Positions 1 to 64,000 of a stretch of 64,000 nt of DNA are shown here, one piece after another. Location: NCBI RefSeq assembly GCF_001536285.1, contig NZ_FAOZ01000003.1, positions 248,001 to 312,000 on the forward strand, read 5' to 3'. Numbering within the stretch: the first letter of the stretch is position 1; every line of letters begins with the position of its first letter. This stretch comes from Parafrankia irregularis. GTDB taxonomy: Bacteria > Actinomycetota > Actinomycetes > Frankiales > Frankiaceae. Below the pieces are notes generated by a model. That model made no database searches and was not told where the DNA came from. It saw only the letters and a list, made by a program, of their open reading frames with translations. Position numbers and translations under genes: made by a program.

Positions 1-985
1 GCGTGGTCGCGTCGAGGGCGTCCGACGGCTTGTCCGCTCCCAGCAGCTGCGTGAGCGGCTTCGCGTCGCTGCCGGGCCACTGGTGGCCCGCGCCGTCGAT
101 CGTGACCAGCTCGACCGCACGGCCGTCGGGACAGGCCGCGGCGGACGTCGTCAGCACACCCTCGACGGTCACCGACGGCTGCGGGCAGTCGTCGATCGCG
201 CGCCAGGCGGCGGCCACCTCGGGGACGGGCGGGCCGTCGATGCCCGGGTACCGACGGCTGAACGGGTCGCCCTGCTCACCGTCGTACCGGATTGATTTGT
301 CCTCGGTGCCGTGAATGTGCAGGACGGAGGCCTTCGCCGCCGACGAGCAGTCGACCAGCATCGTCGTCGAGACAGCCGCGACCGCGGCGAACAGGTCGGT
401 CTCGCAGGCCATCCGGTAGGCCATCGCGCCGCCGTTGGAGATCCCGGTGACGTACACCCGGCGCGGGTCGACGTCGATCCGGCCGCCCAGCGTCGCGAGG
501 ACGTCCCGCAGGAACGCGACGTCGTCCACGTTGTCACCCGCGGCGGGGCCGCAGCAGGTGCCACCGGCGTTCCAGGAGCGGCTGGTCCCGTCGGGAAACA
601 CGGCGAGGAAACGGCCGGCGTCGGCGGCATCGTCCCACCGGTAGCTGTTCTCGGCCTGCGTTCCGCTGCCGTACCCTCCGTGCAGCATGACGACCACGGG
701 CACCTGGCCGGTGAGCCCGGAGGGCCGGTAGAGGTGAACCGTCCGTTCCTCCTTCGCCCCTGCCACCGTCAACGCGAAGCTCGACCGACCCGCCGGAATC
801 GGCGCCCCGGCGCCCGGCTGCGAGGGTGCCGACGGGGAATCCGAGCCGCCGAGGCGCTGCCGTAGGGGACCGGACCTGCGCGCCCCCGAGTCACAGGACA
901 CCAGGAGAGCGACCAGCACGGCCGCCATGAGCAGTGCGGCTCCCAGAACAGCCCGCCGATGTGCGCGGAGCACCGAGATCGACAT
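1..985 (-). CDS. LpqC-like lipoprotein esterase, PHB-depolymerase family (3' end outside window)
   Basis: The predicted product is a secreted, lipid-anchored serine esterase of the polyhydroxybutyrate depolymerase/feruloyl esterase type. The ATG at 985 opens an N-terminal hydrophobic segment ending in a lipobox-like LLVSC at about residues 28-32, followed by a low-complexity linker. The hydrolase part shows VVMLHGG (oxyanion region), FPDGTSRSWNAGGTCCG, the nucleophile motif GISNGG, and GHQWPG carrying the probable catalytic His. The frame stays open from 985 to the window edge, so the C-terminus is missing only because the window ends. The gene diverges from the MarR gene across a palindrome and is a likely target of that regulator. 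The substrate is unknown. Confidence 0.85.
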   Translation of the reverse strand, partial: MSISVLRAHRRAVLGAALLMAAVLVALLVSCDSGARRSGPLRQRLGGSDSPSAPSQPGAGAPIPAGRSSFALTVAGAKEERTVHLYRPSGLTGQVPVVVMLHGGYGSGTQAENSYRWDDAADAGRFLAVFPDGTSRSWNAGGTCCGPAAGDNVDDVAFLRDVLATLGGRIDVDPRRVYVTGISNGGAMAYRMACETDLFAAVAAVSTTMLVDCSSAAKASVLHIHGTEDKSIRYDGEQGDPFSRRYPGIDGPPVPEVAAAWRAIDDCPQPSVTVEGVLTTSAAACPDGRAVELVTIDGAGHQWPGSDAKPLTQLLGADKPSDALDATT

Positions 986-993
986 GCCGCCAG

Positions 994-1016
994 AATAGGC
1001 AAGTACCTTGCCTATT
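994..1016. promoter_or_regulatory. Palindromic operator between esterase and MarR genes
   Basis: A perfect 10-bp inverted repeat (AATAGGCAAG, 3-nt spacer TAC, exact complement) lies 9 bp upstream of the esterase ATG and about 20 bp upstream of the MarR start. Size and symmetry fit a MarR dimer site, which would give autoregulation and control of the divergent esterase. Confidence 0.7.
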
Positions 1017-1036
1017 TGCAATGGCACGATACCTCC

Positions 1037-1495
1037 GTGAGCCAGATGTTCCGGCCGGTCGCCGCGCAGACGACACCGGCCCTGCTTCAGAGAGTCGCCA
1101 GGCTGCAAGCCGCCCGGGTGGCCGAGGGCTTCGCCGCCGCCGGGCTCACCGGCCTGCGCCCAGGCCACGCGCTACTGCTCGTGCCCCTGCTGGGCGGGGG
1201 TCGCCGCGTCTCCGAGCTCGCCGAGGGCCTCGGCGTGACCAGGCAGGCGACAGCCCAGGTGGTGACCACCCTGGAGCGGGGCGGGTATGTCGAGCGGATC
1301 GCCGATCCCGACGACGGCCGAGCCCGGCTGGTGCAGCTGACAGCCGCCGGTCTGGCGGCGTTGCGCGCGATGCGCCGCACCGCGGTCGCCGTCGAGCAGG
1401 AGTGGTCGGAGCTCCTCGGCCCCGACGGCCTCGACCAGCTCCGCACTCTGCTGATGGCGCTCGTGGCCGGAGACGACGGCCTCGCCGAACCCTGA
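1037..1495 (+). CDS. MarR-family transcriptional regulator
   Basis: A winged-helix DNA-binding regulator of about 152 residues, the normal size for MarR. The wHTH runs through LRPGHALLLVPL, RRVSELAEGLGVTRQATAQVV (recognition helix) and TLERGGYVERIADPDDGRAR (wing with the usual DxRxR-like pattern), followed by the C-terminal dimerisation helix. Start candidates are GTG 1037 and ATG 1046; neither has a clear Shine-Dalgarno sequence, so the transcript may be nearly leaderless. The neighbouring palindrome at 994-1016 suggests control of itself and of the divergent lipoprotein esterase. The ligand cannot be read from sequence. Confidence 0.88.
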   Translation: MSQMFRPVAAQTTPALLQRVARLQAARVAEGFAAAGLTGLRPGHALLLVPLLGGGRRVSELAEGLGVTRQATAQVVTTLERGGYVERIADPDDGRARLVQLTAAGLAALRAMRRTAVAVEQEWSELLGPDGLDQLRTLLMALVAGDDGLAEP

Positions 1496-1801
1496 GCCGG
1501 GTTTCGGTGCCGCTCGCCACCGAATGCGCGCCGACGCCGACCGCGTCGCGGTGAGGCAGAGCGGACGTTGCGGCGCGGACGTTGCGGCGCGGGGGTGCGG
1601 CGCGGGGGTGCGGCGCGGCCGGTGCGCCTTTTCCCTCTCGCGGTGCATGGACACGGATGCCGCGGGTCCGCGCCGACGACGGAAAAGACCCGGTCTGGTT
1701 GCTCGTGCTTCCGCGCGTGTGCTAGACAGGTGCCCAACACGTATTGGGCACTCGCCCAAGAGTTTTCTGACGCGCGCGGCGCCACTCGGAGGGAGAGCGG
1801 G
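1496..1801. other. Intergenic region upstream of P450
   Basis: No convincing gene is seen. The first half contains short direct repeats of GCGGACGTTGCGGCG and GCGCGGGGGTGCG type (about 1560-1620). The second half carries the operator-like inverted repeats at 1730-1759 and the P450 ribosome-binding site GGAGGGAG at 1788-1795. Confidence 0.6.
1730..1759. promoter_or_regulatory. Operator-like alternating half-sites upstream of P450
   Basis: GTGCCCAA (1730-1737), CACGTA, then its complement TTGGGCAC (1744-1751) form a perfect 8-bp inverted repeat. A third half-site GCCCAA (1754-1759) pairs again with TTGGGC across ACTC. The array ends about 42 bp before the P450 start. It looks like a dimer site plus an extra half-site, or alternative hairpins in the leader. 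The binding protein is unknown. Confidence 0.55.
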
Positions 1802-3091
1802 TTGACCGACTGGAAGACGATCGATTTCTTCAACGACGAATCGCTCGTCGAAAACCCGTATCCGTATTTTGACGATCTACGTGCCACCTGCCCGGTGCTG
1901 CCGCTGCCGCATCTCGGGGTCGTCGCGGTGACCGGCTATGCCGAGGCCACCGAGGTGTACCGCGACGTCGACACCTTCTCCTCATGCAACTCGGTGGTCG
2001 GCCCCTTCGCGGTCTTCCCCGTTCCGCTGGAGGGTGACGACGTCGGCGCCATCATCGACGAGCACCGCGACCAGTTGCCGATGAACGAGCACATGGTCAC
2101 CATGGACCCGCCGATGCATACCAACGAGCGTGCGCTCGTCATGCGGATGCTGACACCGAAACGGCTGCAGGAGAACGAGGAGTTCATCCAGGGGCTGGCC
2201 GGCCGGCAGCTCGACGAGTTCATCGACGCCGGCAGGTGCGAGTTCATCCGCGCCTACGCGCAGCCGTTCGCGATGCTCGCGGTGGCCGACGTCCTGGGTG
2301 TTCCCGAGGCCGACCACGAGCGCTTCCGGAAGGGCTTCGGGCTGAGCACCAGCCCCGGCCAGATCGGCGCCGGCGGGGAGTCCGACGGCGAGCTGAACGC
2401 GCTGGGCTGGCTGGACAACTGGTTCAGCAAGTACATCGAGGACCGCCGCCAGAACCCGCGCAACGACGTCCTGACCCAGATGGCGACGGCGACGTACCCC
2501 GACGGGAGCATTCCGGAGGTGATCGCGGTCGTCCGTGCCGCGACCTTCCTGTTCGCCGCGGGGCAGGAGACCACCGCCCGGCTGCTCGGTGCCGTGCTGA
2601 AGTACCTCGCCGAGAACCCGGAGGTCCAGGACGAGCTGCGGGCGAACCGTGAGCTGATCCCCGACCTGATCGAGGAGTCGCTGCGGGTCGAGAGCCCGGT
2701 CAAGGCCGACTTCCGGCTGGCGCGGCGGAACACGACGGTCGGCGGCGTCGAGGTGGCGGCGGGTACCCCGGTCATGCTCCTCAACGGGGCGGCGAACCGC
2801 GATCCGCGCCATTTCGAATGCCCGGCCGAGTTCCGGCACGACCGCAAGAACGTCCGCCAGCACATCGCGTTCGGCCGTGGGGTCCATTCCTGCCCCGGTG
2901 GGCCGCTCGCCCGTGTCGAGGCCCGGATCAGCCTGGAGCGCATCCTCGACCGCACCCGCGACATCCGGCTTTCCGAGGAGCATCACGGCCCGGCCGGCGA
3001 CCGCCGGTTCAAGTACGAGCCGACCTGGGTGCTGCGCGGCCTGACCGAGCTGCACCTGGAGTTCACCCCGGTCACGAGCGGATCCGCCTGA
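1802..3091 (+). CDS. Cytochrome P450
   Basis: A soluble bacterial class I P450 of 429 residues, predicted to hydroxylate or otherwise oxidise a small hydrophobic substrate with electrons from a ferredoxin not encoded here. The I-helix reads AAGQETTAR with Glu256-Thr257, the K-helix ExxR is ESLR, and the heme loop is FGRGVHSCPGG with ligand Cys364. TTG 1802 is chosen because GGAGGGAG lies 6 bp upstream and homology-type sequence begins there; the frame is open further upstream but looks non-coding. A strong hairpin terminator follows. Upstream half-sites suggest dedicated regulation. The catabolic genes downstream point to a role in degradation rather than antibiotic synthesis, but this is inference. 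Confidence 0.93.
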   Translation: MTDWKTIDFFNDESLVENPYPYFDDLRATCPVLPLPHLGVVAVTGYAEATEVYRDVDTFSSCNSVVGPFAVFPVPLEGDDVGAIIDEHRDQLPMNEHMVTMDPPMHTNERALVMRMLTPKRLQENEEFIQGLAGRQLDEFIDAGRCEFIRAYAQPFAMLAVADVLGVPEADHERFRKGFGLSTSPGQIGAGGESDGELNALGWLDNWFSKYIEDRRQNPRNDVLTQMATATYPDGSIPEVIAVVRAATFLFAAGQETTARLLGAVLKYLAENPEVQDELRANRELIPDLIEESLRVESPVKADFRLARRNTTVGGVEVAAGTPVMLLNGAANRDPRHFECPAEFRHDRKNVRQHIAFGRGVHSCPGGPLARVEARISLERILDRTRDIRLSEEHHGPAGDRRFKYEPTWVLRGLTELHLEFTPVTSGSA

Positions 3092-3112
3092 GCCACCTGA
3101 GCCACAGATGAC

Positions 3113-3165
3113 GTGGGGGCGGTCAGGCCCGGGACCGGATCGGTTCCGGGCCTGACCGCCCCCAC
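3113..3165. terminator. Bidirectional hairpin terminator
   Basis: A perfect 20-bp stem (3113-3132 with 3146-3165) closes a 13-nt loop between the convergent P450 and ABM genes. It probably stops transcription from both sides. Confidence 0.85.
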
Positions 3166-3180
3166 TGTTCAGAGCGCGAC

Positions 3181-3468
3181 TCAGAGCGCGACCAGGTCAT
3201 GCCGCCACCGCTCCTCGAGATACGGCAGCGTCTCCTTCTTCAGCCAGTGCTCGAAATAGTCCGACGAGGCGTGCGCGGTGACCGCCGCCGCGTCGACGTA
3301 CTCCTCGTAGATTGCGAAGACGGCCGGATCCCGCGGCGACCGGCAGACGTTGTACGCGAGATTTCCCGGCTCGGCCCGGGTGGGCTCCACCATCCGCGCC
3401 AGAGAATGCGCGACGCGCTCCTCGAAACCAGGCTTCACCTTATAGTGCACAATTATCACGGACGACAT
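3181..3468 (-). CDS. ABM (antibiotic biosynthesis monooxygenase)-like small protein
   Basis: A 95-residue ferredoxin-like alpha/beta barrel protein of the ABM/quinol monooxygenase superfamily. It begins MSSVIIVHYKVKPGFEE and contains the family pattern of an N-terminal strand, REP-like helix (PTRAEPGNLAYNV), FAIYEEYVDAAAVTAHASSDYF and a C-terminal strand. The start at 3468 has AGGAGA immediately upstream; the frame extends 28 codons further but without coding character. Such proteins act as small cofactor-less oxygenases on quinols or as ligand-binding partners. It converges on the P450 gene and is divergent from the aldehyde dehydrogenase gene, so it may share control with that catabolic cluster. 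Confidence 0.85.
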   Translation of the reverse strand: MSSVIIVHYKVKPGFEERVAHSLARMVEPTRAEPGNLAYNVCRSPRDPAVFAIYEEYVDAAAVTAHASSDYFEHWLKKETLPYLEERWRHDLVAL

Positions 3469-3700
3469 CTTCTCTCCTGCTGCGCGCGGCTTCTTCGAGG
3501 GCCCACCCATCATGGCCGCCGAACCGCCTGACCCGGGCCTCTTCGCCCGCACCGGCCCGCACGCGGACCGTAAACCTTAGTTTGCCGGTTTATGGTCTTC
3601 ACTGTTCTGATCCGCCTCCTAGGCTCGGTTCCTACCTGCCGAAGGGCCGTTTGGCCCCCAGGTTGCAGGTCTCCAGGATTCGAGAGGACGGTCGGAGTTG

Positions 3701-5170
3701 ATGCCACCAAGGGCGGTGCCGCGGCTCGTCGACGGGCAGTGGCTGATGCCAGCCGACGGCCGGCACATCGACGTCGTCGACCCGGCGGACGTGCGCCGGG
3801 TCGTCGGGCGGGTTCCGGCGATGTCCGCGGCGGAGGTGACCGAGCTCTACGACGCGGCGGTACTGGGAGCACGCCGGTGGCGCGCCACCGGACTGCTCGG
3901 CCGCGCCCAGGTGCTGATCGACGCGGCCGCCGACCTGCGCGGACGTCGCGAGGAGATCGCCGCCGACCTGGTGGCCGAGATGGGCAAGACCCTCGCGGAG
4001 GCCACGGTCGAGGTCACCAAGGCCGCTGACTTCTTCGACTACTACGCGAGCATGGCCCGCCAGCCCTACGGGCACCTGCTGGCCGACAGCCGCCCGGGCA
4101 CCGAGACATCCGTACGCTCGGAGCCGCTCGGAGTGGTCTGCCTGATCACCCCGTGGAACGACCCGTTGCTGACCCCGGCCCGCAAGGCCGCCCCGGCCCT
4201 GATCGCGGGCAACGCCGTCGTCCTCAAACCGGCGTCCGAGACACCGCTGGTCGCGGTGCACCTCGCCCGTTCCCTGCACGACGCCGGTCTGCCCGCCGGT
4301 GTGCTCGGGCTCGCCCTCGGACGCATCAGCGAGATCGAGGCGGCGCTGCTGGACGACCCGCGGATCGCCGCGGTGTCGTTCACCGGGAGCACGGCGGTCG
4401 GACGAGTCCTCAGGCGCCGGCTCGCGGACCGCACCGTGCGGGTGCAGGCCGAGCTCGGTGGCAAGAACGCCTCGGTGGTCCTCGCCGACGCCGATCTGGC
4501 GCTCGCCGTCCCGACCGTCGCCGCGGCGTCGTTCGGGCAGACCGGGCAGCGCTGCACCGCCACCAGCCGGGTGATCGTCGACCGCAAGATCGCGGACGAG
4601 TTCATCGCCGGTCTGGTCCAGGCCACCGAATCGATCCCCTACGGTCCGGGCACCGATCCGGACGTCGTGGTGGGCCCGCTCGTCAGCCGGCGCCACCGCG
4701 ACGACGTCCTGGGCCACATCGAGCGCGCCCGCCAGGAGGGAGCGGTGATCGCCACCGGCGGGACGGCCCCGGCGGACGGCCCGCTGGCCCACGGCTGTTT
4801 CGTCACCCCGACCGTGCTCACCGAGGTCACCCCGGCGATGGGAATCTGGCGCGACGAGGTGTTCGGCCCGGTCCTCGCCGTGCAGGTGGTGGATGGTTTC
4901 GACGCGGCGGTGGCCGCCGCGAACGACTCCGTCTACGGCCTGGCCGCCTCCATCTTCACCCGCGACCTCGGCCACGCCCACGCCTTCGCCGACCGGGTGG
5001 ACACCGGCCAGGTGTCGGTGAACCTGCCGACCTCGGGCTGGGACGTCCACATGCCCTTCGGCGGTTTCGGTGACTCCGGCGGGTCGACGGTCAAGGAGCA
5101 GGGCTACGAGGGCCTCCGCTTCTACTCGCGGGTCAAGACCGTCGCGATGCGCTGCGAGCCGGGCTCTTGA
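3701..5170 (+). CDS. NAD(P)-dependent aldehyde dehydrogenase
   Basis: A full-length aldehyde dehydrogenase (about 489 residues) oxidising an aldehyde to its acid. The oxyanion/NAD-site region reads TPWNDPLLTPARKAAPALIAGN, followed by VVLKPASETP, the FTGST cofactor turn, ELGGKNASVV with the general-base Glu, GQTGQRCTA with the nucleophilic Cys, and EVFGPVLAV. A TTG directly before the ATG (3698) is an alternative start; GAGAGGA lies 12 bp upstream. Its stop codon overlaps the TTG start of the FAD oxidase by four bases (TTGA), so the two are translationally coupled. It heads the catabolic run 3.7-10.35 kb. Substrate not assignable. Confidence 0.93.
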   Translation: MPPRAVPRLVDGQWLMPADGRHIDVVDPADVRRVVGRVPAMSAAEVTELYDAAVLGARRWRATGLLGRAQVLIDAAADLRGRREEIAADLVAEMGKTLAEATVEVTKAADFFDYYASMARQPYGHLLADSRPGTETSVRSEPLGVVCLITPWNDPLLTPARKAAPALIAGNAVVLKPASETPLVAVHLARSLHDAGLPAGVLGLALGRISEIEAALLDDPRIAAVSFTGSTAVGRVLRRRLADRTVRVQAELGGKNASVVLADADLALAVPTVAAASFGQTGQRCTATSRVIVDRKIADEFIAGLVQATESIPYGPGTDPDVVVGPLVSRRHRDDVLGHIERARQEGAVIATGGTAPADGPLAHGCFVTPTVLTEVTPAMGIWRDEVFGPVLAVQVVDGFDAAVAAANDSVYGLAASIFTRDLGHAHAFADRVDTGQVSVNLPTSGWDVHMPFGGFGDSGGSTVKEQGYEGLRFYSRVKTVAMRCEPGS

Positions 5171-6399
5171 CCGCGGCTCGCACGGCCCGTGAACGGGTCG
5201 GGGTGGTCGGCGGCGGCCTCGTCGGCCTCGCGGTCGCCCGCCGGCTGGCCCAGCTCGGCCGGGAGGTCGTCGTCTTCGAGAAGGAGGACGAGCTCGCGAC
5301 CCACCAGTCCGGGCACAACTCCGGCGTCGTGCACGCCGGGCTCTACTACCAGCCGGGCTCGCTGAAGGCGACGCTGTGCCGTCGCGGTGTCGCCCTGCTG
5401 CGCGAGTTCTGCACCGAGCACGGCCTTGAGTTCCGGGAGATCGGGAAGGTCGTCGTCGCCCGCGACGACCTGGAGGCCGGGCGGCTGCGGGCCATCGAGG
5501 GCCGCGCCCGGCACAACGGCGTGCCCGGCATCCGCTGGCTTGACCAGGCCGGACTGCGCGAGCTGGAGCCGAACGTCACCGGTGTGGCCGCGCTGCACTC
5601 GCCGACCACCGCCATCGTCGACTACCCGGCGATCGCCCGGGCCATGGCGGACGACGTCGTCGCCGCCGGCGGCCAGATCCTGCTCGCCACGACGGTCACC
5701 GGGATCAGCCCGGCCGGCGCCGACGCGGTCACCGTCACGGCCGGCTCCCGGGCCACCGGTTCCCAGACCCACCAGCTGGGCCAGGTCGTGCTGTGCGCGG
5801 GGCTTCAGGCGGATTCGGTGGCCCGGCTGGCCGGCGACGACCCGGGGCCGGCCATCGTGCCGTTCCGCGGCGAGTACTACCGGCTGGTGCCCGCGCGGAC
5901 CGGGCTGGTCCGCGGGCTGGTCTACCCGGTTCCCGACCCGGCCTACCCGTTCCTGGGCGTGCACCTCACCCCGCGGGTCGACGGGAACGTCGACATCGGC
6001 CCGAACGCGGTGCTCGCGCTGGCGCGTGAGGGCTACCGGCGCCGCGACCTGCGCCCGGGCGACCTCGCGGCCGTGCTGCGCTGGCCCGGGGCGCGCAGGC
6101 TGTTCCGCCAGCACTGGCGGGCCGGCCTCGGGGAGATGCGCGGATCGCTGTCCAGGCGGGTCTTCCTCGCGGCGGCCCGGGAATACGTCCCTGACCTGCG
6201 GACGTCCGACGTCGTCCGCGCGCCGGCCGGGGTCCGCGCGCAGGCCGTCGACGCCGACGGCTCCCTGGTGGACGACTTCCGCATCAGCAGGCTCGGCCCG
6301 GTGACCGCGGTGCGCAACGCCCCGTCGCCGGCCGCGACCTCGTCGCTGGCGATCGCCGAGCACGTCGTCGACCAGATCACCGCGCGTCAGCCTTCCTGA
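5167..6399 (+). CDS. lhgO: LhgO-type FAD-dependent 2-hydroxyacid oxidase
   Basis: A 410-residue FAD oxidoreductase of the DAO fold most like L-2-hydroxyglutarate oxidase, which oxidises L-2-hydroxyglutarate to 2-oxoglutarate. The N-terminal dinucleotide fold VGVVGGGLVGLAVARRL is followed by the family hallmark HNSGVVHAGLYYQPGSLKA. Later parts FRGEYYRL, DIGPNAVLALAREGY and RAPAGVRAQAVDADG also fit LhgO. The TTG start overlaps the preceding stop, showing operon membership with the aldehyde dehydrogenase. In this setting it may act on another 2-hydroxy acid produced by the pathway. The symbol reflects family resemblance, not proven substrate. Confidence 0.85.
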   Translation: MTAARTARERVGVVGGGLVGLAVARRLAQLGREVVVFEKEDELATHQSGHNSGVVHAGLYYQPGSLKATLCRRGVALLREFCTEHGLEFREIGKVVVARDDLEAGRLRAIEGRARHNGVPGIRWLDQAGLRELEPNVTGVAALHSPTTAIVDYPAIARAMADDVVAAGGQILLATTVTGISPAGADAVTVTAGSRATGSQTHQLGQVVLCAGLQADSVARLAGDDPGPAIVPFRGEYYRLVPARTGLVRGLVYPVPDPAYPFLGVHLTPRVDGNVDIGPNAVLALAREGYRRRDLRPGDLAAVLRWPGARRLFRQHWRAGLGEMRGSLSRRVFLAAAREYVPDLRTSDVVRAPAGVRAQAVDADGSLVDDFRISRLGPVTAVRNAPSPAATSSLAIAEHVVDQITARQPS

Positions 6400-6502
6400 C
6401 CACGACTTTCTCTCCGTTTTCTCTCCGTAGTTCCCACGTTCCCAGCGGTGGCCCGGTGGGCGCCGCGACCCGTCCCCCCATCCCGAATCGAGGACGCCAC
6501 AG

Positions 6503-7411
6503 ATGTTCATCGTCGACTCGCAGATCCACGTCTGGCTCGAGGAGACCCCCGACCGGCCGTGGGTGCCCGGGGCCCGCGAGCGGATCCGTCTCAACGGGCA
6601 CCGCGAAGAGGCGTTCAGCTACGAAGAGGCGCTCCGGCTGATGGACGCCTCCGGGGTCAACCGGGCGCTCATCCTGCCGCCGTCGTGGGAGGGTGACCGC
6701 ATCGACTACGCCCTCGAGGCGTGCGAGGCGCACCCGGACCGTTTCGGGATCATGGCCCGGATCCCGCAGAACAAGCCGGCCGAGGGCGCGGCGATGATGC
6801 GCGACTTCGCGCAGAACCCGTACGTGAAGGGCACCCGGCTGACGTTCCACCGGCCGATCGACCGCAACTGGATGATCGACGGCACGAACGACTGGTACTG
6901 GCCGCTGGCCGAGGAGCTGGGCATCAAGACGATGGTGCACGCGCCGATCTGGAAGGCCGAGCTCGGCGCGATCGCGGCCCGCCACCCCGACCTGCGCATC
7001 ATCATCGACCACATGGGGATCATGGCCCGGTGCGTCGACGACGCCATCGGCTACTGGGTCAAGGAGACCGCTGACCTGCACAAACACCCCAACATCTACG
7101 TCAAGGTCTCGGCCGTCCCGGGCTATTCGACCCAGCCGTTCCCGAACCTCAACCTCGCGAAGTACGTTCGCGAGATGGTCGACGCGATGGGTCCGCAGCG
7201 CTGCTTCTGGGGCACGGACCTGACCCGTCTCATGGGCCACGGCCTGACCTACACCGACACGATCGAGCAGTTCACCGAGCACTTCGGCTTCACCGCCGAG
7301 GAACTCGAGTGGATCATGGGCCGCGGGATCTGCGAGTGCCTCGAATGGCCGATCGAGGACGCCCAGCTCACGGTCGGCTCAGGTGCCGGCGGCGCGGAGG
7401 CGGCGTCGTGA
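6503..7411 (+). CDS. Amidohydrolase_2-family hydrolase
   Basis: A 302-residue TIM-barrel hydrolase of the amidohydrolase_2 family, which includes 2-pyrone-4,6-dicarboxylate lactonase and aminocarboxymuconate semialdehyde decarboxylase. The first strand is MFIVDSQIHVWLE, where the canonical HxH is replaced by QIH as in PDC-lactonase-like members; later come VHAPIWKAE, IIIDHMG and FWGTDLTRL with the barrel-end Asp. The substrate is probably a lactone or carboxylate from ring cleavage. The stop overlaps the GTG of the next gene by four bases (GTGA). A 100-bp gap separates it from the LhgO gene. Confidence 0.88.
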   Translation: MFIVDSQIHVWLEETPDRPWVPGARERIRLNGHREEAFSYEEALRLMDASGVNRALILPPSWEGDRIDYALEACEAHPDRFGIMARIPQNKPAEGAAMMRDFAQNPYVKGTRLTFHRPIDRNWMIDGTNDWYWPLAEELGIKTMVHAPIWKAELGAIAARHPDLRIIIDHMGIMARCVDDAIGYWVKETADLHKHPNIYVKVSAVPGYSTQPFPNLNLAKYVREMVDAMGPQRCFWGTDLTRLMGHGLTYTDTIEQFTEHFGFTAEELEWIMGRGICECLEWPIEDAQLTVGSGAGGAEAAS

Positions 7412-9105
7412 CGGACCTGACGGACGAGAAGGACCCGAAGGACCCGAAGGACGGTGGGGAGGCGATCCTCGAGGCCTGCCGGAACCTCGGGGTCGATGTC
7501 ATCTTCTCCTCGCCGGGCTCCGAGTGGGCGCCGGTGTGGGAGGCGCTCGCCCGGCAGGAGAAGAACGGCACGGCTGGGCCGCGCTACCTCGATCTGCTGC
7601 ACGAGACCCTCGCCGTGGCGATGGCGACGGGATACGGGCTGGTCACCGGCCGACCTCAGATGGTCCTGCTGCACGCGGTGCCCGGTCTGTTACAGGGTGC
7701 CTGCGGCATCCACGGCGCGCTGCTGGCCAACGTCGGCATGGTCGTCTGCTCCTCCGAGTCGATCACCTACGGCGAGACCGGGACCGATCCCGGTTCGCAG
7801 TGGTACCGCAACCTGTCCATCGTCGGCGGCACGCAGGCGGTCGCCGCACCCTTCGTCAAGTGGTCCACCCAGGTCGGCAGCGTGTCCACGCTGTACGGCT
7901 CCGTGGTCCGGGCAGCCGAGATCGCCCGCCGGGGGCCGGCCGGTCCGGTGTACCTCAACGTCCCGGTCGAGGTCCTGCTCGAACCATGGGAGCCGTCGGC
8001 GACGGCCGTCCGGCCCGTGGCCCTGCCCGGCAGCCGGGTCAGCACCGAGCCCGAGCTGGCCGAGGCCGCCCGCCGGCTCGTCGCCGCCGAGCGCCCGGTC
8101 ATCGTCACCGAGTCGGCCGGCCGGCATCCCGACGGCTTCGCCGCGCTCGTCGACCTCGCCGAGCTGCTCTCGATCCCCGTCATCGAGCCGCAGTCAGCGG
8201 TGTGCGCCAACTTCCCGCGCACCAGTGAGCTGCACCGCGGCGGGGAGGGCGGCGCGCTGTTCGCCGAGGCCGACCTGATCGTCCTGGTCTGCTGCCGCGC
8301 CCCCTGGTACCCGCCCAGCAACCGCCCCGCGGACGCCGCGGTGCTGGTCATCGACGACGTCCCGCACCGCCCGTACAGCGACTACCAGGTCCTCACCGCG
8401 GACCAGTACCTGGAGGGCGATGTCGGGCCGACGCTGCGAGCGTTGGTCTCGGACGTCTTGGAGCTCGGTGTCGACGACGAGCGGGTCGCCGCCCGGCGCG
8501 CCGCACTCGCCGCTCCCCGACCGGCACGAGCCGCCGCCGGCGAAGGCCTCGACGCCGCGGCCGTGGTCAGGGAACTGCGCGACCTGATCGACCCGCGAGC
8601 CGCCGTCGTCGACGAGACGATCACGCACAGCCGGGCCATCGCGCAGCATCTGCGGGCCGAGGAGCCGGGCCGGTACTCCTATGTCCAGGGCGGCCTCGGC
8701 CAAGGGCTCGGCGTGGCACTCGGAGTCAAGCTCGCCGATCCGGATCGTGAGGTCGTCCTCACGATCGGCGACGGCTCGTTCCTCTACAACCCGATCGTGC
8801 AGTCCCTCGCGGCGTCGCGCGCTCTCGGCCTCCCGCTGCTGGTGGTGGTCTTCAACAACCGGCAGTACCGGTCTATGAAGCTCAACCACCTGCGCTTCTA
8901 CCCACAGGGCACCGCCGTCACCGAGGACGACTTCCGCGGTGTGGACCTCACCGACCAGCCCGATCTGGCCTCCCTGGTCACACCGTTCGGCATGGTGGGG
9001 CACACCGTCACCAGGCCCGAGGAGCTACGCCCCGTCCTCGAGGCGGCGCTGGCAAGCGTCCGGGCCGGCGTCACCGCGCTGGTCGACGTGCATCTCCCGC
9101 TGTAG
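7408..9105 (+). CDS. ThDP-dependent enzyme, acetolactate synthase/decarboxylase superfamily
   Basis: A 565-residue thiamine-diphosphate enzyme with the usual PYR-central-PP domain order. The catalytic Glu is near residue 66 (LDLLHETLA). The central domain spans roughly residues 200-330. The ThDP motif GDGSF ends with FNN about 28 residues later in the C-terminal domain. The GTG start overlaps the amidohydrolase stop. Members decarboxylate 2-oxo acids or join them to an acceptor. Downstream of a hydroxyacid oxidase and beside an aldehyde dehydrogenase, a 2-oxo-acid decarboxylase feeding the aldehyde dehydrogenase is plausible, but that is inference. Confidence 0.9.
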   Translation: MTDLTDEKDPKDPKDGGEAILEACRNLGVDVIFSSPGSEWAPVWEALARQEKNGTAGPRYLDLLHETLAVAMATGYGLVTGRPQMVLLHAVPGLLQGACGIHGALLANVGMVVCSSESITYGETGTDPGSQWYRNLSIVGGTQAVAAPFVKWSTQVGSVSTLYGSVVRAAEIARRGPAGPVYLNVPVEVLLEPWEPSATAVRPVALPGSRVSTEPELAEAARRLVAAERPVIVTESAGRHPDGFAALVDLAELLSIPVIEPQSAVCANFPRTSELHRGGEGGALFAEADLIVLVCCRAPWYPPSNRPADAAVLVIDDVPHRPYSDYQVLTADQYLEGDVGPTLRALVSDVLELGVDDERVAARRAALAAPRPARAAAGEGLDAAAVVRELRDLIDPRAAVVDETITHSRAIAQHLRAEEPGRYSYVQGGLGQGLGVALGVKLADPDREVVLTIGDGSFLYNPIVQSLAASRALGLPLLVVVFNNRQYRSMKLNHLRFYPQGTAVTEDDFRGVDLTDQPDLASLVTPFGMVGHTVTRPEELRPVLEAALASVRAGVTALVDVHLPL

Positions 9106-9188
9106 CCGCCACCCGCCGGCCGGGCGAAGCCGAGCCACATCCTCGGTCCCGGCCCGTTCGCTCCCCGTTCGTGCACTCGGCCTCGTCG

Positions 9189-9222
9189 CCGTCCGTCCGG
9201 CGCACGTACGCCGGACGGACGG
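9189..9222. terminator. Hairpin terminator or attenuator
   Basis: A perfect 14-bp stem (CCGTCCGTCCGGCG with its complement) and a 6-nt loop lie 84 bp after the ThDP gene and 67 bp before the Ldh_2 start. It probably reduces read-through into the last gene. Confidence 0.7.
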
Positions 9223-9288
9223 TGTGGCGAGCGTCGCCGTCATCGCCGCCATCGCCGCCATCGCCGCCTGAGCCATCGGAGGTTCCCC

Positions 9289-10350
9289 ATGCCTGCCCCC
9301 CGCACCATCGTGCCGGACAAGGCGTTGCGCACACTCGTCAGTGACATCTTCGTCGCGGCCGGCACCAGCCGCGAGCACGCCGACACGATCGCGGACGTCC
9401 TGGTGTGGGCGAACCTGCGCGGTGTCGACTCGCACGGAGTCTCCCGCATCCCCCGCTACCTCGAGCTGTTCGACAAGGGCGAGGCGAACCCGCGGCCCCA
9501 GATCGCGGTCGACGAGCTGCGGTCGGCCGTCGCGGTGATCGACGCGGACTCGGCCCCCGGCCCGGTGGCGCTGTCGATGGCCATGCACCAGGCCGTCAGC
9601 ATGGCCCGCTCGAGCGGCATCGCCTGGGTCGCCGTGCGCGGCACGGTGCACACCGGCGCGATCGGCTACTACACCGAATGCGCCGCCCAGTACGGGATGG
9701 CCGGCCTCGGCATCGTCGCCGGCGTGCCGAACATGGCCTACACCGGCAGCACCGGCGCCGGCGTGGCAACCAGCCCGCTCTCCGTCGCGGTGCCCGCCGG
9801 ACGCCATCCGATCGTCCTGCTCGACATGGCGACGGCGGTCATCGCGCTCGGCCGGATCGCCCAGCACAGGAGCAGCGGGCGGCCGCTGCCCGAAGGCGCG
9901 GCCCTGACGAAGGACGGCCGGCCCACCACCGACCCGGCGGAGGCCGCCGTGCCTCTGCCGATGGGCGGCGCGAAAGGCGCCGGGATGTCGCTCGTCTTCG
10001 AGCTGCTGACCAGCGGCCTCACGGCCAACCCGATCGTCAGCCCGTTCCACAGCGGTAGCCCGGAGGGCCGGCGGCACCGACAGAACGCGGCCCTGCTCGC
10101 CGTCGACATCTCGGCGTTCCTGCCCGTCGACCAGTTCCGGGGAATCGTCGACGAAACGGTCGACGCCATCAAGAGGCTGCCCGCGAACGACCCGTCCGCG
10201 GAGATCCTCGTCCCCGGGGAGCGGGGCACCCGCACGTTCGCCGACCGGCTCACCGGCGGCATTCCACTGCCCGTTCCGATGGTCAACAAGCTCTGCGACC
10301 AGGCCGCCGCGCTCGGTGTGGCGATCCCGGACGGTGTGCGCCCGGCCTGA
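9289..10350 (+). CDS. Malate/L-lactate dehydrogenase family (Ldh_2) oxidoreductase
   Basis: A 353-residue NAD(P)-dependent dehydrogenase of the Ldh_2 family, which reversibly oxidises 2-hydroxy acids (malate, sulfolactate, ureidoglycolate). Family features include RGVDSHGVSRIPRYLE near residues 44-59, HTGAIGYYTECAAQYGM, LDMATAVIALGRI and GGAKGAGMSL. The ATG has GGAGG six bases upstream. It follows the ThDP gene after a hairpin and a short triplicated ATCGCCGCC stretch. With LhgO upstream, two 2-hydroxyacid-oxidising enzymes of different chemistry sit in one cluster. A hairpin terminator follows. Confidence 0.9.
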   Translation: MPAPRTIVPDKALRTLVSDIFVAAGTSREHADTIADVLVWANLRGVDSHGVSRIPRYLELFDKGEANPRPQIAVDELRSAVAVIDADSAPGPVALSMAMHQAVSMARSSGIAWVAVRGTVHTGAIGYYTECAAQYGMAGLGIVAGVPNMAYTGSTGAGVATSPLSVAVPAGRHPIVLLDMATAVIALGRIAQHRSSGRPLPEGAALTKDGRPTTDPAEAAVPLPMGGAKGAGMSLVFELLTSGLTANPIVSPFHSGSPEGRRHRQNAALLAVDISAFLPVDQFRGIVDETVDAIKRLPANDPSAEILVPGERGTRTFADRLTGGIPLPVPMVNKLCDQAAALGVAIPDGVRPA

Positions 10351-10371
10351 CCGCCCCCGCCCGGGTGCACG

Positions 10372-10407
10372 CCGCCCTCCTGGTCGCCATGGCGTCCAGG
10401 AGGGCGG
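10372..10407. terminator. Bidirectional hairpin terminator
   Basis: CCGCCCTCCTGG and its exact complement (12 bp, 12-nt loop) lie between the convergent Ldh_2 and cupin genes. Confidence 0.75.
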
Positions 10408-10431
10408 GAGGGCGGGAACGGTGTGCGGACG

Positions 10432-10465
10432 GCTCAGTCGTTGACCATGCTCAGTCGTTGACCAT
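10432..10465. repeat. Exact 17-bp tandem duplication at the cupin stop codon
   Basis: GCTCAGTCGTTGACCAT occurs twice head-to-tail. The copy nearest the cupin gene encodes its last codons and stop (Met-Val-Asn-Asp-stop on the minus strand); the second copy lies just downstream. It looks like recent replication slippage. Confidence 0.85.
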
Positions 10466-10858
10466 CCTGTCGGCCTCCGACAGATGCTCGACGGTCTGAC
10501 CGGTCGCCATGAAGGTGCGTGTCACGAACGCCGAGTCGTATACCCACAGAATCACCATCGGGACGTCCCCGATGTTGCGGAAGAGATGCGGAATTCCGGC
10601 TTCGACATAGGTGGTGTCGTGGGGTTCCAGCGCGGTCAGCTCACCGTCGATCTCAACTTCGGCGAGACCGCTCAGCAGCGTCACGTGCTCGACGCAGTTA
10701 TGCGTGTGCAGCGGCGCTCCGGAGCCCACCGGGTAGGTGCTGATACCGGAGGTCAGCGTTGTTTTCTCGATGGCGCTGGACCTGGTAATCAGCGGTATCG
10801 TGCACACGGCACCACCACGATCGAGGCGCGTGACGTTTCGCGTCCTGATGATCGTCAT
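10451..10858 (-). CDS. Cupin_2 domain protein
   Basis: A single-domain cupin of 135 residues. Motif 1 reads [20 protein letters not shown] with the metal-ligand His and Glu pattern, and motif 2 is the region ending [10 protein letters not shown]. Proteins of this type bind a metal and act as small isomerases or dioxygenases, or as sensory domains. No DNA-binding domain is present. It converges on the catabolic cluster and diverges from the CMD/ABC-transporter operon across a 227-bp promoter region. Its role in either pathway is unproven. Confidence 0.85.
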
Positions 10859-11085
10859 CTCGAGTCCTCAGCTCTCTCTAGTCAAGCCCCCGAACAGCCC
10901 GGGATCGTCCAGGTTGAGGTTAGGTGGGCCGGTCGCGGGCCACGATCGGCGATCCGGAACTCTAATGTTTCGGGGTCTTCACCAACAGCCGTCGGACAGC
11001 TCTGGACACAACGTCGAACGTTCATCATCGTTACCCCAATCACAGCTTTCGTCTTTCGTCATGGTCGACATCGAGGAGGATGTTC

Positions 11086-11676
11086 GTGCGACTCAAGCCG
11101 CTGGAAACACTGTCCCCCCGGCAGGCGGAGATCAGCGATCGAATCACCAGCCGGCGCGGCGGCACCCGCGGTCCTTTCCTGGTCTGGTTGCGCAGCCCCG
11201 AGCTTTGTGAGCGGGTCGAGGCACTCGGCGCGTTCTGCCGGTTCGAGTCGGCGCTGCCGCTGAGGCTGCGGGAGCTCAGCCTGCTGATCGCCGCCCGTCA
11301 TTTCGACGCGCAGTATTCCTGGAACGCGCACGTCGACAAGGCCGCCGACGCGGGTGTCGACCGCGCGGCGCTGGAGCGCCTCGCCCGCCGCGAGGACCCG
11401 GCCTTCACCGCCCCGGACGAGCAGCTGCTCTACCAGTTCGCGACCGAGGTCCTCACCGAGCACTTCGTCCGCGACGAGACCTTCGCCGCGGGCCTGGCCG
11501 CGTTCGGCGAGCAGGGCCTGGTCGACCTGATCGGCAGCCTGGGCAACTTCTCGATGCTCGCGATGCTGCTCAACACCTTCCAGGTCGATCTTCAGAAGGA
11601 CCGCACCAGCCCGTTCCCGGACATCTCCGGCTTCACCCGGGTCGGCCCGGTGTCGAACGGGGCGCCGTCCGCATGA
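11086..11676 (+). CDS. Carboxymuconolactone decarboxylase (CMD)-family protein
   Basis: An all-helical AhpD/CMD-fold protein of about 196 residues. The core reads ALPLRLRELSLLIAARHFDAQYSWNAHVDKAADAGVD, with the His of WNAH but without the CxxC of AhpD peroxidases; it therefore resembles the decarboxylase/hydrolase side of the family. GTG 11086 is preferred over ATG 11080 because GAGGAGG ends six bases before it and would abut the ATG. The stop codon overlaps the permease start by four bases, linking this enzyme to the ABC importer and suggesting it acts on the imported compound. Confidence 0.85.
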   Translation: MRLKPLETLSPRQAEISDRITSRRGGTRGPFLVWLRSPELCERVEALGAFCRFESALPLRLRELSLLIAARHFDAQYSWNAHVDKAADAGVDRAALERLARREDPAFTAPDEQLLYQFATEVLTEHFVRDETFAAGLAAFGEQGLVDLIGSLGNFSMLAMLLNTFQVDLQKDRTSPFPDISGFTRVGPVSNGAPSA

Positions 11677-12821
11677 GCATGGCGTCGTCCCTTCCGGGCA
11701 TCCGGTCACCCCGGCGGCCCGGGTCGTCCACCGACCGGCATGGCACGGCTGTGCTCAGCCCGGACCAGGGGGCCGCGGACGGTCACGGGCACGCGGACGG
11801 CCACGGGCAGGGGCACGGCGAAGGCCACGGCGCGGGACACGGGCGCGGCCGCGGGAGGCGGCCTGGCGGGGCCGCGGGGCTCGGCCAGCACGGCGCCCGC
11901 TTCGCGGTGCTGGGTGTCTGGCTCATCATGGCGGTCGTCTACGGGATCGCGGTGCCGGAGACCTTCCTGACCTCCGGCACCGCCAAGACGATCTTCGGAA
12001 GCCAGCAGGCCCTCGTCTTCCTCACCGCCGCGCTGCTGTGCACCATCTGCGTGGGCGAGTTCGTCGACCTCTCGGTCGCCGCCGTCTTCGGCCTGTCCGC
12101 GATCCTGGTGCCGGTCCTGAACGTCGACCACGGATGGAACGTGTGGCTCGCGAGCCTGGCGGCGATCGCCATCGCGACGCTGTGCGGCGCCATCAACGGC
12201 GCCCTGGTCGTCCGGCTCGGCGTGAACACCATCGTCGTGACGCTGGGGATGGGCACGCTCCTGCTCGGCATCGCGCTGTGGATCAGCAACATGACGCCGA
12301 TCAGCGGGCTGAGCACGGGCTTCTCGAAGATCGCACTGTTCGACGTGCTGGGGCTGCCCGTGAGCTTCTACGAGGGCGTCGGGCTCATGCTGGTCTTCGC
12401 CTACGTGCTGATGCTGACGCCGCTGGGCCGCAACATGCGGTTCGTCGGCGCGAACCGCGAGGTGAGCCGGCTCGCCGGCATCCGGGTCAACCGGGTGCGG
12501 TTCGGCGCCTTCACGACGGCCGGCGCGATCAACGGTGTCGGCGGTGTCCTGGCCGCGGCGGCGACCGGCGGGTTCGACCCGACGGTCGCCAACAGCTATC
12601 TGCTGCCGACCTTCGCGGCCACGTTCCTCGGCACCGCGATCCTGCAGCCGGGTCGGTTCAACCCGCTCGGCACACTCATCGCCGTCTACTTCCTCGCCAC
12701 CGGCATCCTGGGCCTGCAGTTGCTCGGCGTGGCCGCCTGGATCTCGAACGTCTTCTACGGCGGGGTCCTCATCGTCGCTGTGACGATCTCGACGCTGTTG
12801 CATGCCCGATCCGGGAGCTGA
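11673..12821 (+). CDS. Sugar-type ABC importer permease (RbsC/BPD_transp_2 family)
   Basis: An integral-membrane permease of 382 residues with 8-10 predicted membrane segments from about residue 75. The conserved EAA-like loop appears around NMRFVGANREVSRLAGI, and the family signature GAINGVGGVLAAAATGGFDPTV follows. The first 70 residues are unusual: Pro/Ser/Gly-rich and then a His-Gly tract (about residues 38-56, six His spaced two to four apart), absent from ordinary RbsC proteins and probably cytosolic. Its start overlaps the CMD stop. The binding protein and ATPase follow. Only one permease is encoded, consistent with a homodimer. Confidence 0.9.
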   Translation: MSMASSLPGIRSPRRPGSSTDRHGTAVLSPDQGAADGHGHADGHGQGHGEGHGAGHGRGRGRRPGGAAGLGQHGARFAVLGVWLIMAVVYGIAVPETFLTSGTAKTIFGSQQALVFLTAALLCTICVGEFVDLSVAAVFGLSAILVPVLNVDHGWNVWLASLAAIAIATLCGAINGALVVRLGVNTIVVTLGMGTLLLGIALWISNMTPISGLSTGFSKIALFDVLGLPVSFYEGVGLMLVFAYVLMLTPLGRNMRFVGANREVSRLAGIRVNRVRFGAFTTAGAINGVGGVLAAAATGGFDPTVANSYLLPTFAATFLGTAILQPGRFNPLGTLIAVYFLATGILGLQLLGVAAWISNVFYGGVLIVAVTISTLLHARSGS

Positions 12822-12933
12822 CCGACGCTCCTGGGGTCTGTGACCCAGTCCCAGTCCCAGCTCCGCGACCCCTGCTTCCCGCTCAGCCAGTCCCGCAGCC
12901 GCGGCCGCGGGAGTCTCCGCCTGGAGGATGAAA

Positions 12934-14136
12934 ATGATCACTACCGCACGTGCGTCGCGATCGGCCACCCGGTTTCGCCGGGAGCGATGGGCCATGCTGG
13001 TCGCTGCCTTAACCGCGGCGGGCTTACTGGCCGCCTGCGGCTCGGACTCCACCGACAGCGACGGCACGTCCACGGCTGGCGGTGGTGGTGGTGTCAGCAC
13101 GGCCGCCGGTGACCTGGCCGCCAAGGTGACGGAGCTGAGCAACCCGCGGAAGACCCTGCCGATCCCGACCGACGAGGTCGAGGGCGTCGACAGGCTGCGC
13201 GGCAAGACGGTCTACTACATTCCGATCACCCAGCAGGCCCCGGCGCTCACGGTCACGGCACGCGCGCTGACGTCCGCGCTGTCCGCCGCCGGCGTCGACG
13301 TCCACGTCTGCAACGGCAACTCCAACCCGTCGGACATCACCTCCTGTGTGAACCAGGCGACGGGCGCGAGCGCCGCCGCCATCATCACCGACGCGATCCC
13401 CTACGCACTGGCCGGCAACGCACTCGGCGCCGCCCAGAGCAAGGGCATTCCGGTACTGATCACGAACCAGATCCCCGACTCCGCCCACCCCGCCGGCGAC
13501 AGGCTGGGCTACATCGAGGGTGCCGGCAAGGCCCAGCAGCGTGCCATCGCCGACTGGATCATCGTGGACTCGGGCGGAAAGGCCAACGTCGTCATCAACG
13601 GCAGCACGGACTCGCCGTCGACCCAGGCCTATGTCGCCGCCGCGCAGGAGGAGTACAGGGCACACTGCCCGGACTGCGAGGTCAAGGTCAACAAGATCTC
13701 CTCGGCGAACTTCAGCCTGATCGCGTCCTCGACCAGCTCCGCGATTCTCACGACCCCGGGCGTCGGCTACGTGGTGTCCGAGTTCGAGCAGTACCTGCAG
13801 CCGACCCTGAACGGTGTGCAGCAGTCGGGCAAGGCGTCGTCCATCCGCGGCGCGGCGGGATCCGCTCAGATCACCGGCCTGCAGATGCTGGCCTCCGGGA
13901 AGTTCCTCCACGTCGACTCCGGCCAGGCCAACGTGTTCCAGGGCTGGGTCGACGCCGACGCGGCCATCCGGATGATGCTCGGCCTGCCGCTGCCCGAGTA
14001 CGAGATCCCGATCCGGCTCTTCACCCGGGACAACGTCAAGGACATCACGGTCAGCAGTGAGGCGGAGGCCACCGGCGAGTGGTTCGGCCCGACGGACTTC
14101 CCGGCGAAGTTCCGCGCGCTGTGGGGCCTCGGTTGA
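12934..14136 (+). CDS. ABC transporter substrate-binding lipoprotein (Peripla_BP_4 type)
   Basis: The lipid-anchored solute receptor of the importer, about 400 residues. The signal peptide ends in the lipobox LLAACGSD. Two Rossmann-like lobes follow, with VYYIPITQQAPALTVTARAL, ACVNQA-type Asp/Gln contacts, and ANVVINGSTDSPSTQAYVAA in the hinge region. Three Cys (in HVCNGN, SCVNQ and CPDCE) are unusual for this family and may form disulfides. ATG 12934 is preferred because GGAGG ends six bases upstream; ATG 12928 abuts it. The ligand is not necessarily a sugar: the flanking CMD and ring-cleavage genes suggest an aromatic or carboxylate ligand. Confidence 0.88.
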   Translation: MITTARASRSATRFRRERWAMLVAALTAAGLLAACGSDSTDSDGTSTAGGGGGVSTAAGDLAAKVTELSNPRKTLPIPTDEVEGVDRLRGKTVYYIPITQQAPALTVTARALTSALSAAGVDVHVCNGNSNPSDITSCVNQATGASAAAIITDAIPYALAGNALGAAQSKGIPVLITNQIPDSAHPAGDRLGYIEGAGKAQQRAIADWIIVDSGGKANVVINGSTDSPSTQAYVAAAQEEYRAHCPDCEVKVNKISSANFSLIASSTSSAILTTPGVGYVVSEFEQYLQPTLNGVQQSGKASSIRGAAGSAQITGLQMLASGKFLHVDSGQANVFQGWVDADAAIRMMLGLPLPEYEIPIRLFTRDNVKDITVSSEAEATGEWFGPTDFPAKFRALWGLG

Positions 14137-16169
14137 CCGTGAAGGCGGCCGAATCCAGTGCGATGACGGTGCCACGGCTGCGGATCGACCGGATCTCGAA
14201 GACGTTCGGCCGCGCCCGGGTCCTGCGCGAGGTCGGGCTCGATCTGCACCCGGGTGAGATCCACGGCCTGATCGGGCAGAACGGCTCCGGAAAGTCGACG
14301 CTGGCGAAGGTGCTCACCGGCTACCACGCGCCCGATCCGGGCGGCCAGGTCCTGGTCGACGGCACCCTGCTGCGGCTGCCCATCCGCCCGCTCGACGCGC
14401 GTGCGCACGGGCTGGCCGTCGTCCATCAGAGTCTCGGCCTGGTCAACGACTACACGGTGGTCGAGAACCTGAGGGCCGGCCGGCTGCGGGCCAGCCGGTT
14501 CTCCCGGCGGATCGACTGGAGGCACGAGCTCACCGAGGCCCGAGAGGTCCTCGATCGTTTCGGTCGCTCCGTGCCGCTGGAGGCCAAGGTCGGATCCCTG
14601 CCCGAGGAGGACCGGGCGACCGTGGCGATCGCGCGGGCGATCCAGGACGCACGCGAAGGCTCCGGACTGATCATCTTCGACGAGTCGACCCGGTCGCTGA
14701 CCCGGCGCTCGTTGGAGCGCTTCTACGAGATGCTGGACGAAGTGGTGTCGTCCGGGACGGCGGCGCTCGTGATCACCCATCGGCTCGAGGAGGTCGTCGA
14801 CGCGGCCGACCGGGTGACGGTGCTGCGCGACGGGTGCGCGGTCGAGTCGGGCCTGCCCACCGCGGGCCTGCGCGAGGCCGATCTCGCCGAGCTCGTGGTC
14901 GGGCATCGGGCGCAGGTCGCCAGCGACGTGCCCACCCACCGGCTGGGGCGTGGGCCGGCCATCGTCGAGACCGAGGCTGTCGGCGACTCCCCCGGGATCT
15001 CCGGTGCCGCTGACGTCTCCGCCGCCCACGCGGTCGCTGACACCGACAGGTCGGAAGACCCCGACGGCACCGCGCCCGCCGACAGCAACCCGCCCGCCGA
15101 CAGCGGCACGCCCGCCAGCGGCACCAGGCCTGCCACGATCAGGCTCAGCGGAGTCTCGGGCAAGGTCCTGGACCAGGTGGATCTGTGCATCGAGCCCGGG
15201 GAGGTCCTCGGCGTCACGGGCCTCGCCGGCTCTGGCTACGAGGAGCTCCCCTACCTCGTCGCCGGGGCACGTCCCGCCCGGGCCGGCCGGTTCACCGTCG
15301 GCAGCACCGACCTGGATCTGACGGAACTCGACACCCAGCGGGCCATCGCCGCCGGCGTCGCGCTTGTTCCCGAGGGGCGCGAGCACGCGGGGCTGGCGTT
15401 CGAGCTGTCGGTCGCGGAGAACATCGCGCTGCCGCGGTCGCAGGGGCACGGCGGGTGGAAACCGGTGAACCGCACCGCGGAACACTCGATGGTGCGGCAC
15501 TGGATCGGCGCGCTCGATGTCCGGCCCCCCAGGCCGTCGATGCCGGTCGGCAAGCTGAGCGGCGGCAACCAGCAGAAGGTCCTGCTCGCCAAATGGCTTG
15601 CCACGCACCCACGGCTGCTGGCCCTGCACGAGCCAACTCAGGCGGTGGACGTCGGAGCGCGGCAGACGATCGTCGAGACGATCAGATCGGCGGCCGCCAC
15701 CGGCTGCGCGGTGCTGGTCGCGGGCTCCGACGAGAACGAGCTGGCGCTGCTGTGTGATCGGGTGCTCGTCCTGCGTGACGGCGCGGTGGCCGAGGAGCTC
15801 ACCGACCGGATCTCGCCGGACGCGATCGTGGCGGCCACCTTCACCTCGGCCGCCCGCCAGGCTCTCCGCCCCTCCGCCCGCGCACAGGCGGAGGCTGTCG
15901 CTGCCACCGACAGCGATACCGCCACCCCCGCCAACGGTATCGACGACGGAACCGTTGCGCCCGACGGCGCCGTTGTCGACGACCACGACAGCATCACCAA
16001 CAGTGACACCACCACGGTCGACGACACCGCGAGTGCCGCCGAGAACGACTCCGCCACGTCCGCTGACACGTCCGGTGACACGGATGGTGACACCGGACGT
16101 GTCGAGAGAACGGACAGCGGCGAGGCACCGGCATCCGCGTCGGCGGCGAGCCTGACCGGCGCCGGGTAA
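14133..16169 (+). CDS. Double ABC ATPase of sugar-type importer (RbsA/MglA-like)
   Basis: A fused two-domain ATPase of about 678 residues energising the importer. Domain 1 has Walker A GQNGSGKST (about residues 48-56) and Walker B region GLIIFDEST but a degenerate signature (SLPEEDRATVAIARA). Domain 2 has the degenerate P-loop GLAGSGYEELP usual in RbsA, an intact signature LSGGNQQKVLLAKWL and LLALHEPTQAVDVGAR. TTG 14133 overlaps the preceding stop (TTGA); GTG 14139 and ATG 14163 are alternatives. An Asp/Ser/Thr-rich linker joins the domains. The last 90 or so residues form a long acidic, disordered tail not seen in ordinary family members. Confidence 0.9.
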   Translation: MTVKAAESSAMTVPRLRIDRISKTFGRARVLREVGLDLHPGEIHGLIGQNGSGKSTLAKVLTGYHAPDPGGQVLVDGTLLRLPIRPLDARAHGLAVVHQSLGLVNDYTVVENLRAGRLRASRFSRRIDWRHELTEAREVLDRFGRSVPLEAKVGSLPEEDRATVAIARAIQDAREGSGLIIFDESTRSLTRRSLERFYEMLDEVVSSGTAALVITHRLEEVVDAADRVTVLRDGCAVESGLPTAGLREADLAELVVGHRAQVASDVPTHRLGRGPAIVETEAVGDSPGISGAADVSAAHAVADTDRSEDPDGTAPADSNPPADSGTPASGTRPATIRLSGVSGKVLDQVDLCIEPGEVLGVTGLAGSGYEELPYLVAGARPARAGRFTVGSTDLDLTELDTQRAIAAGVALVPEGREHAGLAFELSVAENIALPRSQGHGGWKPVNRTAEHSMVRHWIGALDVRPPRPSMPVGKLSGGNQQKVLLAKWLATHPRLLALHEPTQAVDVGARQTIVETIRSAAATGCAVLVAGSDENELALLCDRVLVLRDGAVAEELTDRISPDAIVAATFTSAARQALRPSARAQAEAVAATDSDTATPANGIDDGTVAPDGAVVDDHDSITNSDTTTVDDTASAAENDSATSADTSGDTDGDTGRVERTDSGEAPASASAASLTGAG

Positions 16170-16190
16170 CCCGATTCAGGGCGGGCCCGA

Positions 16191-16211
16191 CCGGGAACGA
16201 CGCCGGCCCGC
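16191..16211. terminator. Short GC hairpin, possible terminator
   Basis: GCGGGCC and GGCCCGC (7-bp stem, 7-nt loop) lie 21 bp after the ABC ATPase stop. It is a modest hairpin consistent with the end of the transporter operon. Confidence 0.45.
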
Positions 16212-16339
16212 ATACCGCTGGGAAACGAATCTCTCACCTACCGCGACCCTGCTCTTGTCACGGTCGGTGAGAGGTTTACGACCAGTCCGGCCGGGCGTTA
16301 CCATCGGAACCTTGTCTCGGCGAAAAAAGGGATTTACAG

Positions 16340-17269
16340 ATGGATCGCCTGACCGTAATGCGGAGCTTTGTCCGAGTCGCGGACGAAGGAAACTTCAGCC
16401 GCGCGGCACGACAGCTGAACATCTCGGGATCGCTGGTCTCCCGCCATGTCGCGGAACTCGAGAAACAACTCGACATTCGACTCGTGAACCGCACGGCGCG
16501 GGCCGTGACCCTGACCGCCGCCGGCCGGCGTTACCGCGACTTCGCCGACCGCATGCTTCAGGAAATGGATGCGGAGGACGCCGCACTCCGCGGCCTGCGG
16601 GAGCGGGTGGAAGGCCCGCTGGCAGTAATCTGCCCAAAATGGATCGGAAATCTCGACCTCGGCGAGGCGATCGCGGACTTCGCCGTCGACCACCCGAAGA
16701 TTCACGTGCGATTCGAGGTCGGTGGAATGTCGGACCGCCCGTTCGAGTTTCTCGACCAGGGCTACGACGTCGCCTTTCACACCCGGGATCTTCGCGACTC
16801 GACCATGCTGATCCGAAAGCTGGCGGACATCGAGTACGTGTTGTGCGCAGCGCCGGAGTACCTGGCCGCACGACCACCGCTCAAGGATCCCCAGCAGCTC
16901 GCCGAGAACGACTGCCTCATTCATCTCAACGACCCGATCTGGCACCTGCGCGGGAACGGTCAGGAGATCCATTCGAAGGTGCCGACGGCGGTCTACTCCT
17001 CGAACAGTTATCTCACCCTGCGCAAGGCCGCCGTCCGCGGCCGGGGGCTGGCACTGATGCCCATTCGCACCGTCTCCGCCGATCTCGCGAGCGGGCTGCT
17101 CGAACGAGCCCTTCCGGACTACCAGGGGCCGGCCCGGTCACTCTATGCGGTCCATTCACCCGGGGCGCACACCCTGCGCAAGGTCCGGGTTTTTCTCGAC
17201 TACATCACCGCGTGGTTCACACGGAACCCGATGACGGTCAGTTCGGCCGAGCTGAGCAAACCGGCCTGA
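16340..17269 (+). CDS. LysR-family transcriptional regulator
   Basis: A 309-residue LysR regulator. The N-terminal winged helix contains MRSFVRVADEGNFSRAARQLNISGSLVSRHVAELEKQL, a standard HTH with a normal linker helix. The effector domain (about residues 90-295) is intact and of the CrgA-like subclass. It lies on the same strand as the ring-cleavage operon, 160 bp upstream of it, rather than being divergent as is more usual. It is the obvious candidate activator of 17.4-23.5 kb. The effector is likely a pathway intermediate, but this is inference. Confidence 0.92.
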   Translation: MDRLTVMRSFVRVADEGNFSRAARQLNISGSLVSRHVAELEKQLDIRLVNRTARAVTLTAAGRRYRDFADRMLQEMDAEDAALRGLRERVEGPLAVICPKWIGNLDLGEAIADFAVDHPKIHVRFEVGGMSDRPFEFLDQGYDVAFHTRDLRDSTMLIRKLADIEYVLCAAPEYLAARPPLKDPQQLAENDCLIHLNDPIWHLRGNGQEIHSKVPTAVYSSNSYLTLRKAAVRGRGLALMPIRTVSADLASGLLERALPDYQGPARSLYAVHSPGAHTLRKVRVFLDYITAWFTRNPMTVSSAELSKPA

Positions 17270-17428
17270 ACCGAGCTTTACCAAGCCGCCTGCGTCCCGG
17301 ATCCGCATCATTAGCCTTCGCCGTGCGCACAGTCGGGAGGATGGTTCGACCGGTACAACGGCCCTAGGCTCACCGTATCGGCGTGGGGCAGCAAAGTCGC
17401 ACGTTTCCAGCTGAGGAGCACTGCACCC

Positions 17429-18361
17429 GTGACGATCCTGCGTATCGAACGCGCCGTCTACGCGGTCGACGATCTACCCACCTGCACAAGGTTCTTCCAG
17501 GACTTCGGCCTCACCCTGTCAGCCGCCCACGATGACGCGGACAAGGACGAGAACGAGGACCGGGCCGTGTTCACGACCCTGAGCAACCAGGCTGTCGAGC
17601 TCCGGCGGTCCGACGACCCGTCCCTTCCCCCGCCGGTCGAGCCCGGACCCACGATCCGCGAGGTGGTCTGGGGCGTCGACACGCAGGAGAACCTCGACCA
17701 GCTGGTCCGCGACCTGCGGACCGACCACGAGGTCCGGGTGGACGCCGCGGGTGTGGCGCATCTGTTCGACGAGACGGGCTTCGGCCTCGGGCTCGCCGTG
17801 GCCGCCCCCGCCGAGCCACCGGCCGTCGAGATCCCGGTCAACCGGTTCGGTGCCGTCGGGCGCTGGAACCGGGGCCTCGACCCGTTCGCACCGGTGCGCC
17901 CGCTGCGCCTGTGTCATGTGGCGCTGAACATCCCCAAGAACGGCTGGCAGAAGGCGGTCGCGTTCTACACCGACCGGCTGGGTTTTCGCATCACCGACCA
18001 GGTGCTGCCGATGGGAACCTTCATGCGCTGCGAAGGTGACTTCGACCAGCACACCTTGTTGTTGTGCCACCGGCCCGACCGCGCCGGAATCAATCACACC
18101 TCCTACGAGGTGAACAGTTTCGACGACGTCATCCTGGGCGGGAACCAGATGATCGAGGCCGGCTGGCGCGAGGCCAGGCGGCTCGGCCGGCACACCGTCG
18201 GGTCGAACGTCTTTCGTTTTGTTCACGCGCCGTGCGGCGGGCGGGTGGAATACGCGGCTGACATGGACCGCGTCGACGACTCGTACGCGCCCCGAACGCA
18301 CGAGGTCACCCCGCCGCACCACCTCTGGACGCTGCAGACCAACAGGGAGAGCGCACAATGA
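17429..18361 (+). CDS. Two-domain extradiol-type ring-cleavage dioxygenase (VOC superfamily)
   Basis: A 310-residue protein with two VOC modules, the size and layout of type I extradiol dioxygenases that open catechols next to the diol. The C-terminal module holds the Fe(II)-ligand set: His in RLCHVALNI (about residue 163), His in INHTSYEV (about 223) and Glu in RVEYAADMD (about 274). The N-terminal module is diverged and lacks ligands, as expected. GTG 17429 has GAGGAG upstream. The stop overlaps the aldehyde dehydrogenase start (ATGA). Together with the downstream genes it defines a meta-cleavage-like operon. The aromatic substrate cannot be deduced. Confidence 0.88.
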   Translation: MTILRIERAVYAVDDLPTCTRFFQDFGLTLSAAHDDADKDENEDRAVFTTLSNQAVELRRSDDPSLPPPVEPGPTIREVVWGVDTQENLDQLVRDLRTDHEVRVDAAGVAHLFDETGFGLGLAVAAPAEPPAVEIPVNRFGAVGRWNRGLDPFAPVRPLRLCHVALNIPKNGWQKAVAFYTDRLGFRITDQVLPMGTFMRCEGDFDQHTLLLCHRPDRAGINHTSYEVNSFDDVILGGNQMIEAGWREARRLGRHTVGSNVFRFVHAPCGGRVEYAADMDRVDDSYAPRTHEVTPPHHLWTLQTNRESAQ

Positions 18362-19845
18362 CGACGCAGCCGGGCATTTACGAGGTGCCCGAGCCGGTTG
18401 CGGTCGCGACCGACTATCCGACCCTCGCGATGCACATCGACGGCCGCTGGACCGACGGCAGCGGTGACCGCCGCGAGGCCGTCATCAACCCGGCCACCGG
18501 CACGCCGCTGGGCAGTGTTCCGCTGGCGGAGAAGGCCGACCTGGACGCCGCGCTCGCGGCGGCGGCCCGCGGCTACCGGATCTGGCGCGACACGCCGGTC
18601 GAGCGACGGTCGCGGATTCTGCGCCGGGCCGCGGACCTGCTGCGTGAACGCGCCCCCCAGATTGGCCGGGTGATGACGCTCGAGCAGGGCAAGGCACTGT
18701 CGGAGGCCGTCGGTGAGGTCCAGCGGGTGGCGACCCTGCTCGACTGGGACTGTGAGGAGGGCCGCCGCGCCTACGGGCGGATCATCCCGACCGGGCCCGG
18801 TGAGACCCTCACCGTGCGCCGCGAACCGATCGGCCCGGTCGCCGCCTTCACGCCCTGGAACTTCCCGGCCGGCAGCCCCATGCGCAAGATCGCGGCCGCG
18901 CTGTCCGCCGGCTGCTCGATCGTGATCAAGGCCTCGGAGGAGGTGCCCGCAACCGCCTGCGCGCTGGTGCGGTGCTTCGAGGAGGCCGGGGTTCCGGCCG
19001 GGGTCCTGAACCTGGTCTTCGGCGTCCCGGCGGAGGTGTCCGAACATCTCGTCGCCTCGCCGACGATCCGGTTCGTCGCGTTCACCGGGTCGGTGCCGGT
19101 CGGCAAGAAGCTCGCCGGGCTCGCCGCCGCGGTGATGAAGCCGACGATCATGGAACTGGGTGGGCACGCCCCGGTCATCATCTGCGACGACGTCGATCCG
19201 GCGGCCGCGGCCGCCGCCTGCGCCCGCGGCAAGTACACCAACGCCGGTCAGGTGTGCACCTCACCGAGCCGCTTCTTCGTGCACGACAGCATCCACGACG
19301 AGTTCGTCGACGCGTTCGTCAAGGCCTCCGAGGCGGTCGTGGTCGGGGACGGCCTGGCGCCGGGCGTCCAGATGGGCCCGTTGGCCAACGAGCGCCGCCG
19401 GGCCGCCGTCCGGCGCCTGGTCGACGACGCCCGCGACCGCGGGGCGGCCGTGCTGACCGGCGGCGAGGACCTCCCCGGCCCGGGATTCTTCTACCGCCCG
19501 ACCGTGCTGGCGGACGTCCCCGCCGACGCCGAGATCCTGCGGGACGAGCCGTTCGGCCCGGTGGCTCCGGTGATCCGCTTCCGCGCGCTCGACGACGCGA
19601 TCGCGCAGGCGAACGCGCTCCCCTACGGCCTGGCCGCCTACGGCTTCACCCACCGGGCGGACACCGTCGCCCGGCTCACCGACGCCTTCGAGGCCGGGAT
19701 CCTGTCGATCAACCATGTGGGCGGGTCCGTGCCGCAGGCGCCGTCCGGGGGCTTCAAGGAGAGCGGCCACGGGCGCGAGGGGGGATCCGAGGGCCTGGAC
19801 GGCTACCTGGTCACCAAGCGCGTCTCGCACCGGCTGGCGATCTGA
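18358..19845 (+). CDS. NAD(P)-dependent aldehyde/semialdehyde dehydrogenase
   Basis: A complete 495-residue aldehyde dehydrogenase closest in pattern to succinate-semialdehyde/hydroxymuconic-semialdehyde dehydrogenases. The key parts are FTPWNFPAGSPMRKIAAAL, VIKASEEVPATA, FTGSVPVGKKL, MELGGHAPVII with the base Glu, NAGQVCTSPSRF with the nucleophilic Cys, and DEPFGPVAPV. The start overlaps the dioxygenase stop by four bases, so the dioxygenase product could be passed on as a semialdehyde. Its stop codon is the first element of the tandem minicistron array leading to the FAH gene. Confidence 0.93.
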   Translation: MTTQPGIYEVPEPVAVATDYPTLAMHIDGRWTDGSGDRREAVINPATGTPLGSVPLAEKADLDAALAAAARGYRIWRDTPVERRSRILRRAADLLRERAPQIGRVMTLEQGKALSEAVGEVQRVATLLDWDCEEGRRAYGRIIPTGPGETLTVRREPIGPVAAFTPWNFPAGSPMRKIAAALSAGCSIVIKASEEVPATACALVRCFEEAGVPAGVLNLVFGVPAEVSEHLVASPTIRFVAFTGSVPVGKKLAGLAAAVMKPTIMELGGHAPVIICDDVDPAAAAAACARGKYTNAGQVCTSPSRFFVHDSIHDEFVDAFVKASEAVVVGDGLAPGVQMGPLANERRRAAVRRLVDDARDRGAAVLTGGEDLPGPGFFYRPTVLADVPADAEILRDEPFGPVAPVIRFRALDDAIAQANALPYGLAAYGFTHRADTVARLTDAFEAGILSINHVGGSVPQAPSGGFKESGHGREGGSEGLDGYLVTKRVSHRLAI

Positions 19846-19893
19846 TGCGGACGATCTGATGCGGGCGATCTGATGCGGGCGATCTGATGCGAT
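19838..19893 (+). repeat. 14-bp tandem repeat forming a chain of stop-start minicistrons
   Basis: CGATCTGATGCGG plus one base occurs four times in tandem (19838-19851, 19852-19865, 19866-19879, 19880-19893). Each unit contains TGATG, a stop overlapped by a start. The first TGA ends the aldehyde dehydrogenase. ATGs at 19845, 19859 and 19873 each open a four-codon frame (Met-Arg-Thr/Ala-Ile) ending in the TGA of the next unit; the fourth ATG (19887) starts the FAH gene. No Shine-Dalgarno sequence is seen, so repeated termination-reinitiation is the likely mode of coupling. Confidence 0.8.
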
Positions 19894-20690
19894 GGTGCCG
19901 TTTCGAACGCGGTGGCGTGCCGAGCTTCGGGGTCATCGTCGACGAGCAGGTCTGCCCCGTCGACGGTGACCCGTTCGCCGGGCACCGGCCCAGCGGCGAG
20001 CCCGTGGCGCTGGCCGAGGTGCGGCTGCTGGCGCCGGTGCTGCCCCCGACCTTCTTCGCCGTCGGCCTGAACTACGCCAGCCACATCGAGCACGCGCGGG
20101 AACGCGGCTACGCCCTCGCGGTGATGCCCGAGCGCCCGGAGATCGGTTACCGGGCCAACAGCGCACTGATCGGGCCCGGCGAGGCCATCGTCAAACCGGC
20201 CGACTGCACCGGCCGGTTCGAGACCGAGGGCGAGCTGGTGGCGGTGATCGGGCGCCGGGTGCGGCACTGCTCCCGCGAGCAGGCCGTCGACGCGGTGTTC
20301 GGCTGGACGATCGGCAACGACGTCAGTGCCCGGGAGTGGCAGCGCAGCGACCGCACCCTGTGGCGGTCCAAGAACAGCGACACCTTCAAGCCGATGGGTC
20401 CGTGGATCGAGACCGACGTCGACGCTCTGGCCGCCACCACCACGGTCAGTCTGGACGACACGGAGGTCGCGCGGTTCGCCACCGGAGACATGATCTTCGA
20501 TCCCTACGACTACATCCGCGAGATCTCCCGCTACATCACGCTCATGCCCGGCGACGTCCTGTGGATGGGCACCGAGTCGGTCGTGGCGATGGAACCGGGC
20601 CAGACCGTCGGCGTGACGATCTCCGGCATCGGCACGCTGAGCAATCCGGTGGAGCTGGAGAAGTCGTCAGCAGCGGCCGAGGAGAAATGA
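19887..20690 (+). CDS. Fumarylacetoacetate hydrolase (FAH)-family protein
   Basis: A 267-residue FAH-fold metal-dependent hydrolase, decarboxylase or isomerase. The core is FAVGLNYASHIEHA, then FETEGELVAVIGRRVRHC carrying the Glu-x-Glu metal ligands, GNDVSAREWQ, KNSDTFKPMGPWI and GDVLWMGTESV. In meta-cleavage pathways such proteins process 2-oxo-dienoate intermediates. Translation starts at the ATG in the fourth unit of the 14-bp repeat and has no evident ribosome-binding site, implying dependence on upstream translation. The stop overlaps the next start. A role after the dioxygenase and dehydrogenase is likely; the exact step is not determinable. Confidence 0.9.
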   Translation: MRWCRFERGGVPSFGVIVDEQVCPVDGDPFAGHRPSGEPVALAEVRLLAPVLPPTFFAVGLNYASHIEHARERGYALAVMPERPEIGYRANSALIGPGEAIVKPADCTGRFETEGELVAVIGRRVRHCSREQAVDAVFGWTIGNDVSAREWQRSDRTLWRSKNSDTFKPMGPWIETDVDALAATTTVSLDDTEVARFATGDMIFDPYDYIREISRYITLMPGDVLWMGTESVVAMEPGQTVGVTISGIGTLSNPVELEKSSAAAEEK

Positions 20691-21166
20691 TGAGCAACCG
20701 ACCCGCCTATATCCATCACGTCAACTTCCCGACCACCGATCCGGAGCGCACGAAGGCCTGGTACTCGAAGGTTTTCGGGCTCAGGGCGATCACCCCGAAG
20801 AGCAACACCAGGGTGGTCCTGATGACCCGCGGGAACTTCGACCTGCATTTCACCCCGGTCGAGGAGATGGACCGCATGTCGCCCTACCACTTCGCCATGG
20901 AGGTGGAGGACTGGGACGGCTTTCTCGCCCACCTGCACGAACTGGGCGTCCGGCACACCCGGCCCATCGAGCGGCCCGAGAACAACTCGAAGTTCTGCTA
21001 CATCCACGACCCCGACCACACCATGATCGAGATCGTTTACCACGGCAACCGCCCCGGGGCCGGCGGCGGAGCGCCACCCCGCCAGGCCGCCGCACCCGCA
21101 CCCACCCCCGCGGCCGCGCCCGCCTTCATCGACGACTCCGCCGACTCCGCCGCCAAGGGAGCGTGA
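20690..21166 (+). CDS. Single-domain VOC/glyoxalase-fold protein
   Basis: A 158-residue VOC protein. Its core AYIHHVNFPTTDPERTKAWYSKVFGL is the first beta-alpha-beta unit with a possible His ligand, and DPDHTMIEIVY carries the terminal Glu ligand. The last 40 residues are a Pro/Ala-rich, probably disordered tail. Two adjacent ATGs exist (20687 and 20690); the second is favoured because GGAG ends five bases before it. It overlaps the FAH stop (TGATG). It may be a second dioxygenase, a lyase or an isomerase of the pathway. Confidence 0.85.
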   Translation: MSNRPAYIHHVNFPTTDPERTKAWYSKVFGLRAITPKSNTRVVLMTRGNFDLHFTPVEEMDRMSPYHFAMEVEDWDGFLAHLHELGVRHTRPIERPENNSKFCYIHDPDHTMIEIVYHGNRPGAGGGAPPRQAAAPAPTPAAAPAFIDDSADSAAKGA

Positions 21167-21169
21167 CCC

Positions 21170-21973
21170 ATGCCCACCACGACGTCCTCGGACGGCACCG
21201 GGATCTACTACGAGGTGCACGGCACCGGCCCGGCCGTCCTGTTCGTGCACGGTTCGGGCGGGCACCACGCCGCCTGGTGGCAGCAGGTTCCCGTGCTGCG
21301 CGACCGGTTCACCGTCATCACCCTCGACCTGCGCGGTTTCGGCCGTTCGGACTCCACCATGGACGAGTTCGACAGCCGGGCGTTTCCCGATGACATCACC
21401 GCCGTTCTCGTCGACTCCGGGGTGCAGCGCGCGGTGCTGGTCGGGCAGTCCATCGGGGCCGCGGCCGCGCTGCGTGCCGCGCTGCGCCGGCCCGGTCTCG
21501 CCGCCGGTGTGGTGCTCGCGCACTCGCTCGGCGGCATCGACCATCCTGACCTGGCCGCACGGGTCCAGGCCGACCGGGCCGAGGCGGTGAAGCTGCCCGT
21601 CCTGGACCGGCTGCTCACTCCCCGCTTCCAGGCCGAGGAGCAGGAGAAGACGTTCCTGTTCCGGCAGATGGGCACCTTCAACACCGCGAAGATGGCGGAC
21701 CTTCGCAATCTCAACACCGACGGTCCGACCGTCGCCGAGCTCGCCGGCTCCGGCATTCCGCTCTGTTTCCTCGCCGGGGAGAACGACGCGGTGCTGCGCC
21801 CGGACACCGTCCGCGCCGCGGCGGCACTTCTCCCGAGCGCGACGCTGGAACTCGTCCCGGCCGCGCCGCACTCGATGTACTGGGAGGCGCCCGACCTGTT
21901 CAACGCCGCCCTCATCCGCTTCCTGGAAAAGGCGTACGCCTCGGAGCTCGCGACCGCTGGAGCGTCGGCATGA
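21170..21973 (+). CDS. Alpha/beta hydrolase (meta-cleavage-product hydrolase-like)
   Basis: A 267-residue alpha/beta hydrolase with oxyanion region VLFVHGSGGHHAAWW, nucleophile elbow VGQSIGAA, the acid in AGENDAVLRP and catalytic His in AAPHSMYWEAP. Size and motifs match carbon-carbon hydrolases of meta-cleavage pathways (BphD/HsaD type), but also carboxylesterases and 3-oxoadipate enol-lactonases. It starts three bases after the VOC stop. The next gene starts within its stop codon (ATGA). Position beside an extradiol dioxygenase favours a ring-fission-product hydrolase. Confidence 0.88.
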   Translation: MPTTTSSDGTGIYYEVHGTGPAVLFVHGSGGHHAAWWQQVPVLRDRFTVITLDLRGFGRSDSTMDEFDSRAFPDDITAVLVDSGVQRAVLVGQSIGAAAALRAALRRPGLAAGVVLAHSLGGIDHPDLAARVQADRAEAVKLPVLDRLLTPRFQAEEQEKTFLFRQMGTFNTAKMADLRNLNTDGPTVAELAGSGIPLCFLAGENDAVLRPDTVRAAAALLPSATLELVPAAPHSMYWEAPDLFNAALIRFLEKAYASELATAGASA

Positions 21974-22431
21974 CCCTGCTGTTCAGTGATGCCCGGACCC
22001 TCGTGGACGACGCCCGGGAGCGCGCGCTCGAACTGGGCAAGGCGCTGAGCATCGCCGTCGTCGACTACGGCGGCTTCACCGTTCTGGTGGAGCGGATGGA
22101 CGGTGCCCGCCCCATGACGCCGGCCATCGCCCTGTCGAAGGCCTACTCGGCGGCCGTCATGCAGCGGCCGACCGAGATGCTGGAGAACTGGCGCCAGTCC
22201 GACCCGGTCTTCTTCACCCAGGTGGGACGGATGGGACAGCACCCCATCGTCGCCACCAAGGGTGGCTACACCCTCAAGCGGGACGGCGCGATCCTCGGCG
22301 GGATCGGCATCTCCGGTGGCAGCCCGGACGAGGACCAGCAGATCTGCGAAGCCGTCGTCGCGGCCGCCGGCTTCGCCGTCGACTTCCCGGCCTGGGCCGG
22401 GGCACGCCGAGAGGCGAACGGACATGGCTGA
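21970..22431 (+). CDS. GlcG/HbpS-family protein (heme-binding domain DUF336)
   Basis: A 153-residue protein of the GlcG/HbpS family. The pattern ALSIAVVDYGGFTVLVERMDGARPMTPAIALSKAYSA, then GGYTLKRDGAILGGIGISGGSPDEDQQICEAVV, is diagnostic. There is no signal peptide, so it is cytosolic, unlike secreted HbpS. Members often sit in degradation operons, and their function is poorly defined; heme or small-ligand binding is known for HbpS. It overlaps the hydrolase stop upstream and the MetE-like start downstream by eight bases. Confidence 0.88.
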   Translation: MTLLFSDARTLVDDARERALELGKALSIAVVDYGGFTVLVERMDGARPMTPAIALSKAYSAAVMQRPTEMLENWRQSDPVFFTQVGRMGQHPIVATKGGYTLKRDGAILGGIGISGGSPDEDQQICEAVVAAAGFAVDFPAWAGARREANGHG

Positions 22432-23548
22432 CGACTTCAAGTACCACATCGACCACCACGCGAGCCTGCTGCCACCGGCCGAGCTGGTCGAGACCCGGGC
22501 GGCACAGCTGCGCGGAGCCGTCGACGGTGCGGCGCTGCTGGCCGCCGAGGAGACCGCGATCAGCCAGGCGCTGCTCGCCCAGCGCCGGCTGGGCCTGGCC
22601 GCGCTCAGCGACGGGGAGTTCCGCCGGCGCAACCATCTGTCCGTCGTCTACGACGGGGTCGCCGGGTTCACCGACAAGCCGCTGCCCGGCGGCGCGTTCG
22701 CCGACCTCGTCGGCATCGCGCACGCGCCGGAGGTCCGCGGGCTGACCGATCGCCCGGTCGGGCAGGGCCGGCTGGCCAAGCACGAGGCCGACTGTCTGCT
22801 GTCCGGCACCGACCGCCCGACGCTGGTGGCGCTACCGTCCCCGGGCTTCCTCGCCGAGCTGGCCGGAGGCGTCGCCGTCACCGGCGGTGAAGCCGGGCAG
22901 GGCGGGACGTCCGGGGCGGCCGGGCAGGTCGAGCAGGTCGGTGCGGATCTCGCTCGGATCCTGGGCGCGGAGATCGCCGCCCTGGCCGCCGACGGCATCC
23001 GTTACATCCTGCTGACCAACCCCGCGTACACCTTCCTGCTCACCGAGCAGGGGCGGTCGCAGGCCCGGTCGCGCGGCATCGATCCGGACTCGACCATCGA
23101 ACGGATGTCGCAGGTCGACGCCCAGGTCCTCGCCGGCCTGGAGACCCCGGCGGAGTTCCGCGTCGGCCTCGACATCACCGCCACCGGTGCGGTCGGCGGT
23201 GGCTACGACCCGGCTGCCGTCGAGCGGTTCCTGGGCGGCCTCGGATTCGGCCGGCTGTGCGTCGAATACCCGGCGGCACCCGCGGAGCGTTTCCCGCTCG
23301 GGCAGCTGCCCGCCGGCCTGGTGGTGTCACTCGGCATCGTCGACGTCGACGACCCGGAGCTGGAGCCCGTCGACGAACTGGTCGGCCGGATCGACGACGC
23401 GGCCGCCCTGATCGACGTCGACGACATCGCGATCTCGACGAACGGCGGGTTCCACGCCACGACCGTGCCGCTGGACGCGGCACACCAGCGCGCGAAGCTG
23501 CAGCGGGTCGAGATGGTCGCCCGCTACTTCTGGGGCAACGAGCTCTGA
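22424..23548 (+). CDS. MetE-like (UROD/MetE superfamily) protein lacking the zinc cysteines
   Basis: A 374-residue protein resembling the C-terminal barrel of cobalamin-independent methionine synthase: ALSDGEFRRRNHL, GLGFGRLCVEYPAAP, VSLGIVDVDDPELEPVDELVGRI and DIAISTNGGFHAT. The last motif aligns with the NPDCGLKTR zinc loop but Gly replaces Cys. The usual HxC ligand pair also appears lost (VGLDITATG); only the Glu of CVEY remains. It is therefore unlikely to be a methionine synthase, and may have a different reaction. It is the last gene of the operon and a terminator hairpin follows 8 bp after its stop. No N-terminal MetE half exists. Confidence 0.8.
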   Translation: MADDFKYHIDHHASLLPPAELVETRAAQLRGAVDGAALLAAEETAISQALLAQRRLGLAALSDGEFRRRNHLSVVYDGVAGFTDKPLPGGAFADLVGIAHAPEVRGLTDRPVGQGRLAKHEADCLLSGTDRPTLVALPSPGFLAELAGGVAVTGGEAGQGGTSGAAGQVEQVGADLARILGAEIAALAADGIRYILLTNPAYTFLLTEQGRSQARSRGIDPDSTIERMSQVDAQVLAGLETPAEFRVGLDITATGAVGGGYDPAAVERFLGGLGFGRLCVEYPAAPAERFPLGQLPAGLVVSLGIVDVDDPELEPVDELVGRIDDAAALIDVDDIAISTNGGFHATTVPLDAAHQRAKLQRVEMVARYFWGNEL

Positions 23549-23555
23549 CCGCCCG

Positions 23556-23586
23556 CCCGGCGGGGCCGGATCTCGTCCCCGCCGGG
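23556..23586. terminator. Hairpin terminator of ring-cleavage operon
   Basis: CCCGGCGGGG and CCCCGCCGGG form a perfect 10-bp stem around an 11-nt loop immediately after the MetE-like gene. Confidence 0.75.
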
Positions 23587-23665
23587 CACGTGCGACCTGT
23601 CGAACAGCGGGCATGCACGGAGAGGAGAGTGTTCGACAGAAGCTGCCGGCAGGAAGGTCAGCACT

Positions 23666-23989
23666 GTGAACAACGAACCGCAGATCGCCGCCGCGGATCG
23701 CGCCCGGCGCCGCGAGCGGCTGGAACACAGCGTCCAGCAGCTGTCCGACGCGCAGGTCCAGGCCGATGAGGACGAGTTCCGCCTCGGCCTGGCGGCGCTG
23801 CGCGAGTTCAGCCACAGCCACGGCCACACCCGGGTCCCGGACGGTCAGCTGGATCCGAGCGGCTTCCCCCTCGCGACCTGGGTCGCCGGTCAGCGCGTGG
23901 CGCACCTGGAGGATCGGCTCCCACCGGCGCGACGGTCCGCGCTGGAACGGATCCCCGGCTGGCAGTGGGAGCCGGCCACGCATCGCTGA
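23666..23989 (+). CDS. Stand-alone helicase-associated (HA) domain protein
   Basis: A 107-residue protein. Residues 35-100 match the pattern of the helicase-associated domain repeated at the C-terminus of some actinobacterial helicases: LAALREFSHSHGHTRVPDG, then LATWVAGQRVAHLEDRL and ALERIPGWQWE. An N-terminal charged helix precedes it. No helicase core is nearby, so this is a single free HA module, possibly nucleic-acid-binding. GTG 23666 starts after AGGAAGG. It is separate from the preceding operon because of the terminator. Confidence 0.7.
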   Translation: MNNEPQIAAADRARRRERLEHSVQQLSDAQVQADEDEFRLGLAALREFSHSHGHTRVPDGQLDPSGFPLATWVAGQRVAHLEDRLPPARRSALERIPGWQWEPATHR

Positions 23990-24084
23990 ACGGGCCGCGC
24001 ACCGAGGAACCGGCGCAACGGCGCAACGGCGGACCACCGTACCGTGGTCGCGGTGGTCCGCCGCGTGATGAGAACATCCGCAGC

Positions 24085-24999
24085 ATGGGCCCAAGCAGGC
24101 GTGCGCTGCTGATCGCGACCGTCACCGCGGCCGGTGGTCTTCCCACGGCCTGCGGGACGGATTCCCAGCCCTCCCACGGTCTCGTCGTCAGTGACCCCCC
24201 ACGCCCGGTCGGCACTCCGGCCACGCCCGTTTCGCCGCCTGCTTCGCATTCCACGTCGACGTCCACGCCCGGTGCCGCGGCGACCCGTGGTCCGGTGGAG
24301 GTGCGTCGGACGAGGTTCACGAGCGCGGCGCGGGGCCGTGAGGTCGGCATGGCGGTGGTCGCGCCGCGCGTCGCGGACGGGCTGGGGGTCTGCCTCGTCC
24401 TGCATGGGCGCGGTGACGACGCCGCGCGGGCCGTCTCCCTGCTCGGGCTGGAAGCCCAGCTCGGCACGGTGCTCGCGGCCGGGGTGGCACCGTTCGCGCT
24501 CGTCACCCTGGACGGCGGCGAGACGTACTGGCATCGCCGGGCCTCCGGCGACGACCCGGAGGCGATGATCCTCGACGAGGTCCTGCCGCGGCTCGACCAG
24601 CTGGGTCTGCGTACCAGCCGGATCGCGGTGACGGGCTGGTCGATGGGCGGTTACGGCGGGTTACTGCTCGCGCACCGCCACCCCGAGCTGGTCGTCGCCG
24701 TGGCCGCGAGCAGCCCGGCGATGTGGCATTCCTACGGTGCCAGCGCCCCCGGCGCGTTCGACTCGAAGGCCGACTTCGCCGCCCACCCGGTGCTGGGAAC
24801 CGCACCCGCCCCCGGCGTGGCCTACCGGATCGACTGCGGCGGGTCGGATCCCTTCATCAGCGTCTCCCGCGAGGCCGCTGTGACGCTGCGGGCGCAGGAA
24901 CGGAACTTCGGGCCCGGCGGCCACACTCCCAGCTACTGGCGTTCCGTCACGCCGGCCCAGCTGACCTTCGTCGGTGCGGCGCTGGCCCGCACCGCCTGA
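24085..24999 (+). CDS. Putative secreted lipoprotein esterase (esterase D-like alpha/beta hydrolase)
   Basis: A 304-residue alpha/beta hydrolase with an N-terminal MGPSRRALLIATVTAAGG signal containing a twin-arginine pair and ending in LPTACG, a lipobox-like site. A Ser/Thr/Pro linker follows. The catalytic part has LVLHGRGDDAA, the nucleophile elbow TGWSMGGYGG and the His of GPGGHTPSYWRS. The fold type is that of esterase D/antigen 85, but the sequence is unlike the Ag85-like protein at 52 kb. ATG 24085 is chosen because the signal begins there. It ends in a strong shared terminator. Confidence 0.85.
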   Translation: MGPSRRALLIATVTAAGGLPTACGTDSQPSHGLVVSDPPRPVGTPATPVSPPASHSTSTSTPGAAATRGPVEVRRTRFTSAARGREVGMAVVAPRVADGLGVCLVLHGRGDDAARAVSLLGLEAQLGTVLAAGVAPFALVTLDGGETYWHRRASGDDPEAMILDEVLPRLDQLGLRTSRIAVTGWSMGGYGGLLLAHRHPELVVAVAASSPAMWHSYGASAPGAFDSKADFAAHPVLGTAPAPGVAYRIDCGGSDPFISVSREAAVTLRAQERNFGPGGHTPSYWRSVTPAQLTFVGAALARTA

Positions 25000-25051
25000 C
25001 CGCCGCGACTGGGACACCCACGTCGGGCGGAGCCACGATCCGCCCCGGCGG

Positions 25052-25092
25052 CCTCGGCCTGCTCGGTGGTGGGAGCACCGAGCAGGCCGAGG
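25052..25092. terminator. Strong bidirectional hairpin terminator
   Basis: A perfect 17-bp stem (25052-25068 with 25076-25092) and a 7-nt loop lie between the convergent esterase and glycosyltransferase genes. Confidence 0.85.
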
Positions 25093-25146
25093 AGCCAGTT
25101 GGCCGGGCATCGCCGTCGGGGCCGCAGGTGCCGGGATCGATGCCGT

Positions 25147-26178
25147 TCAGCAGGCGGGCACGACGGGCCGGGACGGCCGGGCGGACAGCCGCTCCCGGCC
25201 GAAGATCGCGCGCAGCTGCGCCAACGGCACCGTTCCCCGGGCGATCTCGCGCCGGATCCGCCGGATCCCGCGCAGGTCGGCCAGGGCGGTCGAGACGATG
25301 TCGACCCGGCTGTCCGGATCGTCGATCCAGTCGACGGTCGTCTCGTGGATGCGCATCCCGCACCGCTCCGCCAGGACCAGCAGCTCCGTGTCGAAGAACC
25401 ATCCGTTGTCGGCCACGTGGGGCAGCAGCGCGGCGGCGACGTCGGCCCGGATGGCCTTGAACCCGCACTGCGCGTCGGTGAAGTGCACCCGCAGCGTCGC
25501 ACGCAGCAGCAGGTTGTAACAGCGGGAGATGACCTCCCGCTTCGGGCCGCGCACCACCCGCGAGCCACGGGCCAGCCGGCTGCCGATCGCCAGCTCCGAA
25601 TGGCCTGACAGCAGCGGCGCGAGCAGCGGGAGCAGCGCGGCGAGATCGGTGGACAGGTCGACGTCGCAGTAGGCGAGCACCGCCGCGTCGGAGGCCGCCC
25701 ACACCGTACGCAGCGCCCGGCCGCGGCCCTTGGCGTCGAGGTGCGTCACGGCGACACCGGGCAGTTCGGCGGCGAGCCCGTGTGCCGTGGCCAGGGTCGT
25801 GTCGGTGCTGGCGTTGTCCGCGATCGTGATGCGGAACGGGTAGGGGAAGGTCGCGCTCAGATAGGTGTGCAGCCGCCGCACGCTCGGAGCGAGATCCCGC
25901 TCCTCGTTGTACACGGGAACGACCAGGTCGAGCACCGGGGCAAGCCCTTCCCCGCCCGGTGCCGGAACGACCGTCCCGGGCGCTGCCACCGCGGCCCCGA
26001 CAACCGCGGCCCCGACAACCGCGGCCCCGACAACCGCGGCCACGGCCGTCGTCACCGCGGGCGTGGAGCCGACGACCGGGGCCGGGAGCGTCGCGTCGGT
26101 GTTCGAGGCCCCGCCGTTGTGGCGACGCGCGGCCGGCACCCCGGCGACCGGTGCCCCGACGAACAGTGAGGATGTCAT
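25147..26178 (-). CDS. GT2-family glycosyltransferase (ALG5/DPG-synthase-like)
   Basis: A cytosolic GT-A glycosyltransferase of 343 residues. It shows DLVVPVYNEERDL, ITIADNASTDTT, the DxD-type AYCDVDLSTDL, IGSRLARGSRVVRGPKREVISRCYN and CGFKAIRADVA, the pattern of dolichyl-phosphate glucosyl/mannosyltransferases that charge polyprenyl phosphate. No C-terminal membrane part is present. The N-terminal 80 residues are Ala/Val-rich with a tandem AAVVG repeat (15-bp DNA repeat, about 25990-26040). ATG 26178 lacks a clear ribosome-binding site. It could supply a lipid-linked sugar to PMT at 35 kb, but no linkage is shown. Confidence 0.85.
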   Translation of the reverse strand: MTSSLFVGAPVAGVPAARRHNGGASNTDATLPAPVVGSTPAVTTAVAAVVGAAVVGAAVVGAAVAAPGTVVPAPGGEGLAPVLDLVVPVYNEERDLAPSVRRLHTYLSATFPYPFRITIADNASTDTTLATAHGLAAELPGVAVTHLDAKGRGRALRTVWAASDAAVLAYCDVDLSTDLAALLPLLAPLLSGHSELAIGSRLARGSRVVRGPKREVISRCYNLLLRATLRVHFTDAQCGFKAIRADVAAALLPHVADNGWFFDTELLVLAERCGMRIHETTVDWIDDPDSRVDIVSTALADLRGIRRIRREIARGTVPLAQLRAIFGRERLSARPSRPVVPAC

Positions 26179-26297
26179 GGGTCCACCGTCGGCGCCGAGC
26201 CTTCGGCACCGCTGTGCTGTCCCTGTGCGACGACTGTGAGATGGGCCGATGCCAGGTCGGAGGGGGGCCGAACCGCCTGTCCAGCAGCCCCTCCCGG

Positions 26298-27635
26298 CTA
26301 ACCCGCGGCGGACGCCGACGTCGTCGCGGGCGGCAGGCTCGCCGTGGTCGGCAGCGGCACGGCTGAATCGGGACGGGGCGGCACGGGCGAATCGGGCGGC
26401 GTGGGTGATTCGGGCGGCGTGGGCGAGCTGGCCGTGGCGAGGACACCGGTGAGCGCCGCGATGGCGCAGGTGAGCCCGACCACCGCCCACATGGTCGTGC
26501 GCAGGCCGACGAGCTCGGCCACGCCGCCGATCAGCGGCGGCCCCGCGAGCCAGCCCGCATAGCCCAGTGACCCGACCAGGGCGATCGCCGGCCCGGCGGG
26601 TGCCCCGGCGCGGGTCGCCCGACGTCCCGCCTCGGAGAACGCCGCCGGTACCACACAGGCGAGGCCGGCGCCGAGCACGGCGAAGCCGACGATCCCCAGC
26701 GCGGTGCCCGCCGCCGTCCCGCCGAGGACGAGGGCGCAGGCGAACACGACCCCCGCGGCCAGCGCCAGCGGCCGGATCGTCCGCCGGACGCCGTGGGCCT
26801 CCACCACCCGGTCACCCACCAGCCGTACGCCCAGCATGCAGGTCATGTAGGCGACCAGGCCCACCCCGGCCAGGCCGGGCGACGCACCGGTCACGTCCGT
26901 CAGGTAGACCGCGCTCCAGTCCGCCGCGATCCCCTCCCCGAGGAAGCTCGCGAACGCGACCACGCAGAGCGGGACGAACGGCACCACCCACCGCACCGAA
27001 GCCCGGAGCTCCGCCGACCGGCGGTGCCCGCGCGGCGAGGCGCGAGGTGCCGCGACAGCGTGGTCACCGTCCAGCATCCAGCCGGTCGCGGGCAGGGCGA
27101 CGGCGAGCCCGACCGCGCCCAGCACGGCGGTCTGCAGGCCGAGCGGAACATCGAGCGCCGCGGCGCCCGCACCGAGACCCGCGCCGACAAGCGCGCCTCC
27201 CGTCCAGGCCGCGTGCACCGTCATCATGATCCGCCGGCCGAACAGCTCCTCGATCATGGCTGCCTGCGCGTTGCTCGCGACGTCGAGCGCACCGCTGAGC
27301 GCACACCACACCGCGAGCACCGCGAACAGCGACGGCACCCCGGACACCACCGCCAGCAGCGTGCCCGCGGTGCAGTAGCCGACGAGCGACGCGACGACCA
27401 TCCGCCGGCTGCCCAGCCGCCTGACGAGGGTGCCGGCGGCCCACAGCGTGGCCAGCGCACCCACCGGACCGCCGAGCAGGGCCAGGCCCAGCTCACCGTC
27501 GGAGAGGCCGAGGTCGCTGCGGACCTGCGGAATGCGCGGCGCCCACGCGGCGAGGACCAGCGCCAGCACGAAGTGGGTCACCATCGTCGCGGCCCTCGCC
27601 CGGGCCAGCACACGCCGGTCGGAAGTGTCCTTCAC
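26298..27635 (-). CDS. MFS transporter
   Basis: A 12-segment major facilitator of 445 residues. Membrane segments begin at about residue 18 (MVTHFVLALVLAAWAPRIPQV) and alternate through residue 390. The loop between segments 2 and 3 has GTLVRRLGSRRMV, the MFS A-motif in diverged form. The pattern APRIPQVRSDLGLSDGELGLALLG is typical of the YbjJ-like MFS group, whose substrates are mostly unknown. The last 50 residues are a Pro/Ser/Thr-rich soluble tail with SPTPPESPTPPDSP repeats. The gene is 98 bp downstream of the SQR-like gene on the same strand. Confidence 0.88.
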   Translation of the reverse strand: MKDTSDRRVLARARAATMVTHFVLALVLAAWAPRIPQVRSDLGLSDGELGLALLGGPVGALATLWAAGTLVRRLGSRRMVVASLVGYCTAGTLLAVVSGVPSLFAVLAVWCALSGALDVASNAQAAMIEELFGRRIMMTVHAAWTGGALVGAGLGAGAAALDVPLGLQTAVLGAVGLAVALPATGWMLDGDHAVAAPRASPRGHRRSAELRASVRWVVPFVPLCVVAFASFLGEGIAADWSAVYLTDVTGASPGLAGVGLVAYMTCMLGVRLVGDRVVEAHGVRRTIRPLALAAGVVFACALVLGGTAAGTALGIVGFAVLGAGLACVVPAAFSEAGRRATRAGAPAGPAIALVGSLGYAGWLAGPPLIGGVAELVGLRTTMWAVVGLTCAIAALTGVLATASSPTPPESPTPPDSPVPPRPDSAVPLPTTASLPPATTSASAAG

Positions 27636-27733
27636 CGACCTACTTTGACACCCTGGTTCCTACCGGGAAACCTTGATCCGTCCGGGAAACCCGATCCGTC
27701 CCGGTGCCGGAAACCCCTGGACCGCCCGTGCGT

Positions 27734-28960
27734 TCACGAGCCGAGGCCGCGCAGCATCAGGTTCCAGTAGAAGGCCGGCAGGCCGTAGCGCTTGAGCAGG
27801 TACATGTCGCGGCGCGCCCGGGTGGTGTCGATCACCGGGATGCTGGGGCGCGGCTGCAGCGCGTAGTCGAACTCGGCGAGCACCATCCGGTCGCGGGCGG
27901 TCACGATCGGGCAGGCCGTGTAGCCGTCGTAGCGGGCCCGCGGCTCGCGGCCGTCGAGCAGGGCCAGCAGGTTCGCCACGACCACCGGTGCCTGCTTGCG
28001 GATCGCCGCACCGGTCTTGGACGTCGGCAGGCCCGCCACGTCACCGAGCGCGAACACGTCCGGGTAGCGGTTGTGCCGCAGCGTCGCCGGGTCGACGGTG
28101 ACGTAGCCGCCGGGGTCGTCCGCTCCCGCGAGCGGGCCGGACCTGATCCAGTCCGGGGCCTGCTGCGGCGGAGTGACATGCATGAAGTCGTAGTCCAGCT
28201 CGGTCATGCCACCGGTGCCTCCGGTCGCGCCCGCGGCCAGCTCGTGCAGGACGGCCTGGCGGCGCTCGGGACGGACCTCCACCAGCTCGGTGGAAAGCCG
28301 CAGGTCCAGGCCGTAGCGCTCGACGGCGGCCTCCAGCGCCGGCAGGTACGCCGCGACCCGGAACAGCGCCGACGCACCGAAGGCCAGGACGATCCTGATG
28401 TCGCGGGCGACACCGGTCCGGTGCCAGTAGTCGGCCGCCAGGAAGGCGATCTTCATCGGTGCCCCGCCGCACTTGACCGGCGTCGACGGCATCGTGAACA
28501 CGGCCGTCCCCGACCGCAGGTTGCGGATGAAGTTCCAGGTCGCCGGGGCGAAGTCGTAGCTGTAGTTGCTGGAAACCCCGCCGCGGCCCAGCGTCCGCTC
28601 CAGCCCGGGGACGGCGTCCCAGCGCAGCTGCAGGCCGGGCGCCACCACCAGGAAGTCGTAGGCCACCCGGCCGCCGCCGGCGAGCCCGACCGTGTGCGCG
28701 TCGGGGTCGATCTCGACGGCAGCGTCGCGGTACCAGCGCACGCCGCGCGGCAGGACGTCCTGCTCCGGTCGGGCGGTCGGCTCCACCGGGGCCCGGCCGC
28801 CGCCGACCAGGGTCCACATGGGCTGGTAGTAGTGCGTGTTCGACGGTTCGATCAACGCGACGTCCGTGACGCCCGCCCGGCGCAGCCGCGCCGCGACCGT
28901 GATTCCCGCCGTCCCGCCGCCGACGATCAGTACTCGGTGCCTGCCTGTGCTGCCACTCAT
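27734..28960 (-). CDS. SQR-like FAD-dependent oxidoreductase
   Basis: A 408-residue two-dinucleotide-fold flavoprotein resembling sulfide:quinone oxidoreductase. It starts HRVLIVGGGTAGITVAARLRRAG (FAD), has NTHYYQPMWTLVGGG, FTMPSTPVKCGGAPMKIAFLA with the conserved Cys, VFALGDVAGLPTSKTGAAIRKQAP (second FAD motif), and the C-terminal membrane-associated RRDMYLLKRYGLPAFYWN. ATG 28960 is preceded by GGGAGG. Such enzymes oxidise sulfide to polysulfide and reduce quinone at the membrane. Only one clear redox Cys is evident in the middle, so sulfide activity is not certain. Confidence 0.87.
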   Translation of the reverse strand: MSGSTGRHRVLIVGGGTAGITVAARLRRAGVTDVALIEPSNTHYYQPMWTLVGGGRAPVEPTARPEQDVLPRGVRWYRDAAVEIDPDAHTVGLAGGGRVAYDFLVVAPGLQLRWDAVPGLERTLGRGGVSSNYSYDFAPATWNFIRNLRSGTAVFTMPSTPVKCGGAPMKIAFLAADYWHRTGVARDIRIVLAFGASALFRVAAYLPALEAAVERYGLDLRLSTELVEVRPERRQAVLHELAAGATGGTGGMTELDYDFMHVTPPQQAPDWIRSGPLAGADDPGGYVTVDPATLRHNRYPDVFALGDVAGLPTSKTGAAIRKQAPVVVANLLALLDGREPRARYDGYTACPIVTARDRMVLAEFDYALQPRPSIPVIDTTRARRDMYLLKRYGLPAFYWNLMLRGLGS

Positions 28961-29448
28961 GGTGGACCTCCCGATCCCGCGGGTACCGAGTCGCTCCTCT
29001 GCCCGTCCACTCGCTCGGTCCGACGCTACGTTCCGGATGCGCACAGCGACGTCGTGCGCCCGTCGTAGTGGCGGACAAGGCACCCGGACGGGCCGGGCAG
29101 GCCAGACGGCTCAGCGGCCGCGGTACGTCGGGTCCGCCGCGTCGACGCCGTGTACGCCTGCGTCGGTGCCGCGCACGGCCGCGACAACCCGCCCCGGAAC
29201 TTCCTGACACCTGCCGGACGTCGAACAAGATCGACAGCCGGGAGGGCGCGGATGAGATCGCCAACCCCAAACCGCCACCACGCAGCACCGGAAATTCACA
29301 TCAAAAGCAACAAAAAAGGCGAAGCTTCACCCGGCCACCCGCAAGAAAGAAGGATTTTGGTCGTTGGAACGACCACAATCGTTCACTCTTGCGACTCTCC
29401 AAACCGGGTCGCCACACCCAGGGGTGCCCGCACGGCCGACCGCCCGTC
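28961..29448. other. Gene-free region between SQR-like gene and LLM remnant
   Basis: No supported gene. It carries the SQR-like promoter side, an A-rich stretch (about 29290-29355) that is unusual for this window, and the inverted repeat at 29358-29375. The missing 5' part of the adjacent luciferase-like gene is not found here. Confidence 0.6.
29358..29375. promoter_or_regulatory. Operator-like inverted repeat
   Basis: TGGTCGTT and AACGACCA are exact complements separated by GG. The site follows an A-rich stretch and precedes the truncated luciferase-like gene, as a repressor site would. Confidence 0.5.
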
Positions 29449-29757
29449 CCGGGAGTCGACCGGGCGTGGGAGGAGGTCGGCCCGCACCTGCTGCACGACG
29501 CCGTCAGCTACGCCAGCTGGAACGAGGCTGATCAGCGCACCGACACCACCACCACCAGTCTCTCCTTCGCGACGACGGTGGACGAGCTGCGAGCCGAGAA
29601 CCGCAGCCACCGCGTGATGACCGTCGAGGAGGCGGTCGAGTTGGCCCGCGGCGGCCAGACGATCAACCTGCACCCGCTGGTGGGCGGCCTGCCCCCCGAG
29701 ATCGCGTGGCGTTACCTGCGGATCGTCGTCGACAGGGTGATGCCCGCCCTCGCCTGA
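29449..29757 (+). pseudogene. C-terminal remnant of a luciferase-like (LLM) flavin/F420 oxidoreductase
   Basis: About 100 residues starting near VDRAWEEVGPHLLHDAVSYASWNEA and ending in PLVGGLPPEIAWRYLRIVVDRVMPAL match the C-terminal end of LLM-class oxidoreductases. The N-terminal two-thirds, including the cofactor-binding barrel, is missing. The upstream part of the open frame has no family resemblance. A hairpin terminator still follows, so the 3' end is intact while the 5' part has been deleted. Expression is unlikely to give an active enzyme. Confidence 0.7.
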
Positions 29758-29764
29758 GCCCGAC

Positions 29765-29802
29765 GCGGAGGCCGAGCACCACGTTCCGCGCTCGGCCTCC
29801 GC
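29765..29802. terminator. Bidirectional hairpin terminator
   Basis: GCGGAGGCCGAGC and its exact complement (13 bp) with a 12-nt loop lie between the LLM remnant and the convergent acyl-CoA ligase gene. Confidence 0.75.
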
Positions 29803-29824
29803 CCTCGGCCACCGCAGGAGCGGA

Positions 29825-31438
29825 TCAGCCGCGCAGCGCCTTCTTGGCCATCTTGCCGGTCGGTGTACGCGGCAGCTCGGTCACGAAGTCGAACCTGCGC
29901 GGGATCTTGTAGGAGGCGATCCGCCCGCGCAGGAACTCCGTCAGCTCGGCCGCCAGACCGGGCCCCGGCATGATGCCCGCGGCGGGCTGCACCACCGCCC
30001 GGACGGATTCACCCATCTCCTCGTCGGGCATTCCGACGACGGCGACGTCGAACACCTTGGGGTGCAGGACGAGACTGTCCTCGATCTCCTGCGGATAGAT
30101 GTTCACACCGCCGGAGATGATGAGGAACACCTTCCGGTCGGTGAGGTAGAGATAGCCGTCGGCGTCGAGATACCCGACGTCACCTGTCGTGTTCCAGGTC
30201 GGGTGGTCCGGATGCCGTGCCTGGGCCGTCTTCTCCGGGTCGTTGTGGTATTCGAACAGCGGGTCGTGGCGTTCGAAGTACACGGTCCCGGTCTCGCCCG
30301 GCGGCAGCGGCGTACCGTCATCCGCGCAGATGTGCAGAATGCCGAGCGTCGCCTTCCCCACCGTTCCCGGACGGTGCAGCCATTCCTCGCTGCTGGCGAG
30401 CGTCGTGCCGATGGCCTCGGTGGCGGCGTAGTACTCGTGGAGGATCGGGCCCCACCAGTCGATCATCGCCTGTTTCACCGTGACGGGGCACGGCGCCGCG
30501 GCGTGCACGGCGACCCGATGGCTCGACAGGTCGTACTGTTCCCGCGCCTCGGCTGGCAGCTTCAGCATTCGGACGAACATCGTGGGCACCCACTGGCTGT
30601 GCGTGACCCGGTGGCGTTCGATGGCAGCCAGCGCGGACTGCGCGTCGAAAGCACGCATCAGGACGACCGTTCCACCAACGGCGTGGATGACGGTCGAGTA
30701 CCGCAGGGGCGCCGCGTGGTAGACCGGCGCGGGAGACAGGTACACGGTGTCGGCGTCGAAGCCGTACATACGCGGGAGAAGCTCGGTGTAGAGGTCGCCC
30801 GGCTCGTCGACCTGCCGTTCCGGCAACGGCTTCTTGATTCCCTTCGGCCGGCCGGTGGTGCCTGACGAGTACAGCATGTCGGCCCCGCGGGGCTGCGCCG
30901 GCAGCGGCTCCGGCGAGGCGCCCGCCAACGCCGCCTCATAGGAGCCGAAGCCACCCGGAAGGGATCCGCTCGGCTGCGGCTGTGCCTGGGTCTGCGCCTG
31001 CGGCTGCGCCTGGGCCTGGGCCTGGGCCTGGGCCTGGGCCTGGGCCTGGGCCTGGGCACCGAACATCAGCCGGACATCCACGGCGGGCGTGTCCATGACG
31101 ACGGTGGCCGCGACGTCCCGCAGCGCGGCCGAGGCGATCAGTACCCGCGCCCCGCAGTCGTTCACGATGTAGCTGATCTCCGGCACCGCGAGATGCCAGT
31201 TGACCGCGGTGATGTAGAAGCCCGAACGCACCGCCGCCCAGTACACCTCGTAGGCCTGCGGAGTGTTGTCCGCCAGCAGCGCGACATGGTCGCCCCGCCG
31301 GAAGCCCGCGTCGTAGAGATACCGGGCTAAACGTAGTGAATTGTCCTCGAGCTCACGGTAGGTGAGCCGCTCCCCCGTCTCCGCGATGATCACAGCCGGT
31401 TTGTCGGCGAACCTCGCAGCGAACGTTCCGGGATACAT
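29825..31438 (-). CDS. Fatty acyl-CoA synthetase (FadD-like) with an Ala-Gln repeat insertion
   Basis: A 537-residue ANL adenylating enzyme activating a carboxylic acid via acyl-AMP to acyl-CoA. Motifs: YSSGTTGRPKGIKKPL (P-loop), YYAATEAIG, GDVGYLDADGYLYLTDRKVFLIISGGVNIYPQEIE and the C-terminal PRTPTGKMAKKALRG with the catalytic Lys. ATG 31438 has GGAGGAG nine bases upstream. Between about residues 128 and 158 lies an Ala-Gln-Pro tract including eight perfect AQ units, in a loop of the N-terminal domain. It diverges from the NmrA/sigma operon across a repeat-rich promoter region. Substrate unknown. Confidence 0.92.
   Translation of the reverse strand: MYPGTFAARFADKPAVIIAETGERLTYRELEDNSLRLARYLYDAGFRRGDHVALLADNTPQAYEVYWAAVRSGFYITAVNWHLAVPEISYIVNDCGARVLIASAALRDVAATVVMDTPAVDVRLMFGAQAQAQAQAQAQAQAQAQPQAQTQAQPQPSGSLPGGFGSYEAALAGASPEPLPAQPRGADMLYSSGTTGRPKGIKKPLPERQVDEPGDLYTELLPRMYGFDADTVYLSPAPVYHAAPLRYSTVIHAVGGTVVLMRAFDAQSALAAIERHRVTHSQWVPTMFVRMLKLPAEAREQYDLSSHRVAVHAAAPCPVTVKQAMIDWWGPILHEYYAATEAIGTTLASSEEWLHRPGTVGKATLGILHICADDGTPLPPGETGTVYFERHDPLFEYHNDPEKTAQARHPDHPTWNTTGDVGYLDADGYLYLTDRKVFLIISGGVNIYPQEIEDSLVLHPKVFDVAVVGMPDEEMGESVRAVVQPAAGIMPGPGLAAELTEFLRGRIASYKIPRRFDFVTELPRTPTGKMAKKALRG
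31009..31056. repeat. (CCTGGG)8 hexanucleotide coding microsatellite
   Basis: Eight perfect CCTGGG units on the plus strand encode Ala-Gln repeats in the FadD-like protein. Imperfect units extend the tract to about 30973. Unit length is a multiple of three, so copy changes keep the frame. Confidence 0.95.
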
Positions 31439-31761
31439 CGACTCATTCTCCTCCACGTCGTGATCTCCCCCGCCGCCATTGTCGCCGTCCACCGGAGCAC
31501 CGGCCCACCCCTTGCCCGCACCCGTCACCTCCGGGCCGGCCGGCTCCGCGCCCGGTCACATCGGCGCCCGGTCACATCGGCGCCCGGTCACATCGGCGCC
31601 CGGTCGCATCGGCGCCCGGTCGCATCGGCGCCCGGTCGCATCCGGGCCCGGTCACATCCGGGCCGCGGGCTTCGACTCCTCTGTGTGCGCCTCGCTCGGG
31701 GCGCACCGCCGGGCGTGGGACGTCCCGGTGTCTCCCGGAGCGAGGCGCGAGGAGCGGCGGC
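31439..31761. other. Divergent promoter region with 16-bp minisatellite
   Basis: No gene. It separates the divergent FadD-like and NmrA-like genes, holds seven copies of a 16-bp repeat (31551-31662), a possible ECF41-type promoter (GGTCACA at 31650, CGAC at 31673, 16-nt spacing) and the palindrome GGGACGTCCC near 31715. Confidence 0.6.
31551..31662. repeat. 16-bp tandem repeat, seven copies
   Basis: Units begin at 31551, 31567, 31583, 31599, 31615, 31631 and 31647 with consensus CCCGGTCRCATCGGCG. The first three and the last carry GGTCACAT, the middle three GGTCGCAT; the final units also switch CGGCG to CCGGG. There is no spacer, so it is not CRISPR-like. Confidence 0.9.
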
Positions 31762-32457
31762 ATGCGATACGTGGTGTTCGGAGCGAACGGCGGCACCGGA
31801 CGGGTGCTGTGCCAGCAGGCGGTCGACGCCGGGCACGACGTGGTGGCGGTGACCCGCGACGCCGCCCGGTTTCCCTTGAGCGATCCGCGGTTGCTCGTCG
31901 CCGAGGCGGACGTCCACGATCGGGCGGCCGTCACCCGGATCGTCGGCGGTGCGGACGCCGTGCTCTCCACCCTGGGTGTGCCGTTCAGCCGCCGCGAGAT
32001 CACGGTCTACAGCGAGGGCATCGAGATCATCGCGACGGCGATGCGGCGCCACGATGTGCGGCGGGTGGTCGCGGTGAGCTCGTCGGCCGCCTACCCGACC
32101 CGGCACGCCGACGGCGGATTCCTGCTGAACCGGGTGATGCAGCCGCTCCTCACCGCGACGATGGGGCGGACCACCTACCGCGACATGCGGGCCATGGAGG
32201 AGTTCCTGCGCACCAGCGGCCTGGACTGGACGGTGCTGCGCCCCGGGGGCCTGTTCGACGCCCCCGAACCGACCGCCTACGAGCTACAGGAGGACCATTC
32301 CGACCGGATCTTCACCAGCCGCGCCGACCTCGCCGCGAGCATGCTCGCGCTGGCCGGCGACGACAAGTGGGTCGGCAGGTGCGTCGCGGTCAACACCACC
32401 GAGGGCGCCCCGACCCTGCTGGGCATGATGCGCCGCGAGGCCTTCTCCCGCGGCTGA
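31762..32457 (+). CDS. NAD(P)-binding NmrA/SDR-like protein
   Basis: A 231-residue atypical short-chain dehydrogenase. It has the N-terminal nucleotide motif YVVFGANGGTGRVLCQQA (GxxGxxG), VTRDAARF where a basic residue could bind NADP phosphate, VAVSSSAAYP, and WTVLRPGGLFD. The catalytic YxxxK is not clearly present (TTYRDMRAMEE occupies the region), as in NmrA-like redox sensors. ATG 31762 follows AGGAGCGG. It is 40 bp upstream of an ECF41-type sigma gene; an oxidoreductase or epimerase beside the sigma factor is the known ECF41 arrangement and suggests it is the sigma target. Confidence 0.87.
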   Translation: MRYVVFGANGGTGRVLCQQAVDAGHDVVAVTRDAARFPLSDPRLLVAEADVHDRAAVTRIVGGADAVLSTLGVPFSRREITVYSEGIEIIATAMRRHDVRRVVAVSSSAAYPTRHADGGFLLNRVMQPLLTATMGRTTYRDMRAMEEFLRTSGLDWTVLRPGGLFDAPEPTAYELQEDHSDRIFTSRADLAASMLALAGDDKWVGRCVAVNTTEGAPTLLGMMRREAFSRG

Positions 32458-32497
32458 GCCACCGCCAACCCGACCGACGACGGAAGGACGACAAGCG

Positions 32498-33430
32498 TTG
32501 ACTGGCGAATCCCTCCCGGCCGTGAGCGGCGGGGCCTCCCCGGAGCACGATGACATGCTCTGGTTCGCCGAGCAGTTCGACCGGCATCGCGCCCGGCTGC
32601 GGGCGGTGGCCTACCGGATGCTCGGTTCGCTCACCGAGGCGGACGACGCGCTGCAGGAGGCGTGGATCCGCTCGATCCGCGCCGACAGCACGGTGATCGA
32701 CAACATCAGCGGCTGGCTGGTGACACTCGTCGGACGGGTCTGCATCGACATGCTCCGGGCCCGCACCGCCCGCCGGGAAAGCCTCATGGGCACCACGCTG
32801 CCCGAGCCCGTCGTGAGCACCGGCGAGAGCCTCGACCCCGAACAGGCCAGCCTGCTCGCGGACTCCGTCGGGCTCGCCCTGCTCGTCGTGCTCGACAGCC
32901 TCGAACCGGCCGAGCGCCTCGCCGTCGTGCTCCACGACATGTTCGGCGTGCCGTTCGCCGAGATCGCCCCGATCGTCGAACGCAGCCCAGAGGCGGCCCG
33001 GCAGCTCGCCAGCCGGGCCCGGCGCCGGCTGCGTGGCACGGTCACCACGCCCGACGCCGACCTTGCCCGGCAGCGAAAGGTCGTCGACGCCTTCCTCGCC
33101 GCCACCCGCGCCGGCGACTTCGAGCGGCTGCTGACCCTGCTCGATCCCGCGATCGTCCTGCGAGTCGACCCCGGCTCGCGGCCCTGGGTCGGCCCCACGG
33201 TGCTCGCCGGTGCCACCGACGTCGCCGGCCACATCTCCACCCACGCCATCCGGTTCGCCCGTCTGTGCAGCACCGCCCTGGTCAACGGCGCGGCCGGTGT
33301 GCTCGCCGCGTCGGCGGACGGCGTCCTCGCCGTCGCGGGCGTCACGGTCAGCGGCGGGCGCATCATCGAGATCGACCTCCTGCTGGACCCCGAGCGACTC
33401 GCCGCGCTGCACATCGCGACCGGTTCCTGA
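32498..33430 (+). CDS. ECF41-type RNA polymerase sigma factor with SnoaL-like C-terminal domain
   Basis: A 310-residue sigma factor. Region 2 (residues 24-95) contains AYRMLGSLTEADDALQEAWIRS; the linker has TLPEP at 100-104, like the WLPEP of ECF41; region 4 has LEPAERLAVVLHDMFGVPFAEIAPIVERSPEAARQLASRARRRL. Residues 195-305 form an NTF2/SnoaL-like domain ending in DPERL (297-301), like the NPDKL motif. In ECF41 factors this extension regulates activity in place of an anti-sigma factor. TTG 32498 follows GGAAGGA. The upstream NmrA gene is the probable co-regulated partner. Confidence 0.9.
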   Translation: MTGESLPAVSGGASPEHDDMLWFAEQFDRHRARLRAVAYRMLGSLTEADDALQEAWIRSIRADSTVIDNISGWLVTLVGRVCIDMLRARTARRESLMGTTLPEPVVSTGESLDPEQASLLADSVGLALLVVLDSLEPAERLAVVLHDMFGVPFAEIAPIVERSPEAARQLASRARRRLRGTVTTPDADLARQRKVVDAFLAATRAGDFERLLTLLDPAIVLRVDPGSRPWVGPTVLAGATDVAGHISTHAIRFARLCSTALVNGAAGVLAASADGVLAVAGVTVSGGRIIEIDLLLDPERLAALHIATGS

Positions 33431-33486
33431 GCCCCGAAGACCCGAGTTCGGCGCCCCGGTCGGCTTGCGTGCCCGACAATGAGAGC

Positions 33487-34842
33487 GTGCTGACTGCGTT
33501 GCGCCGAGGCGAGGCGAAGGTCCAGATGTCGGACGTCTCCCTGGAGGGAGACGATCTCGCGGGCGCGGTGGGTGCCGTCGCGCAGCGGTTGCGCGGCCTG
33601 CGGCGGGTAGCCGTGGTGGCCACCCCGACGATGGAGACGGTCGTCGCGATCGCCGGCGCCGTCGAGGCCGGGGTCACCGTGGTCACGATCAACCCGCAGT
33701 CCGGCGAGACCGAACGGGCGTACGTCCTGCAGGACAGCGCCCCCGACCTGATCCTCGACCAGGTCGACCTCACCGCCCGCGCCGCGCTGCCGGCGGAGCC
33801 CGAACCGGCGGCCGGCGCGGCGGGAGCGGCGGACCTGCCGGGCGGGCAGGGCGGGCCGGGTGGGCGGGGCGGGGACGAGTCACCCGCCCTGATCATCTAC
33901 ACCTCGGGGACCACCGGGCCCCCGAAGGGCGCGGTCATCCCGCGCCGCGCCATCGCGGCGAACATCGACGCGCTGGCGCAGGCCTGGGCCTGGACACCCG
34001 AGGACGTCCTCGGGCACGCCCTGCCGCTGTTCCACGTGCACGGGCTCGTGCTCGGGACGCTCGGCCCGCTGCGCCTAGGGTCCGCGCTGCACCACACCGG
34101 GCGGTTCGCGCCCACCCCGGGCGGGACGCTGTACTTCGCGGTGCCGACCATGTGGTCGCGGGTGCCGGAGCCGGCTGCCTTCGCGTCCGCCCGGCTGCTC
34201 GTCTCCGGCTCGGCGGCGCTGCCCGTGCCCGTGTTCGAGCGGCTCGTCGCGCTGGCCGGGCAGCGGGTGGCGGAACGCTACGGGCTGACCGAGACCCTCA
34301 TCAACACCGCCGCCCGCGCCGACGGCGAGCGCCGGCCAGGCCTCGTCGGCGCACCGCTGCCGGGCGTCGACGTCCGGGTCACCGGCACCGACGAGTTCGG
34401 GCCGGTCGAGGTGCGCGGCCCGAACGTGTTCTCCGGGTATCTCGGCAACCCGGCCGCGACCGCGGCGGCGCTGACGCCCGACGGGTGGTTCGCCACCGGC
34501 GACCTCGGCCTGTTCGAGCCGGACGGCCAGCTGCGCATCGTCGGCCGTCAGAGCACCGACCTCATCAAGTCCGGCGGCTACAAGATCGGGGCCGGGGAGA
34601 TCGAGAACGCGCTGCTCGCCCATCCCGCGGTCGCCGAGACCGCTGTCATCGGCGTTCCCGACGACGATCTCGGCCAGCGGATCGTCGCGTTCGTCGTCCC
34701 GCATGAGACCGTCGACGCCGCGGTGCTCGTCGACCATGTCGCCACGGCCCTCGCCCCGCACAAGCGCCCGCGGGAGGTCCGCTTCGTCACCTCGCTGCCG
34801 CGCAACCCCCTGGGCAAGGTCCAGAAGAAGCTGCTCACCTGA
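33487..34842 (+). CDS. Acyl-CoA/malonyl-CoA ligase-like enzyme (MatB/FadD36-like)
   Basis: A compact ANL ligase of 451 residues, the size of FadD36/MatB proteins. Motifs: LIIYTSGTTGPPKGAVIPRRAI, ERYGLTETLINT, WFATGDLGLFEPDGQLRIVGRQSTDLIKSGGYKIGAGEIENAL and the terminal LPRNPLGKVQKKLL with catalytic Lys. The RADG region and the short N-terminal domain fit MatB-type enzymes acting on dicarboxylates, but substrate is not proven. GTG 33487 is chosen by homology; GTG 33469 is an alternative. An AAGAAGAADLPGGQGGPGG linker is locally low-complexity. It begins 56 bp after the sigma gene. Confidence 0.88.
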   Translation: MLTALRRGEAKVQMSDVSLEGDDLAGAVGAVAQRLRGLRRVAVVATPTMETVVAIAGAVEAGVTVVTINPQSGETERAYVLQDSAPDLILDQVDLTARAALPAEPEPAAGAAGAADLPGGQGGPGGRGGDESPALIIYTSGTTGPPKGAVIPRRAIAANIDALAQAWAWTPEDVLGHALPLFHVHGLVLGTLGPLRLGSALHHTGRFAPTPGGTLYFAVPTMWSRVPEPAAFASARLLVSGSAALPVPVFERLVALAGQRVAERYGLTETLINTAARADGERRPGLVGAPLPGVDVRVTGTDEFGPVEVRGPNVFSGYLGNPAATAAALTPDGWFATGDLGLFEPDGQLRIVGRQSTDLIKSGGYKIGAGEIENALLAHPAVAETAVIGVPDDDLGQRIVAFVVPHETVDAAVLVDHVATALAPHKRPREVRFVTSLPRNPLGKVQKKLLT

Positions 34843-34899
34843 CCGGCCGGTTCCGCACCGGCCAGTTCCGCACCGGCCGGTTTCTCGCGGCTCGCGGGT
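34843..34899. terminator. Repeat-containing intergenic hairpin region
   Basis: The 57-bp gap between convergent genes contains repeated TTCCGCACCGGCC units with self-complementary ACCGGCCGGT at both ends, able to form alternative hairpins. It probably ends transcription from both sides. Confidence 0.5.
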
Positions 34900-36543
34900 T
34901 CAGGCGACGATCCAGGCGGGGAACCAGATGCGGTCGCGCCAGTCGTCCAGCGGGATCGTCTCCCAGGCCAGGATCGGGTAGTAGTAGGCGAACAGCAGCA
35001 CGACGGCGATCAGGTACACACCGAAGATCAGTGCCCCGACGAGGCGGCGGGTGTCGGAGGCCTCGCGTGGGCCGAGCACCAGGCCCGCGCAGGCGGTGAT
35101 CCCCAGGATCATGAACGGCAGCAGCGGCAGGGCGTAGAAGAAGAACATCGTGCGGTTGGGGAAGGCCAGCCAGGGCAGGAAGGACGTCCCGAAGCTGACC
35201 AGCACGAGAGCGGCCCGCCAGTCACGGCGAACGACCCACAGCGCGATCATCGCGACCAGTGCGGCCGTCCCGACCCACCAGACGGCCGGGTTGCCCAGCG
35301 CCAGCACCTCCCGGGCGCAGCCCTCGACCGCCCGGCAGCCCTGCTCGCCGAACTTCGGGCCCTCGTAGTCGTAGGCCACCGGCCGGCCCATCACCAGCCA
35401 GCTCATCGGCGTGGACTGCGCGACGTGCCGGGCGGACAGGTGTTCGTGGAACTCCAGGATCGCCTGCTGGTAGGACCACCATCCGCGCCAGGCGGCGACG
35501 AAGCCGTCGCCGTACCTGTGCCGGTCGTATCCGCCGTCGGTGAGGAACCAGCCCGTCCAGGTGGAAAGGAACGTCACGATCGGCACGGCGATGTAGCAGC
35601 CGAACCAGGCGGGCAGGTCCCGGCGCAGCGCACCGCGGACCGGCGCCGGGAAGCCCGCCGTGCGGCGGGCACCGATGTCCCAGGCCAGCGCGAGCGCGGC
35701 GAACCCGACCAGGGTGTAGAGGGCGCTCCACTTCACGCCCATGGACGCACCCAGGCACAGACCGGCGGCGAGCCGCCAGGGCCGCCAGCCGAGCCGCGGC
35801 CCGTACCGGGCGTCGGCGCCTCCGCCCGCAACTCCCACAGTGCTGTAGGTGCCGTCGGTGCCGTCGGTGCTCTCGGTACCGTCGGTGCGCGTGAGCCGGT
35901 CGACGAGCCTGGTGCGGCCGTGGTCACGGTCGAGGACGAGGCAGGCCAGCGCGAGCACCAGCCCCGTCATCAGGAAGATGTCGAGGATGCCGATCCGGCT
36001 CTGGACGAACTCGAGCCCGTCGAGGGTCATCAGCAGGCCGGCGAAACAGCCCAGCAGGGTGGAGCGGAACATGCGGCGGGCGAGCCGGGTGAAGACCAGC
36101 ACCGCGAGCGTGCCGAAGAACGCGGAGGCGAACCGCCAGCCGAGCTCGGGGCTGCCGTGCACCGCGCCGGCACAGTCCTGGTAGCCGAAGAGCTTCTCCG
36201 AAGCCGCCATGAACCACTTGCCCAGCGGCGGGTGCACCACGAAGGCGGGACCGGAGCAGGTGTTGCTGTCCACCTCGTAGCCGTGGGTCATCAGGCCCCA
36301 GGCGTCCTTGGTGTAGTAGACCTCGTCGAAGTAGATGCCCTTCGGCTCGGTCAGCCGCCAGAACCGCAGGATCCCGGCGAGCAGGGTGACGGCGAGCGCG
36401 GCGGCCCAGCCCAGTACCCGGTCGGCGGGCATCGGCGGGCAGAGCCGTGCGCGCAGCGTGCCGGCCGACGCGGCGACGGCCCGCGCGGTCTGGCCGGGTT
36501 CTGGCGCGGAGGGGTCAGCCGTCGTCAGTGCGGTCACGCTCAC
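34900..36543 (-). CDS. pmt: Polyprenyl-phosphate-mannose protein O-mannosyltransferase (PMT family)
   Basis: A 547-residue multispanning GT-C glycosyltransferase that transfers mannose from polyprenyl-phosphate mannose to Ser/Thr of exported proteins. It has the catalytic first loop PKGIYFDEVYYTKDAWGLM with the DE pair, VHPPLGKWFMAA, MSWLVMGRPVAYDY and a series of C-terminal membrane helices. Length matches actinobacterial Pmt (Rv1002c type). An extra loop of TDGT-type repeats lies around residue 215-230. A potential donor-synthesising GT2 is 9 kb away. The many secreted lipoproteins of the window are plausible substrates in general. Confidence 0.93.
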   Translation of the reverse strand: MSVTALTTADPSAPEPGQTARAVAASAGTLRARLCPPMPADRVLGWAAALAVTLLAGILRFWRLTEPKGIYFDEVYYTKDAWGLMTHGYEVDSNTCSGPAFVVHPPLGKWFMAASEKLFGYQDCAGAVHGSPELGWRFASAFFGTLAVLVFTRLARRMFRSTLLGCFAGLLMTLDGLEFVQSRIGILDIFLMTGLVLALACLVLDRDHGRTRLVDRLTRTDGTESTDGTDGTYSTVGVAGGGADARYGPRLGWRPWRLAAGLCLGASMGVKWSALYTLVGFAALALAWDIGARRTAGFPAPVRGALRRDLPAWFGCYIAVPIVTFLSTWTGWFLTDGGYDRHRYGDGFVAAWRGWWSYQQAILEFHEHLSARHVAQSTPMSWLVMGRPVAYDYEGPKFGEQGCRAVEGCAREVLALGNPAVWWVGTAALVAMIALWVVRRDWRAALVLVSFGTSFLPWLAFPNRTMFFFYALPLLPFMILGITACAGLVLGPREASDTRRLVGALIFGVYLIAVVLLFAYYYPILAWETIPLDDWRDRIWFPAWIVA

Positions 36544-37055
36544 GCGCTCAGCCTAGGTCGTGAGCCTGTGCCTGCTGACAGGGCGTTTCCCACCCTGTCC
36601 CCATGGCCGTCGGCGCGGGCCCGCCGGCGCGGCGCAGGTCGCAGGCAGCACCACGCCGGCCTCCCCGCTCTGACGGCGGTGTTCACGGCACGGCAGTAAA
36701 GCACCCAGCCGACGGCACTTTCGGGCGTCCTCGCGAGATTTCACGCAACGGTCGAGCTTAACTGCATTCCATCACACTTGTTTCATCCGTAAGACCGAAT
36801 TATCGTCCGTTTTGCGCGGATCATCCGGCCGTGTGGGGATCTGGCCTGGTAGCGGTAGCCACCACTCGCCGGTGAGGACCCGACACCCCCGCACCTCCGT
36901 GATGGTCCCTGCTGGTGGGAATGACCTGTCCGGTCACCCTCCTTCGCGGTCGCGTCGGCACGTTCCCCGAAGCGCGTTCGACGAAGCGCGTTCGAGGAGG
37001 TCCCCGCGAGCCAAATGAGTTATACGACTTAACTACGTCCTTTTAGGGTGCGCCA
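36544..37055. other. Gene-free region upstream of MMPL gene
   Basis: No supported gene in 512 bp. It contains a small hairpin GACAGGG/CCCTGTC (36577-36599), an AT-richer stretch (about 36756-36816) likely to hold promoters for the divergent PMT and MMPL genes, a direct repeat GAAGCGCGTTCGA twice (about 36968-36995), and a second AT-rich patch GAGTTATACGACTTAACT just before the MMPL start. Confidence 0.6.
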
Positions 37056-39620
37056 GTGGCTTTTCTGGACAGTTCACTCGCCGGTGCGGTGGGCAGGCTC
37101 GCGCGCGGCTGCGCACGTCACCGCGGGTTCCTGCTGGTCGCCTGGATCATCGTCCTCGCGTCGGCGGCCCTCTACGTGCGCGGTGCCGGCGCCCAGTACA
37201 CCCAGCAGGTGGCGCCGACGGGCTCGGAATCCGACCGTGCGCTGACCAACGTGACGGCGATCTCGCCGGGTGGCCAGCTACCCGATGTCGAGACGATCGT
37301 GGTCCGGGCCCGGGAGGGCACTCTCGACGACCGCATGGCGCGCGACCGGATGACCCTGCTCATCGCGCAGGTCGGCAAGCTGCCGGGAGTCGCCCTCGTC
37401 GCGGATCCGGGCGGACCGCTCGGGCCGGCCACCGTCGGGGTCACCCCGATCAGCGCCGACCGGCGGACCGCGATGATCTCCGTCGTGCTGAAGGGCACCG
37501 CCCTCGCACCCGACCTGGCCGCGGTACGGCGCGTGCAGGACCTCGCACTGGCCTACGACGACCCGCAGTTCCAGGTCGAGATGTCCGGGCCAGGCATCAC
37601 GGCGATCGAGACCGCCGGCATCTCGACCACTCCGCTGATCTTCGCCCTGCTCGCGGGCCTGCTACTCGTCATTGCCGCGGTCCGCTCCCCGTCCGGGCTG
37701 CTCATCTGTCTTGTGTCGGGAGCGGTCGCCGCCACGCTCGCGGTCGCGGCGACCGCGAAGCTGGCGCACACGGTGGTCATGACCCCGTTCGCGCCGATGG
37801 TCGCCGGCCTCCTGGCGTTCGGCATCTGCCTGGGCGGCGCGGTGGTCATCGTCTACCGAGCGCAGTCAGCCCTGCTGCGCGGCGAGGACGGCATCCAGGC
37901 CGCCGAGACCGCCACCGCCACCTCGGGCGCGGCGCTGGCAGTCGGGGGGCTGAGCCTGACGGTGGCCATGGCGGTGGTGAGCATCGTCGGGCTCAGCGGC
38001 TTCCGTGGCATCGCGCTCGCTGCCGCCGCCGTGGGCACGATCACCATCCTCGTCGTACTCACCCTGCTGCCCGCGCTGCTCGGGCTGGCCGGCACGCGGC
38101 TGCTCGGCTGGACCGAGCGACGCTTCCTGTCCGTGGCCGGAGCCGGCCTCGGACGCCGACCCGGCCTGCGATCGTGGTGGGCCACCCAGGTCGGCCGATA
38201 CCCGGCCCAGGTCGCGGTGGTCGCCGGGATGCTGCTGGTGGGGCTGACGGTCCAGGCCAGCAGCATCCGCCTGGGCGGTGGCGACTCGGGTGCCGAGCCG
38301 ACGTCTACAACGTCGCGACGGGCGTACGACCTTGTCAGCGAAGGCTTCTTCCCCGGACTGAACGGGCCGGTCCTGGTGGCCGTGCGGCAGGCGCCGGCGA
38401 AGGCCCGCCCGGCCACGAGGTCCGTCACCTCCGCGGATGTCGCCGCCGCGCTCGCCGCGGCTCCCGGGGTGCGCAACGCGGCCGTCATGCTGGAGGACAC
38501 CGCCAAAGGGCTGGCGGTCATCCGGGTCCTCCCCCAGCCGGGCCCACGGTCGGAGGAGGCCAGCGAGCTGATCCACCAGCTGCGCGCGGAAGTTCTCCCG
38601 GCAGTCCTGCGCGACACGGCGACGACCGCGGACGTCGGTGGTCCGACCGCCCTGTTCGACGACGCCGCGGCGGGCTTCCGGGGCAGCGTGGTCGCGCTGC
38701 TGTGCATCGTCCTGCTCACCGTCGCGCTGGTGGCGTTCGTGGTGTCACGGTCGGCGGTGCTGGCCGCCCTCCTCGGCCTGTCCGCGACCCTGTCGGTCCA
38801 GGCTGCGGGCGGCGTCCTGACGATCCTCTTCCAGAACGAGCGTTTCGCCGAGAGGCTCGGTGTGATGGTGAGCCCGGTCGAGCCCTTCGTCCTCGTTCCG
38901 GTGTTCGTGGCGGTGCTCGGCCTGGCCCCCGGGATGAACCTCGTCCTGCTCGGGCGGCTGCGCGAGCAGAACCGTGCCGCGAGTGACCGATCCGCGGGCG
39001 GGCCTTCCGGCAACGGCCAGGACCGCCCGCGGGAGCGCGCCGGCGGCCGCAGGAGCATCATCCGCAGCGCCCGGGACGGCATCGCACGCGGGCACGCAGA
39101 GCTCGGGCATGTCGTCCTCACCATGAACATGGTCATGCTCCTGGTGGCCGTCGCGATCGCGGCGCAGCCCCCGCGGACACTGAAGATGATGGGCTTCGGC
39201 CTGGCCGCAGGTGTCGCGGTGGACGCCCTCGTCCTGCGCGTGGCCGCACTGCCGGCGATCGCGCACCTGTTCCGGCTGTCACACGCCGAGAACGCGTCAC
39301 GGACCAGCCGTCAGGACACGTACACCGCGGGCAGGACGGACAGACCGCCAAGGGCACGCAGGGCGAATCCGGTGACCGTCGAAGGAATCGAGGGAAGCGT
39401 CGAACGGCAGACAGTACCCACCACCCCGCTTCTCGTCGGCCGCGCCGGCGATCCCGGCGGCAACGAGAAGTGGAACGGCCACCGAACCAGGACTCCGGGT
39501 CTCAGGTCCGGGGTGCCGCCCAGACCGCGCACGCCGGCCCCCTCCGATCTGGCCGCGCAGCACGGGAACGGCACGCCCTACTTCTATGAAATCCGCGTCC
39601 CGCGCGACGGACGGCGATGA
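37056..39620 (+). CDS. MMPL/RND-family membrane protein lacking proton-relay residues
   Basis: An 854-residue protein with the MMPL layout: one N-terminal helix, a periplasmic loop (about 45-185), five helices, cytosolic stretch, then a second loop (about 402-535) and helices to 760. The fourth-helix motif normally GxDY reads CLGGAVVIVYR (Gly260-Gly261) and the tenth-helix equivalent reads LAPGMNLVLLGRLRE (Gly626-Met627), so both Asp-Tyr pairs that carry protons in MmpL3 are absent. The C-terminal 90 residues are basic and disordered. The GTG start follows an AT-rich promoter-like patch. It may be a scaffold, or a transporter energised differently. Confidence 0.85.
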   Translation: MAFLDSSLAGAVGRLARGCARHRGFLLVAWIIVLASAALYVRGAGAQYTQQVAPTGSESDRALTNVTAISPGGQLPDVETIVVRAREGTLDDRMARDRMTLLIAQVGKLPGVALVADPGGPLGPATVGVTPISADRRTAMISVVLKGTALAPDLAAVRRVQDLALAYDDPQFQVEMSGPGITAIETAGISTTPLIFALLAGLLLVIAAVRSPSGLLICLVSGAVAATLAVAATAKLAHTVVMTPFAPMVAGLLAFGICLGGAVVIVYRAQSALLRGEDGIQAAETATATSGAALAVGGLSLTVAMAVVSIVGLSGFRGIALAAAAVGTITILVVLTLLPALLGLAGTRLLGWTERRFLSVAGAGLGRRPGLRSWWATQVGRYPAQVAVVAGMLLVGLTVQASSIRLGGGDSGAEPTSTTSRRAYDLVSEGFFPGLNGPVLVAVRQAPAKARPATRSVTSADVAAALAAAPGVRNAAVMLEDTAKGLAVIRVLPQPGPRSEEASELIHQLRAEVLPAVLRDTATTADVGGPTALFDDAAAGFRGSVVALLCIVLLTVALVAFVVSRSAVLAALLGLSATLSVQAAGGVLTILFQNERFAERLGVMVSPVEPFVLVPVFVAVLGLAPGMNLVLLGRLREQNRAASDRSAGGPSGNGQDRPRERAGGRRSIIRSARDGIARGHAELGHVVLTMNMVMLLVAVAIAAQPPRTLKMMGFGLAAGVAVDALVLRVAALPAIAHLFRLSHAENASRTSRQDTYTAGRTDRPPRARRANPVTVEGIEGSVERQTVPTTPLLVGRAGDPGGNEKWNGHRTRTPGLRSGVPPRPRTPAPSDLAAQHGNGTPYFYEIRVPRDGRR

Positions 39621-39723
39621 AGCCTGCGCCCGGCCCCAGGGGAGGTCGGGTGCGGATTCCCCGGGAGAGCGCGACGACCCGCCAGGGCGGAACCCCGCGG
39701 CGTCGCCGACGCGGGCCCATAGC

Positions 39724-40404
39724 ATGCGAGCGGTGCACAGAAGATCGAATCTGCCCCTGCCCGGCGCCTCCCCGCGCGGGACGGTCCCGCGCGGGCAGGC
39801 CCTGCGCCGAGCGGCCCCGGTCGTCGCCCTGACCGCGGTTCTGGTGGCTCTGCTGGGCTCGCCGGCGTCCGCCCACACCGCGCTGACCTCGTCCGATCCG
39901 GCCGCGGGAGCGACCCTCGACGCCGCACCCGGCGCGATCTCACTGACCTTCAGCGGGACTGTCCGAGGCGACGGTTCCAGCATCTCCGTGACCGGCGACG
40001 GTGGGGCACCGGCTGCCGTCGGTGCCCTGTCCGCCGTGGACAAGACCGTGACGGTGCCGGTCTCCGGGCTCACCGGCGGCGGCTACCAGGTGGTCTGGAC
40101 CGTGGTCTCCGCCGACGGCCATGCGATCAACGGGCAGTTCCCCTTCACGGTGGCCGCGCCCAGTCCCTCGCCCACCTCCGCGTCGCCGCTGGCCGGCCCG
40201 GCGCAGGCCGCCGGCAGCTCGTCCCCGGCCGCTCCGGCAGCCGCGTCCCCCACACCCACGGTGCGGATCGAGCCGTCCGCGCCGCCGTCGTCGTCCGACA
40301 GCAACGCGGTGTGGTGGATCATCGCCGTGATCTCCGTCGCGGTGCTGCTTCTGGCCGCCGTCGCCGCCGTCCAGCTGATCCGCCGCCGCGGCACCGCACG
40401 CTGA
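39724..40404 (+). CDS. copC: CopC-domain copper-binding protein with C-terminal membrane anchor
   Basis: A 226-residue exported protein. The signal peptide ends in GSPASA; the mature protein starts AHTALTSSDPAAGATLDAAP, so an N-terminal His is available as in CopC Cu(II) sites. The second His is in VSADGHAINGQFPFTV. A Pro/Ala/Ser-rich linker and a single C-terminal helix (WWIIAVISVAVLLLAAVAA) followed by RRR give the actinobacterial CopC topology. No CopD gene is adjacent. ATG 39724 is chosen by the signal peptide; GTG 39733 is possible. A strong terminator follows four bases after the stop. Confidence 0.9.
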   Translation: MRAVHRRSNLPLPGASPRGTVPRGQALRRAAPVVALTAVLVALLGSPASAHTALTSSDPAAGATLDAAPGAISLTFSGTVRGDGSSISVTGDGGAPAAVGALSAVDKTVTVPVSGLTGGGYQVVWTVVSADGHAINGQFPFTVAAPSPSPTSASPLAGPAQAAGSSSPAAPAAASPTPTVRIEPSAPPSSSDSNAVWWIIAVISVAVLLLAAVAAVQLIRRRGTAR

Positions 40405-40407
40405 CCG

Positions 40408-40447
40408 GCCGCGCCCGGCCTCGGGTCGACCCGAGGCCGGGCGCGGC
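40408..40447. terminator. Near-perfect palindrome terminator
   Basis: A 19-bp GC-rich stem with a minimal CG centre lies right after the copC stop and before the convergent small gene. One of the strongest hairpins in the window. Confidence 0.85.
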
Positions 40448-40468
40448 GGGTGCGGGCCCCCGGATCCG

Positions 40469-40822
40469 TTACCGGCCGAGCAGCGCGACCACCATCGCGG
40501 CCACGCCGCCCTGGACGATCGACAGAACCGCGTCCTTCGCCCCGCCCGCCACGGCGACGCCGAGCTCCTGAAGCCGGCTCGGGTTGTCCCGCACCGCCGC
40601 GATGACCGCCGCCGGGTCGGCGACGGCCTCCCCGTCCGGAGTGACCGCCCTGTCCCGGATCAGCTGGTCGATGAGGGCGCGCAGCTCGCCCACCGCCGCG
40701 TCGAGCTGTGCGGCGGAGCCGACCTGGTGACTGCTGACCACCTGGTTGATGTCACGACCGGCCTTGTTGACCGTGTAGCCCTGGCCGGTGAACTTGTCAC
40801 CGGAGAAGACGTCACCCATCAT
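40469..40822 (-). CDS. Small protein with N-terminal GDVFSGDKFTG motif, function unknown
   Basis: A 117-residue protein I do not recognise. Residues 3-24 (GDVFSGDKFTGQGYTVNKAG) nearly repeat the C-terminal end of the product of the gene directly upstream. The middle is helical and charged (AAQLDAAVGELRALIDQLIRDR), followed by a helix and a C-terminal hydrophobic segment (LSIVQGGVAAMVVALLG) that could insert in a membrane or pack in an oligomer. Two ATGs head the frame after GGGCGGGGGA. It is 36 bp downstream of the DUF6232-like gene and is probably its operon partner. Confidence 0.75.
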   Translation of the reverse strand: MMGDVFSGDKFTGQGYTVNKAGRDINQVVSSHQVGSAAQLDAAVGELRALIDQLIRDRAVTPDGEAVADPAAVIAAVRDNPSRLQELGVAVAGGAKDAVLSIVQGGVAAMVVALLGR

Positions 40823-40858
40823 TCCCCCGCCCTGTGCCCGGACCGGGCCGGCCGCCTG

Positions 40859-41428
40859 TCACTGGCCGGCACCTCGGCCACTCTTGTTGACGTTGTAGCC
40901 CCGCCCGGTGAATTTGTCGCCAGCAAAAACATCGCCGTGGACCTCGATGTTGTACGCGGATGCCGGTGGATCCTCGATGGCGGCGACGAGCGCGTTCCGG
41001 ATGCGCATGATCTCCTTGAGATCCGTTCCGTTCAGCAGGGCTGCCTGCGCGCCGGCGGTTTCGAGCAGGAGCAGGTAGTAGGTGCGCCGAAAGAACACCC
41101 GGTAGATCAGGACACCGCTCAGCCAGAGAGTGGCCGCGCCGGCCAGAACGAGCACGAGAACCGCGAACTGCCGGCCGATGTCCTCGAGGGCGTACTCCCC
41201 GTCAGGGTCGGCGTAGCGTGGGCCCACGATCACCGCCACCACGAGCAGGGCGACGCCTCCCGCGAGTGACGCCATCCGCCGGAGCGGGTAGAAGGTGCTG
41301 TACTTCCCGAACCACTTCAGCTCCCGGGTCTGAATCCGGGAGATGTTGGCGAGCGGGTACACCTCGTGCCCGATCGTGAGCGCCCGCTTGCCGACCACGA
41401 TCTCGAAGATCTGATTCTTTTTTGCCAT
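40859..41428 (-). CDS. DUF6232-like two-helix membrane protein
   Basis: A 189-residue protein with a cytosolic N-terminal beta-rich part (FEIVVGKRALTIGHEVYPLANISRIQTREL), two membrane helices (about residues 54-74 and 90-112), a cytosolic part beginning RRTYYLLLLETAGAQAALLNGTDLKEIMRIRNALVAAI, and the terminal GDVFAGDKFTGRGYNVNKSG motif shared with the next protein. The N-terminal part resembles the family I know as DUF6232. The function is unknown; such layouts often serve as membrane anchors for small oligomeric partners. The ATG follows a G-rich sequence. Confidence 0.75.
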   Translation of the reverse strand: MAKKNQIFEIVVGKRALTIGHEVYPLANISRIQTRELKWFGKYSTFYPLRRMASLAGGVALLVVAVIVGPRYADPDGEYALEDIGRQFAVLVLVLAGAATLWLSGVLIYRVFFRRTYYLLLLETAGAQAALLNGTDLKEIMRIRNALVAAIEDPPASAYNIEVHGDVFAGDKFTGRGYNVNKSGRGAGQ

Positions 41429-41638
41429 ACAGCCCCCGCCTGTACTGGCTTATTGATAACGCGGACGCCGATCGGCGAACGCATCGTGAGCTGACATCCG
41501 GAACGTCGACTGACGAGCACGAGGCCGATAAACGTCGGGATCAGCGACGACAGGTACCCGGTCACCGGATCCGCGCAGAACGTACCACACATCGTGAAAT
41601 GAAGAAATCCGGGCGTGGCCGGTTATCCCCTGACTGGA

Positions 41639-42466
41639 TCAGGCGAGGCCGGTGGGGGTGACCCAGTCCGGCGCGATCCGCTCACCGCCGACCGTGAGGG
41701 TGAACGCACCCTCCTCGTCGAGAAGACCGACGAGCAGGGCGAGCAGGGTCTGCACCCGGGCGAGCCGGGCGCTGGTGATGGCCGCCGGCGACTGCAACGC
41801 CTCGGCGAAGGCATCGAACCATTCGGCGAAGACGGCTTCGTAGTTGTCATGGAAGTAGGCGAATCCCAGGCACTCGTTGGACGCACTGCCCGGCCCGCCA
41901 CGCATCAGCTCGCCGATCGCCCGCTGCTCCTCCCGCCACAGCATGAACCGGGAGGAGTGGTAGGTGTCGACGCGGTCGTACTCGTCGCTGCTGAACGCCC
42001 CGCCGATGTCGGCGAGCAGCGCGGCGACGACGCGGGTGTCCTCGGCGCTCTCGAACCGCAGCAACGCGAGCCGCGAGTACACGATCTCCAGGGTTCCGAA
42101 GTAGCGCGCGATGCAGAACAGCGTGGCCAGCAGCGCGAGCCGACTACGACGATCCGGCTCCTTCGAGGTGGGTTTCAGATACGACAGGAACTCCTTCTTC
42201 CGAATGCTGTGGATACGGGTGCCGAGGTCGAAGGCCGCGACGAGCAGCGGCTCCCGGTATCGGTCCAGCTCGGTCTTCGCCGCCGAGCGTTTCTCGCTGT
42301 CCCTGGTGGAACGGTCCAGCTCGAAACGGATGCGTTCCATCTCGACGCCCTGGCGATGGGTCCACACCGTCGCAGCCACCGCCACCAGGGCACTGACAAC
42401 GGAGGAGATGAGGGCGGCGACAATTCCCGCGTCCACGTCTGCCTGCCCCCCAGCCCGGCCGTTCAC
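41639..42466 (-). CDS. Membrane-anchored helical protein of unknown function
   Basis: A 275-residue protein I cannot assign. One N-terminal helix (IVAALISSVVSALVAVAATVW, about residues 15-35) anchors it; the rest is a charged helical domain beginning with a coiled-coil-like stretch (EMERIRFELDRSTRDSEKRSAAKTELDRYREPL). Aromatic pairs such as DYEAVFAEWFDAFAEAL suggest a compact helical bundle. GTG 42466 is used; GTG 42436 is equally possible. It is on the same strand as the two small membrane proteins downstream but 210 bp away from them. Confidence 0.75.
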   Translation of the reverse strand: MNGRAGGQADVDAGIVAALISSVVSALVAVAATVWTHRQGVEMERIRFELDRSTRDSEKRSAAKTELDRYREPLLVAAFDLGTRIHSIRKKEFLSYLKPTSKEPDRRSRLALLATLFCIARYFGTLEIVYSRLALLRFESAEDTRVVAALLADIGGAFSSDEYDRVDTYHSSRFMLWREEQRAIGELMRGGPGSASNECLGFAYFHDNYEAVFAEWFDAFAEALQSPAAITSARLARVQTLLALLVGLLDEEGAFTLTVGGERIAPDWVTPTGLA

Positions 42467-42561
42467 ACGCCGACGTCGGCACGCGGCAGCCTATCGCCGG
42501 ACAACCCGGCAGATCTCCGCCTTTGGGTAATCCGGATCGGGCCCGGCTCGTCGCCGTCAGG

Positions 42562-43491
42562 TCACCGGCGGACGGCCGGACCACCGAACAGCGCACCGCG
42601 GATCTCACGGCCGGCTCTGGCCACCGGCTGCCAGAGGACCCGGTTCACCCAGCGGACGGGCACGACCACCATCACGCGCCACACCGCGGCGGCCGCCCGC
42701 GCCACCGGGACGACCACCGTTCGCCACACGAAGGCGGTCGGGACCACCACGAGCACCCGGAAGACGGCGGCGATCCCACGCCCGATCGCGGTCGCCACCC
42801 GCATCGCGAACCGGCAGGCCTCGGCGACGATCCGCCCCACAGGTACGACCACGGCCCGCCACACCCAGCGCGCCGGCGCCACCACCAGCGCCGTCAGCAC
42901 CGCCGCCGCGATCCTCCCGGCCAGCCGCAGGACACCGGCGAACGCATGCGCCACGGGTCGCAGCACGGTCTGCCACAGCCACTGCGCCGGCATGATCACC
43001 AGCCAGGTGACGAGAAAACGCAGCGGGATCGCGATGGCGTAGCGGAAGACGAACAACACGGCCAGCCGGACCGGATTGATCACCCATCGCCACAGCAGGC
43101 GTCCGAGCGGGGTCAGGAACCAGTCCCAGAGGAGCCGTTTCAGGCCCAGCAGGAGCGGGCGCAGGAACCACGTCCACAGCAGCGTGCGCAGCCCGCGGCC
43201 GACCAGCACGAGCCCCTGCCACAGCAGCTGGAGCGGAACGACGATCACCAGCGCGATCAGCCGCGCCGGCCAGCGAATCAGGTCATAGACAAGGCCGTCG
43301 GGCTCGTCGCGCCGGGCAGGGGCCCGCGGCGGCCCTGGATGAGGAGACCGCGGAGCAGCCGTGCTGCCAGCGTACGGGTGCCGGTCATTCCGGTTGCTCC
43401 GGTTTTCAACCACAGCGGAGTATCTATCGTTCACGCGGCCCGAAAATCGTCCGTTTGTCAGCTGGTAAACACCCCGGGGCAGGCCGGCCAC
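42562..43491 (-). CDS. Trp/Arg/Pro-rich repetitive membrane-associated protein
   Basis: A 309-residue protein of unknown function. After a hydrophilic N-terminus of about 65 residues, residues 70-295 are almost free of acidic residues and repeat an 11-residue-like theme of paired Trp, a short hydrophobic run, Pro and Arg: LLWTWFLRPL, LLWDWFLTPL, LLWRWVINPV, then VVAPARWVWRAVVVPVGR, VVVPTAFVWRTVVVPVAR and VVVPVRWVNRVLWQPVAR. The spacing predicts amphipathic helices lying in or lining a membrane. The opposite frames show no better candidate. GTG start; no ribosome-binding site is obvious. Confidence 0.7.
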   Translation of the reverse strand: MAGLPRGVYQLTNGRFSGRVNDRYSAVVENRSNRNDRHPYAGSTAAPRSPHPGPPRAPARRDEPDGLVYDLIRWPARLIALVIVVPLQLLWQGLVLVGRGLRTLLWTWFLRPLLLGLKRLLWDWFLTPLGRLLWRWVINPVRLAVLFVFRYAIAIPLRFLVTWLVIMPAQWLWQTVLRPVAHAFAGVLRLAGRIAAAVLTALVVAPARWVWRAVVVPVGRIVAEACRFAMRVATAIGRGIAAVFRVLVVVPTAFVWRTVVVPVARAAAAVWRVMVVVPVRWVNRVLWQPVARAGREIRGALFGGPAVRR

Positions 43492-43552
43492 GGTGTCCCG
43501 CGGCGGGTCCGGGGTGGCAGGGCCGGCCGGGGTGGCAGGGCCGGCCGGCGGG

Positions 43553-44068
43553 TCAGGGGCGAGGCCGGGGCACCCGTTCGAAGAAGTGGGTGGCGTGCGG
43601 GTTGTCGTTGTACCGGCCGATCGGACGGTAGCCGGCCTTCCCGTACAGCGCGATGGCCTCGGTCAGGGACTCGTGGGAGTCGAGCCGAACGGTGTGGTGA
43701 CCGAGGGCGTGCGCGGTCTGCTCCAGGTGGAGCAGAAGTCGGGAACCCAGGCCCGCGCCGCGCCAGGCGTCATCCACCCACATGCGCTTGATCTCGCCGA
43801 CACCGTCCTCGATCGTCCGCACACCACCGCACGCCACCGCGGCCCCATCACTGACAGCCAGGACGAAACAGCCCCCGGGTGCCGCCAGCGACGCCGCACC
43901 GTCATCCGGCTCGGTGGACGGATCGAAGCCGAACCGCCGCCCGATCTCCGCGAAGTAACGGCCGACAGCCCACACCGCCGCCGGTGATGTCGGGTCGACG
44001 GCCTCGAAGCGCACCGCCGCCGCCCGCGCGCGCGACCCACTGCCGCGCAGGCGCTGGGAATCCTCCAC
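43553..44068 (-). CDS. GNAT-family N-acetyltransferase
   Basis: A GNAT acyltransferase of 171 residues. The acetyl-CoA loop reads VDDAWRGAGLGSRLLLHLEQTA (RxxGxG/A), preceded by VGEIKRMWV (beta-4) and followed by HTVRLDSHESLTEAIALYGKAGYRPIGRYNDNP, the usual beta-5/alpha-4 and C-terminal signature. GTG 44068 is chosen because the upstream part of the frame is Arg/Cys-rich and not protein-like. Similar proteins acetylate small amines or amino acids. A GGGGTGGCAGGGCCGGCC direct repeat lies just after its stop. Confidence 0.85.
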   Translation of the reverse strand: MEDSQRLRGSGSRARAAAVRFEAVDPTSPAAVWAVGRYFAEIGRRFGFDPSTEPDDGAASLAAPGGCFVLAVSDGAAVACGGVRTIEDGVGEIKRMWVDDAWRGAGLGSRLLLHLEQTAHALGHHTVRLDSHESLTEAIALYGKAGYRPIGRYNDNPHATHFFERVPRPRP

Positions 44069-44193
44069 GCCAGCGAACGCTAACCGACGCCCCGTCGCTT
44101 CCTGGCATCGCCCCGCGACACAGGCAACAACCGGCCCACACGGTCTCGGCCAGCCCGTCCGCCTGCACGGCACGCGATACGCGTGGCCGCGTC

Positions 44194-44802
44194 CTAACCG
44201 CCCGTGGGCAGCACCGACGGGACGACCGACAGCACGACCTGCCGCGGCACCGCGGGCTTCGACAGCGGGAGTTTGGCCGTCGGGGTTCTGGGCGTCGGGG
44301 TTCTGGGCGTCGCCGCATCCACGGTCGCGGGCTTGGGCTTGGGCTTGGGCTTGGGCTCCGCCAGTGTCAGCGCCGCGGGCCCCGCGGTCTCGGCCCAGTC
44401 GGTGCCCGACGGCTCGGCGGGTGCGGAAGCATCCGGCGAACCGGCTGTCAAAGGGCGATCCGGCGCCGCGGTGACCAGCGAAAGGCGCACGGAGGTGGGG
44501 GCATCCGGCACGAAGGCGGTCGACGGACGGTCGCCTCGAGCCCTGGCGGGTTGTGTGGGCACCACGGACAGGCGACCGGCGGACGGACGCACCACCGCGG
44601 CGGGGCCGCGTTCGCCGGCTGGTAGCCGGGCCGGAGCGGCAACCCGCGTCAGCGCCGCCTCGATGGCGTGCATGCCCAGCATCATCGCCATCAGCGCGAA
44701 AGGAAACACCAGGATGAGCGCTATGATCACTGCGATCTTTCCCTTCCGGATGGCGCGGTCAGATGCCTGGTGCGACGGGCGGGAAGCCGGCCGGTCATCC
44801 AA
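44194..44802 (-). CDS. Probable single-pass membrane protein with Pro/Lys-rich exterior
   Basis: A possible 202-residue bitopic protein. RKGKIAVIIALILVFPFALMAMMLGMHAIEAAL is a clear membrane helix with a basic inner flank; the rest is Pro/Ala/Thr-rich and includes PKPKPKPKP and PRTPTPRTPT, a TonB-like extended linker. TTG 44802 is a guess; the frame is open to 44940 but that part lacks protein character. An open frame also exists on the other strand (44204-44818), but it is Gly/Ala/Ser low-complexity without a membrane segment. Function unknown. Confidence 0.5.
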   Translation of the reverse strand: MDDRPASRPSHQASDRAIRKGKIAVIIALILVFPFALMAMMLGMHAIEAALTRVAAPARLPAGERGPAAVVRPSAGRLSVVPTQPARARGDRPSTAFVPDAPTSVRLSLVTAAPDRPLTAGSPDASAPAEPSGTDWAETAGPAALTLAEPKPKPKPKPATVDAATPRTPTPRTPTAKLPLSKPAVPRQVVLSVVPSVLPTGG

Positions 44803-45060
44803 GCTACGCGGGCGGTGAGCACCGGCCCACGGCGAAGAGCACCGTTGTCGGATGCCGCAGGTCCCTGCACCGGGGGACCAGGCGGGCTTCGGGCCCCCGG
44901 GCCCACTGACCGCAGGGTTTCGCGGCCATGTTTCAGGCATGGCTCGAACGTGCCTGCCAGATCGACCTATGCCGGATCCGAATCCCTCGGCGGCGCGCCG
45001 AGAACGTCATCCGCCGGCGGCACTGGCCCACCCGCGGCGACCGCCACTACCTTCGGGACC

Positions 45061-45555
45061 GTGTATTCGCTGCGACTGAGCTGTCCGCTCGCCGCTCCAC
45101 GCGCCACGGTGTACCGGGCACTGATCGACCCGGCGGCAATCGTCCGGTGGCGGTTCCCGGACGGGATGAGCGCACGGCTGCACGAGTTCGACGCCCGCGA
45201 GGGCGGCGCCTTCCGGATCTCGCTCACCTACGACCGCCCCGACGTGGCCGGAAAGACCGCCGGCAACACCGACACGTACCACGGCCACTTCGTGCGGCTC
45301 GTTCCCGACGAGCAGGTCGTCGAGGTGCTCGCGTTCGAGACCGCCGACCCGGCCCTGGGCGCCCCGATGACGATGACCACGACGCTCTCCGACACCGACG
45401 ACGGCGGCACCCTCGTCGTCCTCGTCCACGACGGCATCCCGGATGCCATCCCCGCCGCGGACAACGAGACCGGCACCCGCATGGCCCTGGACCGCCTGCG
45501 GGCACTCGTCGAGGCCGGTACGCCCGGCGGGCCGGCCACGTCGAGGATCCGGTGA
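45061..45555 (+). CDS. SRPBCC/AHSA1-domain protein
   Basis: A 164-residue START-like (Bet v 1 fold) protein. The family course is visible: LSCPLAAPRATVYRALIDPAAIVRWRFPDG, GGAFRISLTYD, GHFVRLVPDEQVVEVLAFETADP, MTMTTTLSDTDDGGTLVVLVHDGIP and the terminal amphipathic helix GTRMALDRLRALVEAG. These proteins bind hydrophobic ligands or act as Hsp90 co-chaperone-like factors. GTG 45061 coincides with the first strand. Its stop overlaps the GTG of the GNAT gene (GTGA), so they are coupled. Confidence 0.87.
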   Translation: MYSLRLSCPLAAPRATVYRALIDPAAIVRWRFPDGMSARLHEFDAREGGAFRISLTYDRPDVAGKTAGNTDTYHGHFVRLVPDEQVVEVLAFETADPALGAPMTMTTTLSDTDDGGTLVVLVHDGIPDAIPAADNETGTRMALDRLRALVEAGTPGGPATSRIR

Positions 45556-46052
45556 CCCCGCCCTGGCAGCCGTTGCGGGCCGCAGGTTGGCAGTTGTCGG
45601 ACGACCCCGAGCTCCTGGACCGCCCCCGGGTGTGGAGATGGTTGTCGCTGGAGGCTCCGTGGGCGCATGGCCGCAGCCCGGAGGCCGTGAACACCGCCCT
45701 TGACCTTTCCCTCACCGTGGGCGTCTACGATTCGGCCGGTCTGCAGCGGGGAGTCGCCCGTTGCGTGACCGACCGGGTGGCCGTCGGATTCATCGACGAC
45801 GTCTTCGTCGATGCGGACCATCGTGGGAAAGGAGTCGGGCGCTGGCTGGTCTGCGGGCTGCTCCAGCACCGACTGTTACGCGAAATCCCGCAGTTCACGC
45901 TGGTGACGGACGATGCCCATACCCACTATGCCGCTGCCGGCTTCACGCCCCTGGCCAGATTCCAGCGGTGGATGCAGTGGCGACGCGACATCGGCTCCGC
46001 GTACGCGCCCGACCCCTGGGCACCGGATTCCCCGCCCGGCTCCGCCGGTTGA
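45552..46052 (+). CDS. GNAT-family N-acetyltransferase
   Basis: A 166-residue GNAT. The CoA-binding region reads FIDDVFVDADHRGKGVGRWLVCGLLQHRLL (Q/RxxGxG), preceded by ARCVTDRVAV and followed by FTLVTDDAHTHYAAAGFTPLARFQRWMQW, a pattern common in the YdgE/ElaA-like GNATs of actinobacteria. Start GTG 45552 overlaps the SRPBCC stop. The substrate is unknown. Confidence 0.87.
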   Translation: MTPPWQPLRAAGWQLSDDPELLDRPRVWRWLSLEAPWAHGRSPEAVNTALDLSLTVGVYDSAGLQRGVARCVTDRVAVGFIDDVFVDADHRGKGVGRWLVCGLLQHRLLREIPQFTLVTDDAHTHYAAAGFTPLARFQRWMQWRRDIGSAYAPDPWAPDSPPGSAG

Positions 46053-46210
46053 GCAACCCGGTTCACCGGTCGCCCCCGCCCGCCGGTGGCGCCTGGGACG
46101 ATGCGGGCCCGCCAGACAATGCCTCCGTACTATGTTTGTCTGGAAAATCACGTTGCTGGCCGTGGACCAGGTGGCTCCTCGACCGGGTCCGGATCCGAGG
46201 AGACACCGTC

Positions 46211-46390
46211 ATGGCGACGTACGTCCTGGTGCACGGGGGCGGGCGTGGCGGTTGGTGCTGCCAGCCCGTCGCCCGGAGGTTACGCGGCGCCGGGCGGTGG
46301 TCCATCGACACCGGGCACGACCTGGTGATCACCAAGCCGGCGGCGGTCACGAGCGCACTGGTCGAGGTCGCCGGTGACGCCGGGCAGTGA
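46211..46390 (+). pseudogene. Alpha/beta hydrolase remnant with internal deletion
   Basis: The frame starts MATYVLVHGGGRGGWCCQPVARRLRGAG, the standard beginning of a family of alpha/beta hydrolases, and then jumps within about seven residues to TGHDLVITKPAAVTSALVEVAG, which resembles the C-terminal catalytic-His helix of the same family (GHDL then a helix). The whole middle, including the nucleophile, is missing, giving 59 residues instead of about 230. The reading frame survives across the deletion. Promoter-like sequence still precedes it. It is very unlikely to be active. Confidence 0.65.
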
Positions 46391-47705
46391 TGCGGCGGCT
46401 CCGGGCGCGTCCGCGTCCGCGTGGCTCTACGAGTCGGTGGGGCGGCTGTCCGACACGGTGGTCGCCGCGTTCGGCGGCCTGCCGTGGTATACCCGGCTGT
46501 CCGCGCACAGCCGGTCCTGGGTCCGGCTCATCGCGCACCAGGAGATCGCCACGATGGCGCAGAGCCTGGTGGCGGCGCGGGCGCCCTCGCTGCAGAACAT
46601 CTTCTCCGGAGTGCCCGCGGAGGTGGCCCGGCAGATCTCGTTCGACCAGACCGTCGAGCTGCTCCAGGTCACCGTCGACGTCGTCCTGCGCGTGGCGAAC
46701 GCGGAGGCGGACGAGGCCCTTGACCCCGCCACGTCCGCGGTGCTGCGCGCCGAGCTGGAACGTTACGGCCGCGAGGTCGCGTTCCAGGCGGCGACCGTCT
46801 ACGCGAAGGCTGCCGAGCACCGGGGCCGTGCGGTAGCCGGTCGACGCGCGCTGCTGCTCGAGGCGCTCGTCGACGGGCGTGAGGACCAGATCGCGGCGCG
46901 GGCCGCCGACGTGGTTCCGCTCGGGCTCCCGGTACGCATCCTCGGGATGACCCCGCCCGAGGGCGCGGCCGACCCGCTGCTCGACGAGATCGCCCGGATT
47001 GCCGGCCGTCTCGGGCTGGTCTCCTGCGCCGCGGCCCGCGGGAAGGCCGTGGTCGTGATCGCCGTCCAGGGACCCTCCTCGGCGACGGCCGCGACCGGCG
47101 GCGGGCCCACGGTGTTCGCCGCGGACCCGGCGGATGCCGCGGTCGCTGCCGGCACCGGCACCGGCACCGGAGGCGGGAGCCGCGGCGGTGCGGGCACGAC
47201 CATGGAGGGCGGCGCTCCGGTCGACCTGGTCTCCGGGCTACGCGGGCTGGTCGACGGCCCCGCCGGCCCGGGGATCGTCATCAGCGAGCCGGTCGCGTCG
47301 GTGGCCCGGGCGGGCCCCGCGACGGCGGCGGTGCTGTCCGGACTGCGGGCGCTCGCCGCGTGGCCGGGGAACCCGGCGGTGGTCAGCACCGAGGATCTGC
47401 TCGTCGAGCGCGTGCTGTGCGGGGACACCCAGGCCGCCCGGCAGCTGGTGGCGACCTGCGTGGACCCGCTCGTCAGCGCCGGCCACGGGCTGGTGGAGAC
47501 GGTGGACGCGATGCTGCGCTGCGACGGCTCCCCCGAGGCCGCCGCCCGCAGCCTGCCGGTGCACGTCAACACCCTGCGCTACCGCATCACGAAGATCGTC
47601 AGCCTGACCGGGCGAGATCCACGCCGGTACCGGGACGCCAGCGCGCTGCGGATCGCCTTCGCCCTCGCCCGCACCGGCACGACCCCGTCGGTGCTTCTCC
47701 CGTAG
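46374..47705 (+). CDS. PucR-type helix-turn-helix regulator
   Basis: A 443-residue regulator. The C-terminal HTH_30 domain reads GSPEAAARSLPVHVNTLRYRITKIVSLTGRDPRRYRDASALRIAFAL, diagnostic of PucR/CdaR-like activators. The N-terminal half is helical and sensor-like, and the central part (about residues 180-330) is a diverged GGDEF-like module interrupted by a Gly/Thr repeat (GTGTGTGGGS). GTG 46374 lies inside the end of the truncated hydrolase frame. The product of the truncated gene may once have been its target. It precedes the secreted beta-propeller gene by 23 bp on the same strand. Confidence 0.85.
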   Translation: MTPGSDAAAPGASASAWLYESVGRLSDTVVAAFGGLPWYTRLSAHSRSWVRLIAHQEIATMAQSLVAARAPSLQNIFSGVPAEVARQISFDQTVELLQVTVDVVLRVANAEADEALDPATSAVLRAELERYGREVAFQAATVYAKAAEHRGRAVAGRRALLLEALVDGREDQIAARAADVVPLGLPVRILGMTPPEGAADPLLDEIARIAGRLGLVSCAAARGKAVVVIAVQGPSSATAATGGGPTVFAADPADAAVAAGTGTGTGGGSRGGAGTTMEGGAPVDLVSGLRGLVDGPAGPGIVISEPVASVARAGPATAAVLSGLRALAAWPGNPAVVSTEDLLVERVLCGDTQAARQLVATCVDPLVSAGHGLVETVDAMLRCDGSPEAAARSLPVHVNTLRYRITKIVSLTGRDPRRYRDASALRIAFALARTGTTPSVLLP

Positions 47706-47728
47706 CCCGACTCCTCCAGGAGGACGCC

Positions 47729-48727
47729 GTGCGGACGGCAGCCGTGCAGACCTCGACCAGACCGACCCGGCGCCCAGCCGCCGCCCGAGCGCTGGCCGTC
47801 ACGGCCGCGGGCGCTGTCATGGCTGCCTTCCTGGCCGTGCCCGCGCACGCCTCGCCCTCGACCTCGACCTCGACCGAGCCGGCTGGTCAGACCGGTCAGA
47901 CCGGTCCGGCCTGTGCCACGTGGACGTCCCGGGTGGTGGCCAGCGGGCTCGGGACCGCCGAGAACCTCGTCCCGGATGGTCAGGGCGGTCTGTTGGTGAG
48001 CACCAACGACAGTGCCGGCAAACTGCTTCGGCTCAGCCCCGACGGCGCCGTGACCCCGCTCGCCACCGACCTGCCCTACGCCGGCGGGCTGGCCCGCGAC
48101 GGGCAGTGGGTATACGTCGCCACCGGCGCCAGTGCGCTGTCCGGCCTGCTCGGAACCGCCGACGGGACGATCGTCCGGCTCCGCGTCGACGGCGGTGACC
48201 GCGCCACCGTCGCGACCGGGCTGGTCGCGCCGAACGGCCTGGCGCGCCTGCCCGACGGAGCCCTCGTGGTGACCCGGACCATCGACCTCGGGCTCGGCTC
48301 CTCGTCAGCCGTCGCCCACGTGAGCCCGCAGGGGGTGCTCACCCCGCGTTGGTCAGCCCTGGACGGAACCAACGGCGTCGCGCTCGACCCCAGCGGCGAA
48401 TGGCTGTATGTGAACCGTTCCCTCGCCGGGGAGACCTGGCGTGTCGACGTCGCGAACCCCGCGCACGCCGTCAAGGTCGCCACACATCCGCTGCTGGCCT
48501 TCCCCGATGATCTGACGGTCACCGCGGAAGGGCTGATCACCACCCGGTATCTCGCCGGCGAGGTGGTCCGTATCGATCCGGCCACGGGGACGACGTGTGT
48601 CCTCGCCCGTGGCCTCGCGCAGGCCTCGTCCGTCCGGGCCGGGGACGGGCGCGGGTTCCGCGCCGACCGGCTGTACGTCACCAGCCATACCGGCGACGTC
48701 TACGAGCTGGCACCGCCAGCCGGGTGA
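47729..48727 (+). CDS. Secreted SMP-30/gluconolactonase-like beta-propeller
   Basis: A 332-residue exported protein. A signal peptide (ALAVTAAGAVMAAFLAVPAHA) is followed by a Ser/Thr linker and a six-bladed propeller with repeated LxxxPDGxxxV turns: AENLVPDGQGGLLVSTND, GLARDGQWVYVATG, GLARLPDGALVVTRT, GVALDPSGEWLYVNRS and DLTVTAEGLITTRYL. This matches SMP-30/strictosidine-synthase-like hydrolases acting on lactones, but catalytic metal ligands cannot be placed confidently. GTG 47729 has CCAGGAGG eight bases upstream. It likely shares transcription with the PucR regulator. Confidence 0.85.
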   Translation: MRTAAVQTSTRPTRRPAAARALAVTAAGAVMAAFLAVPAHASPSTSTSTEPAGQTGQTGPACATWTSRVVASGLGTAENLVPDGQGGLLVSTNDSAGKLLRLSPDGAVTPLATDLPYAGGLARDGQWVYVATGASALSGLLGTADGTIVRLRVDGGDRATVATGLVAPNGLARLPDGALVVTRTIDLGLGSSSAVAHVSPQGVLTPRWSALDGTNGVALDPSGEWLYVNRSLAGETWRVDVANPAHAVKVATHPLLAFPDDLTVTAEGLITTRYLAGEVVRIDPATGTTCVLARGLAQASSVRAGDGRGFRADRLYVTSHTGDVYELAPPAG

Positions 48728-48735
48728 GCGCACGG

Positions 48736-48788
48736 CGGCCCGGCCCGGCCGGCGGGGACGACGAGTCGACCGGAGCCGGGCCGGGCCG
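48736..48788. terminator. Bidirectional hairpin terminator
   Basis: A 14-bp stem CGGCCCGGCCCGGC with its complement, and a 25-nt loop, lies between the convergent propeller and ABC binding-protein genes. Confidence 0.7.
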
Positions 48789-48793
48789 GGCCG

Positions 48794-50143
48794 TCAGTCG
48801 GTGAGGCGCGTGCCGCACCACCGCTCGGTGCCGTCGGCGGCGCGCCGGCTCTCGAAGGCGGTGCCTTTCTCGTTCACCGTGGCAAAGCGGTAGCACAGGG
48901 AAAGGCTGGTCCGGTTGGTGCTGAAGTCCACTCCCCCGGGAATGAGCCCGGCGGCATCGTAGTCGGTGAGCCCGCGCAGGGTTTTCTGGAACGAGGCCCG
49001 GGTCGGGCAGGGGCCGGCGAGCTCCAGGCCACGAAGCAGCATGTCGGCGGTGATGTAGGAGTTCAGCACGAGGTTCTGGTCCGGGTCGGACACCTGGGGC
49101 GCGAAACGGCCCATCGCGTCTCGATAGGTCTTCAGCGCGGGATCCTTCGACTCCCACGGGATCTGGACGAAGTACGCGGACACCCCGGCGAAGTGCTGGC
49201 CGTCGGCGGCGAGCACGCTCCGGTCGTAGGCGAGCGGTGAAAGCACCATCTTGAAACCGACCCCCGCCTCCTGGGCGGCGACCAGAAGCTCCCGCAGGCC
49301 GGCGAGCTCCATGGAGACGATCAGGCCGTCGGCACCGCTTTCCCGGATGGCCTTCACCGTCCGCGCCGCCGAGGTCGCGCCCAGGCGGTACGGGATGCGG
49401 GAGACCACGTCAACACCCTGCGACCGCATGCTCGCGACCATCTGATCCCCGAGGACCTGCGCGGAGTCCGAGACCGGGTCCTCCACCACGGCAGCCCGCG
49501 TCACGCCCTGCGCCCGGGCGAAGACACCGAACGTGGTGACCGAGTCCTCTGAGGCGTAGATGTAGGTCGCCGCGAACATGTTCTCGTAGTTGCTCCAGGC
49601 CTGCTCGGCCGCGACGCCGAGCACCGGGATTCCGTTGGCCGCCAGCAGGTCCGCCGACCCCGACGCCGCCGTCGTGAACTCCGCGAGCACGAAGATGTTC
49701 TCCCGCTCGATCAGCCGCTGCGCCACGGCCAGGTTTGTCTCCTTCTGCGCGGCGTCGTCGGCCGGCACCGCCTCGATGCGGCGCCCGTGCACGCCACCCG
49801 CCTCGTTCGCCAGCGCGATCCTGGCCTCGAAACCGCTACGCGCCAGACTGAACGGGAGGGCGAGCGGGCCGGTGTCCGGGTAGACCAGACCGACGCGCAC
49901 CGTGCTGCCGGAGAAACCCGGCGTCGTGCACGCCGGTACCGGCGGCGACGCGTCGCTCCTGGCCCTGCCACAGGCCGCCAGCACGAGCAGCAGCACCAGT
50001 CCCAGCGCCGCGCCGGAGGTTCCCGCGACCCGCCGCGGCCCCCGTGCGCGCCTGCCCGGGCGACATCGGGCCGGCCGCGCCGAGGCCCCGCGGCCAGATT
50101 GTGCAGCACCGCGCCGGGAACCGGCGGATATCCGTAATTCCAC
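48794..50143 (-). CDS. Branched-chain amino acid-type ABC substrate-binding lipoprotein (Peripla_BP_6)
   Basis: A 449-residue lipid-anchored receptor. The signal region is long and Arg-rich, then LGLVLLLVLAACGRA is the lipobox. The two-lobe receptor begins VRVGLVYPDTGPLALPFSLARSGFEARI, with LANEAGGVHGRRIEAVPADDA and the hinge region VLAEFTTAASGSADLLAANGIPVLG. No permease or ATPase gene is adjacent, so it is an orphan receptor or a partner of a distant transporter. Four conserved Cys in the C-terminal half (AGPCPT, LCYRF, WCGTR) may form disulfides. It lies downstream of the MFS gene, 135 bp apart, with its own probable promoter. Confidence 0.88.
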   Translation of the reverse strand: MELRISAGSRRGAAQSGRGASARPARCRPGRRARGPRRVAGTSGAALGLVLLLVLAACGRARSDASPPVPACTTPGFSGSTVRVGLVYPDTGPLALPFSLARSGFEARIALANEAGGVHGRRIEAVPADDAAQKETNLAVAQRLIERENIFVLAEFTTAASGSADLLAANGIPVLGVAAEQAWSNYENMFAATYIYASEDSVTTFGVFARAQGVTRAAVVEDPVSDSAQVLGDQMVASMRSQGVDVVSRIPYRLGATSAARTVKAIRESGADGLIVSMELAGLRELLVAAQEAGVGFKMVLSPLAYDRSVLAADGQHFAGVSAYFVQIPWESKDPALKTYRDAMGRFAPQVSDPDQNLVLNSYITADMLLRGLELAGPCPTRASFQKTLRGLTDYDAAGLIPGGVDFSTNRTSLSLCYRFATVNEKGTAFESRRAADGTERWCGTRLTD

Positions 50144-50278
50144 TGAACGCTGTCACCCCCAGAAGTGAGCCTTTTCCATCGTCGACTCGTGCACGGCGGC
50201 CCTGACCATGCACCGTGAGATGGAGAAGTCCCATTGAGGCGAGCATAGCGATTGCGATGTGAGAAGTCTCCCACGAAA

Positions 50279-51976
50279 TCATCGGACGCGGCGCCGCGGC
50301 CGCCCGGTCGAAACCGGGCCGGCGAATTGCGCGTGAGGAATTATAACGGCGGCTCCGGCGAGGCGGTGCGCTCCCCCGCGCCGTCGATGCCGAGGAGCTC
50401 GCCGTAAAGTAAGCAGGCTGACAACCGCTCCGGCGGCGACCAGTGCGGCCGACACCTCCAACCCGCGGGCGTAGCCGGCGACGAATGCCTCCGGGAAGGC
50501 CGCGCCATCCGCCATCAGTGCGCGTTGCCGGGAAAGCAGAATCGCGCCGGTCAACGCTACCCCCAGCACGCCCGACACCTCACGGGCGGAACTGAGCACA
50601 GCTGAGGCCATGCCCTCGGTCGAGGCCGGGAGAACTTCCAGGATCCGGGACGTCATCGGCGTCGTCAGGGCTGAGCCCGCCCCGATGACGAGCAGGCCCG
50701 GCAGGAGCTCGACGAAGGTGGCGTCCACCGGAATCCAGGCGATGATCAACAGCCCGCCGGCCACCATCAGCAGCCCACCGGCCACCGTCCAGTGCGCGCC
50801 ACACCTGCGGGCCAGCAGACCGGCCGGGGGAACCATCACGATCAGGGCCAGCGCGAGCGGAACAAAGGCCAGGCCCGCCCGGGTGGGGCTGTAGCCCAGC
50901 ACAAGCTGCAGAAACAGGGCGGTGAAGAAGAAGACCCCGTTCACCCCCAGCCCCCACAGGACCTGGGCCACGATTCCGCCGCTGAACGCCCGCAGCCGGA
51001 ACAGGTTCAGGGCCACCATGGGCTCCCTGGCCCGTCCCTCGATCACCAGGAACAGGCTGCCGGCCACCGCCGCGACAGCGAAGGACAGCAGGATGCGGGC
51101 CGACCCGAATCCCAGCGTGTTGCCTTCGACCAGCGCATACGTGAGGGCCAGCAGCGCGAGCCCGGACAGCACGACACCGGGCAGATCGAGCCGCGGCCGT
51201 CGGCCGGCGTGCTCGGGTCCCCACGGCTGACCGCGGCTCGCCCGCGCTGCCAGGAGCATGGCGAGGGCGCACACCGGCAGGTTCAGGTAGAAGATCCAGC
51301 TCCAGTGGGCGTACTGGGTGATCGTCCCACCGACGGCGGGGCCGAGGGCGAGCGCGACCGCGATGGCGGCGGTGAGGACACCGGCGCCGAGATGGCGATC
51401 CCGCTCGTCCAGGTCGGCGGCGAGGATCGCCAGCGCCGCCGGCAGCGCCAGCGCTCCACCCGCCCCCTGCGCGAGCCGCGCGAGGATCAGCGCGAGGGAG
51501 GTGTCCGCGGCGCCGGCGACACCGGAGAACACCGCGAAGACCGCCAGCCCCAGCAGGAGGACCCGCCAGCGGCCGAACAGGTCGGTGAGACGTCCGCCCA
51601 GCAGCAGCAGGCTGGAGAAGGCGAGGATGTAGCTCGTCGCCACCCATTCCAGCCCAGCCGCGGACAGCGCGAAGTCGCGCTGCATGGACGGCAGCGCGAC
51701 GTTCACGACCGTGTTGTCCAGCGCGGTGATGAACGCCGCGAGCCCGATCGGCGCGATCGCCCTGCGGCCGGCCAGGCCGCCGCGCACGGTCCGCTGCCGT
51801 CGCCGGCGCCCCGCTCGGCGCGCCGGGCGCCGAACCTCCGGAGGAGCCGCCGGCTGACCCCCGGGTTGAATGGCCCCGGGGGCTGCCGGCAGAGCCGTCC
51901 GGCCGGCTGACCCCTTGTCCGTCCGGACGGCGGTCGCTTCGTCCGCCCGGACGGTCATCACGTCAGTGCTGGTCAC
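50279..51976 (-). CDS. MFS multidrug-type exporter (DHA2/EmrB-QacA family, 14 helices)
   Basis: A 565-residue exporter. The first helix holds IAPIGLAAFITALDNTVVNVALPSM (motif D1), loop 2-3 has GGRLTDLFGRWRVLLLG (motif A), and helix 5 contains LALGPAVGGTITQ (motif C, antiporter). The N-terminal 70 residues are an Arg/Pro/Ala-rich cytosolic extension, and the C-terminus is also basic. It begins 34 bp after the Ag85-like gene on the same strand, so it is likely part of the lipid operon and could export the product or a precursor in place of an MmpL3-type pump. That role is inference; DHA2 pumps usually expel drugs. Confidence 0.9.
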   Translation of the reverse strand: MTSTDVMTVRADEATAVRTDKGSAGRTALPAAPGAIQPGGQPAAPPEVRRPARRAGRRRRQRTVRGGLAGRRAIAPIGLAAFITALDNTVVNVALPSMQRDFALSAAGLEWVATSYILAFSSLLLLGGRLTDLFGRWRVLLLGLAVFAVFSGVAGAADTSLALILARLAQGAGGALALPAALAILAADLDERDRHLGAGVLTAAIAVALALGPAVGGTITQYAHWSWIFYLNLPVCALAMLLAARASRGQPWGPEHAGRRPRLDLPGVVLSGLALLALTYALVEGNTLGFGSARILLSFAVAAVAGSLFLVIEGRAREPMVALNLFRLRAFSGGIVAQVLWGLGVNGVFFFTALFLQLVLGYSPTRAGLAFVPLALALIVMVPPAGLLARRCGAHWTVAGGLLMVAGGLLIIAWIPVDATFVELLPGLLVIGAGSALTTPMTSRILEVLPASTEGMASAVLSSAREVSGVLGVALTGAILLSRQRALMADGAAFPEAFVAGYARGLEVSAALVAAGAVVSLLTLRRAPRHRRRGGAHRLAGAAVIIPHAQFAGPVSTGRPRRRVR

Positions 51977-52010
51977 CGGTGCTCACCAACCATCGTTCGC
52001 TGACGCGGCG

Positions 52011-53432
52011 CTAGGCCGCGGGCAGGCCGAGGCCTGCGGCCAGCGTCGGCCATGACCGGACGAGCTGGCGGTCCCAGTACTTCCAGCTGTGCGTGCCGTT
52101 GCCGTAGAAGTCCGTCACCACCGGCAGTCGCCCCGCGTTCGCGGCTCGCATGAACGCCTGGCCGTTGTTGTTGGTGGCCATCTCGAAGGGGTCCGAGTCC
52201 GCGCCGGCGTAGTCCAGTGGGCCTGGGGTGCCGTTGCCGGAGGAGACGTAGAGGTTGATCCCGCGCAGCCTGGTGATCAGGTCGGCGGGGTTTCGCCTCG
52301 CCCAGACCGCCAGGAACAGCACCGGATCCCCCCACATGGCCCAGGAGAGCTGCCCTTCCCGCACCAGCAGGCCCTGGATCAGCCCCGAGGAGAGGAAACC
52401 GATGCTGTCGAGCACACCGCTGTAGGACGCGGCGGCACCGTAGGCCCCGGGGTGCAGCGCGGAGAGCGCGAACGCCGCGTACCCGCCGACCGACGCGCCG
52501 GCGATGGCGGCCCGGCCGGAGGCGCGGTAGCCCCGCTGGAGGATCTGCGGGAGCTCGGTGGCCAGGAAGGTGTCGTAGCCCCAGCCCTTGCGCAGCACGC
52601 CGATGTTGAGCCAGTTCGTCCCGAAGCCGGCGGAGCCGTCGCTGGGCATGACGACCAGCGCCTGCTTGTCCGCGGCGAAGGAGCGGATGTTGGTGAACAC
52701 CGACCAGGACTGGTAGTCCGCCTTCTCGCAGCAGCCGTGGATGAGATACAGGGACGGCCAGGTCTGCGCCGGGCTGCCCGCCCAGCCGGCGGGCAGGATC
52801 ACCCGCACCGGGGCCGCACCGTTCAGCGCCGGCGAGACGATCATGAGGTCGACGGTGCGGTCGTCCACCCGTGACTCGTAGGCGACGTACGCACCGTCGT
52901 CCGCCATCGCCGCCACCGAACCGACGACCGGGACGGTTCCCGCGTTCGGAACGCCCAGGGTGGCGGTCGCGGGCACCAGGTTGGTGAGCGTGTTGAGGCC
53001 GCCGTTCACGCTGCGGTTCACCTGGGTCAGCGGCGCCACGGCCGATCCCGGCACCCGTGCGGCCAGGCTGGCCGCGCTGACGCGGGTGGTGGACGCCCGC
53101 GTCGAGAGCGCGACCGTTTCCGCTCCCGGCCCGGTCTGCCCGGCCGGCCCGACGGCGGGCAGCCCGAGAGCCAGGCCGCCCGCGGCCAGCACCAGGAAAC
53201 CGGCGAGCAGCCGGGTCGGGATGCCAAGGCGTCCGCCGCCCGATCGTCGTCCCGACGCGCCTGTACCGTCCGGGTGCCGCATCGGCGATCCCGGCCCGTC
53301 CGAGCTCCTTCTCGGCGACGTTAATCGCCGCCGGCGGCGGTCGCGGGGCGGGTCCGTCGGGCGGTTGCCGTCGGTGTGCTCTGTCGGGCTGGTCCCGGTT
53401 GTCTCGGGCCCTGCCACCGGTGTCGTGTCCAT
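52011..53432 (-). CDS. Antigen-85-like mycolyltransferase-family esterase
   Basis: A 473-residue secreted or membrane-anchored alpha/beta hydrolase. The N-terminal 75 residues are Arg/Pro/Thr-rich, followed by a membrane helix (LLAGFLVLAAGGLALGLPAV). The catalytic domain reads VILPAGWAGS, SLYLIHGCCEKADYQSW, GFGTNWLN, the nucleophile elbow IAGASVGGYAAFALSALHPG and the C-terminal GNGTHSWKYWDRQLV with the catalytic His. These are hallmarks of the antigen 85 family, which moves mycolates onto trehalose and arabinogalactan. ATG 53432 follows GGGAGA; GTG 53450 is an alternative. It directly follows accD in the operon. Confidence 0.87.
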   Translation of the reverse strand: MDTTPVAGPETTGTSPTEHTDGNRPTDPPRDRRRRRLTSPRRSSDGPGSPMRHPDGTGASGRRSGGGRLGIPTRLLAGFLVLAAGGLALGLPAVGPAGQTGPGAETVALSTRASTTRVSAASLAARVPGSAVAPLTQVNRSVNGGLNTLTNLVPATATLGVPNAGTVPVVGSVAAMADDGAYVAYESRVDDRTVDLMIVSPALNGAAPVRVILPAGWAGSPAQTWPSLYLIHGCCEKADYQSWSVFTNIRSFAADKQALVVMPSDGSAGFGTNWLNIGVLRKGWGYDTFLATELPQILQRGYRASGRAAIAGASVGGYAAFALSALHPGAYGAAASYSGVLDSIGFLSSGLIQGLLVREGQLSWAMWGDPVLFLAVWARRNPADLITRLRGINLYVSSGNGTPGPLDYAGADSDPFEMATNNNGQAFMRAANAGRLPVVTDFYGNGTHSWKYWDRQLVRSWPTLAAGLGLPAA

Positions 53433-53456
53433 CTCGTTGCTTTCTCCCACGGCCCG

Positions 53457-55064
53457 CTACAGGGGCATGTTGTTGTGTTTTCCGACCTGCTGGACCGAGC
53501 GTTTACCCCGCAGGGACCGCAGCCCCGCACGGATCCGCGCCCGGGTCTCACAGGGCTGGATGACGGCGTCGATGAACCCGCGCTCGGCGGCCGCATAGGG
53601 TGACAGCGCGGTGCGCTCGTAGTCGGCGGTCAGCCGAGCACGCAGTTGATCCGCCTCCGGGCCGGTCCCGGCGGCCCGCAGCTCCCTGCGGTGCAGGACC
53701 TCCACCGCACCGGTGGCACCCATCACCGCGATCTCGGCGCTCGGCCAGGCCAGGTTGATGTCCGCGCCGAGGTGCTTGGACCCCATCACCGCGTAGCCGC
53801 CGCCGTAGGCCTTGCGCAGCACGACGGTGACCATCGGCACGGTCGCCTCACCGTAGGCGAACAGGAGCTTGGCGCCGCGACGGATGATGCCGCGCCGCTC
53901 CTGGTCGAGCCCGGGCAGGTAGCCGGGGACGTCGACGAACGTCAGGATCGGAATGTTGAACGCGTCGCAGAAACGGACGAAACGGGCGGCCTTCTCGGAG
54001 GCGTCGATGTCGAGGACACCCGCGCTCACCGCCGACTGGTTCGCGACCACCCCGACCGACTCTCCGTCGACCCGGCCGAGTCCGCACACGATGTTCCCGG
54101 CGAACAGCTCCTGGAACTCCAGCAGGTCACCGTCGTCCAGCACCACGTCGAGAACCTTGCGGACGTCCAGGAGCCCACCGGCGGAGTCGGGGACCAGCCG
54201 GTCGAGGGCACGGTCCGCGTCGGTCAGGTCGTCCCGGCCGGACCTGCCAGAGCCGCCGGAGCGGGGGTAGGAGGGCGGCGTGCTCAGCGCGTTGTCCGGC
54301 AGGAAGCCCAGCAGGCACTGCACCCAGTCGAGGGCGTCGGCCTCGTCGGTCGCCACGTAGTGCGCCGTCCCGGCGGCGGCGTTGTGGCGCGCCCCGCCGA
54401 GCTCCTCGAGGGTGACGTCCTCCCCGGTCACCGAACGCACGACGTCCGGCCCCGTGACGAACATGTGGGACGTCTCGTCCACCATCACCGTCACGTCGGT
54501 GAGAGCGGGTGAGTAGGCCGCACCACCCGCGCACGAGCCCATGATCATCGAGATCTGCGGGATGACCCCCGAGGCCTGGATGTTGAGCCGGCCGTACTCC
54601 GCGTACCGCGCCAGCGCCGTGACACCCTCCTGGATGCGCGCCCCGCCGGAGTCGTTGATGCCGATGATCGGGCAGCCGACCCGCATCGCCAGCTCCATCA
54701 CCTTGATGATCTTCTCGCCGAACGCCTCGCCCAGGCTGCCGCCGAAGACACTGACGTCCTGGGAGAACACGCACACCGGCCGGCCACCGATCTGGCCGTG
54801 GCCGCAGACCAGCCCGTCGCCGTACGGGCGGGCGGCCTCCGCGCCGGCACCGCCACCGCTGCCGCCGCCGCCGTCAGCCCGGCTGCGGACGAGGGTGTCG
54901 AGCTCGGTGAAGGTGCCCGGATCACACAGGGCCTCGATGCGCTCCCGTGCGCTCATCCGGCCCTCGGCCCGCCGCCGGGCGAGGGTGCGGGGCGACCCGC
55001 CGGCGGCGGCGAGCGCCAGCCGGCGGTCGAGCTCCTTGCCGCTCACGGCCGTCGCCCGCGTCAC
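53457..55064 (-). CDS. accD: Acyl-CoA carboxylase carboxyltransferase subunit (AccD4-like)
   Basis: A 535-residue biotin-dependent carboxyltransferase beta subunit. Both crotonase-fold halves are complete: SQDVSVFGGSLGEAFGEKI, GINDSGGARIQEGV and GSCAGGAAYSPALTD (first oxyanion), then FVDVPGYLPGLDQERRGIIRRGAKLLFAY and RKAYGGGYAVMGSKHLGAD (second). Ala425 stands where propionyl-CoA carboxylases have Asp in AYDVM, so propionyl-CoA is not the expected substrate. GTG overlaps the PKS stop (GTGA). Its place next to a Pks13-like gene matches accD4, which carboxylates the long-chain alpha branch. The biotinylated alpha subunit must lie elsewhere. Confidence 0.92.
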   Translation of the reverse strand: MTRATAVSGKELDRRLALAAAGGSPRTLARRRAEGRMSARERIEALCDPGTFTELDTLVRSRADGGGGSGGGAGAEAARPYGDGLVCGHGQIGGRPVCVFSQDVSVFGGSLGEAFGEKIIKVMELAMRVGCPIIGINDSGGARIQEGVTALARYAEYGRLNIQASGVIPQISMIMGSCAGGAAYSPALTDVTVMVDETSHMFVTGPDVVRSVTGEDVTLEELGGARHNAAAGTAHYVATDEADALDWVQCLLGFLPDNALSTPPSYPRSGGSGRSGRDDLTDADRALDRLVPDSAGGLLDVRKVLDVVLDDGDLLEFQELFAGNIVCGLGRVDGESVGVVANQSAVSAGVLDIDASEKAARFVRFCDAFNIPILTFVDVPGYLPGLDQERRGIIRRGAKLLFAYGEATVPMVTVVLRKAYGGGYAVMGSKHLGADINLAWPSAEIAVMGATGAVEVLHRRELRAAGTGPEADQLRARLTADYERTALSPYAAAERGFIDAVIQPCETRARIRAGLRSLRGKRSVQQVGKHNNMPL

Positions 55065-58000
55065 CGGGTGCCCCGCTGCTCCGGCACGGACGCCGAACCG
55101 AACGCCCCGCCAGGCCCTCGTGGATCAGCCCTGTCCGTCCCGCCAGGCCCGCCCGCCCCGTCCGGCACCGGAGCCGGGGTTGGGGTTGGGGTTGGGGCGA
55201 GCAGCCGCGACAGGTGCCGGGCGATCACGTCGACGTTCGGGCGGTCGATCAGTGAGGTGTGGTCACCGGGAACCGTGACGATCTCCAGGTTCGGCACCGT
55301 CGCCGCCCAGCCCAGGTCGGCGTCGTCACGCAGGTAGCGGGGGTCGAGCGCGACCGTCACCTGGTGGGGCGAGGCCGCTCGGTAGAGCACCGTGCGTCCG
55401 TCGTAGCGGCGCGGCTGGTAGTTCTCGGCGATCCGCGCGTCGAGGTAGGAGGTGCGCTGGTGGTGCAGCACACCGGGGGTCATGGCGATGTCGGAGGCGG
55501 CGAGGATCTCGAAGATCCGTTCGACCTGCTCGGCGTCGTCGGCACCGGCCAGCTCGTCGTAGGGCAGGTCGAGGTCCACGCCGTAGACCTCGCGCAGGTA
55601 GTCGACGAACCGCCCGAAGCGGGTCAGGAGCTGATCCGTGGCGGACAGCCCGGCCGGTGCCGGCAACGGCAGAATCGTGTCGATCATCAGGACGACCTCG
55701 ACCTCGCCGCCCGCCGCGACGATCTGGTGCGCGACCTCCTGCGCGAGCAGGCCACCGAAGGACCACCCACCCAGCCGGTACGGCCCCGCGGGAGCGATCT
55801 TCCGGATCATGGAATGATAGGCGGCGGCCTTGCGCTCCACCTGCCCGATGTCGTCGAGCCGCTCCAGGCCGAACACGGGCACCCGCGGATCCAGCAGCCG
55901 CACGAGCGGCTCGTACACGGCGGTCGGACCGCCCGCCGGATGGAACAGGAACAGCGGCGGCTGCGAACCGGCACCGCGCAGCACGCGCACGCCGGCCCCC
56001 GCGTTGCCCATCAGACGGTCCCGGATCACCTCGGCGAGAGCTTCGATCGTGCGCGCCCCCGCAAGCTCCGCGCGCTCCCGCGCGTCGGCACGGGTGGCCC
56101 CGTCACCGAGACGTTCGGCGACCAGCCCGAGGAAGCGTTCGGTCTCGACCGGGCCGAGAACCGTGGCCAGATCGTCGGTCACCCCGATCGGCTCCGTCGT
56201 GACCGTCGCCGCGAGCAACGCCACCAGCCACCGCTCCGCCGGCTCCCGGGCAGCCATCGGCATTCCCCGGCCCGAGACCTCCCCGGTAACCGCGGCGGTC
56301 TGCGCCGGCACCGCTCCCGCCGCCGGCACCGCTCCCGCCGCCGGCACGGCCCCCGCCGAACCGGGCCGCGCCTGCGTGGATCCTGTCGGCGACCTCCCAT
56401 CGGGCGCGGAGTCCGACGCCAGGCCGAGGGCCTCCACCAGGTGTGCCTGGAGATCACCGAGGCTGGCGCCGCGCAGCAGCAGACGGACCGGAAGCGGCAG
56501 GCCGAAGTCGTGCTCGACGGCGTTGCGTGCCCGCATCGCCATCAGCGAGTCGAACCCGAGCTCCGTCAGCGGGACGTCGGCATCCACCTGCTGCGGTTCC
56601 AGACCCATGATCCCCGCGACGCGGCTGCGCAGCCGATCCGCGATCACGGCCCGGGCCCGCGCCGGCGGCAGGTCCGCCAGCGCCGTGACGCCGGGCCAGG
56701 AGTCGTCCTGCGCACCCGGATCGGCGCCGAGCACGTCGGCGAAGAAGGCGAGATCAGCGAGGCCGGGCAGCAACGCCAGCGCACGGGCCGGCGAGAGCCG
56801 CACCACCCCGGTGTGGGCCCGGCCGGTGGCGACCACCGTCTCCAGGGCCTCCATCGCCGTCGTCGGCACCAGCGGTTCGAGCAGCGCGTTCGTGACCCCG
56901 GCGGCGCCCCCGACCTGGGCCCAGGCACCCCAGTTGATGCTCGTCGCCGGCAGGCCGCTCCGGCGGCGCAGTGCGACCAGCGCGTCGAGCCAGGCGTTCG
57001 CGGTCGCGTACGAGGCCTGCCCGGGCGAGCCGAGCAGCGCCGCCGCCGAGGAGTAGACCAGCCACCAGTCCAGTTCCGTACCGGTCTGCGCGGCCAGCCG
57101 CGCGGTGGCCACGTGCAGGTTCCAGCCGCCGACGACCTTCGGACGCCAGACGGCGGCCAGCGCGGCCGGATCCAGGTCCAGGACCGACTGGTCCGCCAGG
57201 GCTCCCGCCGCGTGCGCGACGCCCCGCAGCACCAGATCACCGGCCGTGGCCTCGGTCAGCAGCCGTGCCGCGGTCTCCGGCAGCGCGATGTCACCGGTGA
57301 CGATGACGATGTCGCACCCACCGCCGCCGGTGATCTCCCCGGACGTGCCAGACGTGCCGGACGTGCCGGACGTGCCAGACGTGCCGGACGTGCCAGACGT
57401 GCCGGACGCGGCGGCTTCGGCAGGTTCGGCGAGTTCGCCGGCGGCGGTGGCGGGCTGCGGAACGGGCCCGGCGTCGTTCGCGACCCGGGCCAGCCCGAGG
57501 CCCGGGATCATCCGCCATCCGGGCGGTGCCGCGCCGGCCTGATCCTGTTCCCGGGGCAGAGTCCGCCCGTTCAGAACGACCCTGGAGGCCCCGCCGTCCA
57601 CCAGCCGACGGGCCAGCAGCAGGCCCAGCCCGCCGAGCCCACCCGTGACGATGTAGGAACCCGGCCGCACCAGCGGCACCGCGGCCGCCTCCACCGGCCC
57701 AGCAGGGGACGCGGAGCCGCCTGGCTCCTCGGCGACGCGTGTCAGCCGGGCGGCGAACCGGCGCCCGTCACGCCAGGCCACCTCGTCGTCGGCCGCGTCG
57801 GAGATGATCTCCACCGCGACCGGCGCGAGCGCCGCGGCCTCGTCGTCCTCCCCGGTGCCGGCGGCGGTGCCGGGGGCTGTGCCGGCGGCGAGATCGAGGT
57901 CGAGCAGCGTCGTCCGCAGGAACGGATGCTCCAGCGCCAGCACACGGACCAGGCCACGCAGCGCCGCCTGGGAGGGCACGGGCAGGTCCCCGTCGGCGAC

Positions 58001-61000
58001 CGCGGCCGCCCCACGGGTGACGATCCACAGCCGGGGCGGATGCTGGGTGCCGTGGCGGACCAGCGTCCTCGCCAACGCGGCCACGGCCGCGGTCAGCTCG
58101 GCGCCGGCCATCGGGTCCGTTCCGGCGGGAAGGCCCACCGGCGCGGGTTCCGGGCGCCCCCCGAGGGAGGCCTCGTCGTCGCCGGAGGCCGGCGCCGGCG
58201 CGACGACCAGCACGACTCCCCGCACCTGCCCGGAGCCGACCAGGGTGGCGATGCGTCCCTCATCGGTCGTGCTGAGCGCGACAACCCCGCCTGGTGAGCC
58301 GCTGCGCCGGTCGAGGAGCGCAGCCACCGCGTCCCGGTCCCCGGAGTCGTCGGTGCCTGGCCTGGGCGCGGAGAGAACCAGCAGACGCGGCTGGGAAGCG
58401 GTCGCCGACGGCTGGTCCGGCCGGTCCGGCTGAGCGGACTGGACGGACTGGCCCGGCAGCGCCGGCTCGCCCTGCACCGGCAGCGGCGGAAGCGGAGCCT
58501 GCGTCCAGCCTGCCTCATAGAGCAGCGCGGACACCGGGACCGGAACGGCGCTCGCCTCCACCGGGCGCAGGACCACGTCCCGGGCGACGAGCAACGGCGT
58601 TCCGTCGTCCGCCGACAGCCGTACCTGGCCGATCAGGCCGTCCTCGTCGTCGCCGCCCGCGGCGGCCGGGGTGAGCAGCGCCGTGGCGTGCCCGCTCGTG
58701 ATCGGCCGGCCCTGCGGCCCGCCTGAGCGCGGGTCGAGCACGGTCAGCTCGCCGATACGCACCGGCAGGTGCAGCGGCACGCCACCGGCGGTGGCCTCGG
58801 GCCACAGGCCGACGGCGGCGACGCCCAGGGTCTGCAGGCAGAGGTCGCCCAGCGCCGGGTGGATCCGGTAGTGCGTATGAGGCTGCGCGGGCGCCGGCAG
58901 ACTGACCCGCGCCGACGCCGACGCCGACACCGGTGCTCCGGCCGGTGGGCCCACCGGGTCCGGCGGGGCCGTCCCTTCCCCTGGGGAGGTCACCGGGCCG
59001 GACGTCACGCGTGCGTCTGTGACGCCGACGAACGCGGGGCCGTACCGGTGGCCGGCCGCCTGCAGCGCCCCGTAGAGGTCGACGGACCTGCCGGCGCCCG
59101 CCTCGTCGACGACGTCCTCGGAACGGCCGGCGTCGCCAGCGCTGCCGGCGAGGCCCGTGCTGGCGGCGTGCTCCGCGACCTGGTCCGGGGCATGTTCCGC
59201 TGGCTCCACCCGGATCCGGGCGGTGGCGTGGCGCACCCAGCGACCGCCGCCCGCCGTCCGCCGGGAGAAGATCTCGATCGTTCCCGAGGCGGCGCCGGGG
59301 CCGTCCTCCACCACGGACGTGGTGACGTCGGTGTGCGGGCCCAGGGGCAGCAGTTCGAGCAGTTCGAGGTCGGTGACGACCGGCCGGCCGCGCCCGAGCA
59401 CCGCCGCGGCCGACAGGGCCATCTCCGCGAAGGCCGCACCCGGCAGCACGGCCACCCCGTGGACCGTGTGGTCCGCGAGCCACGGCAGCGCCTCCGTCCC
59501 GATGTCGGCCCGCCACACGTGCCGGCCCGACTCGGGGATCTCGATGTGCGCCCCCAGCAACGGGTGTCCCGGCGCGGTCCGTGAGGACACCGGGACCGGC
59601 GCGGCCCAGTGCCGGCGGTGCCGCCACGGCGCGGCCGGGACATCCACCAGCCTGGGCGTCACCGTCCCGGCCGACGCCGTCCCAGCCGACACCGAGCCAG
59701 TCGGCGCGGCATCTGTCGCCGGGGTGAGCAGGGCTTTCAGCGCGTCGCCGTCGCCGCCGAGCGCGAGCGCGGCCAGGTTCACGCGGAACTCGACCGTGTC
59801 GTCACGGTCACGCCGCAGGCTCGAGGCGACGTGGACACCGTTACCGGCCGTCTCGCGCAGGGCGCGCCCGGCGATCGGGTGCGGGGAGACTTCCAGGAAG
59901 CGGGTCGCCCCGTCCTCGAGGGCCGCCCGCACCGCGTGGACCGCCCGGACCGGGCGCCGGGCGTTGGCCGCCCAGTAGTCGGCATCGCAGGACGGCACCT
60001 CGCGCGGATCGTCCAGCACCGACCCGTACCAGGGGACGGCGGTCGGCGTGCCGCGGACCCACGCCAGCCGTGACCGCAGCTCGTCGAGGATGGGATCCAC
60101 CGCCGGCGAGTGCCCGGCACCGCTCACCTTCATCGGCAGCGCCGTCCGCCCCCGTGCCTCGACCGCCGCGACCAGCCGGGTCACCTGGTCGGCGTCGCCG
60201 GCGACCGTGCATTGGCGCGGCGAGGAGTGCATCGCGATGTGGACGCCGGGCAGGTCGGCCGCCAGCTGCCCGAACTCGGTCTCGGTGAGCTCGACGACCG
60301 CCATGGCGCCGGCGCCGGCCGCCGCCACCGAGCCCAGCAGCCGAGCCCGGGTCGCGATGACCTCCAGGCCGCTTTCGACGTCCAGTGCGCCGGCGACGAC
60401 CGAGGCCGCGACCTCGCCCATGGAGAAGCCGATGACCGCGGCCGGCCGCAGACCCGCCGAACGCCACAGCTGGGCGAGCGCCAGCTGCACCCCGAACAGG
60501 ATGATCTGCCCGGACTCGACGCCGTCGACCGCGTCGCCGCGTTCGAGCAGGCCGCGCAGGGACAGACCGGTCCGCGCCACGAACGGCTTGTCGAGGTCCT
60601 CGACGGCCGCGGCGAAGGCCGGTTCGTCGGTCAGCAGTCGCCGGCCCATGCCCGCCCACTGCGAGCCGTATCCGCTGAAGACCCAGACCGACCCCGTGGA
60701 CAGGTCCGGCCGCGCGGGCAGATCCGGTCTGGTGGGCAGGGCCGGTTGAGTGGGCAGGGCCAGCCCGGCGGGTTGGTGGCCGCGGGCCGGCCGTGTGAGC
60801 CTGGTCGTGCCGGGGGCGTCGGATTCGGCGGCGACCACCCTCAGCCGGGCGGCCAGTTCGTCGCCGTCCCGGCCGGCGACGGCCGCGCGGGCGGGAGCCG
60901 CCACGTCGAAGCGCCGTGCCAGCGTGAACGCGACGTCGTCCAGGTCGGCGGCCTGTCCATCCACCGTGGTGAGCCAGTCGGCCAGTGCCGCCGCGGTGCC

Positions 61001-62944
61001 GGCGAGCCGGTCGGCGGACGCCGCTGAGAGCGCCAACGTCCACGGGCCGCGGCGGGCTCCGCTGCCCGCGCGCCGCTCGGCACCCCGCTCGAGACGGAGG
61101 TCGGAACGGAGATCGGCGCCGCTGTCGGATCCGTCGCGGGTGCCGCCGTCACGGTCGCCGTGCTCCTCGAGGATCACGTGGGCGTTCGTGCCGCTGAAAC
61201 CGAACGCGGACACACCGGCGCGGGCCCGGCCGCCGTAACGCGGCCAGGGCACCGGCTCGGTCACCACCCGCAGCGCGGACGCCTCGAACGGAATGCGCGG
61301 GTTCGGCGCCGCGAAGTGGACGGAGGGCGGGATCACTCCACGGTCCAGCGCCAGCGCGACCTTGATGACCCCGGCGATGCCCGCGGTGGCCTCAAGATGC
61401 CCGAGATTCGTCTTGACCGAACCGAGCAGCAGCGGCTCGCGCGGGTCACGGCCCGCACCCGCGCCGAGCACGGCCCGCAGTGCCGTCGCCTCGATCGGGT
61501 CGCCCAGCGGCGTGCCGGTCCCGTGCGCCTCGACATAGTCGACCGAGGTCGGCGTGATGCCGGTCGGCGCGTAGGCCGCCCGCAGCAGCGCCTCCTGTGC
61601 CGCCGGGTTCGGCGCGGTCAGCCCGTTCGAACGGCCGTCGGCGTTGACCGCGCTTCCGCGCACCACCGCCAGCACCCGGTCGCCATCACGCTCGGCGTCA
61701 CGCAACCGCTTGAGCACGACGACTCCGCAGCCCTCGCCGCGCACGATCCCGTCGGCCGCGGCCGCGAAGGCCTTGCACCGCCCGTCGGCGGACAGCGCGC
61801 CGCCCGCGCCGAACGCGACGCTCACCGCCGGGGACAACAGCAGGCTCACCCCTGCGACGAGTGCGAGCGACGACTCGCCGGAGAGCAGGCTGGTGCGCGC
61901 CGCGTGCAGGGCCACCAGAGAGGACGAGCAGGCGGTGTCGATCGTCAGGCTCGGTCCCCACAGGTCCAGCAGGTAGGACAGCCGGCCCGCGATGATCGAC
62001 GTCGCCGCGCCGGTCGAGGTCCAGCCCTCGACCCGCTGGGGGTCGGCGAAGGTCAGATGGGCGTACTCCGAGCTGGAGACACCGACGAAGACTCCGGTGG
62101 CGCTGCCTCGCAGCGAGGACGGCGGCAGCCCGGCATGCTGCAGCGCCTCCCAGGAGATCTCCAGCAGCAGGCGTTGCCGCGGGTCCATCAGCGCCGCCTC
62201 CGCGGGACTGATACCGAAGAACTCGGCGTCGAAGCCCGCCACGTCGCCGATGAACCCGCCGCGGCGCACCGCCTGGCTGACGTCCGCGTCGGCGTCGTCA
62301 GCGGCGCCGGCGACGGTTCGCACGACAGCGCCCGCGGCGAGGCCGGGAGTGCCGAGCACGCCGCTGTCGGCCTCGTCCCAGCGCCCCGGCGGCACCGTCG
62401 AGACGGCGTCGGTGCCCTGGGCCAGCAGCTCCCACAGCTCACCCGGCCGCGTCACCCCGTCGGGATGCCGCGGACCGCCCGGGAACCGGAACCCGACCCC
62501 GATGATGGCCAGCGCGTCATCCCCGACCGGATCATCGGAATCCGCGGCACCCACGGAATCGCGGGAGCCGAGGTCGGTGCCGGCCGGGTCCGAGTGCGCC
62601 CGGTCCGGGTCCACCAGGTCGGAGTCCGCGTTCACCGGGTCGGAGTCAGCTGCGGTGCCGGCTCCCGGGGCGGGGGCGGCCAGCCGTCGTGCCAGCGCGG
62701 CGAGCGTCGGATGCTGCCAGAGCAGCGTCGGCTCGAGCGCGGTGTCGAGCAGATCCTCCAGGTCGCTGGTCATCGCGACCGCGTCCCGTGACGACAGCCC
62801 GAGGTCCACCAGCGGCTGGTCGATGTCGATCTCGGCCGGATCGAGCCCGAGGCTCGCGGCGACCTGGTCGGAAAGCCAGCGCAGCAGGTCGGCTTCGCTC
62901 AGGGATGTGGCGGGGCTCGTGCCGTCCCCGGGCGCGTCGGTCAC
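55061..62944 (-). CDS. Pks13-like condensing synthase with added DH and KR domains
   Basis: A 2627-residue type I synthase. Domains: N-terminal ACP (LGLSSRDAV, Ser52), KS (about 145-600; Cys339, His474, His516), AT (about 750-1045; GFSMGE Ser841, GAGH around 942-945), DH (about 1125-1465; HxxxGxxxxP His1159, Asp1367), KR (about 1760-2005; TGGLGGLG, Lys1936, Ser1966, Tyr1979), ACP2 (GFDSLM Ser2133) and TE (about 2320-2580; GWSFGG Ser2395, Asp2422, His2562). The N-terminal ACP, pre-TE region and TE, including [11 protein letters not shown], closely follow mycobacterial Pks13, which lacks DH and KR. GTGA overlaps join it to the FAAL and accD genes. Confidence 0.93.
56300..56350. repeat. 15-bp coding repeat (AVPAAG linker)
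   Basis: A GC-rich 15-bp unit repeated about three times encodes AVPAAG-type repeats in the disordered linker between ACP2 and the TE module of the synthase. Confidence 0.8.
57341..57404. repeat. 9-bp coding repeat, seven copies, (Gly-Thr-Ser)n in the KR domain
   Basis: Units of consensus GACGTGCCR begin every nine bases and encode seven Gly-Thr-Ser triplets at about residues 1848-1868 of the synthase, between the KR nucleotide-binding motif and its catalytic residues. Unit length keeps the frame, so copy number can vary harmlessly. Confidence 0.92.
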
Positions 62945-64000
62945 CGGGACGCACCGGTGACGGCGAACGCGCCGGCCAGGTAGCGCTCCCGGCAGGCGTG
63001 CCGGGCAATCTTGCCGCTGCTCGTGAGCGGGATCGTGCCCGGGCGGGTCAGTACGACCTCGCGTACCGCCACCCCGTGGCTCACGGCGACCGCGCCGCGG
63101 ATCACCCCGGCCATTCTGGTCACCTCGGCCGGCTGGCCGGCGACCTCCGCGGTGATCTCCGCGGCCACCACGACGGCCTCGCCGTGGTCGGTGCTGACGG
63201 TGAACGCGGCCGAGCGGTTGGGCCGCACCGCCTCGTGGGCGGCTTCCACCGTCGCCTCGATGTCCTGCGGGTAGTGGTTGCGCCCGTCGATGACGATCAG
63301 GTCCTTCAACCGACCGGTGACGTACAGGGCACCCTCGTGGAGCATCCCGAGATCACCGGTGCGTAACCAGCCGTCGTCCTGCCAGCCGTCGGGCGACCAG
63401 CCTGCCGGCAGCGCCGCCGTGCGCTCACCGGCCGGCGCCGCGAGCCGCTGCCCGAAGGTCGCCTCGGTGCGGGCCGGCTGGTTGAAGTAGCCCCGGGCGA
63501 CGTTCGGCCCGCGGACCCAGATCTCGCCGACGACATCGGGTGGGCAGAGCCGGCCCGCCTGCGGGTCGACCACGGCGACCCGTTGCCCGGCCGGCACGCC
63601 GCAGGACAGCAACGGGATGAGCCGCCGCTGCGGGGCGCCCTGTTCCGGGCCTTGTTCCGGACGTCTTTCCGGGTCCTGCCCCGGCTCCCGGCCTGGGCCG
63701 GGCCGGGCCGTCTGCTGCCGCCGCGGCCCCTGCTGCTGGGGGATGCCCGGCTGCGCCGGCCGCTCGGACTCGTCCACCGGCAGGGCACGCCCGGCGGCGA
63801 GCATCTCCGCGTCGAACCACACCGGTCGCTGCGGGCGCCCGCTGGCACCCCCGCACACGTAGACGGTCGCCTCGGCGAGGCCGTACGAGGGGCACAGCGC
63901 CTCTGGCCGCAGCCCCAGCGGGCCGAAGGTCGCCAGGAAGCGTTCGAGCGTGGCGGGCCGGACCGGCTCCGACCCGTTGCCCAGGACCCAGACGTCGTCC
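62941..64000 (-). CDS. Fatty acyl-AMP ligase, FadD32-like (5' end outside window)
   Basis: The C-terminal 350 or so residues of an ANL-family acid activator. Readable motifs from the window edge are WVLGNGSEPVRPATLERFL, ALCPSYGLAEATVYVCGG, GEIWVRGPNVARGYFNQPARTEATF, DGWLRTGDLGMLHEGALYVTGRLKDLIVIDGRNHYPQDIEATVE and GTIPLTSSGKIARHACRERYL. The NGSEPV and SYGLAEAT signatures are those of fatty acyl-AMP ligases, which hand acyl-AMP to an ACP rather than CoA. A 45-residue Gln/Pro/Gly-rich insertion (about 63645-63770) follows the YVCGG region. Its stop overlaps the PKS start, the fadD32-pks13 arrangement. Confidence 0.92.
   Translation of the reverse strand, partial: DDVWVLGNGSEPVRPATLERFLATFGPLGLRPEALCPSYGLAEATVYVCGGASGRPQRPVWFDAEMLAAGRALPVDESERPAQPGIPQQQGPRRQQTARPGPGREPGQDPERRPEQGPEQGAPQRRLIPLLSCGVPAGQRVAVVDPQAGRLCPPDVVGEIWVRGPNVARGYFNQPARTEATFGQRLAAPAGERTAALPAGWSPDGWQDDGWLRTGDLGMLHEGALYVTGRLKDLIVIDGRNHYPQDIEATVEAAHEAVRPNRSAAFTVSTDHGEAVVVAAEITAEVAGQPAEVTRMAGVIRGAVAVSHGVAVREVVLTRPGTIPLTSSGKIARHACRERYLAGAFAVTGASR

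Follow-up and report, generated by a model that had tools for sequence, protein, structure and literature searches.

How do ribosomes pass from one gene to the next when a tandem repeat has been inserted exactly between them? This question is raised by an aldehyde dehydrogenase gene and a fumarylacetoacetate-hydrolase (FAH)-family gene of Parafrankia irregularis, within the 64,000-nucleotide stretch analyzed here (the window). Their junction consists of four 14-bp tandem copies at 19836-19891 (Tandem Repeats Finder: period 14, 4.0 copies, 95% matches, score 105), each containing TGATG. The units are near-identical, with unit 2 (GACGATCTGATGCG) departing from GGCGATCTGATGCG by a single G-to-A change, and across the whole 9.5-Mb genome (a draft of 82 contigs) this 14-bp motif pair occurs at one site only, the dehydrogenase-FAH junction. 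The original prediction had described the same four units at 19838-19893, a phase shift of 2, and its reading of their content is confirmed throughout: the dehydrogenase TGA (19843-19845) lies in unit 1, units 1 to 3 each start a Met-Arg-Ala/Thr-Ile peptide that stops in the next unit (MRTI*, MRAI*, MRAI*), and FAH starts in unit 4 (Table 1). The complete N-terminal domain of FAH (PF10370, profile positions 1-50) begins to match at the Met of ATG 19887, which lies beyond a gap of 41 nt containing three nearer ATGs, all belonging to other cistrons. Each TGA in the chain lends its A to the next ATG, so that consecutive cistrons overlap by 1 nt throughout, and every pair in it is co-directional with overlapping stop and start, the arrangement that characterizes translational coupling. 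Shuffling the 41-nt gap yields an unbroken stop-start chain in approximately 0.1% of shuffles; the observed chain exceeds chance.

Table 1. Genes, repeat units, and minicistrons at and around the dehydrogenase-FAH junction (window coordinates).
Feature	Coordinates	Strand	Evidence and remarks
Extradiol-dioxygenase-like (VOC/glyoxalase superfamily) gene	17429..18361	+	PF00903; weak NCBIfam matches, biphenyl-2,3-diol dioxygenase
Aldehyde dehydrogenase gene, 495 aa	18358..19845	+	PF00171, E=6e-155
Repeat unit 1, GGCGATCTGATGCG	19836..19849	+	Holds dehydrogenase stop and minicistron 1 start
Minicistron 1, ATG CGG ACG ATC TGA (MRTI*)	19845..19859	+	1-nt overlap at both ends; sequence, chain analysis
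Repeat unit 2, GACGATCTGATGCG	19850..19863	+	Sequence, tandem-repeat scan
Minicistron 2, ATG CGG GCG ATC TGA (MRAI*)	19859..19873	+	Sequence, chain analysis
Repeat unit 3, GGCGATCTGATGCG	19864..19877	+	Sequence, tandem-repeat scan
Minicistron 3, ATG CGG GCG ATC TGA (MRAI*)	19873..19887	+	Sequence, chain analysis
Repeat unit 4, GGCGATCTGATGCG	19878..19891	+	Holds minicistron 3 stop and FAH start
FAH-family gene, 267 aa, Rv2993c-like N-terminus	19887..20690	+	PF01557, E=7.5e-54; PF10370
Glyoxalase/VOC-family gene	20690..21166	+	PF00903; single TGATG overlap with FAH
Alpha/beta hydrolase, weakly PcaD-like	21170..21973	+	PF00561; next operon gene after glyoxalase/VOC

The unit count itself appears trustworthy. 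Short repeats can be miscounted in a draft genome such as this one, yet a 56-bp array fits in one short read, an A/G difference marks one of the units, and Parafrankia sp. EUN1f carries an independent 2-unit array, which together make an assembly artefact very improbable.

The gene neighborhood resembles an operon for aromatic meta-cleavage, with the order extradiol-dioxygenase-like, aldehyde dehydrogenase, FAH family, glyoxalase/VOC, alpha/beta hydrolase, HbpS-like, and MetE-like. Other junctions in this operon are tight, with ATGA at 18358 (a 4-nt overlap of the dioxygenase-like and dehydrogenase genes), TGATG at 20688, and ATGA at 21970. Among the six operon gene starts tested, FAH is the sole one without a Shine-Dalgarno (SD) site, its anti-SD duplex energy being -2.9 kcal/mol against -6.2 to -9.0 kcal/mol at the five others, and the glyoxalase/VOC gene that follows FAH has a good SD (-8.7 kcal/mol) despite its own TGATG overlap. 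The minicistron starts also lack an SD (-2.9 to -3.5 kcal/mol), and the earlier remark that no SD is visible therefore stands. An independent promoter or ribosome site for FAH, named in advance as part of what would speak against the proposed device, was looked for; FAH has no SD, and no sigma-70-like promoter was found in a scan that covers actinobacterial promoters poorly. That coverage, and the existence of internal operon promoters in general, leave some room for FAH being expressed on its own, from a promoter within the dehydrogenase gene or from a leaderless or internal start. We regard this as quite improbable, given the lack of an SD and of a promoter-like site and the direct stop/start overlap of the ancestral junction (see below), which points to coupling.

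The geometry of the array suggests how coupling would be maintained. As had been noted from the sequence, the period shifts the frame at each step: 14 is 2 mod 3 and a unit holds no other in-frame stop, so each new copy forms a 4-codon cistron running from one TGATG to the next. More generally, a duplication that spans TGATG, has a length of 2 mod 3, and lacks an in-frame stop makes a minicistron automatically, whereas a length of 0 mod 3 would give a longer downstream protein and one of 1 mod 3 would leave the nearest ATG out of frame. A ribosome finishing the dehydrogenase would begin again at the ATG that overlaps the stop, synthesize MRTI, MRAI, and MRAI in turn, and arrive at the FAH start. 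FAH would be reached by four restarts at 1-nt overlaps instead of one 41-nt jump, with the repeat units serving as stepping stones that hold it coupled. Bacterial coupling works best at -4 to +3 nt and falls 3- to 10-fold or is lost by about +30 to 40 nt; of the starts available in phage fr, the one closest to the stop is used by the ribosome (PMC12548453). In addition, reinitiation does not always require an SD (PMC6728339). Given a distance of +41 nt between the dehydrogenase stop and FAH, three ATGs that come sooner, and a preference for the nearest start, serial termination-reinitiation is the simplest working model. ORFs as short as four codons readily lose peptidyl-tRNA by drop-off, which could make such a relay leaky. 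Coupling kept its full strength up to +25 nt in some E. coli studies (PMC12548453), and a gap with no relay in it might therefore suffice. On balance, tandem duplication of a coupled junction probably keeps termination-reinitiation going across the 41-nt gap, with the minicistrons as stepping stones.

Two other roles for the array were considered and rejected. A function as RNA structure is at odds with a predicted fold of the junction that is weaker than that of shuffled sequences (z=+1.74) and with the lack of any inverted repeat there. An N-terminal extension of FAH through the array is incompatible with a stop in the FAH frame at 19857, from which no ATG, GTG, or TTG follows before 19887.

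The comparison of unit number among relatives that the original prediction had proposed was made here between species, and the number does vary. Parafrankia sp. EUN1f (96% DNA identity at the locus) has 2 units and hence one minicistron, and another Parafrankia (76% DNA identity to the 4-unit locus) has 1, so that copy number differs among three Parafrankia species, as in a variable-number tandem repeat. The gene pair is present in three of six Parafrankia genomes, one for each unit number (4, 2, and 1). In Pseudofrankia, Amycolatopsis, Actinospica, and Paractinoplanes the dehydrogenase-FAH pair meets in a single direct TGATG overlap, and the Streptomyces relatives have ATGA or, mostly, a gap of 5 to 8 nt. 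Outside Parafrankia we found no relay at this junction: chains occur in 2 of 24 distinct gapped junctions, both in Parafrankia. Given the single direct overlap in relatives, the array most likely originated by tandem duplication of one coupled junction. The ancestral dehydrogenase/FAH junction would have been a direct 1-nt TGATG overlap of the termination-reinitiation type, and a 14-bp segment across it would have been duplicated in the Parafrankia lineage, leaving EUN1f with 2 units and P. irregularis with 4. The near-identity of the units suggests that the array is young, and for that reason it appears to show no selection by itself.

Variation among close species would also be expected if the array were a tuning device, as originally proposed. 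Each extra unit would then add an extra imperfect restart, FAH output would fall roughly as p^n, with p the per-step efficiency and n the unit number, and slippage would permit a population to adjust the FAH:dehydrogenase ratio quickly. The wide range of restart efficiencies in the literature (PMC6728339) accords with such a device. Each unit number, however, is represented by one genome, with no phenotype tied to it, and relays are rare and unenriched in the sampled Parafrankia DNA; we consider tuning unlikely. The sample (~560 kb, with part of contig C3 standing for the whole genome) contains 3 chains at 351 gene ends (the locus described here, its EUN1f orthologue, and one doubtful case), no more than sham-start controls gave. 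On this sample, a genome-wide enriched class of relays in Parafrankia is rejected.

The background of short repeats is high. Short tandem arrays are common in the window (138 TRF rows), and the array units are near-identical, as expected if slippage alone had expanded a minisatellite, with FAH reached by 70S scanning or its own weak initiation and the minicistrons incidental. Triple-TGATG arrays of period 14 occur in 12 of 35 Frankiaceae genomes and in 12 of the remaining 360 among 395 actinomycete genomes, many of them away from gene junctions, pointing to frequent short tandem duplication in Frankiaceae as a whole. Against a neutral origin of this kind, the +41 gap exceeds the usual coupling window, ATG 19845 would be used first (PMC12548453), and FAH has no SD to initiate from. 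Neutral expansion with incidental minicistrons therefore seems to us possible but doubtful; the array may be a nearly neutral side product of slippage in which coupling is preserved by chance. Elsewhere in the window, high-scoring arrays at 31548-31658 (16 bp x 6.9), 30980-31057 (6 bp x 13), 25988-26041 (15 bp x 3.6), and 57339-57408 (9 bp x 7.8) are possible further copy-number-variable sites.

We observe that arrays of this type also link genes in other operons. Actinomycete genomes were searched for three TGATG at fixed spacing, and array loci were classified according to the long ORFs on either side of them that show coding-type third-position GC. Nine arrays link a gene stopping in the first unit to a gene starting in the last, eight of them in unrelated operons. 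The gene pairs include CDP-alcohol phosphatidyltransferase and GT2; TetR and inositol phosphatase; an impB/mucB/samB-family polymerase (imuB-like) and DNA polymerase III alpha (dnaE2-like); solute-binding protein and ABC permease; FBPase and DUF1918; DoxX and a ChsH2-like protein; and DUF1990 and HemW, while the second period-17 pair has no Pfam family match. Because their unit sequences are unrelated, the junction arrays represent independent events; in three of them (the one of period 11 and two of period 14) the units are degraded, which makes these weaker cases. All periods are 2 mod 3, namely 11 (n=1), 14 (n=6, including the Parafrankia locus), and 17 (n=2), and none of the 3 period-13 or 11 period-16 arrays lies at a gene junction. 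Per genome search this amounts to 0 junction arrays in 474 for periods 13 and 16 against 9 in 869 for periods 11, 14, and 17, a difference with a probability of about 0.02 if the rates were equal. The absence is suggestive only, and speaks against junction arrays being neutral minisatellites. At the imuB-like/dnaE2-like junction (L266-L269), the chain is unbroken in the array carrier and in each of its three closest relatives although the gap has changed in sequence and even in length (27 or 28 nt), the length difference swapping two 4-codon minicistrons for one of 9 codons.

Arrays of period 15 were rejected as relays. They are the 0-mod-3 counterpart and produce in-frame N-terminal repeats of five residues, as at locus L209, where a 15-bp junction array (~1504-1535, minus strand) gives such a repeat in the downstream protein. 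At L141 (G274, period 14, six TGATG) and L234 (G233, period 17, nine TGATG), long stop-start arrays were also seen whose flanks hold no clear genes in the frames that a relay would require.

The DUF1990-hemW junction could be followed across 127 species of one actinomycete genus (L298-L424). A direct overlap is present in 81 species, an unbroken chain in 38, and neither in 8. Chains comprise one or two minicistrons of 3 to 7 codons each, with ATG, GTG, or TTG starts, TGATG or NTGA overlaps, and diverse peptides (MVSEL, MAVRH, MPRHH, MNSAL, MTSML, VRR, VNARR, and others), and a chain is present in 33 of the 40 distinct gaps, where shuffles predict 1.9. In one species (L299) an ATGA overlap stands in place of a broken TGATG and the chain still closes, and in sister species that have no chain (L387 and L391) both of its ends were lost together. 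Among 13 species with a 16-nt gap, the tree requires 46 changes in the 12 ordinary columns, whereas the 4 columns that matter only to a relay, the TG after the stop and the TG before the start, require none; with even distribution the chance of this is (12/16)^46, or ~2e-6, an approximate figure for a partly unresolved tree. Natural selection appears to maintain the hemW relays, which retain start, stop, and frame amid divergence elsewhere, a pattern that a neutral minisatellite would not predict. On the same tree, relay and other states interchange ~18 times, with at least 5 interchanges forced by well-supported branches, and this exchange between relay and direct states would also suit a tuning function. 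The hemW junction is stronger evidence for the relay mechanism than the Parafrankia locus, and the evidence of selection for relays comes from this other gene pair in another genus and not from the dehydrogenase-FAH locus.

The original interpretation is upheld in part: its stop-and-restart relay is well supported, and tuning by copy number is possible. Frame geometry, an FAH start without an SD, an ancestral TGATG, independent relays elsewhere, and conservation in another genus all support the relay, and from these patterns we infer translation of the minicistrons and a dependence of FAH on it. The relay is real, well-formed, and recurrent, and adds a serial minicistron form to known translational coupling. 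More tentatively, chains of minicistrons of 2 to 6 codons might be a recurrent, selected form of actinobacterial coupling that follows insertion at stop/start overlaps, with their number an evolvable dial of protein ratios. If true, ribosomes can be handed through four- to five-codon cistrons one after another, and relays offer a natural test of the efficiency of repeated termination-reinitiation and of the behavior of very short ORFs, for which the unit numbers of Parafrankia and hemW form a ready-made natural series of restart efficiency. The 2-mod-3 rule for duplication length in turn predicts which junction repeats leave an operon working. Since minicistrons fall below the size limit of gene finders, relays resemble plain intergenic gaps.

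Our search of the literature, with subscription journals outside its reach, returned no account of genes linked by four-codon relays in series, and several known systems share parts of the arrangement. Termination-reinitiation at overlapping gene pairs (TGATG or ATGA) gives tight coupling (Huber et al. 2019, PMC6728339); these pairs have the same overlaps as the Parafrankia relay, do not always need an SD, and presumably work by the same per-step mechanism, but join two real genes through one overlap, whereas the relay strings together 4-codon cistrons that have no obvious role as proteins. The closest known case is the MIRU of mycobacteria, e.g., at senX3-regX3 (Supply et al. 1997, cited in PMC12548453), where repeated small ORFs overlap the ends of neighboring genes, coupling survives the insertion, and a variable copy number serves strain typing. 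MIRUs are dispersed, apparently mobile units of 40 to 100 bp with shared sequence, whereas the Parafrankia unit is 14 bp and born from the junction. The Parafrankia junction resembles a MIRU in being a tandem repeat between operon genes with small ORFs overlapping its neighbors, and differs in that its 14-bp motif pair belongs to no dispersed 40- to 100-bp family, occupying one genomic site, with the other arrays unrelated to it. MIRU unit lengths (53, 77, and 101 bp) are likewise 2 mod 3. The junction arrays as a group are locally born, have 11 to 17 bp per unit, and are mutually unrelated in sequence. In coupled mycobacterial uORFs (cited in PMC12548453) and the two-codon minigene of axe-txe (PMC8708949), a very short ORF likewise delivers the ribosome. 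Such uORFs and minigenes are located in leaders or come with an SD of their own, whereas the Parafrankia minicistrons are intergenic, without SD, fed by the upstream gene, and serial. Finally, bicistronic-design cassettes are SD-driven; they are engineered and single, whereas the Parafrankia relay is natural and in series. What these cassettes (cited in PMC12548453) have in common with the relay is that translation of a short cistron brings the ribosome to the target gene.
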